Notes: generated by a model from the sequence alone, not told the origin. A stretch of DNA of 64,000 nucleotides from Pseudomonas sp. 8Z (GCF_902506535.1 NZ_LR733824.1:124001-188000), one strand, 5' to 3'; shown: positions 1-64,000, counted from the first letter of the stretch. Numbers and translations are program-made.

Positions 1-618
1 GCCTTCGGCGGCGCAGCGCTGGCGCGCCAGATCGAGCATCGCCTCGCTGTTGTCCAGCGCGGTGACGCGAGCAAAGCGCCGCGCCAGCTCGGGCAGGAAC
101 GCGCCATCGCCAGGGCCGATTTCCAGAGCCGTGGCATCAGGGGCAAAGCTCAGTGCATCGAGCAGGGCGAGCAGGCTGTCGCGGTACTGTGGCAGACCGG
201 CGATCAGATCCTGCTGGGCCTGGAAGTTGGCCGCCATGCGGGCGAAAAAATCGCGGCTGACGGCGGCGCGCTGACGATGCACGGCGGCGATGCGCGCCTG
301 CAGGGCATCGGCCAGCGTTAGGGCGTCGATCTCTTCCAATAGCGCCGCATGCAGCACGCCGACGGGCAGGGCGCGACGATAGAAGATCGCGTTGCCTTCA
401 CGGCGTGTGGCGACCAGGCCGACCTGGGCCAGCACCTTGAGGTGGTGGCTCATGCCCGACTGACCGATCGCGAAGATCTGCGCCAGTTCCAGCACGCCGA
501 ACGAGTCGTTGCTCAGCACGCGCAGCACGTTCAGGCGCAGCGGATCGCCGCCGGCCTTGCACAGGGCGGCGAGCGTGTCGCAGGGGTCGAATGCCAACTC
601 GGATGCACGCAGGGTCAT
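1..618 (-). CDS. ArsR-family regulator with C-terminal SAM-methyltransferase domain (SahR-like), partial
   Basis: The frame opens at an ATG at 618 and runs off the left edge (206 codons seen, C-terminus missing). Residues 20-90 are an ArsR-type winged helix, with a recognition-helix stretch around IGQSGMSHHLKVL. From about residue 165 a class I methyltransferase fold begins with the SAM-binding motif EIGPGDGAF. This domain order is that of SahR, an S-adenosylhomocysteine-responsive regulator of methionine-cycle genes in Proteobacteria (family knowledge). In Pseudomonas this gene usually lies beside metK, which would be just outside the window. A perfect 10-bp inverted repeat lies 40-65 nt upstream of the start and is probably its own operator. 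The SahR assignment rests on architecture only. Confidence 0.85.
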   Translation of the reverse strand, partial: MTLRASELAFDPCDTLAALCKAGGDPLRLNVLRVLSNDSFGVLELAQIFAIGQSGMSHHLKVLAQVGLVATRREGNAIFYRRALPVGVLHAALLEEIDALTLADALQARIAAVHRQRAAVSRDFFARMAANFQAQQDLIAGLPQYRDSLLALLDALSFAPDATALEIGPGDGAFLPELARRFARVTALDNSEAMLDLARQRCAAEG

Positions 619-657
619 GGTGGCGCAGTCTAGTCGGTCATTTTTCGTACAGCAACA

Positions 658-683
658 CCAATATCAAAAAATATTGATATTGG
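658..683. promoter_or_regulatory. Perfect inverted repeat, likely operator of the SahR-like gene
   Basis: The arms CCAATATCAA (658-667) and TTGATATTGG (674-683) are exact reverse complements separated by 6 AT-rich bases. The site is 40-65 nt upstream of the ATG at 618 and immediately beyond the LysR stop at 692. Length, AT-rich core and position suit an ArsR-family operator. No T-run follows on either strand, so it does not look like a terminator. Confidence 0.6.
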
Positions 684-691
684 CCTTTGCG

Positions 692-1573
692 TCAGTCCGG
701 CGTTTCGCTCAGCGCCAGAAACGCCGCTGGCGCCGGGCTCAGGCTGGCGCCCTGACGCCAGAGTGCGTGCAGCTCGCGTTCGATCTGCAGGTCCGACACG
801 GGGAGGTGATGCAGTTCGCCGCTGGCCAGTTCGCGTTCGACGACGCGCTGTGACAGCCAGGCGATGCCCTGGCCGTCGGCGAGCAGGCGCTTGAGGGCTT
901 CGGTGCTGCCAATGGCCATCTGCGCCTGTGCTTGCAGGCCGTGCGCGCGGTAGGCCTGCTCGATGCTGCTGCGCGCGCCCGAGCCGGGTTCGCGCATGTA
1001 CAAGGGGTAGGCGAGCAGGCGTTCCGCGCTGAGGCTGTCGAGGCGGGCCAGCGGATGCGTCGGGGCCACCACCGGCAGCAGCGCGTCGCGAGCCAGCAGG
1101 CGGTGCCCGTAGGCCTCGCGATCGAACGATCCCTCGACGAAGCCCAGGCTGATGTGTCCTTCGTTTAGCTGCCGTGTCACTGCGTCGGTGTTGCTGACCT
1201 CCACGCTGACGAAGATATGCGGGTGGGCGTGGCGGAAACGGCGGATCAGCGGTGGCAACAGGTATGAGCCCAGGGTAGCGCTGGCGCCTATGTGCAGTTC
1301 GCCCTGTTCCACCTGGGCGAAGTCGCGCAGGTCGCGCTCGGCGGCGCGTTCCAGGGTGAAGATGCGCTGCGCGTAGTCGAGCAGGCGCTGGCCGCCTTCG
1401 GTCAGTCGTACGCCTCTGGGCTGGCGGTCAAACAGGCGCAGGTCGAGGCTGGCTTCGAGGTCGCGGATTTCTCGCGTCACGGCGGGCTGGCTGATATGCA
1501 GGCGCTCAGCGCCGGCGCTGATGCTGCCTGCCTCGGCGACGGCGAGAAAGACTTTGAGGTGGTGAAGGTTCAT
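692..1573 (-). CDS. LysR-family transcriptional regulator
   Basis: This 293-aa protein has the LysR layout: an N-terminal winged helix (residues 1-60, including AGSISAGAERLHISQPAVTREI) and a periplasmic-binding-like effector domain from about residue 90 to the end. It is divergent from the SLAC1/TDT transporter at 1664, with 90 bp between the starts. LysR proteins commonly control the divergent neighbour, so that transporter is the likely target. The shared intergenic contains the palindrome AAGCATGCTT. The effector cannot be read from the sequence. Confidence 0.9.
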   Translation of the reverse strand: MNLHHLKVFLAVAEAGSISAGAERLHISQPAVTREIRDLEASLDLRLFDRQPRGVRLTEGGQRLLDYAQRIFTLERAAERDLRDFAQVEQGELHIGASATLGSYLLPPLIRRFRHAHPHIFVSVEVSNTDAVTRQLNEGHISLGFVEGSFDREAYGHRLLARDALLPVVAPTHPLARLDSLSAERLLAYPLYMREPGSGARSSIEQAYRAHGLQAQAQMAIGSTEALKRLLADGQGIAWLSQRVVERELASGELHHLPVSDLQIERELHALWRQGASLSPAPAAFLALSETPD

Positions 1574-1663
1574 GACGGCCTTGCATAAATAGAAAGCATG
1601 CTTCTGATGCTGAATATGTATTTTTAATATGGTAAGGCGCTTTTTAAGCTGGCGGCGTCATTC
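1574..1663. promoter_or_regulatory. Divergent promoter region with a 10-bp palindrome
   Basis: This 90-bp spacer between two divergent starts is AT-richer than the flanking genes. It holds the perfect palindrome AAGCATGCTT at 1594-1603, extended imperfectly outward (AGAAAGCATGCTTCT). It is a plausible LysR binding site, but the exact promoters are not resolved. Confidence 0.4.
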
Positions 1664-2839
<1,176 letters not shown>

Positions 2840-2947
2840 TTTGCCATCTACGACTATCTGTCATTGCTCCATAGGCCTGGCTGGGCGAAAATAGCCGCCT
2901 TTTTTCGCCCCCTTCACTTGTGAAGCAGCCCCGTAGGAGATTCAGCG

Positions 2948-4948
2948 ATGCCCAGCCGTCGTGAGCGAGCCAATGCCATTCGTGCCCTCAGCATGGATGC
3001 CGTGCAGAAAGCCAACAGCGGCCACCCCGGTGCCCCCATGGGCATGGCGGACATCGCCGAAGTGCTGTGGCGCGATTTTCTCAAGCACAACCCGCAGAAC
3101 CCGAACTTCGCCGATCGTGACCGCTTCGTGCTGTCCAACGGCCATGGTTCGATGCTGATTTACTCGCTGCTGCACCTGACCGGCTACGACCTGTCGATCG
3201 ACGATCTGAAAAATTTCCGTCAACTGCACAGCAAAACGCCGGGCCACCCGGAGTACGGCTACACGCCAGGTGTGGAAACCACCACCGGCCCGCTCGGTCA
3301 GGGCATCGCCAATGCCGTCGGTTTCGCCATCGCCGAGAAGGTGCTGGGCGCGCAGTTCAACCGTGACGGCCACACCATCGTCGACCACAACACCTACGTG
3401 TTTCTCGGCGATGGCTGCATGATGGAAGGCATTTCCCATGAGGTCTGCTCGCTGGCCGGTACTCTCGGCCTGGGCAAACTGGTTGCCTTCTACGACGACA
3501 ACGGCATCTCCATCGACGGTGAAGTCGAAGGCTGGTTCACCGACGACACGCCCAAGCGCTTCGAAGCCTACGGCTGGCAGGTGATCCGCAATGTCGACGG
3601 CCATGACGCCGAAGAAATCAAAATGGCCATCGAGACCGCGCGCAAGAGCACGGATCAGCCAACCCTGATCTGCTGCAAGACCACCATCGGTTTCGGTTCG
3701 CCGAACAAGGGCGGTAAGGAAGAGTGCCACGGCGCGCCGCTGGGCAATGACGAGATCGCCCTGACTCGCGCCGCCCTGGGCTGGAACCATGGCCCGTTCG
3801 AAATTCCTGCCGAGATCTACGCCGAGTGGGACGCCAAGGCCGCCGGTGCTGCCGCCGAAGCCGCCTGGAACGACAAGTTCGCTGCCTACGCCGCTGCCTT
3901 CCCCGAACTGGCTGCCGAGTTCAAGCGCCGCATCGCCGGTGAGCTGCCGGCCGACTTCGCCGAGAAGGCCGCCGCCTACGTGCGTGAAGTGGCCGAGAAG
4001 GGCGAAACCATCGCCAGCCGCAAAGCCAGCCAGAATGCGCTGAACGCCTTTGGCCCGCTGCTGCCGGAATTCCTCGGCGGCTCGGCTGACCTGGCCGGCT
4101 CCAACCTGACTCTGTGGAAGGGCTGCAAGGGCGTATCTGCCGAAGACGCCTCCGGCAACTACATGTTCTACGGTGTGCGCGAGTTCGGCATGAGTGCGAT
4201 CATGAACGGCGTGGCCCTGCACGGCGGCTTCGTGCCCTACGGCGCGACTTTCCTGATCTTCATGGAATACGCGCGCAACGCCGTGCGTATGTCCGCGTTG
4301 ATGAAGAAGCGCGTGCTGTACGTGTTCACCCATGACTCCATCGGCCTCGGTGAAGACGGCCCGACCCACCAGCCCATCGAGCAACTGGCCAGCCTGCGTG
4401 GCACGCCGAACCTCGACACCTGGCGTCCGGCCGATGCGGTGGAGTCCGCCGTGGCCTGGAAACACGCCATCGAGCGCGCCGACGGCCCGAGCGCCCTGGT
4501 GTTCAGTCGTCAGAACCTGCCGCACCAGGCGCGTGACGCCCAGCAGCTTAGCGATATTGAACGTGGCGGTTACGTGCTCAAGGACAGCGCCGGTGAGCCC
4601 GAGCTGATCCTGATTGCCACGGGTTCTGAAGTCGGCCTGGCCGTGGCTGCCTACGACAAACTGACCGCCGCCGGCCGTAAGGTGCGCGTGGTGTCGATGC
4701 CGTCGACCAGCGTGTTCGATCAACAGGACGCTGCCTACAAGCAGTCCGTATTGCCGGTGGAAATCGGTGCGCGTATCGCCATCGAAGCCGCCCATGCCGA
4801 CTTCTGGTACAAGTACGTCGGCCTGGAAGGGCGCATCATCGGCATGACCACCTTCGGTGAGTCGGCTCCGGCTGCTGCGCTGTTCGAAGAGTTCGGCTTC
4901 ACCGTCGACAACATCGTCGGCACCGCCGAAGAACTGCTCGACGCCTGA
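2948..4948 (+). CDS. tktA: Transketolase
   Basis: The product is 666 aa, the usual size for a bacterial transketolase. It moves a two-carbon ketol unit between sugar phosphates in the pentose phosphate pathway. The TPP-binding GDGCMMEG motif is near residue 154, and the pyrimidine-domain motif [15 protein letters not shown] starts near residue 462. A good ribosome-binding site (TAGGAG) precedes the ATG at 2948. It heads a run with epd, pgk and fba, a conserved Pseudomonas layout. Hairpins follow the stop, so epd may not be fully co-transcribed. Confidence 0.97.
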
Positions 4949-4956
4949 GTGACGCT

Positions 4957-5027
4957 GTAGGGCGGGTGAGGCTTTTCTCACCCGCCGTTCCGCTGACGGT
5001 GGATCGGTAAAGCGCGATCCACCCTAC
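4957..5027. repeat. Double-hairpin REP-like sequence between tktA and epd
   Basis: GTAGGGCGGGTGA pairs with TCACCCGCC to form one hairpin, and GTGGATCG/CGATCCAC forms a second. The unit is bounded by GTAGG and CCTAC, like the GTAGG...CCTAC hairpins elsewhere in the window. No U-tract follows, so it is an intergenic repeat rather than a canonical terminator. Confidence 0.55.
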
Positions 5028-5044
5028 GTTCTCCGAGACCTTCG

Positions 5045-6091
5045 ATGTCACGACGCCCCTATCGCGTTGCCCTCAACGGCTACGGCCGCATTGGCCGTTG
5101 CGTGCTGCGTGCCTTGCACGAACGCGGCGCAGGGGCGCGTCTGGAAATCGTCGCGCTCAATGATCTGGCGGATCAGGCCAGCATCGAATACCTCACCCGC
5201 TTCGACTCCACTCACGGGCGCTTTCCCGGCGAAGTGAAAGTCGACGGTGATTGCCTTCATATTAACGGCGGCTGCGTGAAGGTGCTGCGCCAGGCCGAGC
5301 CCGAGTCTATCGACTGGGCGGCGCTGAATATCGACCTGCTGCTGGAGTGCTCCGGGCAGTACACCACGCGCGCCGATGCCGAGCGTTTCATCGCTGCCGG
5401 TGCACCACGCGTGCTGCTGTCGCAGCCGATGGCCAGCGAGGCGGATATCGACGCCACCATTGTCTACGGCGTCAATCAGGATTGCCTGAGCGGTGCCGAA
5501 CGCCTGGTGTCGAATGCGTCATGTACCACCAACTGCGGCGTGCCGCTGTTGAAACTTCTCGACGAGGTGGTGGGTCTGGAGTACGTCTCCATTACCACCA
5601 TCCACTCGGCGATGAACGACCAGCCTGTAATCGACGCTTACCACCACGAAGACCTGCGCCGCACGCGCTCGGCCTTTCAGTCGGTGATTCCGGTATCCAC
5701 CGGCCTGGCTCGCGGTATCGAGCGCCTGTTGCCGGAACTGGCCGGGCGCATCCAGGCCAAGGCTATCCGGGTGCCGACGGTAAACGTCTCCTGTCTCGAT
5801 ATCACCCTGCAGACCGCGCGTGATACCTCGGCTGCCGAGATCAATCAGGTGTTGCGCCAGGCGGCTGCCAGCGGCCCACTCAAGGGGTTGCTGGCCTACA
5901 CTGAGCTGCCGCACGCCAGTTGCGACTTCAACCACGACCCGCACTCGGCCATCGTCGACGGCAGCCAGACCCGCGTGTCCGGCCCGCGCCTGGTCAACCT
6001 GCTGGCCTGGTTCGACAACGAATGGGGCTTCGCCAATCGTATGCTCGACGTGGCCGAACACTTTTTACTCAAAGCCAATCCAGCCCCTTGA
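5045..6091 (+). CDS. epd: D-erythrose-4-phosphate dehydrogenase
   Basis: This is a 348-aa member of the GAPDH superfamily. The NAD-binding glycine motif (NGYGRIGR) is at residues 9-16, and the catalytic-cysteine motif SCTTNC is near residue 159 (nucleophile about Cys160). Position between tktA and pgk is the classic location of epd, whose product makes 4-phosphoerythronate for pyridoxal-5'-phosphate synthesis. A GAPDH role cannot be ruled out from motifs alone, but context strongly favours Epd. Only 12 bp separate it from pgk, so the two are very likely co-transcribed. Confidence 0.93.
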   Translation: MSRRPYRVALNGYGRIGRCVLRALHERGAGARLEIVALNDLADQASIEYLTRFDSTHGRFPGEVKVDGDCLHINGGCVKVLRQAEPESIDWAALNIDLLLECSGQYTTRADAERFIAAGAPRVLLSQPMASEADIDATIVYGVNQDCLSGAERLVSNASCTTNCGVPLLKLLDEVVGLEYVSITTIHSAMNDQPVIDAYHHEDLRRTRSAFQSVIPVSTGLARGIERLLPELAGRIQAKAIRVPTVNVSCLDITLQTARDTSAAEINQVLRQAAASGPLKGLLAYTELPHASCDFNHDPHSAIVDGSQTRVSGPRLVNLLAWFDNEWGFANRMLDVAEHFLLKANPAP

Positions 6092-6103
6092 AGGACTGAA
6101 TCT

Positions 6104-7264
6104 ATGACCGTTTTGAAGATGACCGACCTCGACCTCGCCGGTAAGCGCGTGTTGATCCGCGAAGACCTCAACGTCCCGGTGAAGGACGGTGTGGTCAAGA
6201 GCGACGCACGTATCCTCGCCGCGCTGCCGACCATCAAGCTGGCGCTGGAAAAAGGCGCTGCCGTGCTGGTCTGCTCGCATCTGGGTCGTCCGGAAGAGGG
6301 CATCTACAGCGAGCAAGACAGCCTGGCCCCGGTCGCTGCTTACCTGAGCAAGGCGCTGGGTCGCGAAGTGCCGCTGGTCAAGGATTACCTGGGCGGCGTC
6401 GAAGTCGCTGCTGGTGAACTGGTGCTGCTGGAGAACGTGCGCTTCAACAAGGGCGAGAAGAAGAACACCGACGAGCTGGCGCAGCAGTACGCAGGGCTGT
6501 GCGATGTGTTCGTCATGGACGCTTTCGGCACTGCGCATCGCGCTCAGGGTTCGACCCATGGCGTGGCCAAGTTCGCCAAGGTTGCTTGCGCCGGCCCGCT
6601 GCTGGCGGCCGAGCTGGACGCCCTGGGCAAGGCGCTGGATAAGCCCAATCGGCCGATGGCGGCCATCGTTGCTGGCTCCAAGGTGTCGACCAAGCTCGAC
6701 GTGCTCAACTCCCTGGCCGAGATTTGCGACTCGCTGATCGTCGGTGGCGGTATCGCCAATACCTTCCTGGCCGCTGCTGGCCTGCCGGTGGGCAAGTCGC
6801 TGTATGAAGCCGATCTGGTCGACACCGCCAAGGCCATCGCGGCCAAGGTCGCCGTGCCGCTGCCGGTGGACGTGGTAGTGGCCAAGGCGTTTGCCGAGGA
6901 CGCCGAAGCCACTGTCAAGGCCGTCGCTGACGTGGCCGAAGACGACATGATCCTCGACATCGGCCCGCAAACCGCCGCGCAATTCGCCGAAATGCTCAAG
7001 GCCTCGCAGACCATTCTGTGGAACGGCCCGGTGGGCGTGTTCGAGTTCGATCAGTTCGGCAATGGCACCAAGGCGCTGGCTCTGGCCATCGCCGAAAGCC
7101 CGGCGTTCTCCATCGCTGGCGGTGGCGACACCCTGGCGGCCATCGATAAATACGGTGTGGCGGAGAAAATCTCCTACATTTCCACCGGTGGCGGCGCGTT
7201 CCTCGAATTTGTCGAAGGCAAGGTACTGCCGGCGGTCGAGGTGCTGGAGCAGCGCGCCAAGTGA
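6104..7264 (+). CDS. pgk: Phosphoglycerate kinase
   Basis: The product is 386 aa, typical for bacterial Pgk. Visible motifs include the N-terminal [16 protein letters not shown] (about residues 59-63) for the triose substrate, and the C-terminal GGGDTLAAI (about 338-346) for the nucleotide. It interconverts 1,3-bisphosphoglycerate and 3-phosphoglycerate with ATP formation. It sits directly after epd and upstream of fba, with two small lipoprotein genes in between. Confidence 0.97.
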
Positions 7265-7365
7265 CGGCTATGAGGCGAAGGATGTGCCGTCCTTTGCCTG
7301 CGCATTAAACCCTGGCGTGATCGAGTGGTCTGTTGAGACTGAACCCTCGAACAAGGAGTCATGTC

Positions 7366-7551
7366 ATGGGCAAGCTAGCTGCGTTGGGATGTATCGCGCT
7401 GGTGCTTACCGGCTGCGCCGGTGGTGGTCACGAATCGGCCTGCGAGGTGCTCAGCCCCGCGACGATCGAGGTGCCGACCACGCAGAACGACCAGAGTATC
7501 GAGCAAAACAGCGGCCAGCCGTTGGGTGAGCCGGTAGAGCAGCGTTGCTGA
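7366..7551 (+). CDS. Small predicted lipoprotein, function unknown
   Basis: The ATG at 7366 is chosen because AAGGAG lies 7 nt upstream and it starts a proper lipoprotein signal, MGKLAALGCIALVLTGCAGG. A longer frame from 7333 lacks these features. The lipobox is LTGC with the modified cysteine near residue 16. The mature part is only about 45 polar residues with two further cysteines. It lies between pgk and the MliC-like gene, 12 bp before the latter. I do not recognise a family. Confidence 0.75.
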   Translation: MGKLAALGCIALVLTGCAGGGHESACEVLSPATIEVPTTQNDQSIEQNSGQPLGEPVEQRC

Positions 7552-7563
7552 CGAGGGTGCAAG

Positions 7564-7887
7564 ATGATCGTAAGACTGGCGGGCATGACCGCCATGGCGC
7601 TGTTGTTGGGCGCTTGTAGCCAGCAACAGACAGCGCCTGAACAGTGGACGCATTGGGTCTGTGACAGTAAAGCCGAGGTGCTCTGGCGCCAGGCCGATGG
7701 CAAGGGTGAACAGGTGGATATACGCCTGGGCAGTGATGATGTCGTTCACCGCCTAACCCTGGAGCCGGCTGGTTCTGGTGCGTTGTACAGCGACGGTAAC
7801 CTGTCCTTTCATACCCAGGGTGATGAAGGGCTGGTGTACTGGACGGCCACCGATGATCTGATTGGTCGTGGCTGCAAGGCACCGTAA
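7564..7887 (+). CDS. MliC-like lysozyme-inhibitor lipoprotein
   Basis: The 107-aa product opens with a lipoprotein signal (lipobox LGACS, Cys near residue 19). The mature part resembles the MliC/PliC fold: an early WVCDSKAEVLW strand, then GSGALYSDGNLSFHTQGDEG and a final cysteine near GRGC, which likely pairs with the early one. MliC proteins are outer-membrane lipoproteins that block host c-type lysozyme. Assignment is from pattern resemblance; other small lipoproteins could share it. It is probably co-expressed with the preceding lipoprotein. Confidence 0.65.
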   Translation: MIVRLAGMTAMALLLGACSQQQTAPEQWTHWVCDSKAEVLWRQADGKGEQVDIRLGSDDVVHRLTLEPAGSGALYSDGNLSFHTQGDEGLVYWTATDDLIGRGCKAP

Positions 7888-7952
7888 TACCCTCGGCGAT
7901 GCCGAGATATGAGTCGAGGGCATAGCTCTCGGCCAGACGAAACTTGAACAAC

Positions 7953-7971
7953 GCCTGCCCCTGCGGCAGGC
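7953..7971. other. Short GC-rich hairpin upstream of fba
   Basis: GCCTGCC (7953-7959) pairs with GGCAGGC (7965-7971) around a 5-nt loop. It lies 38 bp before the fba start and no T-run follows. It may affect the fba leader or stabilise the upstream transcript. Confidence 0.35.
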
Positions 7972-8008
7972 TTGCACATTAAACAACCCATATCGGGAGC
8001 TTCAAAAG

Positions 8009-9073
8009 ATGGCACTTATCAGCATGCGCCAGATGCTCGACCACGCCGCCGAATTCGGCTACGGCGTGCCGGCCTTCAACGTCAACAACCTTGAGCAGAT
8101 GCGCGCCATCATGGAAGCCGCCGACAAGACCGATTCGCCGGTCATCGTCCAAGCCTCCGCAGGTGCCCGCAAATACGCCGGTGCGCCTTTCCTGCGTCAC
8201 CTGATTCTGGCGGCCATCGAAGAATTCCCGCATATCCCGGTGTGCATGCACCAGGACCACGGCACCAGCCCTGACGTCTGCCAGCGCTCCATCCAACTGG
8301 GTTTTTCCTCGGTGATGATGGACGGCTCGCTGAAAGAAGACGGCAAGACCCCGGCCGACTACGACTACAACGTCCGCGTGACCCAGCAGACCGTGGCTTT
8401 CGCTCACGCCTGCGGCGTGTCCGTGGAAGGTGAGCTGGGTTGCCTGGGCAGCCTGGAAACCGGCATGGCTGGTGAGGAAGACGGCGTCGGCGCCGAAGGC
8501 GTGCTCGATCACAGCCAACTGCTGACCGACCCGGAAGAAGCCGCTGCTTTCGTCAAGGCCACTCAGGTCGATGCCCTGGCCATCGCCATCGGCACCAGCC
8601 ACGGCGCCTACAAGTTCACCAAGCCGCCAACCGGCGACGTGCTGTCGATCCAGCGCATCAAGGAAATTCACGCGCGCATCCCCAACACTCACCTGGTGAT
8701 GCACGGCTCCTCCTCCGTTCCGCAGGAATGGCTGAAGGTGATCAACGAGTTCGGCGGCGACATCAAGGAAACCTACGGTGTGCCGGTCGAGGAAATCGTC
8801 GAAGGTATCAAGCACGGCGTGCGCAAGGTCAACATCGACACCGATCTGCGTCTGGCTTCCACCGGCGCGATCCGCCGCATGATGGCCGAGCACCCGAGCG
8901 AGTTCGACCCGCGCAAGTTTTTCGCCAAAACCATCGTGGCCATGCGTGACATCTGCATCGCCCGCTATGAAGCCTTCGGCACCGCCGGCAATGCCTCGAA
9001 GATCAAGCCGATCTCCCTGGAAGGCATGTACCAGCGTTACGCCAGCGGCGAGCTGAACGCCAAGGTCAACTGA
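8009..9073 (+). CDS. fba: Class II fructose-bisphosphate aldolase
   Basis: The 354-aa protein is the zinc-dependent class II enzyme. HQDHG (about residues 81-85) carries a zinc-ligand histidine, and [10 protein letters not shown] (from about residue 232) is the conserved substrate/metal region. It condenses dihydroxyacetone phosphate and glyceraldehyde-3-phosphate. Together with pgk, epd and tktA it gives a gluconeogenic and pentose-phosphate gene set; fbp is far away at 59 kb. A strong terminator follows at 9112. Confidence 0.96.
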
Positions 9074-9111
9074 TCCGTGGCGGGCTCAAGGCCCGCAACG
9101 CTCAGCCGAGA

Positions 9112-9141
9112 GCCGCGACTGCGCAAGCGTCGCGGCTTTTT
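9112..9141 (+). terminator. Rho-independent terminator after fba
   Basis: GCCGCGAC (9112-9119) pairs perfectly with GTCGCGGC (9129-9136), followed by five Ts (9137-9141). It ends the fba transcript. The reverse direction has no matching U-tract for the convergent lyase gene. Confidence 0.88.
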
Positions 9142-9156
9142 CATGCCTGCTCTTCG

Positions 9157-9843
9157 TTATTTGGGCGCGCTGCTGACCAGGGCGCGGTGCTCGATGCTCA
9201 ACTGATCGAAACGTGCAGCGCCGGCTTCGGTCTCGTAACCGGTGTTGTCCTGGGTGTAAACGCCGGCCTTGAAGTACAGCAACTGGCTCGCCCAGGACGG
9301 GTCTATCTGCGTGCTCCACTGGGTATTGTTGAGCCCGATTGCCAGGGTGCCGTCTGGCTTCAGGTTGAGCATGTAGCGGAAGGCCTGATCCAGTTTGATG
9401 CCTTGGGCGATGGTCAGCACCTCGATCTCGGAATCCGGCGTCATGCGCAGCTTGGCGACGATATTGCCGTCGGCGGTCTTGGTCTTGTACTGGTACTCCA
9501 GTTTGAGCAAGGGCGTCGAGACTTTGTAGGCGTGGATCTGGCCAATGACGATTTTGCCGGTGGAAGGCACCTGGCTGACGCTCAGCGTTGCATTGAGGTA
9601 GTTGTCAGCCTGCGTGTAGAGCCAATTGTGCACGCTGCCGTTGGCGTAAGTTTCGCGCAGCTCGCTACGCGGGTACTTGGCGTTCTCGGTGGTGGTGCCG
9701 TTGACCGGTGACCAGAAGAAGATGGCGCCATCTTTGGATTGGAAATAGTAATCCTGGTAACCGCCAGCCAGCACTGGGGTGTCGATGGTCGTGGCGGGAA
9801 CACCGACTGGAATGCTGAGGTTCCATATGGCGAGATCAATCAT
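9157..9843 (-). CDS. Polysaccharide lyase family 7 alginate lyase, no signal peptide
   Basis: Starting at the ATG at 9843 (AGGAG 7 nt upstream on the coding strand) gives 228 aa. The three PL7 signature blocks are present: RSELRE (59-64), QIH (102-104) and YFKAGVYTQ (190-198). PL7 enzymes cut alginate by beta-elimination. No secretion signal is visible, so the enzyme is either cytoplasmic or exported by an unusual route. It stands alone; no alginate biosynthesis genes are nearby. It converges on fba. Confidence 0.88.
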   Translation of the reverse strand: MIDLAIWNLSIPVGVPATTIDTPVLAGGYQDYYFQSKDGAIFFWSPVNGTTTENAKYPRSELRETYANGSVHNWLYTQADNYLNATLSVSQVPSTGKIVIGQIHAYKVSTPLLKLEYQYKTKTADGNIVAKLRMTPDSEIEVLTIAQGIKLDQAFRYMLNLKPDGTLAIGLNNTQWSTQIDPSWASQLLYFKAGVYTQDNTGYETEAGAARFDQLSIEHRALVSSAPK

Positions 9844-10171
9844 GTTCAAAGCTCCTGAGGTTCGCAAACTTCAGTCGGGGCCCATCTCGTCCAGGAGTCA
9901 GTAACGGCTACTTGGCGTTCCAGCGGGTGGCGCTCGATCTAGAAGGTGGCAGGACTGCCCGCCATGAGCGATCAATACGCCCGTGGCGCGCTCTATAACG
10001 GCGCGTTTGGTGAGTGCATGAGACCGCTCGTCGACTTCTTGGCGTCAATATAAAGTCTATTCATGGCGCCTGGTTTGCAAGGGCTCAGGTAAAACCCTGT
10101 AAAACACCTGAGGCGTGGCACTTGATGGCCTACGCCATAATCCGTGCACTGCCGTCCCGGAACAGCCGTTC
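9844..10171. other. Intergenic region without a supported gene
   Basis: This stretch lies between the divergent starts of the alginate lyase and a small membrane protein. Open frames here lack ribosome-binding sites and protein-like sequence. I see no convincing repeat or terminator. It probably holds the two promoters. Confidence 0.5.
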
Positions 10172-10648
10172 ATGTCTAACCTGCCGCGCTTGCTGCTTGC
10201 CTTCATCACCGCTGTGTTGCTGGTCAGCAGCTTTGCTTCGATCTTTCAGACACAGAGCAATCTTGCTGCCCTGCAAGCACTGGGTGTGCCCGTACCGCTT
10301 GATGTTCGGTTGAGCACCATGGGGCTGGATCTGCTTGGGTTTGCGCCGACCTTCGCGCTGCTGGCTGGCGCCGGTTTCGCTGTGGCCATGCCGCTGGCGC
10401 TCTGGTTGTCGGCACGTCTGCGGCCTTGGCGTTGGTTGATCTTCCCGCTCGCGGGTGCTGCTGCGATCTGGTTGGCGCTGGCCGTCGCCAATGCCCTGGC
10501 GCCTATGCCGACGCTGATCGCCGCCGACCGCGAGCTTCTGGGGACTCTGGCGTTAATGGCTTGTGGTAGTGTCGGGGCACTGCTCTTCGCGCAACTTGCG
10601 CGGCGGTTGCGCTACAAGGCGCAGAAAAACCTCCCTGACTCGATGTGA
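10172..10648 (+). CDS. Small integral membrane protein, function unknown
   Basis: From the ATG at 10172 the product is 158 aa with four predicted membrane segments (about residues 5-25, 50-75, 88-110 and 125-147) and a basic C-terminal tail (RRLRYKAQKN). An upstream GTG at 10115 would add a non-hydrophobic stretch and is less likely. No family motif is recognised. It is followed 13 bp later by the sugar dehydrogenase gene and is probably in the same transcript. Confidence 0.7.
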   Translation: MSNLPRLLLAFITAVLLVSSFASIFQTQSNLAALQALGVPVPLDVRLSTMGLDLLGFAPTFALLAGAGFAVAMPLALWLSARLRPWRWLIFPLAGAAAIWLALAVANALAPMPTLIAADRELLGTLALMACGSVGALLFAQLARRLRYKAQKNLPDSM

Positions 10649-10661
10649 CAAGGTTGTCGCC

Positions 10662-11762
10662 ATGCTGAAAACCCTTCCTACCTTGCTGGGCGCTGCGTTG
10701 CTGTTCAGTGTCTCGGTGCAGGCCAATGATTACCTGATCGAAACCTTGACCGAGGGCCTGGAGCACCCTTGGTCGCTGGCTTTTCTGCCGGATGGGCGCA
10801 TGCTGGTGACCGAGCGCGTCGGACGCCTGCGTTTGATCGAGGCCGATGGTCGGTTGGTCGAAGACCCGGTTGCCGGGCTGCCGGAGGCTTTCATCGCCGC
10901 TCAGGCCGGTTTGATGGAGGTGGCGCTCGACCCGGATTACCCGGATACCCGCTGGCTGTACCTGAGCTATGCCCATGGTGATGTCGAGGCCAACAACACC
11001 CGACTGATCCGTGCGCGACTGGTGGGGGGCGAACTGCGTGACGTCGAAGTGTTGTTTACCGCTCAGCCGCTCAAGGCTGGCGCTGCGCATTATGGCGGGC
11101 GCATTGCCTTTCTCGCGGACAAAACCCTGGTGCTGACCCTGGGCGATGGTTTCGACTGGCGCGAGCAGGCGCAGAACCCGGCCAATCACCTAGGCAAGAT
11201 CGTGCGCCTTAACCGTGATGGCAGCGTGCCGCAGGACAACCCGCTGCTGGCGCAGCAGGGCGCTGCCGCAGAAATCTACAGCCTGGGCCACCGCAACGTG
11301 CAGGGCATCGTCTTCGATGCCGAGAGTGGCCGACTGTATAGCCATGAGCATGGCCCGCGCGGCGGTGATGAGTTGAACCTGATCCAGGCCGGGCAGAACT
11401 ACGGCTGGCCATTGGCGACCTTCGGTGTTGACTACACCGGTGCGCTGGTCAGCCCTTACACCCAATTGCCAGGCCTGATCTCGCCGTTGCTGCACTGGAC
11501 GCCCTCGGTTGCGCCCTCAAGCCTGACGCAGTATCGCGGCACGCTATTCCCTGATTGGCAGGGGGACCTGTTCGCCGCCACCTTGGCTGAGCGTAGCGTG
11601 CGGCGTATCCGTCTGCACGACGGCATGCTGGCGGGCGAGGAAGTGTTATTCGAGGAATTGGGTGAGCGTATCCGCGATGTGCGCAGCGGGCCGGACGGCG
11701 CGCTCTATCTGCTCACCGACAATGCTGAGGGGCGCCTGCTGCGGGTCGTGCCGAGCGACTGA
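10662..11762 (+). CDS. PQQ-dependent aldose sugar dehydrogenase (YliI/Asd family)
   Basis: The ATG at 10662 starts a Sec signal peptide (MLKTLPTLLGAALLFSVSVQA), giving 366 aa and a periplasmic enzyme. The sequence has the six-bladed soluble-GDH pattern: EHPWSLAFLPDG near the start, HYGGRIAF, a central LGDGFDWREQAQ segment and the calcium/PQQ-region HEHGPRGGDELN. Relatives oxidise aldoses at the expense of PQQ. Physiological substrate and electron acceptor are unknown. A frame opening further upstream at 10563 overlaps the membrane-protein gene and lacks a signal, so it is not the start. Confidence 0.88.
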   Translation: MLKTLPTLLGAALLFSVSVQANDYLIETLTEGLEHPWSLAFLPDGRMLVTERVGRLRLIEADGRLVEDPVAGLPEAFIAAQAGLMEVALDPDYPDTRWLYLSYAHGDVEANNTRLIRARLVGGELRDVEVLFTAQPLKAGAAHYGGRIAFLADKTLVLTLGDGFDWREQAQNPANHLGKIVRLNRDGSVPQDNPLLAQQGAAAEIYSLGHRNVQGIVFDAESGRLYSHEHGPRGGDELNLIQAGQNYGWPLATFGVDYTGALVSPYTQLPGLISPLLHWTPSVAPSSLTQYRGTLFPDWQGDLFAATLAERSVRRIRLHDGMLAGEEVLFEELGERIRDVRSGPDGALYLLTDNAEGRLLRVVPSD

Positions 11763-11808
11763 GGCGCGTTACACTGCACGCTCCTTCCTTCGCATTGGGC
11801 ATGTACCG

Positions 11809-12294
11809 GTGAAATACCTCCAGGGCTATCCGGTGGCCATCCAGCAGCAGGTGCGCCAGTTGATTGCCGATGATCGTCTGGGCGGCTACCTGGCTCAGCG
11901 TTATCCCGGCCGCCATGACGTGCAGAGCGACAAGGCGCTGTACGGTTATGTCATGGCCCTCAAGCACGAGCACCTGAAGAACGCACCGGCCGTCGATAAG
12001 GTGCTCTACGACAATCGACTCGACCTCACTCACCGCGCCCTCGGTCTGCACACGGCTATCTCACGGGTGCAGGGCGGCAAGCTCAAGGCGAAGAAGGAAA
12101 TTCGCGTGGCGTCGCTGTTTCGCGATGCCGCGCCGGTTTTTCTGCAGATGATCGTGGTGCATGAACTGGCGCACCTGAAGGAGTCCGAGCACAACAAGGC
12201 CTTCTACAAACTCTGCGAGCACATGTTGCCTGGCTATGCGCAGATCGAGTTCGATCTGCGCATGTATCTGACCTGGCGCGAGATGAGTGCTTAG
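11809..12294 (+). CDS. YgjP-like M48-type metallopeptidase
   Basis: A GTG at 11809 is used because the nearby ATG at 11801 stops after three codons and is out of frame. This gives 161 aa. HELAHLKESEH (residues 118-128) is the zinc motif HExxH with a downstream acidic/His segment, as in YgjP/DUF45 proteins; NKAFYKLCEHMLPGY is also typical. The cellular role is poorly known. The stop codon TAG spans the boundary of a MITE-like element: TA comes from the target site and G is the element's first base. Confidence 0.82.
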   Translation: MKYLQGYPVAIQQQVRQLIADDRLGGYLAQRYPGRHDVQSDKALYGYVMALKHEHLKNAPAVDKVLYDNRLDLTHRALGLHTAISRVQGGKLKAKKEIRVASLFRDAAPVFLQMIVVHELAHLKESEHNKAFYKLCEHMLPGYAQIEFDLRMYLTWREMSA

Positions 12295-12499
12295 AGCCTG
12301 TTCATGATCTTTCAGCTCAGTTTCGTCGTTTTTTCATCTGATTGGTGAAAGCGGCCGTTCGCGATCTTGTTGGAGGGACTTTAGCCGCGAGCTCTTTGCC
12401 CCCCAATAAAGCTCGGGGCTGAAGCCCCTCCCAGGTGTTCACCGACCGCTTTTGCTTTGTAGTTGCCGCTTTAGGCGCATAAAGGTCGTGAACAGGTTC
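12294..12499. mobile_element. MITE-like element, copy 1 (206 bp)
   Basis: The terminal inverted repeats are GAGCCTGTTCATGATCTTT at the left and, read inward from the right, GAACCTGTTCACGACCTTT. The element is flanked by TTA on both sides (12291-12293 and 12500-12502). It has no coding capacity. The interior differs from the other copies and contains a REP-type hairpin (about 12369-12433). It separates two convergent genes, and the flanking TTA forms part of both stop codons. Ends starting with GAG and a 3-bp TNA duplication suggest mobilisation by an IS5-superfamily transposase, an inference. Confidence 0.72.
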
Positions 12500-12982
12500 T
12501 TAGAGCACCTCGACCACTTCGAAATGCTGCTGGCGGCCCGCCAGATGCAGGCTGATTTCATCGCCTGGCTGTTTGCCCAGTAGCAGCCGACCGAGTGGCG
12601 CGGCGCTGCCGATGACCTGAACGGTCTGCTCGCCGATGTGTAGTTTCATGCTGGCGCCGGGTGGGCCGAGCAGCAGCCACTGCGGCCTGCCTTCGGCATC
12701 GAGTAACTGGATCAGTGCGCCGAGAGCGATGCCTTGCGCGGTATCGAATGGCCGTGGGCGCAACTGGCGCCAGGTGATCAGTGTCTGGCGCAGTTCCTCG
12801 ACACGGCGTGCCTGACCGCTGGCCAGGTAGGCTGCCTCCAGGCCGAGGGTGTCGTATTTGTTCTCGGCGATGTTTTCTTCGTGGGTCGCTGTTTCGTGGG
12901 CGCTGAGCGCTGCCTGATGCGCTTGGTCGAGGTCGGCTTGCAGATGAGCCAGCACCTGCTGCTGTAGCTGGGTCTTGTCCAT
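12500..12982 (-). CDS. GreA/GreB-family transcript-cleavage-like factor
   Basis: The ATG at 12982 starts MDKTQLQQQV and gives 160 aa. The N-terminal half is a long helical hairpin (about residues 1-75), and the C-terminal half is a GreA/GreB beta domain (GALIQLLDAEGRPQWLLLGP ... SPLGRLLLGKQPGDEI-like, here AAPLGRLLLGKQPGDEI). True Gre factors bind the RNA polymerase secondary channel. Whether the acidic hairpin-tip residues for cleavage are kept (HETATHEENIAENKYD region) is not certain. Its TAA stop overlaps the MITE target site. Confidence 0.75.
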   Translation of the reverse strand: MDKTQLQQQVLAHLQADLDQAHQAALSAHETATHEENIAENKYDTLGLEAAYLASGQARRVEELRQTLITWRQLRPRPFDTAQGIALGALIQLLDAEGRPQWLLLGPPGASMKLHIGEQTVQVIGSAAPLGRLLLGKQPGDEISLHLAGRQQHFEVVEVL

Positions 12983-13011
12983 GGTCGGAGTCGCGAGCGG
13001 CAAAGCCGCGT

Positions 13012-14835
13012 TTATCCCAGGCCGCTGCCCGGCTGTCCAGGCCCTTGAGTGGGTGCATTGGCCAGGCATATGCGATTACGACCTTCGGCCTTGGCCTGAT
13101 ACATGGCTGCATCGGCGCGGCGGATCAGGCTGGTGACATCGTCGGCGCGATGGCTCATGGCGATGCCGATGCTGGCGCCGACACGCACGCTGCGGCTCTC
13201 GATGTACATGGGTGTATCCAGGCCTTCGAGTAGGCGTTTGGCCAGTTGCAGGGCATCTGCGGCTGATGGCAGGTGTTCGCAAATGGCGACGAACTCGTCA
13301 CCGCCCAGGCGTGCCGGTAGATCCATCTCGCGCAGGTACTGGCGTAGGCGTTGCGCCACCTGTGCCAGTACCAGGTCGCCGAAGGCATGGCCGTATTGAT
13401 CGTTGATGGACTTGAAGCCGTCGAGGTCGATCAGCATGACAGCCACGGGGGCGTGACTGCGCAGGCCGCGTTTGAGGGCCTGATCGAGTTGCTGCTGCAG
13501 GGCGTTGCGATTGGCCAGGCCGGTCAGCGGATCTTCCAGCGCCAGTTGGCGCAGGCGCTGGTTGGCTTGTTCGAGGGCCTCGGTGCGCTCGGTAACGCGT
13601 TTTTCCAGGGTGCGCTCGCTGTCTTGCAGGGCGGCCTCGCGCTGGCGCTTGTGGGCATTGAAGCGTGCGGCGAGGGCGAAGGACAACAGGATCATCTCCA
13701 GGCCTGAGCCGATCTGCATGGCGTAGAGGGTGAAGAAGTTCGACGGAACCAGAGCGAAGTTGCGCAGCGCCAGGGCCACGGCGCCGCTCAGTAGCAGCAG
13801 CCAGGCCAGCGCGAACAGGCGTGCACCGGGCACGCGGTAGCCTATGCAAACGAAGCTGGTGATTAGCAGCATTAGGGTCACGATCAGGCCAGTGGCGGAC
13901 ATCGTCTGCAGGGCGCGTTGTACCGGTAGCAGCAGCGTTGCCACTACTGCCAGGGCACTGGCCAGGCACAGCACCTGCAGCACGCGATCCCAGCGTGGCA
14001 GCCATTGACGGGTACCCAGAAAACTGCGGGCGAACACGGCTGAGAGCAGTGCGGCCATGGTCAGGCTGACAGGCAACATGCGGTTGCTCCAAGGCGCGGC
14101 CTGTGGCCATAGGTACTGGGCGCCGAGGCCATTGAGCGAGAGCACGGCCAGGGCGAAGGCGACCATGAACAGCACGTAGTTGAGGAAGGGGCGCTCGCGC
14201 AGGGCCAGGAACAGCAGCAGGTTGTACAAGCCGAGGGCAATCAGCACGCCGCAGTAGATGGCGTGCGCCAGGTAGCCGTTCTGGCTGTGCTGTTCGAAAT
14301 CTCGCTCCGACATCAGCATGCCACTGAGGGTCATGCTGCCGAGCGAGTCCGCGCGCAGGTACAGGGTGCGCTGCTCACCCGGTTGCAGCACGATTTCGAA
14401 CACTGGATAGCGATGGCCAATGGCGCGTTCGGCGTAAGGCACGGTGTCGCCGCTGCGTGACTCGCGCACGCCATCGGCGCCGATGTCGTAGAGGCGCACT
14501 TCATCCAGCGAGGCGTAGTTCAGTTCCAGTCGCCAGTGCAGCAGTCGTTCGGCGTTGGACTGCAGGTTCAGGCGTAGCCAGACCACGCCGGAGATATAGC
14601 CGAAGCTCAGATCGCGCCGCGTGTTGGCCGGGGTGAAGGCGGCATCGGCGGCGCGAACCTGATCCAGACTCAGGCTGGCATTGGCGTCGAGTAGAAAGTC
14701 TGCTGTTTCGTACAGATCTTGCGCCGTGCTGGTGTCGTTCAGGAGGGTGGTGGCCCAGGCATTGGGCAGCAGCAGATACAGCAGTAGAAGCAGCCAGGGA
14801 GTTGAGGTGCGTGTGTGGCGGCGGGCGACAAGCAT
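13012..14835 (-). CDS. 7TMR-DISM diguanylate cyclase
   Basis: The ATG at 14835 is preferred because it starts a signal peptide (LLLLLYLLLPNAWA); in-frame ATGs at 14868 and 14889 are alternatives. The 607-aa protein has an extracytoplasmic 7TMR-DISM sensor domain, seven membrane segments, a short coiled coil (about 395-435) and a GGDEF domain. The active site is GGDEF near residue 510. An allosteric RxxD (REMD) sits five residues before it, so product inhibition is expected. It makes c-di-GMP from GTP. The sensed ligand is unknown. The GreA-like gene lies 29 bp downstream. Confidence 0.88.
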   Translation of the reverse strand: MLVARRHTRTSTPWLLLLLYLLLPNAWATTLLNDTSTAQDLYETADFLLDANASLSLDQVRAADAAFTPANTRRDLSFGYISGVVWLRLNLQSNAERLLHWRLELNYASLDEVRLYDIGADGVRESRSGDTVPYAERAIGHRYPVFEIVLQPGEQRTLYLRADSLGSMTLSGMLMSERDFEQHSQNGYLAHAIYCGVLIALGLYNLLLFLALRERPFLNYVLFMVAFALAVLSLNGLGAQYLWPQAAPWSNRMLPVSLTMAALLSAVFARSFLGTRQWLPRWDRVLQVLCLASALAVVATLLLPVQRALQTMSATGLIVTLMLLITSFVCIGYRVPGARLFALAWLLLLSGAVALALRNFALVPSNFFTLYAMQIGSGLEMILLSFALAARFNAHKRQREAALQDSERTLEKRVTERTEALEQANQRLRQLALEDPLTGLANRNALQQQLDQALKRGLRSHAPVAVMLIDLDGFKSINDQYGHAFGDLVLAQVAQRLRQYLREMDLPARLGGDEFVAICEHLPSAADALQLAKRLLEGLDTPMYIESRSVRVGASIGIAMSHRADDVTSLIRRADAAMYQAKAEGRNRICLANAPTQGPGQPGSGLG

Positions 14836-14942
14836 CGGGTGGCCCCGAATTATCGGTGTTTTCCGCATACTGGCAGAAAGCTGCCGCATGTCGCTAGTGT
14901 GTGGCGAAAAAACAGGAAGTGTCAGCTAAATGGCGTCATCTT

Positions 14943-17135
14943 TCAGGTTTTCGTAGGCTCCGCCGTGTGACTTTGCTTGTGCAGATGCGCGCCGAGCGTA
15001 CGCAGGGGGGCGAGCTGTCGGCTGATCAGTGCCAGTTGCGTTTGCACCAGACGTTGGCGCTCATCGGCATCCTCGGCAATTTGCTCCAGGTCCAAGGCAA
15101 GTTGCTGTTCGCTGTCGCTATGGATGGCCAGTGGTTGCTTGTCGAGCAGCCCCGCGGCGATTTCGTCGAGGCTGTCGGCAATGCGTTCGGCGTGCTCCAG
15201 CAGGCGCGCCTGTTCGGTTTCGGGCAGACGTTCGCCACGGTGAGCGCCAAGTGCCGAGAGGTAGCTGAGCAGGGTGTGCGACAACACCAGGAAGCGAAAG
15301 CCCAGGTCGGCGTCCTTACGGAAGTGCCCAGGTTCCATCAGCATGTTGCCGAGCGTGGTGGACAGCGCGGCATCGGCGTTGTGTGCGTTGCGTCGGGCCA
15401 GGCGGTAGCCGAGGTCGTCGCGCTTGCCTTGGGTGTATTGGGTGATGATCTGGCGCAGGTAGGCGCTGTTGCAGCTCAGGGTGCTGGCGAGCATGCGCCC
15501 CAGGCGTCGGCCCTGCCAGTCCGGCAGGATCAGGAACACTGCCAGGCCGGCGATCAGGCTGCCGAGCAGGGTATCGACCAGGCGCGGGACGAACAGGCTG
15601 TAGCTATTGCCGACCTGATTGAAGCAGAACAGCACCAGTAGGGTGATGGCGGCTGTGGCCAAGGTGTAACGGGTGGCGCGGGTGGTGAAGAAAACCACCC
15701 CGGCGATCACGGCAAACAGCGCCTGTACGCGCGGGTCAGGGAACAGATCGAACAGCGCCCAGCCCAGTGCCAGACCGAGCACGGTGCCGACGACTCGTTG
15801 CACCAGCTTGATACGGGTGGCGCCGTAGTTGGGTTGGCAGACGAACAGGGTGGTGAGCAGGATCCAGTAGCCTTGCGCCGGGTGGATCAGGTGCAGCAGG
15901 CCATAACCGGCAGCCAGGGCGATGGACAGGCGCAGGGCGTGGCGGAACAGCAGCGAGGTCGGAGTGAGCTGCTGGCCAATGCGCTCGACCATTTCACGTA
16001 ACGAGTGTGGCTCGCGGTCGAGCAGGCTGCTGTCCTGCTCCTCGGCCAGGGCATCGGGGTTGCTGGCCTTGCTCAGAAGCTGATCGAGCGTGGCCAGATT
16101 GCCGGCCAGCGCGCCGAGCGAGCGCAGCAGGCGACGCCAAGCCGGGTTGCTCTGCAGGTGCAGATGATCAAGCGAGGCGTGCAGGTCTTCCAGAGCTTGG
16201 CTGCACAGCTCGCGGTATTCGAATGGCTGGCGCAGCTCGATGGCTCCGGCCAGGCGCTCGCAGGCCTCGCCATGCAGACGCAGCAGGCGCTGGCAGCGAA
16301 ACAGCACGTCGCTGTGGAAGAACGCCTCGGCCAGTTCGTTGTACGGGTAGTGCGAGGAGCTGGCGCGCTCGTGGATGTCCTGAGCGAGGAAGTACAGCTT
16401 GAGGTAACGGCTGACCTTGGGGCCGGGGCGACCGTTGCCGACCCGATGCAAGATGATCTCCTTGGCCGCGTTTAGCGCCGACACCACCCGCCCGTTCTGC
16501 TGCGCTAGGGCTAGGCGACGAGGCTCTACATCAAGCTGACGCAGCGGCTCGAACAGCGCCGCCTTGAGTTTGAGGTACTTGCCTAGCTCGCGGAACAGAC
16601 GGGCCAGCGCCAGTTGCACCGGCTGGTGGGCGAACAGGCCATGCCAGATCACCGAGAGCAAACCATACCAGGCGGCGCCGGCCACCAGCAGCAGGGGCTC
16701 CAGCCATAGCCCGGCGACGCCGCCGCGCTGCTCGACGCCGATCATGCTGTACACGGCCAGGATCAGCGTGCCCGAACCGAGGGTGGCAAAGCGCTCGCCC
16801 AGGGCGCCGAGCATGGTCAGGGAAAAGGCCGAAAGCGCCAGGGCAATGACGAACAGCCAGGGGTAGGGGAAGAGTGCTTCCACCGCATAGGCGGCGGCGC
16901 TGAAGCACAGCAGCGTCACCAGCACGCTGCCCAGGCGGCCCTGCCAACTATCGTCGGTTTCGGTCAGGGCGCAGGCGATGACGCCGAGGAACAGCGGGAT
17001 CAGGCCATGCGTCCAGTCCTGCCACCAGCACAACGCCAAGGCCCCGGCCAGGGCGATGAACACCCGCAGGCCGCTGCTGAACTTGTCCAGCGCCCAGAGG
17101 CGGCGAAGGGATTGGCGAAGGCTGGGGCGGGGCAT
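14943..17135 (-). CDS. yccS: YccS/YhfK-family inner-membrane protein (FUSC domains)
   Basis: The 730-aa protein has two membrane blocks of about six segments each (near residues 20-150 and 400-520), separated and followed by soluble helical regions. This is the YccS/FUSC layout, related to aromatic-acid exporters such as AaeB. HGLIPLFLGVIACALTETDD near residue 45 is typical. Substrate is unknown. It starts next to a 1-kb gene-free region full of repeats. Confidence 0.82.
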   Translation of the reverse strand: MPRPSLRQSLRRLWALDKFSSGLRVFIALAGALALCWWQDWTHGLIPLFLGVIACALTETDDSWQGRLGSVLVTLLCFSAAAYAVEALFPYPWLFVIALALSAFSLTMLGALGERFATLGSGTLILAVYSMIGVEQRGGVAGLWLEPLLLVAGAAWYGLLSVIWHGLFAHQPVQLALARLFRELGKYLKLKAALFEPLRQLDVEPRRLALAQQNGRVVSALNAAKEIILHRVGNGRPGPKVSRYLKLYFLAQDIHERASSSHYPYNELAEAFFHSDVLFRCQRLLRLHGEACERLAGAIELRQPFEYRELCSQALEDLHASLDHLHLQSNPAWRRLLRSLGALAGNLATLDQLLSKASNPDALAEEQDSSLLDREPHSLREMVERIGQQLTPTSLLFRHALRLSIALAAGYGLLHLIHPAQGYWILLTTLFVCQPNYGATRIKLVQRVVGTVLGLALGWALFDLFPDPRVQALFAVIAGVVFFTTRATRYTLATAAITLLVLFCFNQVGNSYSLFVPRLVDTLLGSLIAGLAVFLILPDWQGRRLGRMLASTLSCNSAYLRQIITQYTQGKRDDLGYRLARRNAHNADAALSTTLGNMLMEPGHFRKDADLGFRFLVLSHTLLSYLSALGAHRGERLPETEQARLLEHAERIADSLDEIAAGLLDKQPLAIHSDSEQQLALDLEQIAEDADERQRLVQTQLALISRQLAPLRTLGAHLHKQSHTAEPTKT

Positions 17136-17194
17136 ACTAGGCCTTGTCTGAAACGATGCGAGCAGACTACCCGAGTCGGGCGCCTCTAAGAACT

Positions 17195-17209
17195 ACCTGC
17201 GTTGCCATT
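17195..17209. repeat. Short repeat shared with the remnant at 19.7 kb
   Basis: The 15-bp string ACCTGCGTTGCCATT occurs here and, reverse-complemented, at 19747-19761. It lies between a 7-bp inverted pair, GCCTCTA and TAGAGGC (about 17182-17239). It may be a decayed mobile-element end. Confidence 0.35.
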
Positions 17210-17240
17210 GCTGCGTTTAAAACAGGTTCAAATAGAGGCT

Positions 17241-17556
17241 CTTGATACCGGACTGGCAAGTTTGTGAGTTGGCTTGTTGGCTGTTCTGGACGCCGCTGCT
17301 GTGTGTTCAGCAATTCCGGGTTTCGCCCCCTCGGGCGACTCACTTTTCTTTGAGCTGCGCAAAGAAAAGTAAGCAAAAGAAACGCACCCCCGCCATCCGG
17401 GTCTCGCTGCGCTCGACTTCCCTCACTCCGGCACCGCTCCGGGGTCGGCGTACATGGGCCATCCTTGGCCCATTACGCCTCTCGCGGCATCCATGCCGCT
17501 CGCCCCCTGCGCAATGCCTACGTTCGGCCTCCTGAAGGGGGACTTAGCGCGCCTGA
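17241..17556. repeat. Long intergenic repeat, left arm (about 315 bp)
   Basis: This unit begins CTTGATACCGGACTGGCAA and continues through TTTCGCCC..TCGGGCGACTCACTTT, an AAAGTAAGCAAAAG block, a CATCCGG/CTCACTCC block, GGCCATCC..GGCCCAT and CGCGGCATCCATGCCGCTCG, ending near GCGCGCCTGAA. The same blocks recur in the same order, inverted, at 17713-18018. Open frames run through it but have no ribosome-binding sites, and the conservation ignores reading frame. I treat it as a non-coding repeat. Confidence 0.7.
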
Positions 17557-17712
17557 ACGAACGGGAACTTCAGGGTCTGCGCGGCGTGCTCTGGTAGCTG
17601 TGGAGTCGCGATTGGGTTGTCGAGTTAAACCAATAGTTTCATTAGCCGGCATCCCGGTCAGCCCGAAGGCTGACATATGTACAAGCACTCCACGCTTATT
17701 CTGGTTTACCTA

Positions 17713-18018
17713 GGTTTCAGGCGCGTGCAGAGCCCGTCCAGGAGGGCGAACGGAATCGTCGTGGAAGAGGTCGAGCGACATGGATGTCGCGAGAGCCGCG
17801 ATGGGCCATGGATGGCCCACCGCGGCGGGCCTCTGGAACGGCGATGGAGTGAGCGAACCCTCGCGCAGCGAGGGCCGGATGAAAGGGCGGAGGTTTTGGT
17901 TACTTTGCCCGCAAAGTGACTCGCCCGGGAGGGCGAAACCAGAAACATCAGCCAAAACGCGGCAATTCGGAACAAGCACCCATAAAAACGACAACCGTAT
18001 TGCCAGTCCGGTATCAAG
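17713..18018. repeat. Long intergenic repeat, right arm (inverted copy)
   Basis: This is a diverged inverted copy of 17241-17556. It ends with TTGCCAGTCCGGTATCAAG (18000-18018), the exact 19-bp reverse complement of the left arm's first bases. Internal blocks match with substitutions and small indels, for example ATGGGCCATGGATGGCCCA against the left arm's GGGCCATCCTTGGCCCAT. The two arms flank about 155 bp of apparently unique DNA. Confidence 0.7.
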
Positions 18019-18159
18019 ACTCCGAGCGTTTGACTCACCGCGTTCGCTCTTCGTGGCAGCCTTGTCGAGGTGGTGATAGCGTCGCCGGTTGCACGATCAG
18101 TCCGCGATATGTTCTTTGCCAACGAAGAACCGTTCGTTCTGAACATCGAGGAGAAGACC

Positions 18160-18843
18160 ATGCTAGAGCTGTATGAACTGTGCGGTGCCGACCGTGAGTT
18201 GCTGTTTTCCCCCTATTGCTGGCGGGTGCGCCTGGCCCTGGCGCACAAGGGATTGGATTTTCACAGCCACCCGATGCGCTTCGGTGAGAAGCAATTGATC
18301 GCGTTTTCCGGGCAGAAACTGGTGCCGGTGCTGGTCGACGACGGCCAGGCGGTACACGACAGCGTCGCCATCTTCGCCCACCTTGATGCGCGTTATCCGC
18401 AGCGGCCGCTGCTGGGTGAGGGCGCTGCTGCCGAACGCGCACGGCTGGTCGAACGTCTGAGTTTCCATGCGCTGCGTATGCCGCTGCTCAAGCTTCTGCT
18501 GTTGCGCGTCTATCAGGTTTGCGCCGAGCAAGACCGCGACTACTTTCGCAGCAGCCGTGAGCAGGCCTTTGGTATGCGCCTGGAGGACTTCGTCGACCCA
18601 CCGGGCGGCGAGCAGCAATTGCGTCAAGCATTGGCGCCTCTGGAGGCCTGGCTCGGCGACAAGCCTTATCTGGAGGGCGATGCAGCGGGTGCCTGCGATT
18701 ATCTGGTGGCTGGCATGCTGTTCTGGGCCTGGTGCCTGGGTGTGCAGCCCTGGGCCGAGGAATCGGCCGTTGGCGCCTGGTTCACGCGCATCCGCCAGGC
18801 TTATGAGCGCGACCACGGCCCGATCAAACGGGCCTCATTCTGA
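18160..18843 (+). CDS. Glutathione S-transferase family protein
   Basis: The ATG at 18160 follows GAGGAG 6 nt upstream and gives 227 aa; frames opening earlier lack this. Residues 1-80 are a thioredoxin-like domain starting LYELCGADRELLFSPYCWRVR, with the cis-proline motif LVPVLVDDGQAVHDSVAI. The rest is an all-helical C-terminal domain. A Ser-Pro-Tyr-Cys segment lies where GSTs keep their catalytic residue. Substrate unknown. A second GST gene follows after 14 bp, so the two form an operon. Confidence 0.85.
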   Translation: MLELYELCGADRELLFSPYCWRVRLALAHKGLDFHSHPMRFGEKQLIAFSGQKLVPVLVDDGQAVHDSVAIFAHLDARYPQRPLLGEGAAAERARLVERLSFHALRMPLLKLLLLRVYQVCAEQDRDYFRSSREQAFGMRLEDFVDPPGGEQQLRQALAPLEAWLGDKPYLEGDAAGACDYLVAGMLFWAWCLGVQPWAEESAVGAWFTRIRQAYERDHGPIKRASF

Positions 18844-18857
18844 GCACGGGAGGCAAT

Positions 18858-19547
18858 ATGATCGACCTGTACTACTGGACCACGCCGAATGGCCACAAGG
18901 TCAGCATCTTTCTTGAGGAGGCGGGGCTGGATTACCGCATTTGCCCGGTGCATATCGGCAAGGGCGAGCAGTTCACCCCCGAGTTCCTCAAGATTGCGCC
19001 GAATAACCGTATTCCGGCCATCGTCGATCAGGCGCCTGTCGACGGCGGCGAGCCCATCGCCCTCTTCGAGTCTGGTGCCATCCTCGAATACTTGGCCGAC
19101 AAGTGCGGGCAGTTCCTGCCGCGCGAGACACGGGCGCGCTTCGACGTGCTGCAGTGGCTGTATTGGCAGATGGCTGGCGTCGGGCCGATGGCCGGGCAGA
19201 ACCACCACTTCGTGCGTTACGCTCCCGAGCCGATTCCCTATGCCATCGACCGCTACGTGCGCGAGACGGCGCGCCTGTACGGCGTGCTCGACCGGCAATT
19301 GGCCGGGCGCGACTACGTGGCGGGTGATTACTCCATCGCCGACATGGCCATCTATCCCTGGGCCAAACTGTGGGAGCTGCAGCGGCAGACGATCGAGGAC
19401 TTCCCCAATATGGCTGCCTGGCTCGAACGCATCGCCGCGCGGCCTGCGGTGCAGCGTGCCTATGCCCTGGCGGAGAAGGTCAACGAAGACCCGCAGGCGC
19501 TGCTCAGCGCCGAGGCGCGTCGGCTGTTGTTCGGGCAGGGAAGTTAG
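18858..19547 (+). CDS. yfcG: Glutathione S-transferase, Nu-class (YfcG-like) disulfide reductase
   Basis: The 229-aa protein begins MIDLYYWTTPNGHKVSIFLEE. The TTPNGHK segment matches the Nu-class GSTs YfcG/YghU, which bind two glutathiones and reduce disulfides and peroxides. IPAIVD carries the cis-proline, and the C-terminal domain holds GDYSIADMAIYPW, the GST fold-stabilising motif. The stop codon TAG straddles the left end of MITE copy 2 (TA from the target site, G from the element). Confidence 0.85.
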   Translation: MIDLYYWTTPNGHKVSIFLEEAGLDYRICPVHIGKGEQFTPEFLKIAPNNRIPAIVDQAPVDGGEPIALFESGAILEYLADKCGQFLPRETRARFDVLQWLYWQMAGVGPMAGQNHHFVRYAPEPIPYAIDRYVRETARLYGVLDRQLAGRDYVAGDYSIADMAIYPWAKLWELQRQTIEDFPNMAAWLERIAARPAVQRAYALAEKVNEDPQALLSAEARRLLFGQGS

Positions 19548-19714
19548 AGCCTGTTCATGATTTTTAAGCTAATTTCTATCCGTTTTATCTGCAAAATCTT
19601 GCAATTTATGATGAGGCGGTGGGCTGAAGCCCACCCTACAGTTGCTCGGACCCGTAGGGTGGGCTTCAGCCCACCAATTTCGTTACACAGCGCAGAAAGA
19701 TCGTGAACAGGCTC
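19547..19714. mobile_element. MITE-like element, copy 2 (168 bp)
   Basis: The ends are GAGCCTGTTCATGAT on the left and ATCGTGAACAGGCTC on the right, flanked by TTA at 19544-19546 and 19715-19717. The centre is a large hairpin, GGTGGGCTGAAGCCCACC..GGTGGGCTTCAGCCCACC. Apart from six or seven differences it is the reverse complement of copy 3 at 63228-63396. No coding capacity. Confidence 0.82.
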
Positions 19715-19717
19715 TTA

Positions 19718-19778
19718 GCGGCTGTTGAAAAAACGAGGCGAGGCGTAATGGCAACGCAGGTCGTTTTTCAACGGTCTG
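19718..19778. repeat. Solo hairpin, possible insertion-sequence end remnant
   Basis: The left arm CTGTTGAAAAAACGA pairs imperfectly with the right arm TCGTTTTTCAACGGTCTG. The 61-bp unit sits directly against MITE copy 2 and ends at TTAG, the stop of the YhiN-type gene. GTTGAAAAACG-type ends are common in Pseudomonas insertion sequences, so this may be fused transposon ends. Confidence 0.45.
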
Positions 19779-20963
19779 TTAGACGTACTGGGCGGCGGCA
19801 TAACCCGACGCCCAGGCCCACTGGAAGTTGAAGCCGCCCAGGTGGCCGGTGACGTCCAGTACCTCACCAATGAAGTACAGTCCTGGCGCCTTGAGTGATT
19901 CCAGGGTCTTGGACGACACCTCGTCGGTGTTCACGCCGCCCAGGGTGACCTCGGCGGTGCGATAGCCCTCGGTGCCGGCCGGCACCAGTTGCCAGTCGGA
20001 CAGCTTCTCGGCAATCGCCTTGAGCTCGGTCGATGTGTACTGCTTCAGCGGCTTGTTGCTGAACCAGGCATCGACCAGCAGCGTCGCCATCTTCTTGGTG
20101 AACAGCTCGGCCAGCAACGTCTTCAGCTCGCTGTTGCCGCGTTCGCGTTGCTGCGTGGCCAGCCACTCGGGCAGGTCGATATGTGGCAGCAGGTCGATGT
20201 GCACGGTATCGCCTGGCTGCCAGTAGGAGGAAATCTGCAGGATCGCCGGGCCGGACAGGCCGCGGTGGGTGAACAGGATGTTCTCGACGAAACTCTGGCC
20301 ATTGCAGCTCACCCGGCAGTCCTCCACCGACGTGCCGGACAGCTCCGTGCACAGCGCCTTGAGCTGTGGATCGGTAAGGGTGAAGGGCACCAGGCCGGCG
20401 CGGGTCGGCAGCACCTCATGGCCGAACTGCTTGGCCACCTGATAGCCGAAGCCGGTGGCGCCTAGGGTTGGGATCGACAGCCCGCCGCTGGCGATCACCA
20501 GCGACTGGCAGGCGATCTCGCCGATATCGCTGTACAGATGAAAGCCGCCTGCAGTTTTCTCGATGCTCTGCGCCGCCGTGTTCAGACGGATCTCGGCGCC
20601 GGCGTCGCTGCACTCGGCCAGCAGCAGTTCGAGGATGTCGCTGGACTTGTTATCGCAGAACAGTTGGCCGAGCTTCTTCTCGTGATAAGGCACGCCGTGC
20701 TTGGCCACCAGGCCGATGAAGTCCCACTGGGTGAAGCGTGCCAGCGCTGACTTGCAGAAGTGCGGGTTACCCGAGAGAAAGTTGCTCGGCTCGCAATACA
20801 GATTGGTGAAATTGCAGCGCCCGCCGCCGGACATGAGGATCTTCTTGCCGGCCTTGTTGGCGTGATCGAGCACCAGTACGCGTCGCCCGCGCGCCGCCGC
20901 CGTGGCGGCGCACATCAGGCCCGCAGCCCCAGCGCCGATGATCAGTACATCGGTTTGCAACAC
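19779..20963 (-). CDS. YhiN/HI0933-family FAD-dependent oxidoreductase
   Basis: A GTG at 20963 with GGGGAT 8 nt upstream gives 394 aa beginning directly at the FAD fold; an earlier start at 21017 would add 18 unlikely residues. The dinucleotide-binding motif is IIGAGAAGLMCA, followed by KILMSGGGRCNFTN, which is characteristic of HI0933/YhiN proteins, and a C-terminal GEVLDVTGHLGGFNFQWAWASG. E. coli YhiN and relatives (BaiN, RdsA) are flavoproteins of varied or unknown substrate. It converges on the GST pair. Confidence 0.87.
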   Translation of the reverse strand: MLQTDVLIIGAGAAGLMCAATAAARGRRVLVLDHANKAGKKILMSGGGRCNFTNLYCEPSNFLSGNPHFCKSALARFTQWDFIGLVAKHGVPYHEKKLGQLFCDNKSSDILELLLAECSDAGAEIRLNTAAQSIEKTAGGFHLYSDIGEIACQSLVIASGGLSIPTLGATGFGYQVAKQFGHEVLPTRAGLVPFTLTDPQLKALCTELSGTSVEDCRVSCNGQSFVENILFTHRGLSGPAILQISSYWQPGDTVHIDLLPHIDLPEWLATQQRERGNSELKTLLAELFTKKMATLLVDAWFSNKPLKQYTSTELKAIAEKLSDWQLVPAGTEGYRTAEVTLGGVNTDEVSSKTLESLKAPGLYFIGEVLDVTGHLGGFNFQWAWASGYAAAQYV

Positions 20964-21140
20964 GTGATATCCCCAAGCGACGCGTCGGCCCAACTGCCGC
21001 GCGACGTGAGCGCGCATCTTACCTGAAGCCGCGTCGAGGCGATCGGCCGCAGTTGTTTGTGTGTTGCCTCATGACTTATGGCACGGGCCCTGCTATTAGT
21101 TAAAGGCCAAGCCAGGCTGCTGATGGATCAGACTTGAACA

Positions 21141-21878
21141 ATGCCTTATGTACGCGCGTGGTTCTTGCTCCTGCTGCTGTCTCCCTCAATAGGAGCGGCA
21201 GAGTTATTGCGCCTGGTTGCCGACCCTTGGCCGCCGTTCAATGACCACAGATTGCCCAACAATGGTCTGGCCAGTGATCTGGTGCAGCAGGCTCTGAGTC
21301 GCGCCGGTTATCGTACGGAGTATGTCGAGGTGCCTTGGGAACGGGCTGTGCTCAGCCTGCGACGTGGCGAACAGGATGTGCTGATCAATGCCTGGTATAG
21401 CCGTGAGCGCACCTATTTTGGTCACTTCTCGCAACCTTATTTGATCAACCGTATTCGCTTCCTGCAGCGCAAGGGCGCCGGTATCGTTTTCGATCGGATC
21501 GCCGATCTGTACCCGCATAGCATCGCGGTGGTGCGTGGTTACGCGTATACGTCAGCGTTCGATCACGACGCGCGCCTGCAGCGTGTCGGTGTGAACAGTT
21601 TCGAGATCGCCGCGCGTATGCTGCATGCCGGGCGCGTGCAGCTCGCGTTGGAGGATGAGCTGGTGGCACGCTATCAATTGGGGCGCGAGCTGGCGCCGTT
21701 ACGTGACGAGCTGGAGTTCTTGCCCAAGCCGTTGAGCGAGAACGGTCTGCGCATTCTGGTGCGCCTGAGTCATCCGCATCATCAGGAAATCGCTCAACGC
21801 TTCGATGAGGCGATAAAGGCCATGCAGGCCGATGGCAGCTACAACGAGACCATGCGCCGCCATGGCATGGCGAACTGA
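21141..21878 (+). CDS. Periplasmic solute-binding protein family 3 (orphan)
   Basis: The 245-aa protein has a signal peptide ending near PSIGAAE and the family-3 start LRLVADPWPPFNDHRLPNNG, then the paired-lobe pattern through GSYNETMRRHGMAN. Such proteins bind amino acids or other small ligands. No permease or ATPase is adjacent. Its stop (TGA) directly abuts the stop of the convergent regulator with no spacing. Because the neighbour is a diguanylate cyclase, a signalling role is possible; this is inference. Confidence 0.8.
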   Translation: MPYVRAWFLLLLLSPSIGAAELLRLVADPWPPFNDHRLPNNGLASDLVQQALSRAGYRTEYVEVPWERAVLSLRRGEQDVLINAWYSRERTYFGHFSQPYLINRIRFLQRKGAGIVFDRIADLYPHSIAVVRGYAYTSAFDHDARLQRVGVNSFEIAARMLHAGRVQLALEDELVARYQLGRELAPLRDELEFLPKPLSENGLRILVRLSHPHHQEIAQRFDEAIKAMQADGSYNETMRRHGMAN

Positions 21879-23114
21879 TCAGGCCAGTACCGTGCGTGCT
21901 CGACCGCTCTGCTTGGCTTGGTACAGGCGCTGGTCGGCCTCATGCAGCAGGCTTTCCAGGTCTTCTGCTTCACCCCGGTAAATGCCGGCGCTGAACGACA
22001 GGGGCGGTGCGCCGTTGGCGTAGTACAGCGTGGCGCAGCGCTGGCGAAGGCTGTCGATGGTGGCACCGAGGTCGCTGGCATCCAGGTGACTGAGCAGGGC
22101 AAATTCCTCGCCACCCAGGCGCCCGATTAGCGCGTCGGGGAAGGCGCTGGCGAAGGCTTTGGCGAACACCACCAGGGCGCTGTCACCGCTGGCATGACCA
22201 AAGCCGTCGTTGATGTGTTTGAAGTGGTCGATGTCGAGCATGGCCACGCTCAGATGCTGACCACTTTGTTGTGCCTGCTGGATCAGGCGCAAGCCGCGCT
22301 CGTAGAAGGAGCGGCGGTTGCGCAGGCCGGTGAGGGCATCGTATTCCGCGGCTTTTTTCAGTGCTTGCAGCAGGTCGCGGCGTTCCAGCGTTGACATCAC
22401 CCGGCAGTTGAGTTCTTCCGGGCAGAACGGTTTTCGCAGGAAATCATCGGCGCCGTGCTTGATGAACTGAGCGCTGAGCGAGCCTTTGGGGTCGGCCGAG
22501 ACTCCGATGATGATAAGTTCGTTGAGCTTGAGCTTCTGGCGCAGCAGCTTGACCAGATCGAAGCCGCTGACGCCGGGCATGGAGTGATCGAGGATCAGCA
22601 GGTCGATGTCCGGCTGTTCAGCGAGTAGGCGCAGGGTTTCCTTGCCGTCGGTGGCCTCGATGATCTTGTAGTGGTGCGGCTCGATAATGTGGCGGATATA
22701 GCGCCGCTGGGCATTGGAGTCGTCGGCGATGAGAATTTTGATCTGGCTGTTGTGATCCAGGCGATGCAGCAGGCGGAAGGCGTACTCGTAGGAATGTTGG
22801 CTTTCCTTGAGCACGTAGTCGACCACACCCTTCATCAGCAGCTCGTCGCGGCGCTGCTCGTTGTAGCTGCCGCTGAGCACGATGCAGGGCAGGCGATAGC
22901 GCATCACCAGATCGACGCTTTCGCCATCGGGGGCATCGGGTAGGTGCAGGTCGACGATGGCGGCGAAGAACAGCCCCGCGGAGGTTTCCAGCATAACTTC
23001 CGCTTCGGCCAGCGAGGCGCAGAACACCGGCTCCAGATCCGGTTCCTGACGGAATAGGTGGGCCAGGATCTTCAGCACCATTGGGCTGTCCTCGATGACC
23101 AGGATATTACGCAT
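21879..23114 (-). CDS. Response regulator with two REC domains and a GGDEF domain
   Basis: The 411-aa protein has REC1 (about 1-120, phospho-acceptor Asp55 in VDLHLPD), REC2 (about 126-245, Asp176 in LDHSMPG) and a GGDEF domain from about 250. The active site is GGEEF (334-338), preceded by AEYDALTGLRNRRS. No RxxD inhibitory site is visible five residues before it. It should make c-di-GMP on phosphorylation. No histidine kinase is next to it. Stops of this gene and the solute-binding gene meet at TGATCA. Confidence 0.9.
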   Translation of the reverse strand: MRNILVIEDSPMVLKILAHLFRQEPDLEPVFCASLAEAEVMLETSAGLFFAAIVDLHLPDAPDGESVDLVMRYRLPCIVLSGSYNEQRRDELLMKGVVDYVLKESQHSYEYAFRLLHRLDHNSQIKILIADDSNAQRRYIRHIIEPHHYKIIEATDGKETLRLLAEQPDIDLLILDHSMPGVSGFDLVKLLRQKLKLNELIIIGVSADPKGSLSAQFIKHGADDFLRKPFCPEELNCRVMSTLERRDLLQALKKAAEYDALTGLRNRRSFYERGLRLIQQAQQSGQHLSVAMLDIDHFKHINDGFGHASGDSALVVFAKAFASAFPDALIGRLGGEEFALLSHLDASDLGATIDSLRQRCATLYYANGAPPLSFSAGIYRGEAEDLESLLHEADQRLYQAKQSGRARTVLA

Positions 23115-23149
23115 GGAACGACTCCGACCTCTGTGGCCCTTGCTAGAGA

Positions 23150-24523
23150 CTAGATCATGCGAACGCGCAGCGAGCGCCCCTTGATCTTTCCTTCGGTGAG
23201 ACGTTGCAGAGCTTTTCTGGCAGCGTCACGTTGCACGGCGACGTAGGCCTGGTGCTCGAACAGGGCGATCTTGCCGACCTGATCGCCGCTCAGACCTGCA
23301 TCGCCAGTCAATGCGCCGAGGATGTCGCCAGGACGCAGCTTGTCCTTGCGTCCGGCACCGATGCATAGCGTATGCATCGGTGGCAGCAGATTGAAGCTGC
23401 TGTTGTCCGCAGGCAGTGGATACCAGGCCAGGGGCTGGCCTTGTAGCGCCTCGATGGCCTGCGCTCGGCCAGCTTCGGCTGGCGCCACCAGGCTTACGGC
23501 CAGGCCTTTCTCGCCGGCACGGCCACTGCGGCCGATGCGGTGGATATGCACCTCGGCATCACGCGTGAGCTCGACGTTGATCACCAGTTCCAGCCCAGCA
23601 ATGTCCAGGCCACGGGCGGCCACGTCGGTGGCCACCAGCACGCTCAGGCTGCGCCCGGCGAACAGCGCCAGTACCTGATCACGCTCACGTTGTTCCAGAT
23701 CGCCATGCAGTGCGGCAGCGGAAATCTTCTCGGCTTCCAGGCGTTCGACCAGTTCTGTGCATTGCTGGCGTGTGGCGCAGAAGGCCACGGCTGGCTGCTT
23801 GCGAAAGTGCCGCAACAGTGCGGCGACGGCGTCCAGGCGCTGTGCTGGGGCAATCTCGTAGAAGCGTTGCTCGATTTGTCCGTCATCGTGCTGGGCCTGC
23901 ACTTCGACGCGCTCGGGACTGCGCAGAAAACGTGAGGCGAGCTGTTCGATTCCGCTCGGATAGGTGGCGGAGAACAGCAGGGTCTGCCGACGGGCTGGGG
24001 TTTGCTCGATGATTTCGGCGATGCTGTCGATAAAGCCCATATCGAGCATGCGGTCGGCTTCGTCGAGCACCAGAGTGTTGAGACCGTCGACCTTCAGCGT
24101 GCCCTTGCGCAGGTGTTCCTGCACGCGGCCAGGTGTGCCGACGATGACATGGGCGCCGTGCTCCAGCGAGCCGATCTGTGGGCCGAAGGGCACACCGCCG
24201 CAGAGGGTCAGTATCTTGATGTTGTCGGCGGCGCGGGCCAGGCGGCGCAGTTCCTTGGCCACCTGGTCAGCCAGCTCGCGGGTCGGGCACAGCACCAGCG
24301 CCTGGCAGCCGAAGTAGCGCGGATTGAGCGGATGCAGCAGGCCGATGCCGAAGGCGGCGGTCTTGCCGCTGCCGGTCTTGGCTTGGGCGATCAGGTCGCG
24401 GCCCTTGAGGATCAGCGGCAGGCTGGCGGCCTGGATGGCAGTCATCTCGCTGTAGCCGAGGGCGGCGAGGTTAGCCTGCATGGATGCGGACAGTGGCAGG
24501 CTGGAAAAGGCGGTGGCGCTCAC
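23150..24523 (-). CDS. dbpA: ATP-dependent RNA helicase DbpA
   Basis: The 457-aa DEAD-box protein shows motif I AKTGSGKT (48-55), PTREL (80-84), DEAD (154-157), SAT, and HRIGRSGRAG in the helicase C domain. The C-terminal 75 residues form a DbpA RNA-binding domain (GDILGALTGDAGLSGDQVGKI ... VAVQRDAARKALQRL), which targets hairpin 92 of 23S rRNA. It acts in late 50S subunit assembly. Confidence 0.93.
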   Translation of the reverse strand: MSATAFSSLPLSASMQANLAALGYSEMTAIQAASLPLILKGRDLIAQAKTGSGKTAAFGIGLLHPLNPRYFGCQALVLCPTRELADQVAKELRRLARAADNIKILTLCGGVPFGPQIGSLEHGAHVIVGTPGRVQEHLRKGTLKVDGLNTLVLDEADRMLDMGFIDSIAEIIEQTPARRQTLLFSATYPSGIEQLASRFLRSPERVEVQAQHDDGQIEQRFYEIAPAQRLDAVAALLRHFRKQPAVAFCATRQQCTELVERLEAEKISAAALHGDLEQRERDQVLALFAGRSLSVLVATDVAARGLDIAGLELVINVELTRDAEVHIHRIGRSGRAGEKGLAVSLVAPAEAGRAQAIEALQGQPLAWYPLPADNSSFNLLPPMHTLCIGAGRKDKLRPGDILGALTGDAGLSGDQVGKIALFEHQAYVAVQRDAARKALQRLTEGKIKGRSLRVRMI

Positions 24524-24573
24524 GGCAGAAATGTCCGGCTGGGGGGATTGGGGCGGCAGTGTAGCAGGCCGCC

Positions 24574-25980
24574 TTAGTCTTCCGCTGGCACCTCGACCAA
24601 GCGGCTACGTCGGCCAGCCATCGGATCGAGCTGGAGGAAGATCGCTGCCGCCAGTATGGACAGCAAGCCAACGCATAGGAAGGTGGCTTGAAACGCCTGC
24701 TGCACGTCGCTGAACTCTGCGCTGAAGCCACTGAGCAGCGCTGCCGCGGCGGCCACGCCAAGGCTCATGGCCAATTGCACCACCACTGACAGCAGGCCAT
24801 TGCCGCTGCTGGCTTCGTTGTTGTCCAGGTCGATCAGGGTCACGGTGTTCATCGCGGTGAACTGCAGCGAGTTGCAGGCGCCGATCAGGCTCAATTGCAC
24901 GATCAGTTGCAGCATCGCGGTGTCTTTATCGACCAACGCCAGGCTGGCGATCAGGGCGCCGAGTAGCAGGGTGTTGCTGGTCAGGACGCGGCGGTAGCCA
25001 AGGCGGTCGATCAGAGGCTTGGCCAGCGGCTTCATCGCCATGGCGGCGAGCGCCAGGGGAATCATGCTCATACCGGCCTGCGCCGGGGAGTAGCCCATCG
25101 CCAATTGCAGCAGCAATGGCGCGAGAAAGGGCAGGGCGCCGCTGCCCAGGCGGGCGAACAGATTGCCGAGGATGCCGGTGGCGAAGGTGCGGGTGGCGAA
25201 CAGGCCGGGCGAGAACAGCGGCTCGGCGATACGTGCCGCGCGCAGCCAGTACACTGCCAGGCAGGCCAGGCCGCCGAGCAGTAGCAGGGTCACGCGCAGG
25301 GCGGGCAGGTTCATTTCACCGAGGCCCTCCAGCGCCACAGTGATCAGCAGCATGGCGGCGCCGAACAGGAGGAAACCGGGTGCATCGAAACGGCTGCGCT
25401 GCGGGCCGCGCAGATCCGGCATGTAGCGCATTGCCGCCCAGCAGCCGAGCAGGCCGACCGGCAGGTTGATAAGGAAGATCCAGTGCCAACTGGCGGCCTC
25501 CACCAGCCAGCCGCCGAGGGTTGGGCCGATCAACGGGCCGAGCAGGCCGGGCAGGGTGATAAAGCTCATGATCCGCACCAGCTCGGTTCGCGGGTAGGCG
25601 CGCAGCACCACCAGGCGTCCTACCGGCATCATCAGGGCGCCGCCCAGCCCCTGAATCACTCGCGCGCCCACCAGCATGGTGAGCGACTCGGACAGCGCGC
25701 ACAGCAGCGAGCCGAGGCTGAACAGGGCCATGGCGCCGAAGAAGATGCGTCGCGTGCCGAAGCGGTCGGCAATCCAGCCCGAGGCCGGAATCAGCAGCGC
25801 CACGGTGAGCATGTAGGCAATCACCACCGACTGCATGCGCAGCGGATCTTCGCTCAGACTCTGGGCCATCGCAGGCAGGGCGGTATTGAGGATGGTACCG
25901 TCCAGCGTCTGCATGAAGAAGGCGATGGCGATGATCCAGGGCAATAGCCGGGCTGTAAGGGGTGTTAGCGTGACGTTCAT
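24574..25980 (-). CDS. MFS multidrug efflux transporter, DHA2 type (MdtD-like)
   Basis: The ATG at 25980 starts MNVTLTPLTARLLPW and gives 468 aa; a frame opening at 26031 adds a non-hydrophobic leader. Segments TLDGTILNTALPAM (motif D1), WIADRFGTRRIF (motif A) and GPTLGGWLVEAASWHWIFLINLPVG (motif C region) are typical of the proton-driven DHA2 drug exporters, closest in pattern to MdtD. Substrates unknown. It is divergent from the TorT-like gene. Confidence 0.88.
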   Translation of the reverse strand: MNVTLTPLTARLLPWIIAIAFFMQTLDGTILNTALPAMAQSLSEDPLRMQSVVIAYMLTVALLIPASGWIADRFGTRRIFFGAMALFSLGSLLCALSESLTMLVGARVIQGLGGALMMPVGRLVVLRAYPRTELVRIMSFITLPGLLGPLIGPTLGGWLVEAASWHWIFLINLPVGLLGCWAAMRYMPDLRGPQRSRFDAPGFLLFGAAMLLITVALEGLGEMNLPALRVTLLLLGGLACLAVYWLRAARIAEPLFSPGLFATRTFATGILGNLFARLGSGALPFLAPLLLQLAMGYSPAQAGMSMIPLALAAMAMKPLAKPLIDRLGYRRVLTSNTLLLGALIASLALVDKDTAMLQLIVQLSLIGACNSLQFTAMNTVTLIDLDNNEASSGNGLLSVVVQLAMSLGVAAAAALLSGFSAEFSDVQQAFQATFLCVGLLSILAAAIFLQLDPMAGRRSRLVEVPAED

Positions 25981-26107
25981 GTTGTTCTCATGGTTGCGCT
26001 TTAATCTAGGTGTCGGGAGCCGCACGGGCAAGCCCGCTTGGTTCTGACTCCAGTGCTAGGCTTGGACTGTTGGGGTAGCGCCCGCTCGGGCATTTAAGGA
26101 TGGCTTC

Positions 26108-27127
26108 ATGCGCTGGTTATCGTTGTTGTGTTTTTTTGCCTACCAGTCGCTGCAGGCTGCCGAATGGTTTCCCTACCCGGTCGAAGTCGATGGCCGTATG
26201 CAGGACTATCGACCTGTGAAACAGGCGGCAGCGCCTTGGCGTATCTGCGCATTGCTACCCCATGGCAAGGACCGTTATTGGTGGGGCGTGGCTTGGGGGT
26301 TGAGCCAGGAGTCGAAACGACTCGGTTTGCGCCTGGGCATTTATGAAGCTGGTGGTTATGAGCATGCCGTGGTGCAGCGTGAGCAATTCGAGCAGTGTGT
26401 AGCGCAGGGCGCCGAGGCCTTCGTCCTGGCAGGCATCAATACTTATGATCTGTGCCCCATCGTAGAGCAACAGATCAAGGCGGGGCGCCCGGTGATCGAT
26501 CTGGTCAATCGCCTGGAGTGCCCAGGGGTCAGCGCTCATTCACGCGTCGACTTTGCCAACATGGCGCGTGCAACCCTTGAGTACGTGGTGCAACGCAGCG
26601 TTGGTCGAGCCGTGCGGGTCGGCTGGCTGCCAGGGCCTGCCGATGCCGGTTGGGTGCAGGACGCTGAGCGCGGGTTGCGTGACGCCCTGGCCGGAACGTC
26701 CGTGACTCTGGCTCATGGTGGCTACGGCCCGGTCGATCGCAGCCGCCAAGCGCAACTGGTGCGCGAACTGTTCAAGCAACAGCCGCAACTCGACTACCTG
26801 ATCGGCAATGCCGAGGCCGCAGCGTTCGCTGCGCAGTTGGTGAAAAACACGGGCGCCAAGACGCAGGTGTTGTCGTTCTATGCCACCGAGCGGGTGCTGG
26901 AACAGATTCGTGAAGGTCAGGTGCTGGCCGCGCCGACCGACTCGCCAGTAATCCAGGCGCGCATTGCGTTGGATCTGGCCGTCCGTGGCCTGCAGGGGGA
27001 AACCCTGCCGAAGCTGGTCAGTCCGAAGATCGAGATGCTCGATGCCGCCACGCTGGGGCATTTCGACCTCGGGCGGCTGATGCCGCCCGATGGGCATTGG
27101 ATGATCCGCCAGGACCTGCCGAACTAG
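26108..27127 (+). CDS. torT: TorT-like periplasmic binding protein
   Basis: The 339-aa protein has a signal peptide (cleavage near SLQAAEW) and a type-1 periplasmic binding fold. The start [35 protein letters not shown] and the [31 protein letters not shown] stretch follow TorT, which presents trimethylamine-N-oxide to the sensor TorS. No torS, torR or TMAO reductase genes are near, so it may serve another receptor or ligand. Its stop TAG overlaps the betA stop (shared CTAG, 27124-27127). Confidence 0.75.
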
Positions 27128-28833
27128 CCCGCCAGCCGCTTGCTGTCCAGGGATACGGCAGGCTGTCCGCGTACCGGTCGAGAACCCGCCACGAAATAGG
27201 GCGCGGTGCTGCGCGGCAGCGGCTGACGACCACGAATGCGGTCGGCGATCTTCTCGGCAATCATGATGGTGGTGGCGTTGAGGTTGCCGGTGATGATCTC
27301 CGGCATGATCGAGGCATCCACCACGCGCAGACCCTGCAAGCCATGCACGCGGCCCTGGCCATCGACCACCGCCATGTCGTCTTCACCCATCTTGCATGAG
27401 CAGGAAGGGTGGAAGGCGGTTTCGGCATGTTCACGGATGAACGCGTCCAGTTCGGCGTCACTTTGTACATGCGCTCCGGGGCTGAGTTCGCGGCCCCGGT
27501 ATTTGTCCAGAGCCGGTTGCGCCATGATCTCGCGAGTGATTCGAATACCGTCGCGGAATTCCTGCCAGTCCTGTTCATGGCTCATGTAGTTGAACAGGAT
27601 GCTCGGGTGTTCGTGCGGATCGCGGGACTTGAGGCGAATACGGCCACGGCTCGGCGAGCGCATCGACCCCATGTGCGCCTGGAAGCCGTGTTCCTGCACG
27701 CCCTTGCTGCCGTTGTAATTGATCGCCACCGGGAGGAAGTGGTACTGGATGTTGGGCCAGGCGAATTCCTCACGGGTGCGGATGAAACCGCCCGCTTCGA
27801 ACTGGTTGCTGGCGCCCAGGCCCTTGCCAAGAAACAGCCAGTTGGCGCCGATGGCCGGCTGGTTCCACCACTTGGTGGCCGGGTAGATGGACACCGGTTC
27901 CTTGCAGGCGTACTGCAGGTAAAGTTCGAGGTGATCTTGCAGGTTTTCGCCGACGCCGGGCAGATCCTGCACCACGGGGATGTCGAACTCGCGCAGCAGA
28001 GCAGCAGGGCCGACGCCGGAGCGCTGCAGGATTTGCGGCGAGGCGATGGCGCCGGCGCACAGCAGCACTTCGCGGCGGGCATGAGCGACAGAGGCATCGT
28101 TCGCGTTGCCGACCAGATAGCTGACGCCGCTGGCGCGCTTGCCGTCGAACAGAATGCGATCGGTGGTGGCGTGGGTCACGATGGTCAGGTTCGAACGGGC
28201 CCGCGCCTGATCCAGATAGCCGCGCGCGGTGCTGGCGCGTCGCCCTGTCGGCGTCACCGTGCGATCCATCGGGCCGAAGCCTTCCTGCTGGTAGCCATTG
28301 AGATCGTCGGTGCGCGGATAACCGGCCTGCACGCCTGCCTCGACCATGGCGTGGAACAGCGGGTTGTTGCCGTTCTTGGGCGTGGTCACGCTGACCGGGC
28401 CGTCGCCGCCGTGGTAGTCATTGGCGCCGATGTCGCGGGTTTCCGCCTTGCGGAAATACGGCAGGCAATCGAGGTAGCTCCAGTCTTCCAGCCCCTTGGC
28501 CTTGGTCCAGTTGTCGAAGTCCATGGCGTTGCCGCGGATGTAGCACATGCCGTTGATCAGCGACGAGCCACCCAGGCCCTTGCCGCGCCCGCACTCCATG
28601 CGGCGGTTGTTCATGTAGGGTTCGGGATCGGTCTCGTAGGCCCAGTTGTAGCGCCGACCTTGCAGCGGGAAGGCCAGAGCGGCGGGCATCTGGGTGCGGA
28701 AATCCAGGCGATAGTCAGGGCCACCGGCTTCGAGCAGCAGTACGCTGACGTCTGCGTCTTCGGTCAGGCGGGTGGCCAGGACGTTACCGGCCGAGCCGGC
28801 GCCGATGATGATGTAGTCGTATTCCTGCGTCAT
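27124..28833 (-). CDS. betA: Choline dehydrogenase
   Basis: The 569-aa GMC-family flavoprotein has the N-terminal FAD motif [15 protein letters not shown] (about 8-22), the GMC signature [15 protein letters not shown], and the C-terminal catalytic segment including [10 protein letters not shown]. BetA oxidises choline to betaine aldehyde at the membrane. It lies downstream of betB, as in the usual betIBA order, with a REP hairpin in the 146-bp gap. Expression is probably from the betB promoter, under BetI. Confidence 0.95.
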
Positions 28834-28882
28834 GATTCCTCCAGTTGCCCGGCTGTTATCCGGGAAAACACGAGTGACAGTC

Positions 28883-28969
28883 CCCGGATTGCATCCGGGC
28901 TACGGGGCAGCGTTTTTTTGTAGGAGCGGATTTATCCGCGATGCTTTTCGCGGCTAAAGCCGCTCCCAC
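28883..28969. repeat. REP-type hairpins between betB and betA
   Basis: CCCGGAT/ATCCGGG forms a small stem at about 28883-28900. GTAGGAGCGG (about 28920) pairs with CCGCTCCCAC (to 28969) around inner stems TCCGCGA/TCGCGG. This is the common Pseudomonas REP layout and may differentially stabilise betB mRNA. Confidence 0.65.
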
Positions 28970-28979
28970 GCTAGGGGGC

Positions 28980-30452
28980 TCAGAACACCGAGGCGTAGTC
29001 GCCCATTTCCAACTGCACGGACTTGATGCGGGTGTAGTGGCCGAGGGTGACCAGGCCGTTCTCGCGGCCGACGCCAGACTGCTTGTAGCCGCCCACCGGC
29101 ATCTCGGCTGGCGATTCACCCCAGGTGTTGATCCAGCAGATGCCGGCTTCCAGCTTGTGGATAACCCGGTGCGCGCGATTGAGGTCGCGGGTCACCACAC
29201 CGGCGGCCAGGCCGTAGGTGGTGTCGTTGGCGCGGCGGATCACTTCTTCCTCGTCGTCATAGATGAGGATGCTCATGACCGGGCCGAAGATTTCCTCGCG
29301 GGTGATGGTCATGTCATCCCGGCAGTCGGTGAACACGGTCGGTGCAACGTAGGCGCCCTTGGCGTAGTCGCCATCGGTGACGCGCGAGCCGCCGATTAAC
29401 AGGCGCGCGCCTTCGCTACGGCCCTTGTCGATGTAGCCGAGCACGCGCTCCATATGGGCGAAGCTCACCAGCGGGCCGAAGTTGGTGGCGTCAGCCAGCG
29501 GGTCGCCGAGGCGGATGCGTTTGACCCGCTCCAGCACTTTGGCCTCGAAACGCGCCTGCAGCATGCGCGGCACGAACACGCGAGTGCCGTTGGTGCACAC
29601 CTGGCCGGAGCTGTAGAAGTTGGCCATCACTGCGATGTCGGCGGCGCGTTCGAGGTCCGCGTCTTCGAAGATGATCAGTGGCGACTTGCCGCCTAGCTCC
29701 ATGGTCACCTCCTTGAGGCTGGAGCTGGAGGCACTGGCCATCACCTTCTTGCCGGTGACGGTGCCGCCGGTGAAGGAAATCTTCTCGATGCCCGGATGCT
29801 CGGTGAGCCATTGACCCACAGTGCCGCCCAGCCCTGTGACCACGTTGAATACGCCAGCGGGCAGACCGGCCTCGGTGTAGATCTCGGCCAGTTTCAGTGC
29901 GGTCAGCGAGGTGACCTCGCTGGGCTTGAAGATCATCGCGTTACCGGCGGCCAGGGCCGGGGCGGATTTCCACAGGGCGATCTGGATTGGGTAGTTCCAC
30001 GCGCCGATGCCGGCGACCACGCCCAACGGTTCGCGGCGGGTGTAGACGAAGGAGGTTTCGCGCAGCGGAACCTGCTCGCCCTCGATGGCCGGAATCAGGC
30101 CGGCGTAATACTCCAGCACGTCGGCACCGGTGACGATGTCGACGTAGCGGGTTTCGGAGAGCGGCTTGCCGGTGTCGAGGGTTTCCAGCTCGGCCAGCTC
30201 ATCGTTGCGCGCACGGAGGATGTCCACCGCCTTGCGCAGAATGCGTGAGCGCTGCATGGCGGTCATCGCCGCCCACACCTTCTGCCCTTCGGCGGCGCTT
30301 GCTGCTGCGCGGTCCACGTCTGCCTGGCTGGCGCATTGCACCTTGGCCAGCACCTCGCCGGTGGCGGGGTTGATGCTGTCGAAGGTCTCTCCACTGCTGG
30401 CGGCGACGTACTGGCCACCGATGTAGAGCTGCTGTTCGGCGAAGCGTGGCAT
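28980..30452 (-). CDS. betB: Betaine aldehyde dehydrogenase
   Basis: The 490-aa aldehyde dehydrogenase carries [12 protein letters not shown] with the general-base Glu and [15 protein letters not shown] with the nucleophile Cys (about 286). It oxidises betaine aldehyde to glycine betaine with NAD(P)+. The BetI-like operator TTGA-N8-TCAA lies 52-67 nt upstream of the start. Normally betI directly precedes betB; here about 1.7 kb with two unrelated genes lies between. Confidence 0.95.
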
Positions 30453-30503
30453 GGGCTGTCCTCTGTCTTCGATTGGCTGAGAGAACAGCCTATTTTATTT
30501 AAA

Positions 30504-30519
30504 TTGAACGATCAATCAA
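30504..30519. promoter_or_regulatory. BetI-like operator upstream of betB
   Basis: TTGAACGATCAATCAA is an imperfect palindrome (6 of 8 pairs) in an AT-rich promoter region, 52-67 nt before the betB start. The same TTGA-N8-TCAA frame occurs upstream of betI (32819) and gbdR (38325). BetI is the choline-responsive repressor of bet genes. Confidence 0.55.
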
Positions 30520-30859
30520 TAAAAACGACAGCGCGCAGCCAATCACGACATTGGATTTGAGCCTATGGGGTATCCTAGGCCGCCTTGCGCGGCGGTAAGT
30601 AAGCCAGTAACTGGTGCCTAAAAATATCGCCATTAAAGCTTCTGAGGGGCGAGCCGACCTACTAGCCATAATGGCCGTGCTTTCGGGCAGAGCGATTCTG
30701 AGCGCAATATCACAGGTATAAAGGTGCTGTCCGTGTTCGGCTCAGATCAATCGCCTGTTAGCTGGCTGGGGTAGCTTGAATCATGTTGCCCGCGATAGCC
30801 TGAAGCAGGCGCCCAGAGTTTTGTTGAAGGACGAGCGTAGCTAAATACAAGGAGTTTCT
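30520..30859. other. Intergenic region, divergent promoter of betB and the 30860 gene
   Basis: About 340 bp with no supported gene. It is lower in GC than the flanking bet genes, like the two genes that follow. It must hold the promoter for the gene at 30860. No terminator or repeat was recognised. Confidence 0.45.
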
Positions 30860-31243
30860 ATGCAAAAAACTAGGCTGTCGGTGGCTAGTCCCATTGCCAC
30901 CATCAAACTGAGACGCTCGCCCAATCCACAGGCGGGTTATATCTGCGAGTATTTCTCGGGAAGTGTTGCTCCGACTCCGGGGACGATTCAGCCATCTGCT
31001 GCTACAGCGTTCGTGCTAACGAGCGGTGCTGACATTGTTTCCGGCATGCGCTTCGTCTACACGTCAGGCACCAAAAAGTGCCGCTTTGCAGCCTCTCGCA
31101 CGGTAAACGTCAGCACCAAGGTGCCGAGCTTCACCAAGACTGGTACCAGCATCGGCAGCACTCGTGCCACCTGCAATGCCACTATCACGGCGGTTCAAAC
31201 TTCGCTTCCGTACAACTATACGGTCGAATTTGAAATCAAGTAA
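30860..31243 (+). CDS. Hypothetical protein, unrecognised
   Basis: A strong ribosome-binding site (AAGGAG, 7 nt before the ATG) supports this 127-aa gene. The product is rich in Thr, Ser and Val in alternating hydrophobic pattern, suggesting beta strands, has three cysteines (near 29, 75 and 105) and a basic N-terminus, and no clear signal peptide. I recognise no family. It lies in the segment separating betI from betB, on the opposite strand to the bet genes, with lower GC than its neighbours, which suggests acquisition. Confidence 0.6.
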   Translation: MQKTRLSVASPIATIKLRRSPNPQAGYICEYFSGSVAPTPGTIQPSAATAFVLTSGADIVSGMRFVYTSGTKKCRFAASRTVNVSTKVPSFTKTGTSIGSTRATCNATITAVQTSLPYNYTVEFEIK

Positions 31244-31266
31244 TTCCGCGTTGTTTTAGCAGCATG

Positions 31267-31300
31267 GTTGGAGGTGGCTGGTGCTACAGCTATCTCCAAC
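31267..31300 (+). other. Hairpin between the two unknown genes
   Basis: GTTGGAGGTGGCT pairs with AGCTATCTCCAAC (11 of 13 positions) around an 8-nt loop and is followed by only four Ts. It may be a weak terminator or attenuator, or a structure near the ribosome-binding site of the gene at 31316. Confidence 0.4.
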
Positions 31301-31315
31301 TTTTGGAGAGTGGCC

Positions 31316-32131
31316 ATGAATATCTCGATCAAGTCTTATCAAACAAGCATCTCTGTGAAAGCTTCCGTGCAGGAGAGTGCTGCACTGGATAATGCTGCGA
31401 AGTCTGAGGCGAAGAGCTCCAGTTCGAGTGCTGCTGGGTCTGTTTTCATATCCAGTTCGGCGCAGGCACTTTATGCCCAGAGCAATGCTGCCGAGCGACA
31501 GGTCTCAATGTCCAAAGGCGAGCTGAATAGGTTGTATAATAAAGGGCAGTCCGATATATATAACTTCTCTCAGTTTATATCAAAGGGAAATTACAATCGG
31601 GATGATCTGCTCCCGAAGACAGATGACCCGTCTCGATTAGAGTTAGGGGAAAAGTCATTAGATTATGCTATCGCTAGACATCAATCACCTCCTGGAAAGG
31701 TATCCAATCCTTTTGCAGGAATGGCGCGTAATGATCTGAGTGCCGTAGTCTACGATGATTCGGGAACTTATACCGATGCTGAGCGATATTCTGCTTACGC
31801 AGAACTTAGCAGGCAGGACGAGGAATACTTTTCAAAATTATTCACCAAGATTACAAATGGTGGGGATAACCGCGAAGTATTCAAAGGCATCCTGGATTAT
31901 TTCGACAACCTGCCCCCCGTAGAGAAGACGGCTTATCCGAGCGGTTATAGGGACAGCATCGAAAGCCTATATCAGGAGCAGTTGGGCCAGTGGGGGCCGC
32001 TCGCCCTAATCAAACAATCGGCGGAGCAGGATGCCGAGAAAATGTCCGAAAGTATCTTCACCCAGGAGCAATCATCGGCGGAGATGTTGCAGGCTATTTT
32101 GGAGAAGGCGATAGCGCTTTCCAAGAACTGA
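31316..32131 (+). CDS. Hypothetical protein with Ser/Ala-rich N-terminus
   Basis: The ATG at 31316 has GGAG 7 nt upstream and gives 271 aa. Residues 1-60 are rich in Ser and Ala (a run of Ser around residue 36, then SVFISSSAQALYAQ) and probably disordered. The remainder is charged and largely helical, with no membrane segment or signal peptide. Low GC and A/T-ending codons set it apart from the surrounding bet genes. No family recognised. A disordered Ser-rich N-terminus is seen in some secreted effectors, but nothing else supports that. Confidence 0.65.
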   Translation: MNISIKSYQTSISVKASVQESAALDNAAKSEAKSSSSSAAGSVFISSSAQALYAQSNAAERQVSMSKGELNRLYNKGQSDIYNFSQFISKGNYNRDDLLPKTDDPSRLELGEKSLDYAIARHQSPPGKVSNPFAGMARNDLSAVVYDDSGTYTDAERYSAYAELSRQDEEYFSKLFTKITNGGDNREVFKGILDYFDNLPPVEKTAYPSGYRDSIESLYQEQLGQWGPLALIKQSAEQDAEKMSESIFTQEQSSAEMLQAILEKAIALSKN

Positions 32132-32181
32132 GCGTGATACTGCTTGTCATGTATCAGGTAGGGCGGGTGAAATCCGCCGTC

Positions 32182-32775
32182 CTATGCACCCGCCTTGGCC
32201 AATTGCAGGTCGAGATAGTCGTAGGCGATGCGGCGTGCCTGGGCGGTGTCGAAGGTTTCTCCGGAGAGTGCGCCGCGCAGCCATAGTCCATCGATCAGCG
32301 AGGCCAGGCCGCGCGCGGCATGGCGTGCCTGATCCTGCGGCAGGGCGCGGCGGAACTGGCCGCAGAGGTTGGAGTACAGGCGGTGGTCGTTGACCCGTTG
32401 CAAGCGCCGCAGGGCTGGCTGGTGCATGCTGCTGGCCCAGAACGCCAGCCAGGTCTTCATTGCCGGGCCGCTGACCTGGCTGTCGTCGAAGTTGCCGTCG
32501 ATCATCGCGCGCAAGTGGGCCTGTGGGCTGTCATCGGTCAGCGCCTCACGTCGCCCGGCCACAGCCTCGCGCAGTGCCTTCATCAGGTGGCGCATGGTGG
32601 CTTCGAGCAGGCCGTTCTTGTCCTTGAAGTAGTGGCTAATGATGCCGTTGGATACACCCGCCAGACGGGCGATATAGGCGATGCTGGCGTCGGCCATGCC
32701 GACCTGATCGACAGCCTCCAGAGTGGCGGCTATTAGCTGTGAGCGGCGAATGGGCTGCATGCCGACCTTGGGCAT
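32182..32775 (-). CDS. betI: TetR-family choline-responsive repressor BetI
   Basis: Starting at the ATG at 32775 (GGAGAG upstream) gives 197 aa, the usual BetI length, beginning [15 protein letters not shown]; an upstream start at 32787 is less likely. The TetR helix-turn-helix is [20 protein letters not shown] (about 25-45), followed by [13 protein letters not shown]. BetI represses bet genes until choline is present. It has its own upstream operator candidate (32819-32834), in line with its separation from betBA. Confidence 0.93.
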
Positions 32776-32818
32776 TGGGCTCTCCATGGGGAACAGGAGG
32801 GCGCAGTCTAGGCGTTTT

Positions 32819-32834
32819 TTGATCGGCTGATCAA
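32819..32834. promoter_or_regulatory. BetI-like operator upstream of betI
   Basis: TTGATCGGCTGATCAA is a near-perfect palindrome (7 of 8 pairs) 44-59 nt before the betI start. It matches the TTGA-N8-TCAA form of the betB site and suggests autoregulation. Confidence 0.6.
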
Positions 32835-32910
32835 TTAAGCAGAGCGGTTGTGCTGGCCGCGAAAATGACGAAGCGGGCCGCAGCCCGCTTCGTCTTGAGG
32901 CTGGGGAGCC

Positions 32911-33762
32911 TTATTTCAGCCACTCGGCAACGCGATCCGGGTTCTTGGCGATCCAGGCCTTGGCAGCCTCGTCCGGCTTGGCGCCCTCGCGGATGGCGAG
33001 CATGACCGCCCCCACTTCTTCGCCGCTCCAGGAGATCTTGCTGAGGAAGGCGGCTGCGTCAGCGGCTTTGCCCTTCAATGCGGGGTTGGCCACGGTGTCG
33101 ACGTGCTCGTCATCGCCGAAGACTTTCTTCGGATCTTCGAGGAAACGCAGTTTCCATTTGGCGAACATCCAGTGCGGAATCCAACCGGTGACCACGATCG
33201 GCTTCTGGCCTTTCTCGGCGCGGGTCAGGGCGGTGGCCATGGCCGGACCGGAGCTGGGCATCAGCTTGATGCTAGAGAGGTTGTACGCCTTGATGGCGTC
33301 TTCGGTGCGGCGCATCACGCCGGCGCCGGCGTCGATGCCGGTGATCTTGCCGTCGAAGTCCTTGGCGTACTTCTCCAGATCCTCGATGCTCTTGGCTTGC
33401 ACGTAGTCGGGCACGATCAGGCCGATTTTGGCACCGGCGTAGTTGGTGCCGAGAACTTCGACCTTGTCCTTGAGCTTCTCGTAGTACTCGCCGTGGGTGG
33501 CGGGCAGCCAGGCGGAGAGGGTGACGTCGAGGTCGCCACGGGCCACGCCCTGCCACATGATGGCGGGTTCGACCGGTTTCAGCTCGACGCTGTAGCCAAG
33601 TTTGCTTTGCAGGACTTCAGCCGCAACGTGGGTGACTGCGACGCTGTCGTCCCAGCCATTCACGTAGCCGATTTTCAAGGCGGGTTTGTCGGCGGCCAGG
33701 GCGCTGCCCATGCCGATAGCCAAGGCTGCAGCGCCGAGGCAGAGGTGTTTAAGTACGCGCAT
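32911..33762 (-). CDS. Glycine betaine/choline ABC-transporter binding protein (OpuAC/BetX-like)
   Basis: The 283-aa protein has a clear signal peptide (cleavage after GSALA) and an OpuAC domain. Aromatic residues in GYVNGWDDSVAVTH, MWQGVARGDLDVTLSAWLP and VTGWIPHWMFAKW would form the cage for a quaternary amine. It is the second binding protein downstream of cbcVWX; Pseudomonas is known to let several binding proteins share the CbcWV core. Whether it prefers choline, betaine or carnitine cannot be told. Confidence 0.85.
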   Translation of the reverse strand: MRVLKHLCLGAAALAIGMGSALAADKPALKIGYVNGWDDSVAVTHVAAEVLQSKLGYSVELKPVEPAIMWQGVARGDLDVTLSAWLPATHGEYYEKLKDKVEVLGTNYAGAKIGLIVPDYVQAKSIEDLEKYAKDFDGKITGIDAGAGVMRRTEDAIKAYNLSSIKLMPSSGPAMATALTRAEKGQKPIVVTGWIPHWMFAKWKLRFLEDPKKVFGDDEHVDTVANPALKGKAADAAAFLSKISWSGEEVGAVMLAIREGAKPDEAAKAWIAKNPDRVAEWLK

Positions 33763-33919
33763 GTTTGTTGTGCTCCGTCAGTTGAGTGGCAGTTGCAAAA
33801 TCGTTGACTGGCTCGTTCTCATTGCGGGCCTTGCGAAACCGTGTTGCGTAGCAGGTTGCCGGTTCGCGGGCAAAGCCTCCCCGTCATGGCCAATAGGCCA
33901 CTGTTTTTATTGGGAGGTT

Positions 33920-33951
33920 TTCGGGCTAGCTCCATGGGGCGCTAGCCCGAA
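33920..33951. other. Strong hairpin between the two binding-protein genes
   Basis: TTCGGGCTAGC (33920-33930) and GCTAGCCCGAA (33941-33951) are perfect 11-bp arms. No T-run follows in the direction of transcription, so it is more likely an mRNA-processing or stability element than a terminator. Confidence 0.5.
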
Positions 33952-33966
33952 TCGGGTTGTGACCTG

Positions 33967-34911
33967 TTATAGGCCTACGTGTTTCTTCACTGCGGCGACG
34001 CCGTCCTGACCATCGAAGGTGGTCACGCCGTTCAGCCACTGATCCAGCACAGCCGGGTTAGCCTTGATCCAGGCCTTGGCGACGTCTTGTGGGTTCTCTT
34101 TTTCCAGCACCTTTTCCATCAGTTGGCTTTCCTGATCGACGGTGAACTGCAGGTTGTTCAGCAATTTGCCGACGTTGCCGCAGCGTGCTTCGTAATCCGG
34201 CGGTACCACGGTGTAGACCTTGGCCGCGCCGTAGTCGGGGCCGAACACGTCGTCACCACCGGAGAGGTAGGTGATGTCGTACTGAGTGTTCATCGGGTGC
34301 GGCGCCCAACCAAGGAATACCACCGGCTGTTTCTTCTTGATGGCGCGCGAGACCTGCACCAGCATGCCAGCTTCGCTGGACTCGACCATGCGGAAGCCGC
34401 CCAGGTCGTACTGGTTGTTCTTGATCATGCCGTCGATTAGCAGGTTGCCGTCGTTGCCTGGCTCGATACCATAGATTTTGCCGTCCAACTGATCCTTGAA
34501 CTTGGCGATGTCTTGAAAGCTCTTGAGCCCGGCTTCGGCCGCGTAGGTGGGGACAGCCAGGGTGTACTTGGCGCCTTCGAGGTTGGCCTTGGGCAGAACC
34601 TTGACACCATTGTCTTTGAGGAAAGGCTCGATCACCGAGTCCATCGACGGCGCCCAGTAGCCGAGGAATACATCGACCTGGCCGCTTTTCACGCCTGTGA
34701 AGGCGATGGGCACGGAGGCCATGATCTTGCGCGGCTGGTAACCCAGCGCCTCGGTCAGCGTCATCGCAACGCCCGTGGTGGCGGCGATATCGGCCCAGCC
34801 GATTTCGGCGAAACGTACCTGTTTGCAGCTAGCCGGTTCGGCAGCCATGGCGCCTTGCATCAGTGCGCAGGACAGCAGGCCGATGGCGGCAGTGGTCTTG
34901 ATCGTTTTCAT
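33967..34911 (-). CDS. cbcX: Choline ABC-transporter substrate-binding protein CbcX
   Basis: The ATG at 34911 (AGGGAA 6 nt upstream) starts a signal peptide ending GAMAAEPASC and gives 314 aa; a longer frame to 35115 overlaps the permease gene and is not used. The fold is ChoX/OpuAC type: VRFAEIGWADIAATTGVAMTLTEALGY, FLGYWAPSMDS and PVVFLGWAPHPMN supply cage aromatics. It is directly downstream of cbcW (28-bp gap). Confidence 0.9.
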   Translation of the reverse strand: MKTIKTTAAIGLLSCALMQGAMAAEPASCKQVRFAEIGWADIAATTGVAMTLTEALGYQPRKIMASVPIAFTGVKSGQVDVFLGYWAPSMDSVIEPFLKDNGVKVLPKANLEGAKYTLAVPTYAAEAGLKSFQDIAKFKDQLDGKIYGIEPGNDGNLLIDGMIKNNQYDLGGFRMVESSEAGMLVQVSRAIKKKQPVVFLGWAPHPMNTQYDITYLSGGDDVFGPDYGAAKVYTVVPPDYEARCGNVGKLLNNLQFTVDQESQLMEKVLEKENPQDVAKAWIKANPAVLDQWLNGVTTFDGQDGVAAVKKHVGL

Positions 34912-34939
34912 CTGCGGTTCCCTGTGAAGTGAAACGGAA

Positions 34940-35824
34940 TTAGGTGGGCTGACGCTGCAGCTTGCTGCTGAACCAGGCAACGATGCCGCTTTTGGCTGCT
35001 TGCGGAGTGCCGAAGCTCTCGGTAATGCGGTCGAGGATGATGGCCAGCAGTACCACGGCCATGCCGCTCTCGAAGCCCAGGCCGATATCCAGTCGCTGGA
35101 TACTGGCCAGTACATCGTTACCTAGGCCGCCAGCGCCGACCATTGAGGCGATAATCACCATCGACAGGGCCATCATGATGGTCTGGTTGACCCCGGCCAT
35201 GATCGACGGCATGGCGTTGGGTAGCTGTACCTTGAACAGCAACTGCGAGCTGGTGCAGCCGAAAGACTGGCCGGCCTCAACGATTTCCTTGTTCACCTGG
35301 CGAATACCCAGGCTGGTCAGGCGTACGGCGGGCGGCATGGCGAAGATCACCGTGGCGATGATGCCGGGCACGCGACCGAGGCCGAACAGCATGGCCGCCG
35401 GGATCAGGTAGACGAATGCCGGCATGGTCTGCATGAAGTCGAGGATCGGTCGGATGATGGTCGCTACACGCTCGCTGCGCGCTGCCCAGATGCCCAGCGG
35501 AATGCCCAGCAGCAGGCTGATGAGGGTGGCGGAGAACGTCAGACCGAGGGTCACTACGGTCTGATCCCAGAAGCCCGTCATGACGATGAGGACGAACGCT
35601 ACCGTGGTGAAGATCGCGAAACGCACGCCAATGCGCCACAAGCCAAGGCCGACGAAAATGGCGATCAGCAGCCAGGCCGGCGGCAGCATTAACAGGTTCT
35701 CGATGGCTTCGGAGAAGCCGCTGACTACCTGACCGATGCTGTCGAAGGCGCCGCTGTAGTTGTCCAGCAGGTGCTGAACGACATCGTTGACCCAGCTACC
35801 CAGGTCGAGTTTCTTGTCACTCAT
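34940..35824 (-). CDS. cbcW: Choline/glycine betaine ABC-transporter permease CbcW
   Basis: The 294-aa protein has six or seven membrane segments and the ABC permease loop (EAGQSFGCTSSQLLFKVQLPNAMPSIMAGVNQ), which couples to the ATPase. It resembles ProW/OpuAB. Its start overlaps the cbcV stop by 8 bp, which implies translational coupling. Confidence 0.93.
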   Translation of the reverse strand: MSDKKLDLGSWVNDVVQHLLDNYSGAFDSIGQVVSGFSEAIENLLMLPPAWLLIAIFVGLGLWRIGVRFAIFTTVAFVLIVMTGFWDQTVVTLGLTFSATLISLLLGIPLGIWAARSERVATIIRPILDFMQTMPAFVYLIPAAMLFGLGRVPGIIATVIFAMPPAVRLTSLGIRQVNKEIVEAGQSFGCTSSQLLFKVQLPNAMPSIMAGVNQTIMMALSMVIIASMVGAGGLGNDVLASIQRLDIGLGFESGMAVVLLAIILDRITESFGTPQAAKSGIVAWFSSKLQRQPT

Positions 35825-37022
35825 GGGATTCTCCCTGCAGTCGGGTCAGTAGGCGGCCTTTGCTGATGGCGCCGCAATAATGACCTTCGGCGTCCACCAC
35901 CGGGATTGGCCCCTCGTTGTCCACCAGGCGGCTAATGACATCTTCCAGTGGCATGTCCTCCGGTACTGGCACAACTTGTTTGAGGGCATCGGCCTCAAGT
36001 GGTTTGGGTTCGTCACCATCGACCATTAGGGCGATCTTCTCCAGGCTGATGGAGCCCTGAAAGTGATTGTCCTCGTCGACGATGAAGGCGTAGTGCTTGT
36101 CCAGCTCCTGCAGTTCCTTGCAGATGCGCGCAGCATCCGGCGCTTTGCCGTTGTACACGTAGGTCGGCACGCTGTCGGCCTTGAGCTGGCCGGCGGTGAG
36201 GTAGCGGCTGGTGTCGACGGTGTCGAAGAAGTTGCGTACATAGTCATTGGCCGGTTTTTCGACCAGTTCCTGCGGGGTGCCAACCTGGATCAATTTACCG
36301 CCTTCCATGATGCCGATGCGCGAACCGATACGCATGGCTTCTTCGATGTCATGGGAGACGAAGATGATGGTGCGGCGGTGGGTCTTTTGCAGCTCCAACA
36401 GAACGTCCTGCATCTCGCGACGCTTGAGCGGGTCGAGTGCGGAGAAGGCTTCGTCCATGATGATCATGGATGGGTTGACGGTCAGCGCGCGAGCCAGACC
36501 GACACGCTGTTGCATACCGCCGGAGAGTTCGTTGGGGTATTTGCTGGCGAAAGGCGCCAGGCCGACCTGTTCGAGCACTTCCATGGCGCGCTGTTCGCGC
36601 TCCTTACGACCGACACCGGCGACTTCCAGGCCGAAGGCGGCATTGTCCAGCACACTGCGCGAGGGCATTAGGGCGAATGATTGGAAGACCATGCTCATGT
36701 CGCGGCGGCGCAGATCGATCAGTTGCGACTGCGGCAGCTTGGCCACGTTTTGACCATCGATGTAGACATCGCCGGCGCTGGGTTCGACCAAGCGGTTGAT
36801 CAGGCGAATGAGCGTTGATTTGCCGGAGCCGGATAGGCCCATAAGGACGAAGATCTCACCCTCTTCGACACTGAACGATACATCGCTGACGCCAATCACT
36901 GCGCCTTTCTCGGCAAGGATCTTCTCCTTGCTCCAGCCTTCCTTGAGCAGGTCAATGGCTTCTTGTGGGTTAGAGCCGAAAACCTTGTACAGGTGCTCGA
37001 CCACGATCTTTCCAGACTGCAT
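35817..37022 (-). CDS. cbcV: Choline/glycine betaine ABC-transporter ATPase CbcV
   Basis: The ATG at 37022 with AAGGGG upstream gives 401 aa; a longer frame to 37328 is not supported. Walker A is GLSGSGKS, the signature LSGGMQQRVGLARAL, and Walker B IIMDEAFSALD, followed by the H-loop in FVSHDIEEA. C-terminal CBS domains (about 270-401) are typical of ProV/OpuAA and regulate transport by ionic strength. It is the first gene of the cbcVWX transcript. Confidence 0.94.
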   Translation of the reverse strand: MQSGKIVVEHLYKVFGSNPQEAIDLLKEGWSKEKILAEKGAVIGVSDVSFSVEEGEIFVLMGLSGSGKSTLIRLINRLVEPSAGDVYIDGQNVAKLPQSQLIDLRRRDMSMVFQSFALMPSRSVLDNAAFGLEVAGVGRKEREQRAMEVLEQVGLAPFASKYPNELSGGMQQRVGLARALTVNPSMIIMDEAFSALDPLKRREMQDVLLELQKTHRRTIIFVSHDIEEAMRIGSRIGIMEGGKLIQVGTPQELVEKPANDYVRNFFDTVDTSRYLTAGQLKADSVPTYVYNGKAPDAARICKELQELDKHYAFIVDEDNHFQGSISLEKIALMVDGDEPKPLEADALKQVVPVPEDMPLEDVISRLVDNEGPIPVVDAEGHYCGAISKGRLLTRLQGESHE

Positions 37023-38457
37023 GGGACGTTTCCCCTTCGAACGATATTCTGTCGGCGCTGCTACGGCTGGGCACGAATCATCGGTGCACAAAGCAGTAGC
37101 GGCAGGCCTCTGATACCTGTGTGGGTGTGCTGAGATTCGAGGTTGGCGAGCGTTCCGCTGCGCTGGCAGATGTCGGCATTCGTGCACATACGCCAACACG
37201 CTGGCTGGCGCTGCTGCAGCCTGTCGCGCCGTTGCTTTGTGTCGGTGAGTGATCGTTGCCTTGCCGTGCTGCAAACCGCTTTCCAAAACCTCTGGCAGTG
37301 TTTCGAACCCAGTCCCTTGGGGGTTCATGTTCCGTCCTGGAACATGCGTACATCCGAAATTTCTTATTGGGCTGGTGCCCGAATGTGGGTGAACCAGCGC
37401 TTATCTGTTCTTCGGTCTGGGGTTGTGGGCCCCAGTCTGCCGCTTCTCCATGAGAGTCGGCAGCGACGTCATCGGCTGACTCAACGATATAGCCTTGGAG
37501 TCTACGCAATTGTCGATTTACGACTCTGACGTGCTGGGCGACGACATAGCGCTTGTTCGCTGCATGCGCCTTTTTATGCCCCCGTTATCAGACCGTCGAA
37601 ATGTTGCGATAAGTACCTCGCTGCACGAGATTCTGAATGGGGTAACTGGTACATGCCTTTAAAACCTTAACAGACTTTTTTACCCCCAGGTCAAATCTGG
37701 AGGCCGCACACAGCGTGGATCTCGCTCTGTTCGTCGGCCTGCAGGCACCGTCTCATGGGGGCTGCGTCCGTGTTGAAAAAAATTGACAGTGGCGTCTCGA
37801 AAAAGGTCATGTTCTCGCTTTGCGGATAGCTGACCAATTCTCGGCAGGTTGCTTGTCCATGGAGGGCTTACTGCTACGGTGGGTGTTGGCTGAAATGGTT
37901 TTTTGTTGCGGTTTAGTGATTTTTAGCTGTTTTTCTGTGCTTTTCGGTTTTGTGGTTCTGGGATTTTGCACGCGTCACCTTGCTTCAGCTTCCGGTTGTT
38001 TTAGGGGGCAGGTGGCAATGGGGATGCAAGTGGCGGTCCGTTGGTTTGGGGCGGCGCTGTGCCAGCGGTCTTGACATGAGCATTTGAATTTTGGTCTGAG
38101 GTGGGGCGAGAAAGGCTTTTTTGCCAGTTTTTGGTGCATTCAGATGTTGCCGTCATGGTTCGGTTGCAAAGGGTGTTACCGCGCAACCGTTACTGCCGCT
38201 GATTGGCCATGATGAGGCCGCATGCTGCGGTGCTACCGAAATGCACAGAACTTCCAGATTTTAGGCGTTTGCACAGGGCTATCCTGGGCCGCCGAGAGCC
38301 AAATTAGGGCGTGCCGTGCGTTTGTTGAATGTTCGATCAATTTAGGCATGGGCTTTGCGTAATATCTGTGACTAGCTGGTCTCGAATCAGCGCCATAACA
38401 AAACCGCGACCCGTTCACCGTCGGGTCGGTACCGTGCTTAGCGTGAGGGCTTCACCA
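37023..38457. other. 1.4-kb divergent intergenic without supported genes
   Basis: This region lies between the divergent starts of cbcV and gbdR. Several frames of 60-143 codons exist, but none has a plausible ribosome-binding site or protein-like composition. GC is lower around 37.6-38.1 kb, with T-rich tracts near 37.9 kb. It contains the BetI-like site at 38325-38340. It may hold regulatory RNA, long leaders or a decayed gene. Confidence 0.5.
38325..38340. promoter_or_regulatory. Possible BetI-like site upstream of gbdR
   Basis: TTGAATGTTCGATCAA keeps the TTGA-N8-TCAA frame of the betB and betI sites, but its core is less palindromic (5 of 8 pairs). It lies 118 bp before the gbdR start. 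A chance match is possible. Confidence 0.35.
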
Positions 38458-39552
38458 ATGTCGCAGTTCAGCCAAGGGGCGCAGCCCCAGAACCGTGTTC
38501 CTCAATCTGTCGGCTTCCTGTTGTTGGACAACTTCACGCTTATCTCGCTCGCCTCGGCGGTAGAACCCTTGCGCATGGCCAATCAGCTATCCGGCAAGGA
38601 GCTTTATCGTTGGCACACCCTCACACATGACGGCCAGCCTGTGGTTGCCAGCGATGGTCTGCGAATTACCCCGGATGCGGCGATGCAAAGCTCGCCGGCA
38701 TTGGATGCGGTGATCGTCTGCGGCGGCGTGGATATCCAGCACGCCGTCAAGCGTGAGCACGTCAGTTGGTTGCAACTGCAAGCGCGTCAGGGGCGTCAGC
38801 TTGGCGCGGTGTGTACGGGGAGTTGGGCGTTGGCCAAGGCCGGACTGCTCGATGGCTACGACTGCAGCGTGCACTGGGAATGCTTGGCTTCGATGCAGGA
38901 AGCCTTCCCGCGGGCGGCCATCACCACGCGGCTGTTCTCCATTGACCGTAATCGCAATACCTCGTCCGGCGGCACGGCGCCGATGGACATGATGCTGCAC
39001 ATGATTGGCCAGCAGCATGGCCGTGAGTTGGCCGCCGGTATCTCGGAAATGTTCATCTACGAGCGTATCCGCAACGAGCAGGATCACCAGCGCGTGCCGC
39101 TCAAGCACATGCTCGGTAGCAACCAGCCCAAGCTGCAGGAAATCGTCGCGCTGATGGAGGCCAATCTGGAAGAGCCGATCGACCTCGACGAGCTGGCCTG
39201 CTTCGTCGACATCTCGCGGCGCCAGCTTGAGCGCCTGTTCCAGAAGTATCTGCACTGCTCGCCATCGCGCTATTACCTCAAACTGCGCCTGATCCGTGCA
39301 CGCCAGTTGCTCAAGCAAACCAGCATGTCGATCATCGAAGTGGCCTCGGTTTGCGGCTTCGTTTCCACTCCGCACTTCTCCAAGTGCTACCGCGAGTATT
39401 TCGGCATTCCGCCACGCGATGAGCGTGCCGGTCAGCAGGGAAACAACCTGGTGGTGCTGTTGCCGATTCCTGATCAGCAGGTCAATTCCAGTGCGGTGCT
39501 GGCGCTCAATCGTGCGCAGGGTGAGTCGACCTTCGCCAGTGTGCGTATCTAG
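38458..39552 (+). CDS. gbdR: AraC/GATase1-family activator GbdR
   Basis: The ATG at 38458 gives 364 aa, starting MSQFSQGAQPQNRVPQSVGF. The N-terminal half is a DJ-1/PfpI-like (GATase-1) sensor domain containing GAVCTGSWALAKAGLLDG, and the C-terminal half is an AraC DNA-binding pair (DISRRQLERLFQKYLHCSP ... IIEVASVCGFVSTPHFSKCYREYFG). GbdR responds to glycine betaine and dimethylglycine and activates gbc, dgc and cbc genes. The binding targets here, cbc and dgc, flank it. CdhR, SouR and ArgR are relatives, but sequence and context favour GbdR. Confidence 0.93.
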   Translation: MSQFSQGAQPQNRVPQSVGFLLLDNFTLISLASAVEPLRMANQLSGKELYRWHTLTHDGQPVVASDGLRITPDAAMQSSPALDAVIVCGGVDIQHAVKREHVSWLQLQARQGRQLGAVCTGSWALAKAGLLDGYDCSVHWECLASMQEAFPRAAITTRLFSIDRNRNTSSGGTAPMDMMLHMIGQQHGRELAAGISEMFIYERIRNEQDHQRVPLKHMLGSNQPKLQEIVALMEANLEEPIDLDELACFVDISRRQLERLFQKYLHCSPSRYYLKLRLIRARQLLKQTSMSIIEVASVCGFVSTPHFSKCYREYFGIPPRDERAGQQGNNLVVLLPIPDQQVNSSAVLALNRAQGESTFASVRI

Positions 39553-39619
39553 TTCTCAGTAAGCCAAGGGGCTGCGTTGCCTGAGCTGGCCACGCGTACA
39601 GTTCGCTTTGCGTCGATGG

Positions 39620-41056
39620 CTAAACCGGTCGTTCAGGCTGCGCCAGCAAAGCACACTCCCCCAATACTCGTAGACCCTTGGCCAACCCTGGAGAAAGTGG
39701 CCTGCCCAGGCATAATCTTAGGCCCGTAGTGGGCTGACCATCAGCGAAGAAGATGCCGCTGCTCGCAATATGGCAGCCCTGCTGATGTGCCAATTGTTGC
39801 AGCATGGCCATGTCGGTACCCATTGGTAATTCCAGCCAGTGGATGAACCCTCCACATGGCGGTACGTAAAGCGTGCCTGGCGGGAATGACGAATTCACCA
39901 GTGCTCGCATCACTTCGCTCGTGGTGGCCAGTTGTTCGCGTAACCGAGCGCAGTGTTCTTCCATGTACCCACGGCCGATGAACTCGTTCAGCGTGCTTTG
40001 TGCGAGGCTCGATACCGCCAGGTTGCGCGAAAACATCTGTGCGAGGATAGCGTCGCGGTACTTACCGGCCACGCACCAGCCCACCCGGAAGCCCGGGGCG
40101 ACGGTCTTGGAGAACGATGAGCAGTAGATGGTCTGCCCGGTGCTGTCATAGCTCTTGAGCGCGCGTGGCCGCTCGGTTTCCGGCACCAGGTCGAAGAAGA
40201 TGTCGTCCTCGATGGTCGGTACATCGGCCTCGCCGGCCAGTTGCGAGAGCCTGGCGCGGGCTGCCTCGGGCATGATGAAGCCGCGCGGGTTCTGCAGGGT
40301 CGGGTTGAGGAAGATCACATCTACTTTTTTAAGCTTCAGCGCCTCTTCGAGGTGGTCCATGTCGATCCCGGTTTCCCCGTGGGTGCGCATGGGCAGCGCA
40401 CGCATTCCCAGGCGCTCGATGGTCTGCAGGATTCCGTAGTAGGTGGGGGTTTCGATGGCCACCGTGGCGCCGCGCTGGGCCACGGCCTCCAGGGCCAGTT
40501 CCAGGGCGACGGTATCGCCGGAGGTCACCAGCACTTCGTCCGGGCCGCAGATCACGCCCCGGGTCAGCATCAGCCCGGCAATGCGCCGGCGCAGCGCCGC
40601 ATGCCCAGGTGGCGTCACCAGCCCGGCGATGGCCAGGTCGGCCTTGTTGGCCAGTGTGGTCATGCACTTGTTGAGCAGCACGTGGGGGGTGAGGTCGTCA
40701 TGCAGCACGGCTGAGCTCAGCGACAGGGTGGTGCGGCTGGCCGCCTGGGAGAGCATGGCGACCACCGCGTGGTTGACGTTGACCGTGACGCTGGAGAAGT
40801 TGAAATGGCTGGCTGGGTTGGCGCGCCCCGCCGCCGACACGAAGTAGCCAACCCGCGGCTCGGTCAGCACATAGGCGTTGGCTTCGAGGTCGGCCAGCGC
40901 CCGCTGTACGGTGGTGATGCTGGTGTCGAACAGGCGGGCCAGGGTGCGGATCGACGGCAGCTTGGTTCGCGCCGGCCATTCACCGCTGTCGATCTGGCGG
41001 ATGATCCAGTCATTGACTATCCGCCAGCGTTTATCAGGTGTTTCGAACCGATCCAT
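39620..41056 (-). CDS. MocR-type PLP-dependent regulator (GntR/aminotransferase fusion)
   Basis: The ATG at 41056 (AGAGG upstream) starts MDRFETPDKRW and gives 478 aa; an earlier start at 41122 would overlap the permease. Residues 10-75 are a GntR winged helix (KLPSIRTLARLFDTSITTVQRALADLE), and residues about 110-470 an aminotransferase class I fold. The PLP lysine lies in SSFSKTVAPGFRVGW. MocR regulators sense amino acids or amines through PLP. It is the last gene of the SbnA/SbnB operon (16 bp after the permease), so it may sense the pathway product. Confidence 0.9.
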   Translation of the reverse strand: MDRFETPDKRWRIVNDWIIRQIDSGEWPARTKLPSIRTLARLFDTSITTVQRALADLEANAYVLTEPRVGYFVSAAGRANPASHFNFSSVTVNVNHAVVAMLSQAASRTTLSLSSAVLHDDLTPHVLLNKCMTTLANKADLAIAGLVTPPGHAALRRRIAGLMLTRGVICGPDEVLVTSGDTVALELALEAVAQRGATVAIETPTYYGILQTIERLGMRALPMRTHGETGIDMDHLEEALKLKKVDVIFLNPTLQNPRGFIMPEAARARLSQLAGEADVPTIEDDIFFDLVPETERPRALKSYDSTGQTIYCSSFSKTVAPGFRVGWCVAGKYRDAILAQMFSRNLAVSSLAQSTLNEFIGRGYMEEHCARLREQLATTSEVMRALVNSSFPPGTLYVPPCGGFIHWLELPMGTDMAMLQQLAHQQGCHIASSGIFFADGQPTTGLRLCLGRPLSPGLAKGLRVLGECALLAQPERPV

Positions 41057-41072
41057 GGTGCCTCTTGTCAGC

Positions 41073-42509
41073 TCAGGAATTACCTCCCAGAACATAAAGT
41101 AAAACCACCCCGGTTGCAGCAACGATGGCGATGTTCAGCGCCACCAGGCCGAAGGCGAAGCGGATCAGCCCGTGCTCTTCATCGCGGTTGGCGGCCGCCA
41201 GCCCGGTGATCAGCGACAGGATCGACAGCGAGCCCAGCGCACCATGCCCGGCGGCGCTGTTGACCATCGCCGCCAGCCACGGCCCGTAGTCACTGCCCAG
41301 GGCGGCGATCGACGGCATCACCAGGGTGTTGCCGCCCACGTTGGAGCCGGTGACGTAGCCCGCGATACCCGCCAGCAGCGCCACGATCGGCGCCAGCGAA
41401 ATCCCCGACAGCGATTGCAGGGCGCGCTGCGCCTCGACCAGAAAGCCCGCGTTGACCATCACCTGCGACAGCAGCAGGAACAGGAAGATGGTCGCCACCG
41501 GAAACTTGGCGCGCTTGAACAGCGAGGCCCACGGGAAGCTGCCGTCGGCGCGTTGGCGCAGGGTCATCAGCACGGTGACGATCAGCAGCGCCAGCCCCGG
41601 CGAGGCCAGCGGCTTCCACGACACATGCTCGCCCTTGATCACCCACACACCATCCCAGCCCGACAATACGAACAGTGCGCGCGAGGCGACGATCACCCCC
41701 AGCAGCGCCAGGTACGGCCAGGCCGCCGCCGGCCAGCGTACCAGGCGCTTGCGCTGCAGGTACGAAATCACCAGGCCCACGGCGGCCACGGTCAGCCCCG
41801 CCAGCACCCCCGATACCTCAGGCCCGACAAAGCGGTTGATGCCGTACAGCACCGCGCTGAACAGCACCGATACCGCACACAAGCCCAGCCACGGCAGGGT
41901 GCTGCGAATGCCGGTCAGCCACAGGGCGATGCCCGCCAGCACCAGGAACACCGGCGCGCTGATCAGCGCCGAATGGCTGCCCAGCTCGTTGGCCGGCAGA
42001 TGGGTGAGCAAGCCGCCGATCACCGTGGCCAGGCCCAGGGTGCCCCACGGCATGATGACCATGCCAGCCAGGGCGATCTTCATCCCGGCCTGACGCGAAA
42101 ACAGCCCCATCAGCAGCGGCACGGTGGCGATCAGCGAGACGCCGAAGCCGGTCATCGCTTCCAGCAGCGGCGCCAACCCCAGCACGATGAAGATCACCTG
42201 CGCCGGTGGCTTCCAACCCAGCTCGCGCACCCAGGCTCCGATCGCCTGAGGCGCGCCGCCGCGCTCCACCAGGATGACGAAGGCCAGCCCCGGCACGATC
42301 ACACAGGCGGTGCTGAGGAACAGGATCATTGTGTCCTTGATGATCGCCGAGCTGGCGGCGGCCGACAGCGGCGCCGCGGCGCCCATGCCCCACAGCAGGA
42401 AGACCACCGCGACGCCGACCAGCGCTGCCTGAACGGGGGGGCGACGCACCAGCAGGATCAGGGCGATCACCAGGCCGATGGGCGACATTTGCAACAAGAG
42501 AGCAGCCAT
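41073..42509 (-). CDS. LctP-family permease (lactate-permease-like)
   Basis: The 478-aa membrane protein has about 12 segments and LctP blocks such as LLEAMTGFGVSLIATVPLL and GSNVGGNTLVMPSIAALG. Classical LctP carries L-lactate or glycolate with protons and is about 550 aa, so this is a shorter relative. Within the L-Dap operon it may carry a substrate or the product rather than lactate; direction unknown. It follows the GST gene by 12 bp. Confidence 0.85.
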   Translation of the reverse strand: MAALLLQMSPIGLVIALILLVRRPPVQAALVGVAVVFLLWGMGAAAPLSAAASSAIIKDTMILFLSTACVIVPGLAFVILVERGGAPQAIGAWVRELGWKPPAQVIFIVLGLAPLLEAMTGFGVSLIATVPLLMGLFSRQAGMKIALAGMVIMPWGTLGLATVIGGLLTHLPANELGSHSALISAPVFLVLAGIALWLTGIRSTLPWLGLCAVSVLFSAVLYGINRFVGPEVSGVLAGLTVAAVGLVISYLQRKRLVRWPAAAWPYLALLGVIVASRALFVLSGWDGVWVIKGEHVSWKPLASPGLALLIVTVLMTLRQRADGSFPWASLFKRAKFPVATIFLFLLLSQVMVNAGFLVEAQRALQSLSGISLAPIVALLAGIAGYVTGSNVGGNTLVMPSIAALGSDYGPWLAAMVNSAAGHGALGSLSILSLITGLAAANRDEEHGLIRFAFGLVALNIAIVAATGVVLLYVLGGNS

Positions 42510-42521
42510 GTGCTGTGTTCC

Positions 42522-43136
42522 TTAATCGTGGGTCTGACCGCTGTACTCGGTGGCGCGCATCGAGGGGCGGTCGCAGAAACGCTGGTACCAGGCGTTCAGG
42601 CGCGGGTGCTGGGAGAAGTCCGAGAGCTCGCGGAACACGATCCAGTCCAGGGCGGTGCCCAGTGCCACGTGGCCGACGTTCAGCGGGCCGTCGAGGTCGA
42701 CCTGCTGTTCGAGGTAGCGATACGACTCTTCAAGCTTGTACTTCTGGCCCTCGCCATAGGCCGGGTAGCGCAGGTGCGCCGGGCGGCGCTCGACTTCCCA
42801 GCGCAGCTTGATGCCGACATCGCACAGGCCCTGGGCCAGCGCCTGCAGGCGCAGGGCCTGGTAGCGCTCGGGGCCTTGGGCCGGGATCAGCTTTGCGCCT
42901 TGGTGCAAGGTGTCGAGGTAGTCGCAGATCACGATCGAGTCGAACAGCGCCTCGCCCTCGGGCAGTATCAGCACCGGCACCTTGCCCAGCGGGTTGGCCT
43001 GGTAGATGGTCTCGTTGCGGGTGGTGGGGCTGGTCTCGTGGTGGATCACCTGCAGGCGCTCGGCGAGCCCGAGCTCATGGGCCATCACCAGCACCTTGCG
43101 GGCGTAGGGCGAGTGGGTCTGGTAGTAGAGCTTCAT
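42522..43136 (-). CDS. Glutathione S-transferase family protein in the SbnA/SbnB cluster
   Basis: The ATG at 43136 gives 204 aa; its start overlaps the stop of the FAD protein by 4 bp (ATGA), so translation is coupled. The thioredoxin-like domain starts MKLYYQTHSPYARKVLVMA and has NPLGKVPVLILPEGEALFDSI with the cis-proline. Ser9-Pro-Tyr is at the usual active-site position. Within a biosynthetic operon it may conjugate, isomerise or deglutathionylate an intermediate, or protect against a reactive product. Confidence 0.87.
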   Translation of the reverse strand: MKLYYQTHSPYARKVLVMAHELGLAERLQVIHHETSPTTRNETIYQANPLGKVPVLILPEGEALFDSIVICDYLDTLHQGAKLIPAQGPERYQALRLQALAQGLCDVGIKLRWEVERRPAHLRYPAYGEGQKYKLEESYRYLEQQVDLDGPLNVGHVALGTALDWIVFRELSDFSQHPRLNAWYQRFCDRPSMRATEYSGQTHD

Positions 43137-44923
43137 GGGGCGGTCCCTGTGTCGAGGATGGCCGAGGCGGCCTTGTGGGCGTCGATGAACAGCCGCGACG
43201 GCGCGCCTGCCGAGGTGACGTAGTGGTTGTAGTAGCACGAGCCTTCGGCCAGCGGCCCGAGAACCCAGAGGTTGCGCACGGGTTCGCCGCTGCTGGCGCG
43301 CGGGTGGCAGGCAGCGTCGACATCGATGCCATCCAGGCCCGGCAAATCGGTGCGCGGGCGGATCAGACCAAGCCGCGCCAGGTCGCGCACCGGGGCGCAG
43401 TCGCTTTCGTGCACGCCACTGCCCTGCACGTAACCGGCCACGCGCTGGTAAGGCTTGGCGGCTGGCACGGCGCCCGGCTGCAGGAAGGTCAGCAGCCCGG
43501 CGTCGCAGAGGGCCAGTAGGTCGGCGTGGCGCTCCTTCTGCGGCCCGGCCACCAGGCGGTTGATCGCCTTGTGCCAGCGGCCGTAGAACTGCCGGTGCGA
43601 AGTCTCGGTGAGGCCGTCGAAGTCGACCGCCTCGCGCAGCCGGTCACGTAGGTCGCGCCACACCTCGATGGCCGCCTTGACCGGCGACTCGGCGCGGCCG
43701 ATGCGGGCCTCGTGCAGGTCGGCCTCGATGGCGTCGTAGATCCACGCATGGTAGTTGTGCACGCTCACCTGCGCCGGCAGGCTGTGCAGGATCAGCGCCT
43801 GCGGATCAATGGCGCCGGACAGCGCCTCGTAATGGCGCAGCAGGCCCTCGCTTTCGCGGGTGTCGGTGGGCGTTTGTAGGCTGACGGTGCGCAGTTGCTC
43901 CAGCACTTCACGGTGGCGCGCTGGGTCGGTCTTGGCGTGTAGCACCGCCACGCCGGCCGCGCGCATTTCCAGCAGCATGCGCGGCAGCACGTCACGCTCG
44001 AAGTCCAGCTGACCGTTCGGCGCTTGCTGGCGCAGCGCATCGATATGGGTGCTGGTGAGGAAGATCGGCTTGTGCCGTGGCGCCCGGGTCAGGCCATTGG
44101 GGCGCGCGCGGAACGGCAGGCCGTCACGCGACTGGATATAGATCACCGGCTCCCTGCCGGAGGGGAAGTACACATGGCTGGCATCGGCCATGCGGTGGTA
44201 GGCGCCACCGCGGCCAGCGGTCAGCGCCGCCAGGGTATCCATCGCCCCCAGGCCCAGCCCTTCGAGCAGCACGGCTTCGCCGGCGGCGATGCTGTCGAGA
44301 CTGCCCGGCAGCGGGTAGATATCGCCCACCCGGCCTTCCTCGTCAGCGCGCACCCGCCCGGTGTGGCCGACGGTCAGGATCAGCCGGTCCACGGTCACGC
44401 TGTCGCCCGACGGCAGCTTGAGCTGGTAGGCCTGCTGCGCATCGGTGCGCAGGCCGACCACCGGGTGTGGGTGCAGGCGTACGGCCACCCAGGCGGGTGC
44501 GCTGCTCAGGATGCGCGAGAAGGCGTCGGCCAGGTAGCTGCCGAGCAGCCGGCGCGGGAGGAAGTCCTCCGGCTCCACCGCGCGCCCCTCTTCGGCCACT
44601 AAGCCGGTTTTCGGGTCGACCTTGACCCCCTTGGCCCGGCACCAGTCCAGGAAGTCCGGGCCGGTGCGTTCGCGTGCATCGTGCAGGGTGCCGAAGGCCG
44701 CCGCGTCGGGGTACACCCCGAGTTGCCCGGCCACGGTGTTGAGCAGCAGGTAGTCAGGCTGGTTGGGCCAGTGGGTACCGGTGCCGAACACATTGGGGTC
44801 GAAGATATCGATCACCAGCGGCTGTTGCGGGCGGGTTTCGGCGATGCTCAGCAGGCGCTCGAAGATCGACAGCCCGCGCGAGCCGCAGCCCACCAGGCCG
44901 ATGTGCAGGAGTTTGCTCACCAT
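43133..44923 (-). CDS. Large FAD/NAD(P)-binding protein of the SbnA/SbnB cluster
   Basis: The 596-aa protein begins with a Rossmann motif LVGCGSRG (10-17) followed by IDIFDPNVFGTGTHW. This is the pattern of the FAD/NAD(P)-binding family PF13454, distantly like N-hydroxylating monooxygenases. A second dinucleotide-like region is near LILTVGHTGRVRADEEG (about 185). Length is greater than a typical 430-450-aa N-hydroxylase. The start overlaps sbnB by 7 bp. It may oxidise L-Dap or a derivative; reaction unknown. Confidence 0.78.
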   Translation of the reverse strand: MVSKLLHIGLVGCGSRGLSIFERLLSIAETRPQQPLVIDIFDPNVFGTGTHWPNQPDYLLLNTVAGQLGVYPDAAAFGTLHDARERTGPDFLDWCRAKGVKVDPKTGLVAEEGRAVEPEDFLPRRLLGSYLADAFSRILSSAPAWVAVRLHPHPVVGLRTDAQQAYQLKLPSGDSVTVDRLILTVGHTGRVRADEEGRVGDIYPLPGSLDSIAAGEAVLLEGLGLGAMDTLAALTAGRGGAYHRMADASHVYFPSGREPVIYIQSRDGLPFRARPNGLTRAPRHKPIFLTSTHIDALRQQAPNGQLDFERDVLPRMLLEMRAAGVAVLHAKTDPARHREVLEQLRTVSLQTPTDTRESEGLLRHYEALSGAIDPQALILHSLPAQVSVHNYHAWIYDAIEADLHEARIGRAESPVKAAIEVWRDLRDRLREAVDFDGLTETSHRQFYGRWHKAINRLVAGPQKERHADLLALCDAGLLTFLQPGAVPAAKPYQRVAGYVQGSGVHESDCAPVRDLARLGLIRPRTDLPGLDGIDVDAACHPRASSGEPVRNLWVLGPLAEGSCYYNHYVTSAGAPSRLFIDAHKAASAILDTGTAP

Positions 44924-45948
44924 CTGCGCTCCTCTCCGAAGAACGACGGCACGGCGACTGCCGAGCCTTGTTCGAGGGCGACGTCATGGATACGCCGGCC
45001 CAGAGCCAGATCGAGGATGCCCATGCCGAACGGCGAATAGATCAGTGGCTTGTCACGTTTCACCTGTAGTTCGCCTCGCAGGATCTGCGCCACGGTGCCG
45101 GTGACGAAATCGCGGTGGCCGAAGCGCTGCTCGGCCAGATGCGGCGAAGTGTTGGCCTTGAGGCAGTGGCTGACGTCGTCGAAGTAGTTGTAGCTGGCGG
45201 CGATGATGCCGGCATCGATGTCGCGCAGCGAGATGTTCAGCACGATCTGGCCTGGGCGGAAGGTGTCGTCGCCGCTGACGTACGGGGTGCCGGCGCTGGT
45301 GGCGAACACCACGATATCGGCCTTGAGCGCTTCTTCCAGCGACCACAGTTGCACCTGCGGCAGGCCCAGTTGCTCACCGAAACCGGCCAGTGCCTCGGCC
45401 GACTCGCGGTTGAGGTCATGCACGCCGACCTGGCCGAACGACCAGTCGTCGCCGATGAAGGTATCGAGGATGTTGCGGGCGATTACGCCGCCGCCAATGA
45501 TCGACAGGCTGCCGGCGCGTTTGTGTTGGTCATTGAGCAGCCAGGCGCCCAGCACGGCCGAGGCGGCGGTGCGCACGGCGCTGATCAGCGCGCCTTCGAG
45601 CAGCGCGTAGGGGTAGCCGGTTTGTGGGTCGTTGAGGATCAGTACCGCCGAGGCCCGTGGGATGCCGGCGTGGATGTTGTCCGGGTAGCTGGCGATCCAC
45701 TTGATGCCTGATACCGACTGTTCGCCCTGTTTGTCGACGATCGCCGCCGGCAGGGCAATGATGCGGTTGGCCGGCTCTTCGGGGAAACGCAGGAAGTAGC
45801 TGTCCGGGTTGACGGTTTCGCCGCGCTCGTGGGTGAGGTAGGTCTGCGCGACCACCTCGATGGCCTCCTGGCGCATGCTGGCAAGGATGTCCTTGACGGT
45901 GGCGCCGGGGATCACGTGGAACGGGGATATCGAAGCTTGTGCGGTCAT
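44917..45948 (-). CDS. sbnB: SbnB-like N-(1-amino-1-carboxyethyl)glutamate dehydrogenase
   Basis: The 343-aa protein belongs to the ornithine cyclodeaminase/mu-crystallin family. The NAD motif is IGGGVIARNI (151-160), preceded by SGIKWIASYPDN and GIPRASAVLILNDPQTGYP and followed by ISLRDIDAGII, all matching SbnB. SbnB oxidatively cleaves ACEGA to L-2,3-diaminopropionate and 2-oxoglutarate with NAD+. It follows sbnA by 6 bp, so the pair is co-transcribed. Confidence 0.88.
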   Translation of the reverse strand: MTAQASISPFHVIPGATVKDILASMRQEAIEVVAQTYLTHERGETVNPDSYFLRFPEEPANRIIALPAAIVDKQGEQSVSGIKWIASYPDNIHAGIPRASAVLILNDPQTGYPYALLEGALISAVRTAASAVLGAWLLNDQHKRAGSLSIIGGGVIARNILDTFIGDDWSFGQVGVHDLNRESAEALAGFGEQLGLPQVQLWSLEEALKADIVVFATSAGTPYVSGDDTFRPGQIVLNISLRDIDAGIIAASYNYFDDVSHCLKANTSPHLAEQRFGHRDFVTGTVAQILRGELQVKRDKPLIYSPFGMGILDLALGRRIHDVALEQGSAVAVPSFFGEERRW

Positions 45949-45954
45949 GACTGG

Positions 45955-46929
45955 TTACGCTGTAAGGGAGAGAGGGAATTCGGGGAACAACGGTTGCAGC
46001 GCGTCCGGGCCCAAGCGTTGGCTGATCCAGTCGTCTGAAAAGAGGGTTTCCAGGTAGCGCTCGCCCATGTCCGGGGAGATCGCCACCACCACATCGTCCG
46101 GGCGGATCTGCGCTGCCCACTGCTGCACGCCGGCCAGCACCGTGCCGGTGGAACCACCGAATAGCAGGCCGTAGCGCTGCGCCAGCCAGCGGCACACCTG
46201 CACTGTGCGCACCTCGGGCACGGTGAGAAAGGCATGGATATCGCTGGGCTCATAGATTTCCGGACGGCGGCTGGTGCCCAGGCCCGGGATATGGCGGGTG
46301 CCGCCGGGCAGGCCGAAGGTCACTGAGCCGGCCGAGTCCACTGCGATCACTTTGGTGCGCGGGTGGTGGTCGGCGAAGTAGCGCTTGCAGCCCATCAGCG
46401 TGCCGGTGGTGCCAGCGCCGACGAACAGGTAGTCGACATGCCCGAACTTTTCGGCGATGGCCCGCGCTGTGGCGTTGTAGTGGGCCAGCGGGTTGTTCGG
46501 GTTCTGGTACTGGTTGAGCCAGATGTAGTCAGGGTTCTGCGCGACCATCTGCTCGATCAGGCGGATACGCGAATAGAGGAAACCACCGTTTTCGTCGCGC
46601 TGGTCGACCACGATCACCTGCGCGCCCAGGGTCTGGATCAGCTTGCGGTTGGGCGCCGAAGTGTTGGGGTCGATGACGCAGACGAACTGGTAGCCCTTGG
46701 CTGCGCAGACCATCGCCAGGGCCACGCCGAGGTTGCCCGACGAGGATTCGATCAGCCTCGTTCTGGGCGTGATCAGCCCACGGCTTTCAAGGTCGGCGAT
46801 GATCGCGTGGGCGGTCTTGAGCTTGATGGAGCCGGCCGGGTTCAGGCCCTCGATCTTCAAGTGCACCTTGGCACTGCACAACTGATCGACCTGAACGTAG
46901 TTATTTTCGTTTATTAATTGCTTGATCAC
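45955..46929 (-). CDS. sbnA: SbnA-like PLP-dependent synthase for L-Dap
   Basis: A GTG at 46929 is the start (AAGGA about 9 nt upstream); an ATG at 46933 is out of frame and stops after 10 codons. The 324-aa product is a cysteine-synthase-fold enzyme: PLP lysine in NPAGSIK (Lys36), substrate loop ESSSGNLGVALA (61-72) and phosphate loop GAGTTGTLMG (171-180). SbnA joins O-phospho-L-serine and L-glutamate to ACEGA. The N-terminus is short, without the usual TPL motif. A cystathionine/cysteine synthase role is unlikely given the adjacent sbnB. Confidence 0.87.
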   Translation of the reverse strand: MIKQLINENNYVQVDQLCSAKVHLKIEGLNPAGSIKLKTAHAIIADLESRGLITPRTRLIESSSGNLGVALAMVCAAKGYQFVCVIDPNTSAPNRKLIQTLGAQVIVVDQRDENGGFLYSRIRLIEQMVAQNPDYIWLNQYQNPNNPLAHYNATARAIAEKFGHVDYLFVGAGTTGTLMGCKRYFADHHPRTKVIAVDSAGSVTFGLPGGTRHIPGLGTSRRPEIYEPSDIHAFLTVPEVRTVQVCRWLAQRYGLLFGGSTGTVLAGVQQWAAQIRPDDVVVAISPDMGERYLETLFSDDWISQRLGPDALQPLFPEFPLSLTA

Positions 46930-47284
46930 TCATACGTCCTTGTTAGTTTTTCCGAGCGAAGCGTGCCGTTCGTATCAGTACCGCTGGCTTTGAGTAGCGC
47001 GGTAGCGGGGCTGTGGGTAGTGGGTTTTAAGGTTTTACAAACGCGCTTTTCATCCATGGACAGGATGGTGCTCGTGATGTTTGGGGTTGGCATGCAGGCG
47101 CGCCAGGCGCAACTGGCGTTGCGAGAGCGATGGTGCGGGAACGGGTTGGTGAGGTGACAGATACAGAAAAGCGGGATTTTTCAATACAGGGGCGCAGTCT
47201 TGGCGAGGACTTGGCAAATGGCTGGCCTACAGCCAACCAGACAGGGAACCCTTTTTCATGGGAGTAGGTGCGAGTGTGGCGCCA
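46930..47284. other. Intergenic at the edge of the L-Dap block
   Basis: About 355 bp with no supported gene, upstream of sbnA and beyond the terminator of the dgc/etf operon. It should hold the sbnA promoter, possibly in the AT-richer part around 46.95-47.06 kb. No attachment-site repeat or integrase was seen. Confidence 0.45.
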
Positions 47285-47309
47285 AGAAAAAGCCTCCGTT
47301 AGGAGGCTT
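47285..47309 (-). terminator. Rho-independent terminator of the dgc/etf operon
   Basis: AAGCCTCC (47290-47297) and GGAGGCTT (47302-47309) form a perfect 8-bp stem with a GTTA loop. Read on the minus strand it is followed by a T-run (the As at 47286-47291). It lies 11 bp after the stop of the last operon gene and insulates the sbnA block. Confidence 0.85.
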
Positions 47310-47320
47310 GGTTTCAGGGT

Positions 47321-47572
47321 TCAAGCAGGCTTGGGCGCCAGCGCCGGCAGCAGATGCCGACTGATGGCTTCGCGTACGTTTGGTAGCAACGTGGCGCTGC
47401 CGCCAAGCAGCTCTTCCACCAGGCGGCGCAGAGCCACGGCGCGCTCCGCGCTGAGGCCGCTGACGGCCAGTTCGCAGGCCTGCTCGGGCGAAGCGCCCGC
47501 AGGGATGCTAAGGCCCAGCGCCACCAGGCGCTCGCGGAAGTCTTCCTGGTCGATCAGGTCGGCATGCATCAT
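47321..47572 (-). CDS. Small conserved-type protein at the end of the dgc operon
   Basis: The 83-aa product (MMHADLIDQEDFRERLVALG...) is helical, with a PAGASPEQACELAVSGLSAE middle and no signal or cofactor motif. A small gene of this kind at the end of the dgc/etf set is seen in other Pseudomonas (from memory). Function unknown; it may assist the ETF or DgcB. It is the last gene before the terminator. Confidence 0.7.
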   Translation of the reverse strand: MMHADLIDQEDFRERLVALGLSIPAGASPEQACELAVSGLSAERAVALRRLVEELLGGSATLLPNVREAISRHLLPALAPKPA

Positions 47573-47695
47573 GGTCGTGGCTCCTTATGACGAGGCAAGC
47601 GTTTGAAACCCAGGCGAGTCGACAGGGTATCCGGATATTACGCGTTTCCTTCGCACGGCGGTCGGCGCGAAGCCTTGGCTTCGAGCGCCACCCTG

Positions 47696-48469
47696 TTAGC
47701 GTAGGACGCCTTCTTCGATCAGCAGCTTGAAGATAGCTTCCGCGCCGTCTTGTGGCGAGACATCCTTGAGCACCTGGCCGCCACCACCGCTGGCTTTGGC
47801 CGTCGCCGCCTTCATCCGTTCCGCACCAGTCTTGGCCTTGATCACTTTGAGGCGCTTGGGGCGTGGCTTGGCGGGCTGCAGGCTGGCCTCGGCCAGCAAG
47901 GTGTCATCCACCACGGTGACTTCGTGCGCTTCGATCTGCCCGCGACGGGCCGGGCCGAAAGCGCTCTGGCGGGCGACCGGGGCGGCGTTGTCGACGCTGG
48001 CCACGCACGGCAAGCGTACCTTCAGGCGCCGCCGCTGACCGCGTGGCAAGGCCTGCAGCACCTGAGCCACTCCGTTTTCCACCTTTTCCACCTCGGCCAG
48101 GCCGACCACCATCGGCCAGCCCAGGCGTTCGGCGAGCAGGAAGGGCAGCATGCCGGAACCTTCGCCGGTTTCCGCCTGGCTACCGGTGAGCACCAGTTGC
48201 GTGCGGCTGCCTTGCAGATAATCGACCAGCAGCGGCAGAGCGTCGGCGCCTTCCGGTTGTTCCAGTACGTCAAGCTGTTCCAGGCCCATGCCCAGGTAAC
48301 CGCGCAGGGCTTCGGCCTGTGGGTCGCCCGCATGCAGCAGTTGCAGATTGGCCCCGCTCAGGCGCAGGCCGAGTTCGACGGCGCGAGCGTCTTGTTCGGC
48401 GCGGCGTGGGCGGCCGGAGGTGGGGTGGGCGCCGACCGAGACCAGGGCGACGATATTCAGGTCAGTCAT
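47696..48469 (-). CDS. etfB: Electron-transfer flavoprotein beta subunit
   Basis: The ATG at 48469 starts MTDLNIVALVSVGAHPTSG and gives 257 aa. The EtfB pattern is recognisable: GLRLSGANLQLLHAGDPQAE, TGSQAETGEGSGMLPFLLAERLGWP, and a conserved RRLKVRLPCVASVDN strand. It pairs with EtfA to carry electrons from DgcA to DgcB or the membrane. It is divergent from the general fatty-acid ETF sequence, as expected for a dgc-dedicated copy. Confidence 0.88.
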   Translation of the reverse strand: MTDLNIVALVSVGAHPTSGRPRRAEQDARAVELGLRLSGANLQLLHAGDPQAEALRGYLGMGLEQLDVLEQPEGADALPLLVDYLQGSRTQLVLTGSQAETGEGSGMLPFLLAERLGWPMVVGLAEVEKVENGVAQVLQALPRGQRRRLKVRLPCVASVDNAAPVARQSAFGPARRGQIEAHEVTVVDDTLLAEASLQPAKPRPKRLKVIKAKTGAERMKAATAKASGGGGQVLKDVSPQDGAEAIFKLLIEEGVLR

Positions 48470-48486
48470 TTGGGCAACCTCGAACC

Positions 48487-48551
48487 GTGGGAGCGGCTTT
48501 AGCCGCGATATGGCCATACGCGCAATCTGTCGCGGCTGAAGCCCCTCCCAC
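48487..48551. repeat. REP-type hairpin between etfA and etfB
   Basis: GTGGGAGCGGCTTTAGCCGCGA pairs with TCGCGGCTGAAGCCCCTCCCAC around a variable loop. It falls in the 101-bp gap between two genes that would otherwise be adjacent. Confidence 0.7.
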
Positions 48552-48570
48552 GAGGGCGTATTGGTGAGGA

Positions 48571-49800
48571 TTAGGCCGCATCACGCTTTCCTTCCTGACG
48601 CCAGGCAGCGACGCGTTCGATCAGTGCGGCAAGGATTGCCGCCGAATCGCCGATCACCGAGAGATCAGCGCGTTTGATCATGTCGCAGCCAGGATCCATG
48701 TTCACCGCCACCACCTTGTCGCAGGCGCCGATGCCCTGCAGGTGCTGGATGGCGCCGGAAATACCGACGGCCAGGTAGACGCGGGCGGTGACCCAGGTAC
48801 CGGTGGCGCCGACCTGACGGTTGCGCGGCATGAAGCCGTCGTCCACCGCCACGCGCGAGGCGCCTTCGGTGGCGCCGAGGGCAACAGCGGCCTGGTGGAA
48901 CAGCTCCCAGTTCTTCACGCCGTTGCCGCCGGAGAGGATGAACTCGGCTTCGGCCATGGGGATCTGCGCCGGGTCCACGGCCACCGGGCCGAGGTCTTCA
49001 ATGCGTGGCAGGCTGTGGGCGACGTTTTCGGCCAGCTCGATTGTGCGTGCTTCGTGGCGAGTTTCGCTGACCGGGTCGGCGCATTCGGCCGCGGCCAGGA
49101 TCAGGCGTGGCAGGGCGCGCTGGATGTCCTGCTGGCCACTGCCGGCGCGACCGATGGCATGCTCCCCTGCTACTTGCCAGACACGCGTTGCCGGGCGTTC
49201 ACCGAGCTTGGCGGCCAGGCGTCGACCCAGTTCGCCACCACCAGTGCGGCTGTCGGGCAGCAGCCAGTGGCGTGGCGCTAATTGGCTTTCCACAGCGCTT
49301 AGTGCCAGTACACGGGCTTCCGGGGCGTAGCCGTCGAAGGCGTTGCCAGTGATGCGCAGCAGACGGTCGATGCCGGCTGTATCGAAGGTACTTTCCTTGT
49401 CTTCGCCGAAGATTACGGCGACTACAGCACCGCTATCGCCGGCCAGCTTGCGCGCCAGGCCGAGCAGATCCTTGTCGTGGCTGGACAGACGACCGCCGAC
49501 CATATCCGGCACCACGCAGATGTGGAAGGCCGGTTGCTCGACGACGTGCAGCGGCAGTTGCACCTCGACACTGGCGCTGCTGCGTTTGCCGCTGGTGCCC
49601 TGCTGGGCGCCGCTGCGGTCGATACGCTTGAGTCCGGCCGGGCCGATGAAGCCCGCGGCGATGGCATGCGGGTTCTTGCGCATGATGCCGTTGGGCCCCA
49701 TCCAACTGGTTTCGGCCTTTTGCATCGACGCATGCAACGGGTGCAGGCGGTTGCGGGCGATCCACTCGGCGCGTGGGTCGCGGCGGATGATGTCGCTCAT
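48571..49800 (-). CDS. etfA: Electron-transfer flavoprotein alpha subunit
   Basis: The 409-aa protein has the C-terminal FAD domain of EtfA: SGGNGVKNWELFHQAAVALGATEGASR, VGATGTW..ARVYLAVGISGAIQHLQGI and NMDPGCDMIKRADLSVIGD. The N-terminal part is longer than in standard EtfA (about 310 aa), with an extra region including EVQLPLHVVEQPAFHICVVPD. It forms a heterodimer with EtfB and is likely the electron acceptor for dimethylglycine dehydrogenation. Confidence 0.93.
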   Translation of the reverse strand: MSDIIRRDPRAEWIARNRLHPLHASMQKAETSWMGPNGIMRKNPHAIAAGFIGPAGLKRIDRSGAQQGTSGKRSSASVEVQLPLHVVEQPAFHICVVPDMVGGRLSSHDKDLLGLARKLAGDSGAVVAVIFGEDKESTFDTAGIDRLLRITGNAFDGYAPEARVLALSAVESQLAPRHWLLPDSRTGGGELGRRLAAKLGERPATRVWQVAGEHAIGRAGSGQQDIQRALPRLILAAAECADPVSETRHEARTIELAENVAHSLPRIEDLGPVAVDPAQIPMAEAEFILSGGNGVKNWELFHQAAVALGATEGASRVAVDDGFMPRNRQVGATGTWVTARVYLAVGISGAIQHLQGIGACDKVVAVNMDPGCDMIKRADLSVIGDSAAILAALIERVAAWRQEGKRDAA

Positions 49801-49819
49801 TGCAGGGCCTCCAGGCGGT

Positions 49820-49874
49820 GTATAGGGCGGGTGTAACCCGCCGGACAGATGCTGGCGGGTTGCGCCCGCCGTAC
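49820..49874. repeat. Double-hairpin repeat between dgcB and etfA
   Basis: GGCGGGTGTAACCCGCC and GGCGGGTTGCGCCCGCC form two stems within a unit bounded by GTATAGG and GTAC. It belongs to the same hairpin class as 4957-5027. Confidence 0.6.
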
Positions 49875-49888
49875 GTCAGTCGCGTTCA

Positions 49889-51850
49889 TCACTGCGCCTC
49901 CGCCGCTTCGCGCTTGGTATTCGAGCGCTTGGCCGGTCCTTCGCTGGCTTCGATCAGCACGTCTGCCACCAGCTCGGCGATGTCCTTGATCTCCGGGCGC
50001 GGCGCGACCACGCCTTCGAGCATCGCGGTGCATTGCGGACAGCCGACGGCTACCAGTTCGGCACCGGTTTCCTTGATGTCGACCATGCGCATGTCGGGGA
50101 TACGTTGCTTGCCGGGGATGTCGGTGATCGGTGCGCCGCCACCGCCGCCGCAGCAGCGCGACCGGAAGCCCGAGCGTTCCATCTCCTTGACCTCGATACC
50201 GATGGCCTTGAGCACCGCGCGGGGCGCTTCGTACTCGCCGTTGTAGCGGCCGAGGTAGCAGGGATCGTGGTAGGTGACGCTGGCAGCCTTGCTCTGGCCG
50301 AGATTCAGCGAGCCCTTGCGCACCAGCTCTTCGATGAAGGTGCTGTGGTGCAGAACCTGGTAGTTGCCGCCGAGCGCGCCGTATTCGTTCTTCAGCACGT
50401 GGAAGCTGTGCGGATCGCAGCTGACGATGCGCTTGAAGCGGTACTTGGCCAGGGTGGCGATGTTGCGTTTGGCCAGGTTCTGGAAGGTCGCCTCGTCACC
50501 CAGGCGGCGAGCCACGTCGCCGCTGTCGCGTTCTTCCAGGCCGAGTACGGCGAAGTCGACGTCGGCAGCCTTGAGGATCTTCACGAAGGCGCGCAGGGTG
50601 CGCTGGTTGCGCATGTCAAAGGCGCCATCACCGACCCAGAACAGCACGTCGGTCTCTTTCTTGTCCGCCAGCAGCGGCAGGTTCAGGTCGGCGGCCCAGT
50701 TCAGGCGACCGCCCGGGTTGAAGCCGCCCGGGTTGTCGGTGGCGATCAGGTTGTCCAGCACCTCGGCGCCCTTGTTCGGCGTGGCGCCCTTTTCCAGGGT
50801 GAGGTGACGGCGCATGTCGACGATGGCATCGACGTGCTCGATCATCATCGGGCATTCCTCGACGCAGGCACGGCAGGTGGTGCACGACCAGAGGGTCTCG
50901 GCATCCACCAGGGCCTTGCCTTGCAGCGACACGATCGGCTGATGCGGGTCGCCGCTGTGTTCGCCCAGTGGCTTGCCGGGGTAGGGCGAGCCGGCGAAGT
51001 TGGCGTCATTGCCACCGGCCAGGCCGATGACCATGTCCTGGATCAGTTTCTTCGGGTTCAGCGGCTGGCCGGCGGCGAAGGCTGGGCACATGGCCTCGCA
51101 CTTGCCGCACTGCACGCAGGCGTCGAAGCCAAGCAGCTGGTTCCAGGTGAAGTCGGTAGGCTTTTCCACACCCAGCGGCGCTTTCGGGTTGTCCAGATCG
51201 AGGGCTTTCAGGCCGGTGGAGCGACCGCCGCCGAAGCGCTCGGCGCGGCGGTGCCAGGCCAGATGCAGGGCGCCGGCGAAGGCGTGTTTCATCGGCCCGC
51301 CCCAGGTCATGCCGAAGAACAGCTCGGACACGCCCCAGGCCACGCCCACGGTGAGAATCGCCGCCAGCACCCAGCCGCCAAAATCGGCGGGCAGAATCCC
51401 GGCAACGGGAAGCGTGGCGATAAAGAAGCTGCCCGCGAACATCAGCAAGCTCTTGGGCAGGCGCATCCACGGGCCTTTCGACAGGCGCGACGGCGGATCC
51501 AGACGACGCTTGGCGACGAACAGGGCGCCGACGAACATCAGCACCGTGGCGGCCAGCAGGGCGAAACCTAGGATGCGGTTATGCAGGCCGAAACCGTGCA
51601 CGACGATGGCCAGCAGCGCTGCCAGGACGAAGCCACCGGCAGTGGCCACGTGGGTTTTGGACATGTACCTGTCGCGCTCGACCACGTGGTGCAGATCCAC
51701 CAGGTAACGGCGCGGTATCTGCAGCAGGCCGACGATCCAGTCGACCTTGGCCGGTCGGCCGCGACGCCACATGAGAAAGCGCTTGGCCGCGCCGATGACC
51801 GCGAGGGCCAGGGCAGCGAAGAGCAGGATGGGGAGGAGGGTATCGAGCAT
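49889..51850 (-). CDS. dgcB: Dimethylglycine catabolism membrane Fe-S protein DgcB
   Basis: The 653-aa protein has about five N-terminal membrane segments, two [4Fe-4S] motifs (CVQCGKCEAMCP near 243 and CTTCRACVEECP near 320), and C-terminal CCG domains (DPCYLGRYNGEY and SRCCGGGGG near 564). It resembles heterodisulfide-reductase-type electron carriers. With DgcA it demethylates dimethylglycine to sarcosine, passing electrons via ETF to the quinone pool. Downstream of dgcA with a 126-bp gap holding a REP hairpin. Confidence 0.93.
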   Translation of the reverse strand: MLDTLLPILLFAALALAVIGAAKRFLMWRRGRPAKVDWIVGLLQIPRRYLVDLHHVVERDRYMSKTHVATAGGFVLAALLAIVVHGFGLHNRILGFALLAATVLMFVGALFVAKRRLDPPSRLSKGPWMRLPKSLLMFAGSFFIATLPVAGILPADFGGWVLAAILTVGVAWGVSELFFGMTWGGPMKHAFAGALHLAWHRRAERFGGGRSTGLKALDLDNPKAPLGVEKPTDFTWNQLLGFDACVQCGKCEAMCPAFAAGQPLNPKKLIQDMVIGLAGGNDANFAGSPYPGKPLGEHSGDPHQPIVSLQGKALVDAETLWSCTTCRACVEECPMMIEHVDAIVDMRRHLTLEKGATPNKGAEVLDNLIATDNPGGFNPGGRLNWAADLNLPLLADKKETDVLFWVGDGAFDMRNQRTLRAFVKILKAADVDFAVLGLEERDSGDVARRLGDEATFQNLAKRNIATLAKYRFKRIVSCDPHSFHVLKNEYGALGGNYQVLHHSTFIEELVRKGSLNLGQSKAASVTYHDPCYLGRYNGEYEAPRAVLKAIGIEVKEMERSGFRSRCCGGGGGAPITDIPGKQRIPDMRMVDIKETGAELVAVGCPQCTAMLEGVVAPRPEIKDIAELVADVLIEASEGPAKRSNTKREAAEAQ

Positions 51851-51890
51851 GATGGCTCCGGGCGAACTCGTCGAAACGCAGCGCAGTCTC

Positions 51891-51960
51891 GTAGGAGCGG
51901 CTTCAGCCGCGATGTCGCCGGGTCTCCGGGTGACATCGCTTCGCGGCTGACCGCTCCTAC
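51891..51960. repeat. REP-type hairpin between dgcA and dgcB
   Basis: GTAGGAGCGGCTTCAGCCGCGATGTC pairs with GACATCGCTTCGCGGCTGACCGCTCCTAC over most of its length. It is the best-formed REP in the window and stands between two genes of one pathway. Confidence 0.75.
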
Positions 51961-51976
51961 ATGAATCAGGACGCCG

Positions 51977-54037
51977 TCAGAAATCTTTGCACAGGCGCAG
52001 CGCGTCGTAGATCGCCGCGTGCACGTTGCGCTGGGCCACACAGTCGCCGATACGGAACAGCAGGTAGCCGTCGCCCGCCTCGGACAAACAAGGCTGCGGC
52101 TTGATCGCGAACAACGCTTCGACGTCTATCTGGCCCTTGTTGCGCGAGCCGTCCTTGAGTGCGTAGTAGAGGCTTTCGTCCGGGCGCACGCCGTTCTCTA
52201 CCACCACCTGGTCGACCACACGCTCTTCCTTGCCGCCGGTGTATTCGTTCTCCAGTACCGCTACCAGCTTGTCGCCTTCGCGGTAGACCTTCTCCAGCAT
52301 CATGTCACCGGTCATGATGACTTCTTTCGGGTACAGGCTGCGGTAGTAGGTGGGGAAGGTGGTGCCGCCCATGGCTACACCTGGCTTGATGTCGTCGGTG
52401 ACGATCTCCACTTGTGCGCCCTTGTCGGCGAGAAAATCTGCCACCGACATGCCGGTAAATTCGCAGATGGTGTCGTACACCAGCACGTTCTTGCCCGGCG
52501 CGACCTTGCCAGCCAGTACGTCCCAACTGCTCACCACCAGGCCTTCGGCAGCGCCCCAGTGTTCGTTCTGTTCGAGGAAGGAGTGGCCGCCGTTGGCCAG
52601 CAGTACGATGTCCGGGCGCAGGTCGAGAATGGTCGCTTCATCGGCCGGAGTGCTCAGGCGCAGATCGATGCCCAGGCGCGCAAGTTCCAGTTGATACCAG
52701 CGGGTGATGCCGGCGATCTGGTCACGCTGCGGGGCCTTGGCTGCCAGAGTGATCTGGCCGCCCAGTTGTTCCTGCTTCTCGAACAGGGTCACGTCATGGC
52801 CACGCTCGGCGGCGACGCGGGCCGCTTCCATACCGGCGGGGCCGCCACCGACGATGACCACCTTGCGCTTGGGCCCGGTGGTTTTCTCGATGATGTGTGG
52901 CACGCCCATGTATTCACGGCTGGTTGCGGCGTTCTGGATGCACAGCACGTCCAGCCCCTGGTACTGACGGTCGATGCAATAGTTGGCGCCGACGCACTGT
53001 TTGATCTGGTCGATCTGGCCCATCTTGATCTTGGCGATCAGGTGCGGGTCGGCGATGTGCGCGCGGGTCATGCCGACCATGTCCACGTAGCCGCCTTCGA
53101 GGATGCGCGTGGCCTGGTTCGGGTCCTTGATGTTCTGCGCGTGCAGCACTGGCACCTTGACCACTTCCTTGATGCCAGCGGCCAGGTGCAGGAAGGGCTC
53201 CGGCGGGTAGCTCATGTTCGGGATGACGTTGGCCAGGGTGTTGTGGGTATCGCAGCCCGAGCCGACCACGCCGATGAAGTCGAGCATGCCGGTGGCGTCG
53301 TAGTAAGCGGCGATCTGCTTCATGTCCTCATGGGACAGGCCGTCCGGGTGGAATTCGTCGCCGCAGATACGCATGCCGACGCAGAAGTCGTCACCAACCT
53401 CTGCGCGTACGGCCTTGAGCACTTCCAGGCCGAACTTCATGCGGCCCTCGAAAGTGCCGCCCCACTCATCGGTACGCTTGTTCACGCGCGGCGACCAGAA
53501 CTGGTCGATCATGTGCTGGTGCACGGCGGACAGCTCGACGCCGTCCAGGCCGCCTTCCTTGGCGCGACGCGCAGCTTGCGCGTAGTTGCCGATCACGCGC
53601 CAGATTTCCTCGACCTCGATGGTCTTGCAGGTGGCGCGGTGCACCGGCTCGCGCACGCCGGAGGGCGACATCAGGGTCGGCCAGTTGAAACCATCCCAGC
53701 GCGAGCGGCGGCCCATATGGGTAATCTGGATCATGATTTTGGCGCCGTGCTTGTGCATGGCGTCGGCGAGATTCTGAAAGTGCGGGATGATGCGGTCGGT
53801 GGATAGGTTGACCGAGCTCCACCACTCCTGCGGGCTGTCGATGGCGACCACGGACGAACCACCGCAGATGGCCAGGCCGATGCCGCCTTTGGCCTTCTCT
53901 TCGTAGTATTTGACGTAGCGCTCGGTGGTCATGCCGCCGTCGGTGGCGTAGACCTCGGCGTGTGCCGTGCTGAGTACGCGGTTACGGATGGTGAGTTTGC
54001 CGATCTGGATCGGCTGGAACATTGCTTCGAAGGCCAT
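51977..54037 (-). CDS. dgcA: Dimethylglycine catabolism flavoprotein DgcA
   Basis: The 686-aa protein has an old-yellow-enzyme FMN barrel (about 1-370), a four-cysteine Fe-S motif (CVGANYC near 346 plus a Cys near 365) and a C-terminal FAD/NAD(P) domain starting VVIVGGGPAGMEAARVAAERG (about 393). This is the trimethylamine dehydrogenase/2,4-dienoyl-CoA reductase layout, used by DgcA to oxidise dimethylglycine. It is the first large enzyme of the operon after the DUF5943-type gene. Confidence 0.94.
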   Translation of the reverse strand: MAFEAMFQPIQIGKLTIRNRVLSTAHAEVYATDGGMTTERYVKYYEEKAKGGIGLAICGGSSVVAIDSPQEWWSSVNLSTDRIIPHFQNLADAMHKHGAKIMIQITHMGRRSRWDGFNWPTLMSPSGVREPVHRATCKTIEVEEIWRVIGNYAQAARRAKEGGLDGVELSAVHQHMIDQFWSPRVNKRTDEWGGTFEGRMKFGLEVLKAVRAEVGDDFCVGMRICGDEFHPDGLSHEDMKQIAAYYDATGMLDFIGVVGSGCDTHNTLANVIPNMSYPPEPFLHLAAGIKEVVKVPVLHAQNIKDPNQATRILEGGYVDMVGMTRAHIADPHLIAKIKMGQIDQIKQCVGANYCIDRQYQGLDVLCIQNAATSREYMGVPHIIEKTTGPKRKVVIVGGGPAGMEAARVAAERGHDVTLFEKQEQLGGQITLAAKAPQRDQIAGITRWYQLELARLGIDLRLSTPADEATILDLRPDIVLLANGGHSFLEQNEHWGAAEGLVVSSWDVLAGKVAPGKNVLVYDTICEFTGMSVADFLADKGAQVEIVTDDIKPGVAMGGTTFPTYYRSLYPKEVIMTGDMMLEKVYREGDKLVAVLENEYTGGKEERVVDQVVVENGVRPDESLYYALKDGSRNKGQIDVEALFAIKPQPCLSEAGDGYLLFRIGDCVAQRNVHAAIYDALRLCKDF

Positions 54038-54126
54038 GACCTTCTCCTCGAATCGGCGGCTGCGCTCACGGTGCGCGGTATTTTTTCGTGAGGTGGATGG
54101 TGCTGCGCATCCACCTTGGCGTTTGG

Positions 54127-54657
54127 TTAGAGCGGGCGAGTGATGAACAGGCCGTCGTCATGGCCTTCTTCGGAGCCGCTGTACTCCTGCACGGTAACGG
54201 TGCGGATCGGGCTGCCCTTGGCTGCCAGGATCTGGTCGATGGCGCCGGAGAACCAGCCGGTGAACATGTAGTCGACCTTGCGGTTCACTTTGCCGTAGAC
54301 GTAAACGAAGGCCGAATGCTTGAGCTTGACCTCGGCATAGCCGGTTTCCAGATCGAGCTTCTGCGTTTCGAACAGGCCCCAGCCGCGTTGCGACAGGCGC
54401 TTCATGTAGTGCTCGAACACAGCCGCGCCTTCGATGCCGTGGCATTCGGCTTCCTTCTCGCACCAGTGCCAGGCGGATTTGTAGCCGGCCTTGTAGAGAA
54501 TCTCGGCGTATTTTTCGGCGCCGAGGACTTCCTCGATGCCCATGTGGTTGTTGACGAAGAAGTGACGCGGCACGTACAGCATCGGCAAGGCGTCGGTGGT
54601 CCAAACGCCGGTTTCGTCGTCGACCAGGATGGGCATTTCGGGGGCATGGGTGGACAT
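54127..54657 (-). CDS. DUF5943-type protein of the dgc operon (4-vinyl-reductase-like)
   Basis: The ATG at 54657 gives 176 aa starting MSTHAPEMPILVDDETGVW. The C-terminal half (AWHWCEKEAECHGIEGAAVFEHYMKRLSQRGWGLF ... FTGWFSGAIDQILAAKGSP) resembles the V4R/vinyl-reductase small-ligand domain. The gene regularly accompanies dgcAB in Pseudomonas and is thought to be an accessory protein with no proven activity. Followed by dgcA. Confidence 0.8.
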   Translation of the reverse strand: MSTHAPEMPILVDDETGVWTTDALPMLYVPRHFFVNNHMGIEEVLGAEKYAEILYKAGYKSAWHWCEKEAECHGIEGAAVFEHYMKRLSQRGWGLFETQKLDLETGYAEVKLKHSAFVYVYGKVNRKVDYMFTGWFSGAIDQILAAKGSPIRTVTVQEYSGSEEGHDDGLFITRPL

Positions 54658-54682
54658 GTTGGGTAGCTCCTGAGTTTGTGTC

Positions 54683-54757
54683 GTAGGAGTGGCGTCAGCC
54701 GCGAAGCCTCTAGGCATGCGGCCCTTTGGGGCGGATCGCGGCTGAAGCCGCTCCTAC
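54683..54757. repeat. REP-type hairpin between dipeptidase and DUF5943 genes
   Basis: GTAGGAGTGGCGTCAGCCGCGA pairs with TCGCGGCTGAAGCCGCTCCTAC around about 30 nt, including a GCATGC palindrome region. Same class as those at 51891 and 48487. Confidence 0.72.
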
Positions 54758-54777
54758 AAGGATTGGGTTGGGGGGGC

Positions 54778-55755
<978 letters not shown>

Positions 55756-56231
55756 CAGGCTTGTCCCCTAAACGGATGCGCCGAGTCGTATGTCGGCGCT
55801 TTGCCAAGAGCTTATCCCTGGGGGGCTGGGCGACCCGGTACAAAAACGACTGGGGGTTTGCCGAAAGCGTCAAACGGAGGTCGTGAATTGACATGCCGTC
55901 GTCCCGAGCGCTGCAATATGAGCGCAGTGCAATCCGGGGTATTTCGCTGCGTCAATGCTCTGCATGGCATCCGGCCATATCGCCATGCGCTGGCGATGGG
56001 TCGGCTATTGGCAGCGCCGAGAGGCCGGGACGAGCAGGCGCGTTATCGCGACGCTTGCCATGTGGTGTTGGCGCCGATACCTCAGACCAAGGCCAGGCAT
56101 GCTTCGATTTCGCCGAGTAAGCTGAATCGGTTCTGGTGCACCCTCGTCAGAACATTCAGGCGCTGCGTACGGTGCCCCTCGATCATTTGTGGGCGGGGCT
56201 GTGATAGGGCAGCTTCAGGAGTCGCATTGAA
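55756..56231. other. Divergent intergenic of 476 bp
   Basis: This stretch lies between the dipeptidase start and the thioesterase start. It should hold the GbdR-dependent promoter of the dgc operon, but I did not fix a site. Open frames here are interrupted and lack ribosome-binding sites. A 27-codon stretch ending LDHLWAGL before a TGA at about 56202 looks protein-like but is too short to assign. Confidence 0.45.
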
Positions 56232-56708
56232 ATGTGCAACACGCCACGCACGTCCTACCGTACCCTCATTTGCGCTGATTGGGTCGACTACAACGGCCAT
56301 CTACGCGATGCCTTCTACTTGCTGATCTTTAGCCACGCCACCGATGCGCTGATGGACATACTGGGCCTGGATGAAGCTGGGCGTAGCCGCACTGGCCACA
56401 CGCTTTTCACCCTGGAGTGCCACATCAACTTCCTGGCAGAAGTAAAGGAGGCCGAGCAGGTTGAAGTTCGCACCCAATTGCTTGCGCACGATGCCAAGCG
56501 TCTGCATATCCACCACAGTCTGTATCGAGTCGGCAGCGATGCCTGCCTGGCGCAAAGCGAGCAGATGCTGATGAATATAGACAGTGCCGCTGGCCGGGCG
56601 GCACTTTTCGATGCACAGATTGCAGACCGGGTGGCGCAGTTGGCCGCCGAGCAGCAGGACTTGCCGCGCCCAACCTGCGTGGGACGGGTGATTGGTCTGC
56701 GCCGCTAA
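56232..56708 (+). CDS. Hotdog-fold thioesterase (CdhB-like)
   Basis: The 158-aa protein has a 4-hydroxybenzoyl-CoA-thioesterase-type hotdog fold with DWVDYNGHLRDAFYLLIFS near residue 15, the helix that holds the catalytic acidic residue. It resembles CdhB, the betainyl-CoA thioesterase of carnitine catabolism. The carnitine dehydrogenase partner genes are absent beside it, so either they lie elsewhere or the gene has another role. AGGAG lies upstream with long spacing. Confidence 0.75.
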   Translation: MCNTPRTSYRTLICADWVDYNGHLRDAFYLLIFSHATDALMDILGLDEAGRSRTGHTLFTLECHINFLAEVKEAEQVEVRTQLLAHDAKRLHIHHSLYRVGSDACLAQSEQMLMNIDSAAGRAALFDAQIADRVAQLAAEQQDLPRPTCVGRVIGLRR

Positions 56709-56746
56709 CGAGGCTCAGCTTGCGGTTTCAGCGTCTGAGAGGCCGG

Positions 56747-57142
56747 TTACTTGGGTTTGTAGGCGCAATATCCTGGGCGCGGCCCGACCTTGGGGTGATG
56801 GCGGCAGGTGTCCGGGCGTTTCTCGTAAACCGTGCACAGACGCGTCTTGCGATCGAGAAACAGGCAGTCGTTGTTGGACATGCGGGTCAGGGTGAAGATG
56901 CCCGACTTTTGGTTGAAGCGCTCGACGATGCCATCTTTCTGCAGACGTTTGGCGATGTTCTTCGGCGGTTCGCTGCGTTCGAACTCGTCCACCAGCTCCA
57001 GGCGGATCAGATCGTTCAGGCGCACTTCGACGGGCAGGGTGCAGCAACTGGACATGCAGCTATGGCACATGTCGGCGGTGTATTTGGCCCAGGTTTCCAG
57101 GCGGTCGATTTCTGCAGCGGCTATCAGGCGGGGTTTGATCAT
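56747..57142 (-). CDS. YkgJ-family cysteine-cluster protein
   Basis: The 131-aa protein has the YkgJ pattern: CHSCMSSCC (Cys26, 29, 33, 34) and later cysteines in NDCLFLDRKTRLCTVYEKRPDTCRHHP. The family is predicted to bind zinc or an Fe-S centre and has no settled function. It converges with the thioesterase gene. Confidence 0.85.
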   Translation of the reverse strand: MIKPRLIAAAEIDRLETWAKYTADMCHSCMSSCCTLPVEVRLNDLIRLELVDEFERSEPPKNIAKRLQKDGIVERFNQKSGIFTLTRMSNNDCLFLDRKTRLCTVYEKRPDTCRHHPKVGPRPGYCAYKPK

Positions 57143-57413
57143 GGTTGGGCTATAGTGCGGTCTGCGCCGCTGCTGTCACGGGGCGGCGATGATAGCTGGC
57201 GCGCGGCGTTTGTGAAGCACCGGCTGGCGGCTCAGGACACTCAACGCACTCAAACACTGCTGTGGCGAGGTTTTTGCAGTATCTTAATGGCCTTGCGCCA
57301 ATACCCTACTTGAGGTCAGGAAAGCCTTTGCCGAGTTCGATTCGTGTCGCTGCCCATTGCGCTGCCGCAGCGTTCGGTTCGTGCGACTTTTTCTTGCCTG
57401 CCGGGAGCGAAGG

Positions 57414-59087
57414 GTGATTCAGGCCTGCACGGCTTCCGCCTGGAGTATTTCAGCGCCGGTTTGGCTGACCCTGCTGGTCTGCATCGGCGTGCTGCTGCTG
57501 GCCCGCTGGGTCACGCGCCAGCGTGATTTCCCAGGACGTGGCAGCTTTCTCCTGTTGCACCTGGCAAGCCTCTGGTGGATGGGCTCTGCCGCGCTGGAAA
57601 TGAGCTTCTTCTCTGCTGAGTGCAAGATGTTCTGGGCTGGCATGGCATGGCCGGGCATTCTCTTTACCCCCACGTTTTGGGCGATTTTCCTCTGGCAGTA
57701 TGTCAACAGCATGCATGCGCCTCTGGCGCGCAAAAGCATACTGGGGCTCGCCATCGTGCCGTTGCTGATTTGGGGGCTGGCCCTGAGCAATCCTTGGCAT
57801 GGGCTGTTCTATGGTGCGGGCAGCGCACCGATCAATGACAGCCTGGGCGCGCCTGTACGCTACGAGCATGGCCCGTTGTTCTACGCAGCGACGGTTTATG
57901 TCTACCTGTTCATGGCCTTCTGCATGGGCGTGGTGACTCGTGCGGCAGCGCTCAGCCAGGGGTTGCATCGCCGTCATTATCTGGCCTTCGTGCTGGTGAC
58001 CGCCGTGCCCTGGGTGGCCAATATCAGTTACGTGGCATTTGGCAGGACGCTGTTCGGCTTCGACCCTACGCCCTTTAGTTTTGCCTTCACCCTTGTGGCA
58101 TTTTCCTGGCTGATCGTTGGGGTGCGCCTGTTCGATCTGTTGCCGGTGGCCAGGCATCTGCTGCTGGAGGCTTTGCTTGATCCGGTGCTGGTCATCGATC
58201 CCGGACAACGGGTAATCGAAGCCAACCCGGCTGCTCTGAAACTGGCGGGCTTGCAGCAGGGCTGGCAGGGTCGGGCGCTGCAACAATGGCCGGTTTTTGG
58301 CGCGGATCTGCAGGCGCTGATGCAGGCTCATGCCAGTGAGCAGGAGCTGCCGCTGACCATGACCAGTGCGGCGCGCTATTACGAAGTGCGTGTCCGTGCC
58401 ATCGAGCGCGCTACACGTCATGGGGCGGCACTGCTCGGCCACATGATTTATGTGAGAGACGTTACGCAGCGCCACCTGAGCGAGTTGAAACTGGCCGAGG
58501 CGCTGGCGCTCAGCGAGGAGCGTCTGCGTACGATCTCCAGCCTCCACGAGCAACTGCGTGAGCAGGCGCTCTGCGATCCGTTGACCGGCTTGTATAACCG
58601 GCGTTATCTGGACGAGTTCTTCGCGCGCGAACTGGCCAGGGTGCAGCGTGACCAGTTGCCGCTGGCCGTGGCCTTGATCGACCTCGACCATTTCAAGCTG
58701 TTGAACGATGAGTGCGGGCATCTGGTCGGAGATGATGTGCTCAAGGCCGTGGCTCAGCATCTGCTGGATAACCTGCGCAGCACCGACGCAGTATTTCGCA
58801 TCGGTGGCGAAGAGTTCTTGCTGATCATGCCCGGTGCCGATCCCGATGAGGCACGCAGCCGCCTGCAGACAATCTGCTCGCAACTGGCCAGTCGCGAGGT
58901 TGCCACGCGAGGAGGTAATCAGCGGGTGACCTTGTCTGCAGGCGTGGCGTATTTGTCTACGCGCAGGCACGGACTCGATGAGTTGCTGCACGCTGCCGAT
59001 GAGGCGCTCTACCAGGCCAAGCACAAAGGGCGCAATCGGGTCTGTAGTGCTGATGATTTGGCTGAAAACGGTCATCCATCCCGGTAG
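57414..59087 (+). CDS. Diguanylate cyclase with 7TM (HisKA_7TM-like) and PAS domains
   Basis: A GTG at 57414 with GGGAG 6 nt upstream is preferred over a TTG at 57357, giving 557 aa. Residues about 10-220 are seven hydrophobic segments (WLTLLVCIGVLLLARW ... FSFAFTLVAFSWLIVG), like the 7TM sensor region of histidine kinases. A PAS domain follows (DPVLVIDPGQRVIEANPAALKLAG), then a GGDEF domain with GGEEF at 464-468. An RSTD inhibitory site lies five residues before it. Makes c-di-GMP. Confidence 0.88.
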   Translation: MIQACTASAWSISAPVWLTLLVCIGVLLLARWVTRQRDFPGRGSFLLLHLASLWWMGSAALEMSFFSAECKMFWAGMAWPGILFTPTFWAIFLWQYVNSMHAPLARKSILGLAIVPLLIWGLALSNPWHGLFYGAGSAPINDSLGAPVRYEHGPLFYAATVYVYLFMAFCMGVVTRAAALSQGLHRRHYLAFVLVTAVPWVANISYVAFGRTLFGFDPTPFSFAFTLVAFSWLIVGVRLFDLLPVARHLLLEALLDPVLVIDPGQRVIEANPAALKLAGLQQGWQGRALQQWPVFGADLQALMQAHASEQELPLTMTSAARYYEVRVRAIERATRHGAALLGHMIYVRDVTQRHLSELKLAEALALSEERLRTISSLHEQLREQALCDPLTGLYNRRYLDEFFARELARVQRDQLPLAVALIDLDHFKLLNDECGHLVGDDVLKAVAQHLLDNLRSTDAVFRIGGEEFLLIMPGADPDEARSRLQTICSQLASREVATRGGNQRVTLSAGVAYLSTRRHGLDELLHAADEALYQAKHKGRNRVCSADDLAENGHPSR

Positions 59088-59147
59088 GCAGCATTGCGCG
59101 GCGAGTCGGGTTAAACTTCGTAAGTTCTTTCTCTCTTGGAGTCGTCC

Positions 59148-60158
59148 ATGTCCCGTGTCACCCTGAGCCGCTACCTGATTGAGCAGACTCGCAGCCACAA
59201 TACCCCCGCTGACCTGCGTTTCCTTATCGAAGTCGTGGCGCGTGCCTGCAAGGCGATCAGCCATCAGGTTTCCAAGGGCGCCCTCGGCGGCGTACTGGGC
59301 AGCCTGGACAGCGAGAACGTGCAAGGCGAAGTGCAGAAGAAGCTGGATGTGATTTCCAACGAGATTCTGCTGGAGGCCAACGAGTGGGGCGGTCACCTGG
59401 CCGGCATGGCCTCCGAAGAAATGGACAACGCCTATCAGATTCCCGGTAAGTACCCGAAAGGTGCCTACCTGCTGGTCTTCGACCCGCTCGATGGCTCCAG
59501 CAACATCGACGTCAACGTCTCGGTCGGCACCATTTTCTCGGTGCTGCGTTGCCCCGATGAGCAACAGGGCGAAACCGGCGACCTGGGCGAGGACGCTTTC
59601 CTGCAGCCTGGCACCGAACAGGTGTGCGCCGGCTACGCCATCTATGGCCCACAGACCATGTTGATGTTGACCCTGGGCAATGGCGTCAAGGGCTTCACCC
59701 TGGATCGCGAGCTGGGCAGCTTCGTGCTCACTCACGACACCATCAAGGTGCCGGAATCCACCAAGGAATTCGCCATCAACATGTCTAACCAGCGTCACTG
59801 GGAAGCCCCTGTACAGCGTTACGTCGGTGAGCTGCTGGCTGGTGAAAGCGGCCCGCTGGGGCGCAATTACAACATGCGCTGGATTGCTTCGATGGTCGCC
59901 GATGTGCACCGCATCCTGACTCGCGGTGGCGTCTTCATGTACCCGCGCGATGGTCGTGATCCCGCGATGCCTGGCAAGCTGCGCCTGATGTACGAAGCCA
60001 ACCCGATGGCCATGATCATCGAGCAGGCCGGTGGTGCTGCCACTGACGGCAGCCAGCGCATCCTCGATATCCAGCCGACCTCCTTGCACCAGCGTGTGCC
60101 GGTATTCCTCGGCTCCAAGGAAGAAGTGCTGCGCATCACTGCCTATCATCGCAGTTGA
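59148..60158 (+). CDS. fbp: Fructose-1,6-bisphosphatase class I
   Basis: The ATG at 59148 (GGAG upstream) gives 336 aa, the usual Pseudomonas length. Metal and substrate motifs are visible: [22 protein letters not shown] near 109, and a C-terminal [21 protein letters not shown] with the active-site segment. It removes the 1-phosphate in gluconeogenesis, which Pseudomonas relies on because it lacks 6-phosphofructokinase. Ends in a strong terminator. Confidence 0.96.
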
Positions 60159-60163
60159 TCTAC

Positions 60164-60202
60164 AACGCCAGGGGCGAGCACTGTCTCGCTCCTGGCGTTT
60201 TC
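60164..60202 (+). terminator. Terminator after fbp
   Basis: AACGCCAGG..GCGAG pairs with CTCGC..CCTGGCGTT around CACTGT, followed by a short T-run. It starts 6 bp after the fbp stop. Confidence 0.82.
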
Positions 60203-60352
60203 CCAATCGCTTGGCCATTGCCGGCCTTATCTGCAGCGATTAATAGCCGCCCCTTATCTGGGAACCTGGCTCGCGTTTCTGAACTCCAAGCGGGCAAGTC
60301 GTTGTCGGCTATGCCAAGCTTGCTGGCATCTTCCCATCAGGAGTTGCACCCC

Positions 60353-60604
60353 ATGAAGATGCGATTTTTCGCCCTGCTCGCCTGCGCTTTGCTGGCGGCC
60401 TGTAGCAAGGTCAATCAGGAAAACTATTCAAAGCTTGAGCCCGGCATGAGCAAGGCTGAAGTGGAAAACCTGCTCGGTGCGCCAGGTGAGTGTGCTAATG
60501 CGCTGCGTATGACCAGTTGCACCTGGGGTGATGACAAGGCCTACATCAGCGTCCAGTACGCCGGGGACACGGTCATGCTGTTTTCCGGCAAGGGCCTCAA
60601 GTAA
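60353..60604 (+). CDS. Small lipoprotein, BamE/SmpA-like domain
   Basis: The ATG at 60353 with AGGAG upstream gives 83 aa. The lipobox is LAACS (Cys near 18). The mature part KVNQENYSKLEPGMSKAEVENLLGAP follows the small BamE/SmpA-type domain found in several outer-membrane lipoproteins (DUF3862 type). Function unknown. The lipocalin gene follows 12 bp later and is likely in the same operon. Confidence 0.8.
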   Translation: MKMRFFALLACALLAACSKVNQENYSKLEPGMSKAEVENLLGAPGECANALRMTSCTWGDDKAYISVQYAGDTVMLFSGKGLK

Positions 60605-60616
60605 TCAGGAGACATC

Positions 60617-61159
60617 ATGCGTTCGATTCTGCTCGCCAGTGCCATTGTTATTCTCGCTGGCTGTGCCAACTCCGGTACCGGCCCCATCGCCGTCGAGCCG
60701 CCCGAGACGGTGCAGATTGACCTGCAGCGCTACCAGGGCACCTGGTATGAGTTGGCGCGACTGCCGATGTTCTTCCAGCGCAACTGTGTGCAGTCCGAGG
60801 CGCATTACAGCCTGCGCGACGATGGCCGCATTGATGTCACCAACCGCTGTCGCGATGCCGAGGGCAACTGGCAAGAGGCGCACGGCACGGCTGAGCCGCA
60901 GGTCGAAGGGCGCACCGACAAGCTCTGGGTACGCTTCGATAATTGGGTCAGCAAGATCCTGCCGGTAAAAGGTGATTACTGGGTGCTTTACCACGATGAC
61001 GATTACCGCGTCGCGCTGGTTGGCCATCCCAAGCACAAGTACCTATGGTTGCTCTCGCGTACGCCGCAGATCGATCAGGAAACCCGCGACAAGCTGCTGT
61101 CCGTCGCGCGTGAACAAGGCTATGACACCTCTGAGCTGATCTGGCGTAAGGCCGACTGA
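60617..61159 (+). CDS. blc: Outer-membrane lipocalin lipoprotein
   Basis: The 180-aa protein has a lipoprotein signal (lipobox LAGC, near residue 16) and lipocalin signatures: YQGTWYELARLPMFFQRNC (GxW motif), DDGRIDVTNRC, and a C-terminal YLWLLSRTPQI with the conserved Arg. Blc proteins sit at the outer membrane and bind phospholipid or fatty acids under stress. Confidence 0.92.
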   Translation: MRSILLASAIVILAGCANSGTGPIAVEPPETVQIDLQRYQGTWYELARLPMFFQRNCVQSEAHYSLRDDGRIDVTNRCRDAEGNWQEAHGTAEPQVEGRTDKLWVRFDNWVSKILPVKGDYWVLYHDDDYRVALVGHPKHKYLWLLSRTPQIDQETRDKLLSVAREQGYDTSELIWRKAD

Positions 61160-61166
61160 TGCGTCT

Positions 61167-61213
61167 GTAGCCGGATGCAACCCCGAGGATTCTCCCCGAT
61201 TGCATCCGGCTAC
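61167..61213. terminator. Perfect inverted repeat between convergent genes
   Basis: GTAGCCGGATGCAA (61167-61180) and TTGCATCCGGCTAC (61200-61213) are exact 14-bp arms. They separate the convergent lipocalin and lipoprotein genes. It may act as a bidirectional terminator, although T-runs are weak, and it also resembles a REP unit. Confidence 0.55.
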
Positions 61214-61217
61214 GCCT

Positions 61218-61673
61218 TTACTCCCAGTCCAGGCGCGCGAGCTTCCATTGGCGGCCCTCTCGCCACCACTCCAGCTTTACCGAATAATGCCGAACAGTGT
61301 CGGGGATCAGTCCATCGGCGCCGCTCAGGCCAATCTGTGCCTCGGTGTAGCCCTTGCTGCTGATCGCTGAGTCGATCCAACTGTTCTTGCCCAGCGCGAT
61401 GACCTGAATGTTCTTGTGACGTAGCAATAGCAGGGCCATGGTGCGCTTGGCCCAGTCGCGATCCAGCTCCTGGCGTGCCAGAAAGTCCGCATGCAACTGA
61501 TCCATCACCGCGCTGCTGTTCTTGCTTTCGAGGTTGTCCTGCAACTGTTGCGCGGCGGTTTGCAGGGCGTCCTGTGGGGCGTCACCCGCGCCGCAGCCTG
61601 CGAGTAGAAGGCTGATGGCAAAAAGCAGTGAGCAAGACAGATGACGCATCGACATGCTGAACTTTCTTTTCAT
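61218..61673 (-). CDS. Lipoprotein with NTF2-like domain
   Basis: The ATG at 61673 starts MKRKFSMSMRHLSCSLLFAIS and gives 151 aa; a GTG further upstream at 61715 is less likely. The lipobox is LAGCG. The mature part has an early helical stretch, DAPQDALQTAAQQLQDNLESKNSSAVMDQLHADF, then strands ending WREGRQWKLARLDWE, as in NTF2-like domains. Function unknown. Confidence 0.75.
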   Translation of the reverse strand: MKRKFSMSMRHLSCSLLFAISLLLAGCGAGDAPQDALQTAAQQLQDNLESKNSSAVMDQLHADFLARQELDRDWAKRTMALLLLRHKNIQVIALGKNSWIDSAISSKGYTEAQIGLSGADGLIPDTVRHYSVKLEWWREGRQWKLARLDWE

Positions 61674-61732
61674 GGTTATGATGCCTGAAAGCGGAACGCG
61701 GTAGCTGTAGCCCACTGAATCAGGAGCCCACC

Positions 61733-62704
61733 ATGCAGACCCTGTACCCGGAAATCAAACCCTACGCCCGTCATGAGCTGGCGGTCGAGCCACCGCATGT
61801 GCTCTATGTCGACGAGAGCGGTTCGGCAGATGGGTTGCCGGTGCTGTTCATCCATGGCGGTCCTGGTGCGGGCTGTGACGCTGCCAGTCGTCGCTACTTC
61901 GATCCGGCCCTGTACCGTATCGTCACCTTCGACCAGCGTGGCTGCGGCCGCTCGACGCCGCATGCGAGCCTGGAAAACAACACCACCCAGGCGCTGATCG
62001 CCGATATCGAACGCATTCGCGAGCATCTGGGTGTGGACAAGTTCGTGCTGTTCGGTGGCTCCTGGGGTTCCACTCTGGCGCTGGCTTATGCCCAGGCGCA
62101 CCCGCAACGTGTGCATGGCCTGATTCTGCGTGGCATCTTCCTCTGCCGACCGCAGGAGTTCAGTTGGTTCTATCAGGAAGGTGCCAGCCGTCTGTTCCCC
62201 GATTACTGGGAGGACTACGTGGCGCCGATTCCCGTTGAAGAGCGTGGCGATCTCATGCGCGCCTTCTACAAGCGCCTGACCGGCGCTGACCAGATCGCGC
62301 AGATGCATGCGGCCAAGGCGTGGTCGACCTGGGAAGGCCGTACCGCCACCCTGCGTCCCAACACGCAGGTGGTCGACCGCTTCAGTGAGGCGCACCGGGC
62401 GCTGTCCATCGCCCGCATCGAGTGCCATTACTTCGTTAACGATGCCTTTCTCGAACCTAATCAGTTGCTGCGCGACATGCCGAAAATCGCCCACTTGCCG
62501 GGCATCATCGTGCATGGCCGCTACGACGCCATCTGCCCGCTGGATAACGCCTGGGCGCTGCACCAGGCCTGGCCCAACAGTGAGCTGCAGATCATCCGCG
62601 ATGCCGGTCACTCGGCAGCCGAGCCGGGTATCACCGATGCGCTGGTGCGCGCGGCCGAACAGATGGCCCGACGCCTGCTCGAACTGCCGTTGGAGGACGC
62701 ATGA
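61733..62704 (+). CDS. pip: Proline iminopeptidase
   Basis: The 323-aa alpha/beta-hydrolase has HGGPGAG (about 41-47, oxyanion hole), the nucleophile motif GGSWGS (about 107-112), and the late acid and base in GRYDAICP and GHSAAEP. It removes N-terminal proline from peptides. Its stop overlaps the dtd start (ATGA), so the two are translationally coupled. Confidence 0.95.
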
Positions 62705-63138
62705 AACTGCTGATCCAGCGCGTCAGCGCTGCCAGAGTGGAAGTCGACGGCGAAGTGGTGGGCAGCATCGATCAGGGCTTGTTGGCGCTGGTCGGCATTG
62801 AGCCGCAGGACGATCAGGCCAGCATCGGCCGTGCCCTACACAAGCTGCTCGGTTATCGCGTGTTCAGTGACGAGGCGGGCAAGATGAACCGCTCGCTCGC
62901 CGATGTGCAGGGCGGTCTGTTGCTGGTCTCGCAGTTTACCCTCGCTGCCGATACCAAGAGCGGTATGCGCCCGAGTTTCTCCAGTGCTGCGCCACCGTCA
63001 CAGGGGGCGGCCTTGTTCGATGCGCTGGTGGAATTGGCGCACAGCCAGCACCCGCAGGTCGCCACCGGGCGTTTCGGCGCCAATATGCAGGTGCACTTGG
63101 TCAATGACGGGCCGGTAACCTTTTTGCTGGAGGTGTGA
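62701..63138 (+). CDS. dtd: D-aminoacyl-tRNA deacylase
   Basis: The 145-aa protein has the Dtd blocks [41 protein letters not shown] and, at the end, [11 protein letters not shown], which carries the Gly-cisPro motif. It clears D-amino acids (or Gly) from mis-charged tRNA. It overlaps pip by 4 bp. Confidence 0.95.
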
Positions 63139-63227
63139 ATCATCTGGGCGCGCCTGGTGGATTGTTCGCTGGCGCTCCTGAGTCCACACTACTGCGCTGA
63201 AGGTACGGCGGTAAGTAGGAGCCTTTA

Positions 63228-63396
63228 GAGCCTATTCACGATCTTTCTGTGCTGTGTAACGAAATTGGTGGGCTGAAGCCCACCCTACGGGATCCGAGCA
63301 ATTGTAGGGTGGGCTTCAGCCCACCGCCTCATCATAAATTGCAAGATTTTGCAGATAAAACGGATAGACATTAGCTTAAAGATCATGAACAGGCTC
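63228..63396. mobile_element. MITE-like element, copy 3 (169 bp)
   Basis: The ends are GAGCCTATTCACGATCTTT on the left and AAGATCATGAACAGGCTC on the right, flanked by TTA at 63225-63227 and 63397-63399. It is copy 2 in the opposite orientation, with six or seven differences over about 168 bp. The right-hand TTA is the TAA stop of the rsmE gene on the minus strand. No coding capacity. Confidence 0.82.
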
Positions 63397-64000
63397 TTAG
63401 AACAACCTGGCCAGCAGCACCGGTACTGCCGTCTCCACTCGCAGAATGCGCTCGCCGAGTTGCACCGGTTGCAGGTCTGCAGCCTCGCGCAGCAGTTCGA
63501 CTTCGTAGGGAATCCAGCCCCCCTCCGGTCCTATGGCCAGGGTCACCGGCTGCTCGACGGCGCGCGGGCACGCCGGGTAGTCGCCAGGGTGGCCGACCAG
63601 GCCTAGGGTGCCGGTTGCCAGCGCCGGTAGGCGATCCTCGACGAAGGGTTTGAAGCGTTTTTCGATGCTCACTTCGGGCAGCACCGTGTCGCGCGCCTGC
63701 TCCAGACCGAGGATCAATTGCTCACGAACTTCCTCGGGCTGCAGGAAGGGCGTTTGCCAGAAGCTTTTCTCCACCCGGTAACTGTTGACCAGTACCAGGC
63801 GCGGCACACCCATGCTGGCGATGGTCTGCAGGGTGCGCTTGAGCATCTTCGGGCGGGGCAGGGCGAGGATCAGGGTCAGCGGCAGCTTGGCCGGCGGCTG
63901 TTGGTGCAGTTCGACTGTGAGTTCGGCGCTGTCTGCATCCAGACTGAGCAGATGGCCTTCGCCCATCAGTCCGCCCAAACGACCTACGCGCAGGCGGTCG
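63397..64000 (-). CDS. rsmE: 16S rRNA m3U1498 methyltransferase, partial
   Basis: The frame continues to the right edge without a start, so the N-terminus is missing; an internal ATG at 63978 is not the start because the upstream codons (RLRVGRLGGL) fit the family. SPOUT-fold motifs are LVLVNSYRVEKSFW, LAIGPEGGW and LGERILRVETA. RsmE methylates U1498 of 16S rRNA. Its stop TAA lies in the target-site repeat of MITE copy 3. Confidence 0.92.
   Translation of the reverse strand, partial: DRLRVGRLGGLMGEGHLLSLDADSAELTVELHQQPPAKLPLTLILALPRPKMLKRTLQTIASMGVPRLVLVNSYRVEKSFWQTPFLQPEEVREQLILGLEQARDTVLPEVSIEKRFKPFVEDRLPALATGTLGLVGHPGDYPACPRAVEQPVTLAIGPEGGWIPYEVELLREAADLQPVQLGERILRVETAVPVLLARLF

Follow-up and report, generated by a model that had tools for sequence, protein, structure and literature searches.

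Why should genes akin to those that supply L-2,3-diaminopropionate (L-Dap) for staphyloferrin B in Staphylococcus aureus stand in a Pseudomonas operon together with genes for an FAD protein, a glutathione transferase (GST), a permease and a MocR-type regulator? The question is raised by a locus of Pseudomonas sp. 8Z within a 64,000-nucleotide stretch of DNA (here called the window), for which an earlier note had proposed a compact pathway to a modified, possibly N-oxidised L-Dap.

Operon organisation and assignment of the gene products

Reading of the ORFs in the window yields six genes on the minus strand, running from 46929 to 39620 and tightly packed as a single operon: sbnA and sbnB are separated by 6 bp and the GST and permease genes by 12 bp, and the FAD gene overlaps both sbnB and the GST gene by 7 bp (with ATG 43139 taken as the GST start). 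The true start of the MocR gene is probably the ATG near 41053 and not the listed TTG at 41122. These coordinates, together with the families assigned in Pfam and NCBIfam profile searches (the latter with curated cut-offs), confirm the previously described layout of six one-strand genes with small gaps or short overlaps (Table 1). The operon is flanked by an ETF-beta gene (ending at 47696; NF051844 above cut-off) and by the gene of a GbdR regulator (38329; NF052371 above cut-off), and from these neighbours the cassette looks to be placed within a region of glycine-betaine/choline catabolism. A terminator-like hairpin stands between the cassette and the upstream etf genes; taken overall, the scan for promoters and terminators gave counts at chance level.

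Table 1. Features of the six-gene cassette and of the DNA upstream of it (window positions)
Feature	Position	Strand	Evidence
SbnA-like PLP synthase	45955..46929	-	TIGR03945 above cut-off; top PDB relative S. aureus SbnA
SbnB-like NAD-dependent dehydrogenase	44917..45948	-	TIGR03944 above cut-off; top PDB relative SbnB
FAD/NADPH N-oxygenase, FzmM/CreE class, 596 aa, predicted substrate L-Dap	43133..44923	-	PF13454, 8cp2 match, AF2 fold
Glutathione transferase, YibF type	42522..43139	-	PF13409 (GST_N), 4ibp match; overlaps FAD stop codon
LctP-type permease	41073..42509	-	PF02652 (Lactate_perm), partial
MocR-type regulator	39620..41122	-	GntR + Aminotran_1_2; listed start TTG 41122
Probable MocR operator/promoter	47156..47189	-	conserved direct TGTAY boxes; 227 bp upstream of sbnA; predicted binding
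Terminator-like hairpin	47290..47309	-	8-pair stem + T tail

The SbnA-like and SbnB-like identities are upheld, as both proteins exceed curated NCBIfam cut-offs (SbnA 419.5 bits for TIGR03945, cut-off 350; SbnB 395.1 bits for TIGR03944, cut-off 327), and the best solved relatives are SbnA (E 5e-69) and SbnB (E 3e-30) of S. aureus. By family, SbnA would turn O-phosphoserine and L-glutamate into the SbnA adduct, from which SbnB would then release L-Dap. In the alignment of SbnA, R132 and Y152 are conserved, a Gly occupies position S185 and KLK replaces the KDR motif; R132, Y152 and S185 are residues named in structural work on SbnA. The Gly is found in every SbnA row of the cassettes (type A) and of the hydrazine-type clusters described below (type B), and the divergent PLP-lysine motif, KLK or KMK and not KDR, is likewise common to both.

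For GST, permease and regulator the identities given in the earlier note are borne out by Pfam domains, that of the permease being partial only. For the GST the nearest structures are of the YibF type (4ibp, E 3e-36), and its score lies below the cut-off of NF007682. The permease matches PF02652 with 43.5 bits over residues 5-254 and fails the LctP cut-off of TIGR00795 (29.1 vs 341 bits), and is on this sequence evidence only distantly related to the LctP family. In 57 related genomes, copies more than 80% identical are confined to carriers of the cassette and a single 54% homologue is found elsewhere (L112); since the latter stands alone, the context of the permease proved uninformative as a clue to its substrate. 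The regulator carries both MocR domains, a GntR winged helix-turn-helix (PF00392) and an aminotransferase-like domain (PF00155), and its best NCBIfam model is PdxR, below cut-off.

Upstream of sbnA lies an operator-like element, TGTAYTGRAAAA-N8/9-TCTGTATCT, which is present in the window and in 14 of 14 other checked cassette loci with intact sbnA; its consensus across cassettes is TGTA(C/T)TG(A/G)AAAA-N8/9-TCTGTATCT with small departures, e.g., CTGTATCT in L003. MocR operators are direct TGT-containing repeats about two helical turns apart and upstream of the target (PMC5320631), a rule that is fitted by the direct TGTAY boxes spaced by ∼22–23 bp in all cassette loci checked. We infer that MocR binds this element.

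Class and substrate pocket of the FAD protein

The FAD protein matches the L-Asp N-hydroxylase of Streptomyces V2 (8cp2; phmmer E 9e-45), and its AlphaFold2 model (mean pLDDT 87.5) aligns with 8cp5 (Z 35.9; rmsd 2.8, 553 aligned residues, model span 5-594) and with 8cp2 (Z 35.7). The next structural family follows at only Z 18, the TM-score of the predicted model to the 8cp2-type fold is ∼0.8, and the three-domain fold of 8cp2 is found full-length in the model. Hence, the 'FAD/NAD(P)-binding protein' of 596 residues previously noted can now be given a name: as judged by sequence and predicted fold, it is a member of the FzmM/CreE class of multi-round N-oxygenases.

In the family alignment R13, the catalytic N62, R266, R276, R409, R412 and R416 of 8cp2 are all retained, the tested Arg residues on the substrate side being among them, W51 is replaced by His throughout, and Asn413, a feature of the L-Asp type, gives way to Asp in 23/23 aligned cassette A rows, among which some genomes are present twice. 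The roles of these residues have been described for 8cp2, where Asn413 lies in the substrate entry chamber and contacts the substrate, and where N413E abolishes Asp hydroxylation while NADPH oxidation is retained (PMC10404684). Retention of the catalytic residues along with changes at N413 and W51 thus points to conserved oxygen chemistry with a different substrate pocket. Since position 413 is acidic also in FAD homologues devoid of neighbouring SbnA and SbnB (cluster C and L073; it is Asn in one B-type protein, L072), an acidic residue there is a marker of 'not Asp-type' and no proof of specificity for L-Dap.

Distribution of the cassette and other settings of the N-oxygenase

Fourteen other named Pseudomonas loci share the six genes and their order at 71–98% protein identity (sbnA and sbnB being broken in one of them, L008), with carriers including P. 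sichuanensis, P. parasichuanensis, P. mendocina EF27, P. chlororaphis EA105 and P. atagonensis. At least a dozen species of Pseudomonas carry the cassette, and among 399 sampled Pseudomonas genomes an FAD gene of the cassette type (≥71% identity) is present in 12 and one of the B type (∼35–47% identity) in about 28. Because the order is kept in these loci and pN/pS amounts to 0.08–0.38 across all six genes, the arrangement is not due to chance; the same ratios indicate purifying selection on each of the six. Compared with the window, the loci of P. sichuanensis and P. parasichuanensis show 93–95% nucleotide identity from the operator (47192) to near the end of the MocR gene, and the DNA compared outside these borders has no matching flanks; the L003 cassette is for the most part ∼93–97% identical, with 73–85% at the MocR and operator ends and mostly 73–90% in the flanks. 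The sharp identity borders in these species show the cassette behaving as a transferable unit, and we regard them as signs of transfer between species.

The SbnA-SbnB-FAD module also resides, often with SbnA and SbnB fused, within B clusters, which hold genes for a cupin, for MetRS-like and periplasmic-binding-type proteins, for a DAO-type oxidase and for a Lys/Orn N-hydroxylase; in B1 clusters, LysE, an Fe-ADH and a beta-lactamase-family protein are encoded in addition (L064 is rearranged). The B1 fusion, read in L025, is one protein of 672 residues with each half above cut-off. In a tree of the FAD proteins, where long branches leave the deeper placements unsure, A and B proteins form one clade (support 99/98), with A, B1 and B2 each being monophyletic. 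The module shared by cluster types A and B, and the fusion in B1, tie the N-oxygenase to the formation of L-Dap. A conserved, transferable unit whose core recurs in hydrazine-type clusters goes beyond the earlier reading of a single locus.

FAD homologues without SbnA and SbnB provide further clues. A nitronate monooxygenase gene adjoins remote homologues of this kind in two unrelated settings (L073 and L128/L129), which suggests that the family makes nitro products; in L114 and L127 neither nitronate monooxygenase nor GST genes are neighbours. In cluster C the homologue stands beside a MaiA-type GST, a KamA-like aminomutase and AsnB, and in L113 its neighbour is a GSH-disulfide-oxidoreductase-type GST. 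In cassette A, cluster C and L113 the N-oxygenase is thus followed by GSTs of three different subfamilies, and such repeated recruitment suggests an encounter of glutathione with the N-oxidised product. Addition of a thiol to an oxidised oxime has precedent in glucosinolate and phosphonocystoximate chemistry. The GST, viewed before as protective, may be a pathway enzyme; protection and a glutathione-dependent step both fit.

Proposed pathway, competing readings and known systems

On the combined evidence from sequence, predicted structure and analogy, we think it fairly probable that the cassette serves to produce and transport an N-oxidised L-Dap derivative. SbnA would join the aminoacrylate derived from O-phosphoserine to L-glutamate, SbnB would release L-Dap and 2-oxoglutarate, and the FzmM/CreE-class flavoenzyme would use NADPH and O2 to oxidise one or the other amino group of L-Dap in, by analogy, several rounds leading from hydroxylamine via oxime to a nitro group. 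The GST would then add glutathione to the reactive N-oxidised intermediate, or remove that intermediate for self-protection, the permease would move the product, and MocR would sense an amino-containing ligand and control the operon via the upstream TGTAY repeats. The analysis establishes the gene content, the homologies, the predicted fold and the conservation of both genes and operator; in the scheme built on these we infer the substrate, the extent of oxidation, the role of the GST, the direction of transport and the binding of MocR. The proposal of the earlier note is supported in part: it is retained as the best-supported reading, and the FAD protein does fall into a multi-round N-oxygenase class, with substrate and product still predicted.

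The most economical product would be 3-nitro-L-alanine, and we can name this compound, or its hydroxylamine or oxime, only tentatively as the free-standing product. It is equally a speculation, and one which may well turn out to be wrong, that an L-Dap-specific FzmM/CreE enzyme provides 3-nitro-L-alanine (or its hydroxylamine or oxime), possibly as an aspartate-mimicking nitronate directed against competitors, that the GST acts on the N-oxidised intermediate, and that the module feeds a family of hydrazine-containing products in the B clusters. If the proposed pathway is correct, L-Dap would be a new substrate for the small set of multi-round amino-oxidising flavoenzymes, an anonymous Pseudomonas gene family would acquire a function, the Pseudomonas hydrazine-type clusters sharing the module could be approached from a new side, and an undescribed nitro- or hydroxylamino-amino acid would be predicted. 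No paper on an SbnA-SbnB-FAD-GST cassette was found in the literature searched, most subscription journals and preprints being outside its coverage, which agrees with the earlier statement that this is not a recognised cluster.

The closest characterised relative of the FAD protein being an L-Asp N-hydroxylase, and the alanosine cluster pairing L-Dap with CreE/CreD homologues (PMC11705231), one may ask if the flavoenzyme oxidises L-Asp to nitrosuccinate, 3-nitropropionate or nitrite, with L-Dap as a separate partner as in L-alanosine. We consider this unlikely, since Asp at N413 and His at W51 are found throughout and N413E kills Asp hydroxylation in 8cp2, and since the Pfam and NCBIfam searches revealed neither a CreD-type nitrosuccinate lyase nor a carrier protein, NRPS or cupin among the six cassette genes; with no lyase in the cassette, the canonical nitrite pathway is rejected. 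Quite improbable is that SbnA and SbnB yield a different diamine or adduct, with the FAD enzyme taking as its substrate, for instance, an L-Dap homologue or the SbnA adduct ahead of the SbnB step: SbnA of A and B indeed shares KLK/KMK instead of KDR and the Gly at S185, but both proteins surpass the L-Dap equivalog cut-offs by ∼70 bits, and R132 and Y152 of SbnA are retained.

LctP-type permeases often serve uptake and utilisation pathways. MocR regulators often do so as well (PMC5320631), and with a GST suited to detoxification one could picture a catabolic or protective cassette that takes up a nitro- or amino-compound and gets rid of it, the permease being the importer and MocR the sensor of the substrate. 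SbnA and SbnB, however, are biosynthetic and costly, and the module is common to hydrazine-type biosynthetic clusters, so that we give this possibility very little credence. A siderophore role is rejected: as stated before, no NRPS or NIS synthetase adjoins the cassette, and a search of the genome gave a single NRPS locus, which lies on a different contig, and no IucA/IucC.

When compared with known systems, the N-oxidised L-Dap pathway proposed here combines familiar parts in a different way. Both synthase enzymes match the staphyloferrin B L-Dap synthase of S. aureus at equivalog level; however, the cassette is devoid of a siderophore synthetase or receptor, its SbnA differs by the Gly at S185 and KLK, and SbnA and SbnB are fused in B1 clusters. 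The flavoenzyme shares with 8cp2 the whole-length fold, the FAD and NADPH domains, the helical substrate domain, Asn62 and the Arg cluster and differs at N413 and W51, and whereas the FzmM/CreE system partners with a CreD-type lyase, the cassette enzyme is associated with SbnA, SbnB and a GST; the lack of the lyase and the changed pocket likewise set the cassette apart from the aspartate-nitrosuccinate pathway. With the L-alanosine cluster (aln/ala) it has in common that L-Dap is combined with N-oxidation chemistry, but in alanosine a flavin-dependent enzyme resembling acyl-CoA dehydrogenases is believed to N-hydroxylate L-Dap, the second nitrogen being provided by CreE/CreD or NOx (PMC11705231), and of the alanosine parts the cassette contains only the CreE-class protein, carrier, NRPS and cupin being absent. 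PcxL, the oxime-forming N-oxygenase of phosphonocystoximate, has been grouped with FzmM/CreE, exhibits 17–22% identity to the Asp-type candidates of the same study and acts on a different substrate, 2-aminoethylphosphonate (PMC10404684); compared by its description, it indicates that oxidation in the FzmM/CreE/PcxL group can halt at the oxime. Finally, the gene set for hydrazine formation is known from s56-p1, azaserine and triacsin, and a por cluster whose product is not known has been reported from P. orientalis (PMC11705231). While the window cassette differs from these clusters in having no hydrazine machinery, the B clusters share with them, by description, the N-hydroxylase, MetRS-like, cupin and DAO-type oxidase genes.

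The SbnA-SbnB-N-oxygenase module and its variants

In about 28 of the 399 sampled Pseudomonas genomes, the SbnA-SbnB-N-oxygenase module is joined to a hydrazine-type cluster, the gene set of which comprises, in the Pseudomonas loci tabulated below, a cupin, a MetRS-like protein, a DAO and a Lys/Orn N-hydroxylase. In one of these (L025), both halves of an SbnA-SbnB fusion exceed their respective equivalog cut-offs. At L008, where sbnA and sbnB are broken, the other four cassette genes (FAD, GST, permease, MocR) retain full-length alignment.

Loci and features
Feature	Locus	Coordinates
Hydrazine-type clusters with SbnA-SbnB-N-oxygenase module	L025-L027, L055-L072, L092-L094	
SbnA-SbnB fusion (single 672-aa protein)	L025	11061-13079
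Broken sbnA and sbnB	L008	6873-8004
Cluster C	L074, L076, L079, L082	
Nitronate monooxygenase gene adjoining N-oxygenase homologue	L073	7969-9276
Nitronate monooxygenase gene adjoining N-oxygenase homologue	L128	7704-8738

Other settings of N-oxygenase homologues

Cluster C contains an N-oxygenase homologue, a lactonase-fold protein and a KamA-like radical SAM aminomutase, joined at L076 and L079 by AsnB and a MaiA-type GST. In two unrelated genomes (L073, L128), nitronate monooxygenase genes directly adjoin N-oxygenase homologues. At L077:768-7701, an N-oxygenase homologue has NRPS genes and an MFS transporter as neighbours. In another gammaproteobacterium (L115:7467-10050), a remote FAD homologue is adjoined by an SbnA-like gene (41%), itself also adjoined by a PLP decarboxylase-like gene.

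Residues 51 and 413

At L075, an N-oxygenase homologue neighbours an arginine-hydroxylase-like protein, an aminotransferase, an isochorismatase-type hydrolase, a cupin and an aconitase-like protein. The homologues of L075, L078, L080 and L081 combine W51 with Ala413, as numbered in the L-Asp N-hydroxylase 8cp2 (W51, N413).
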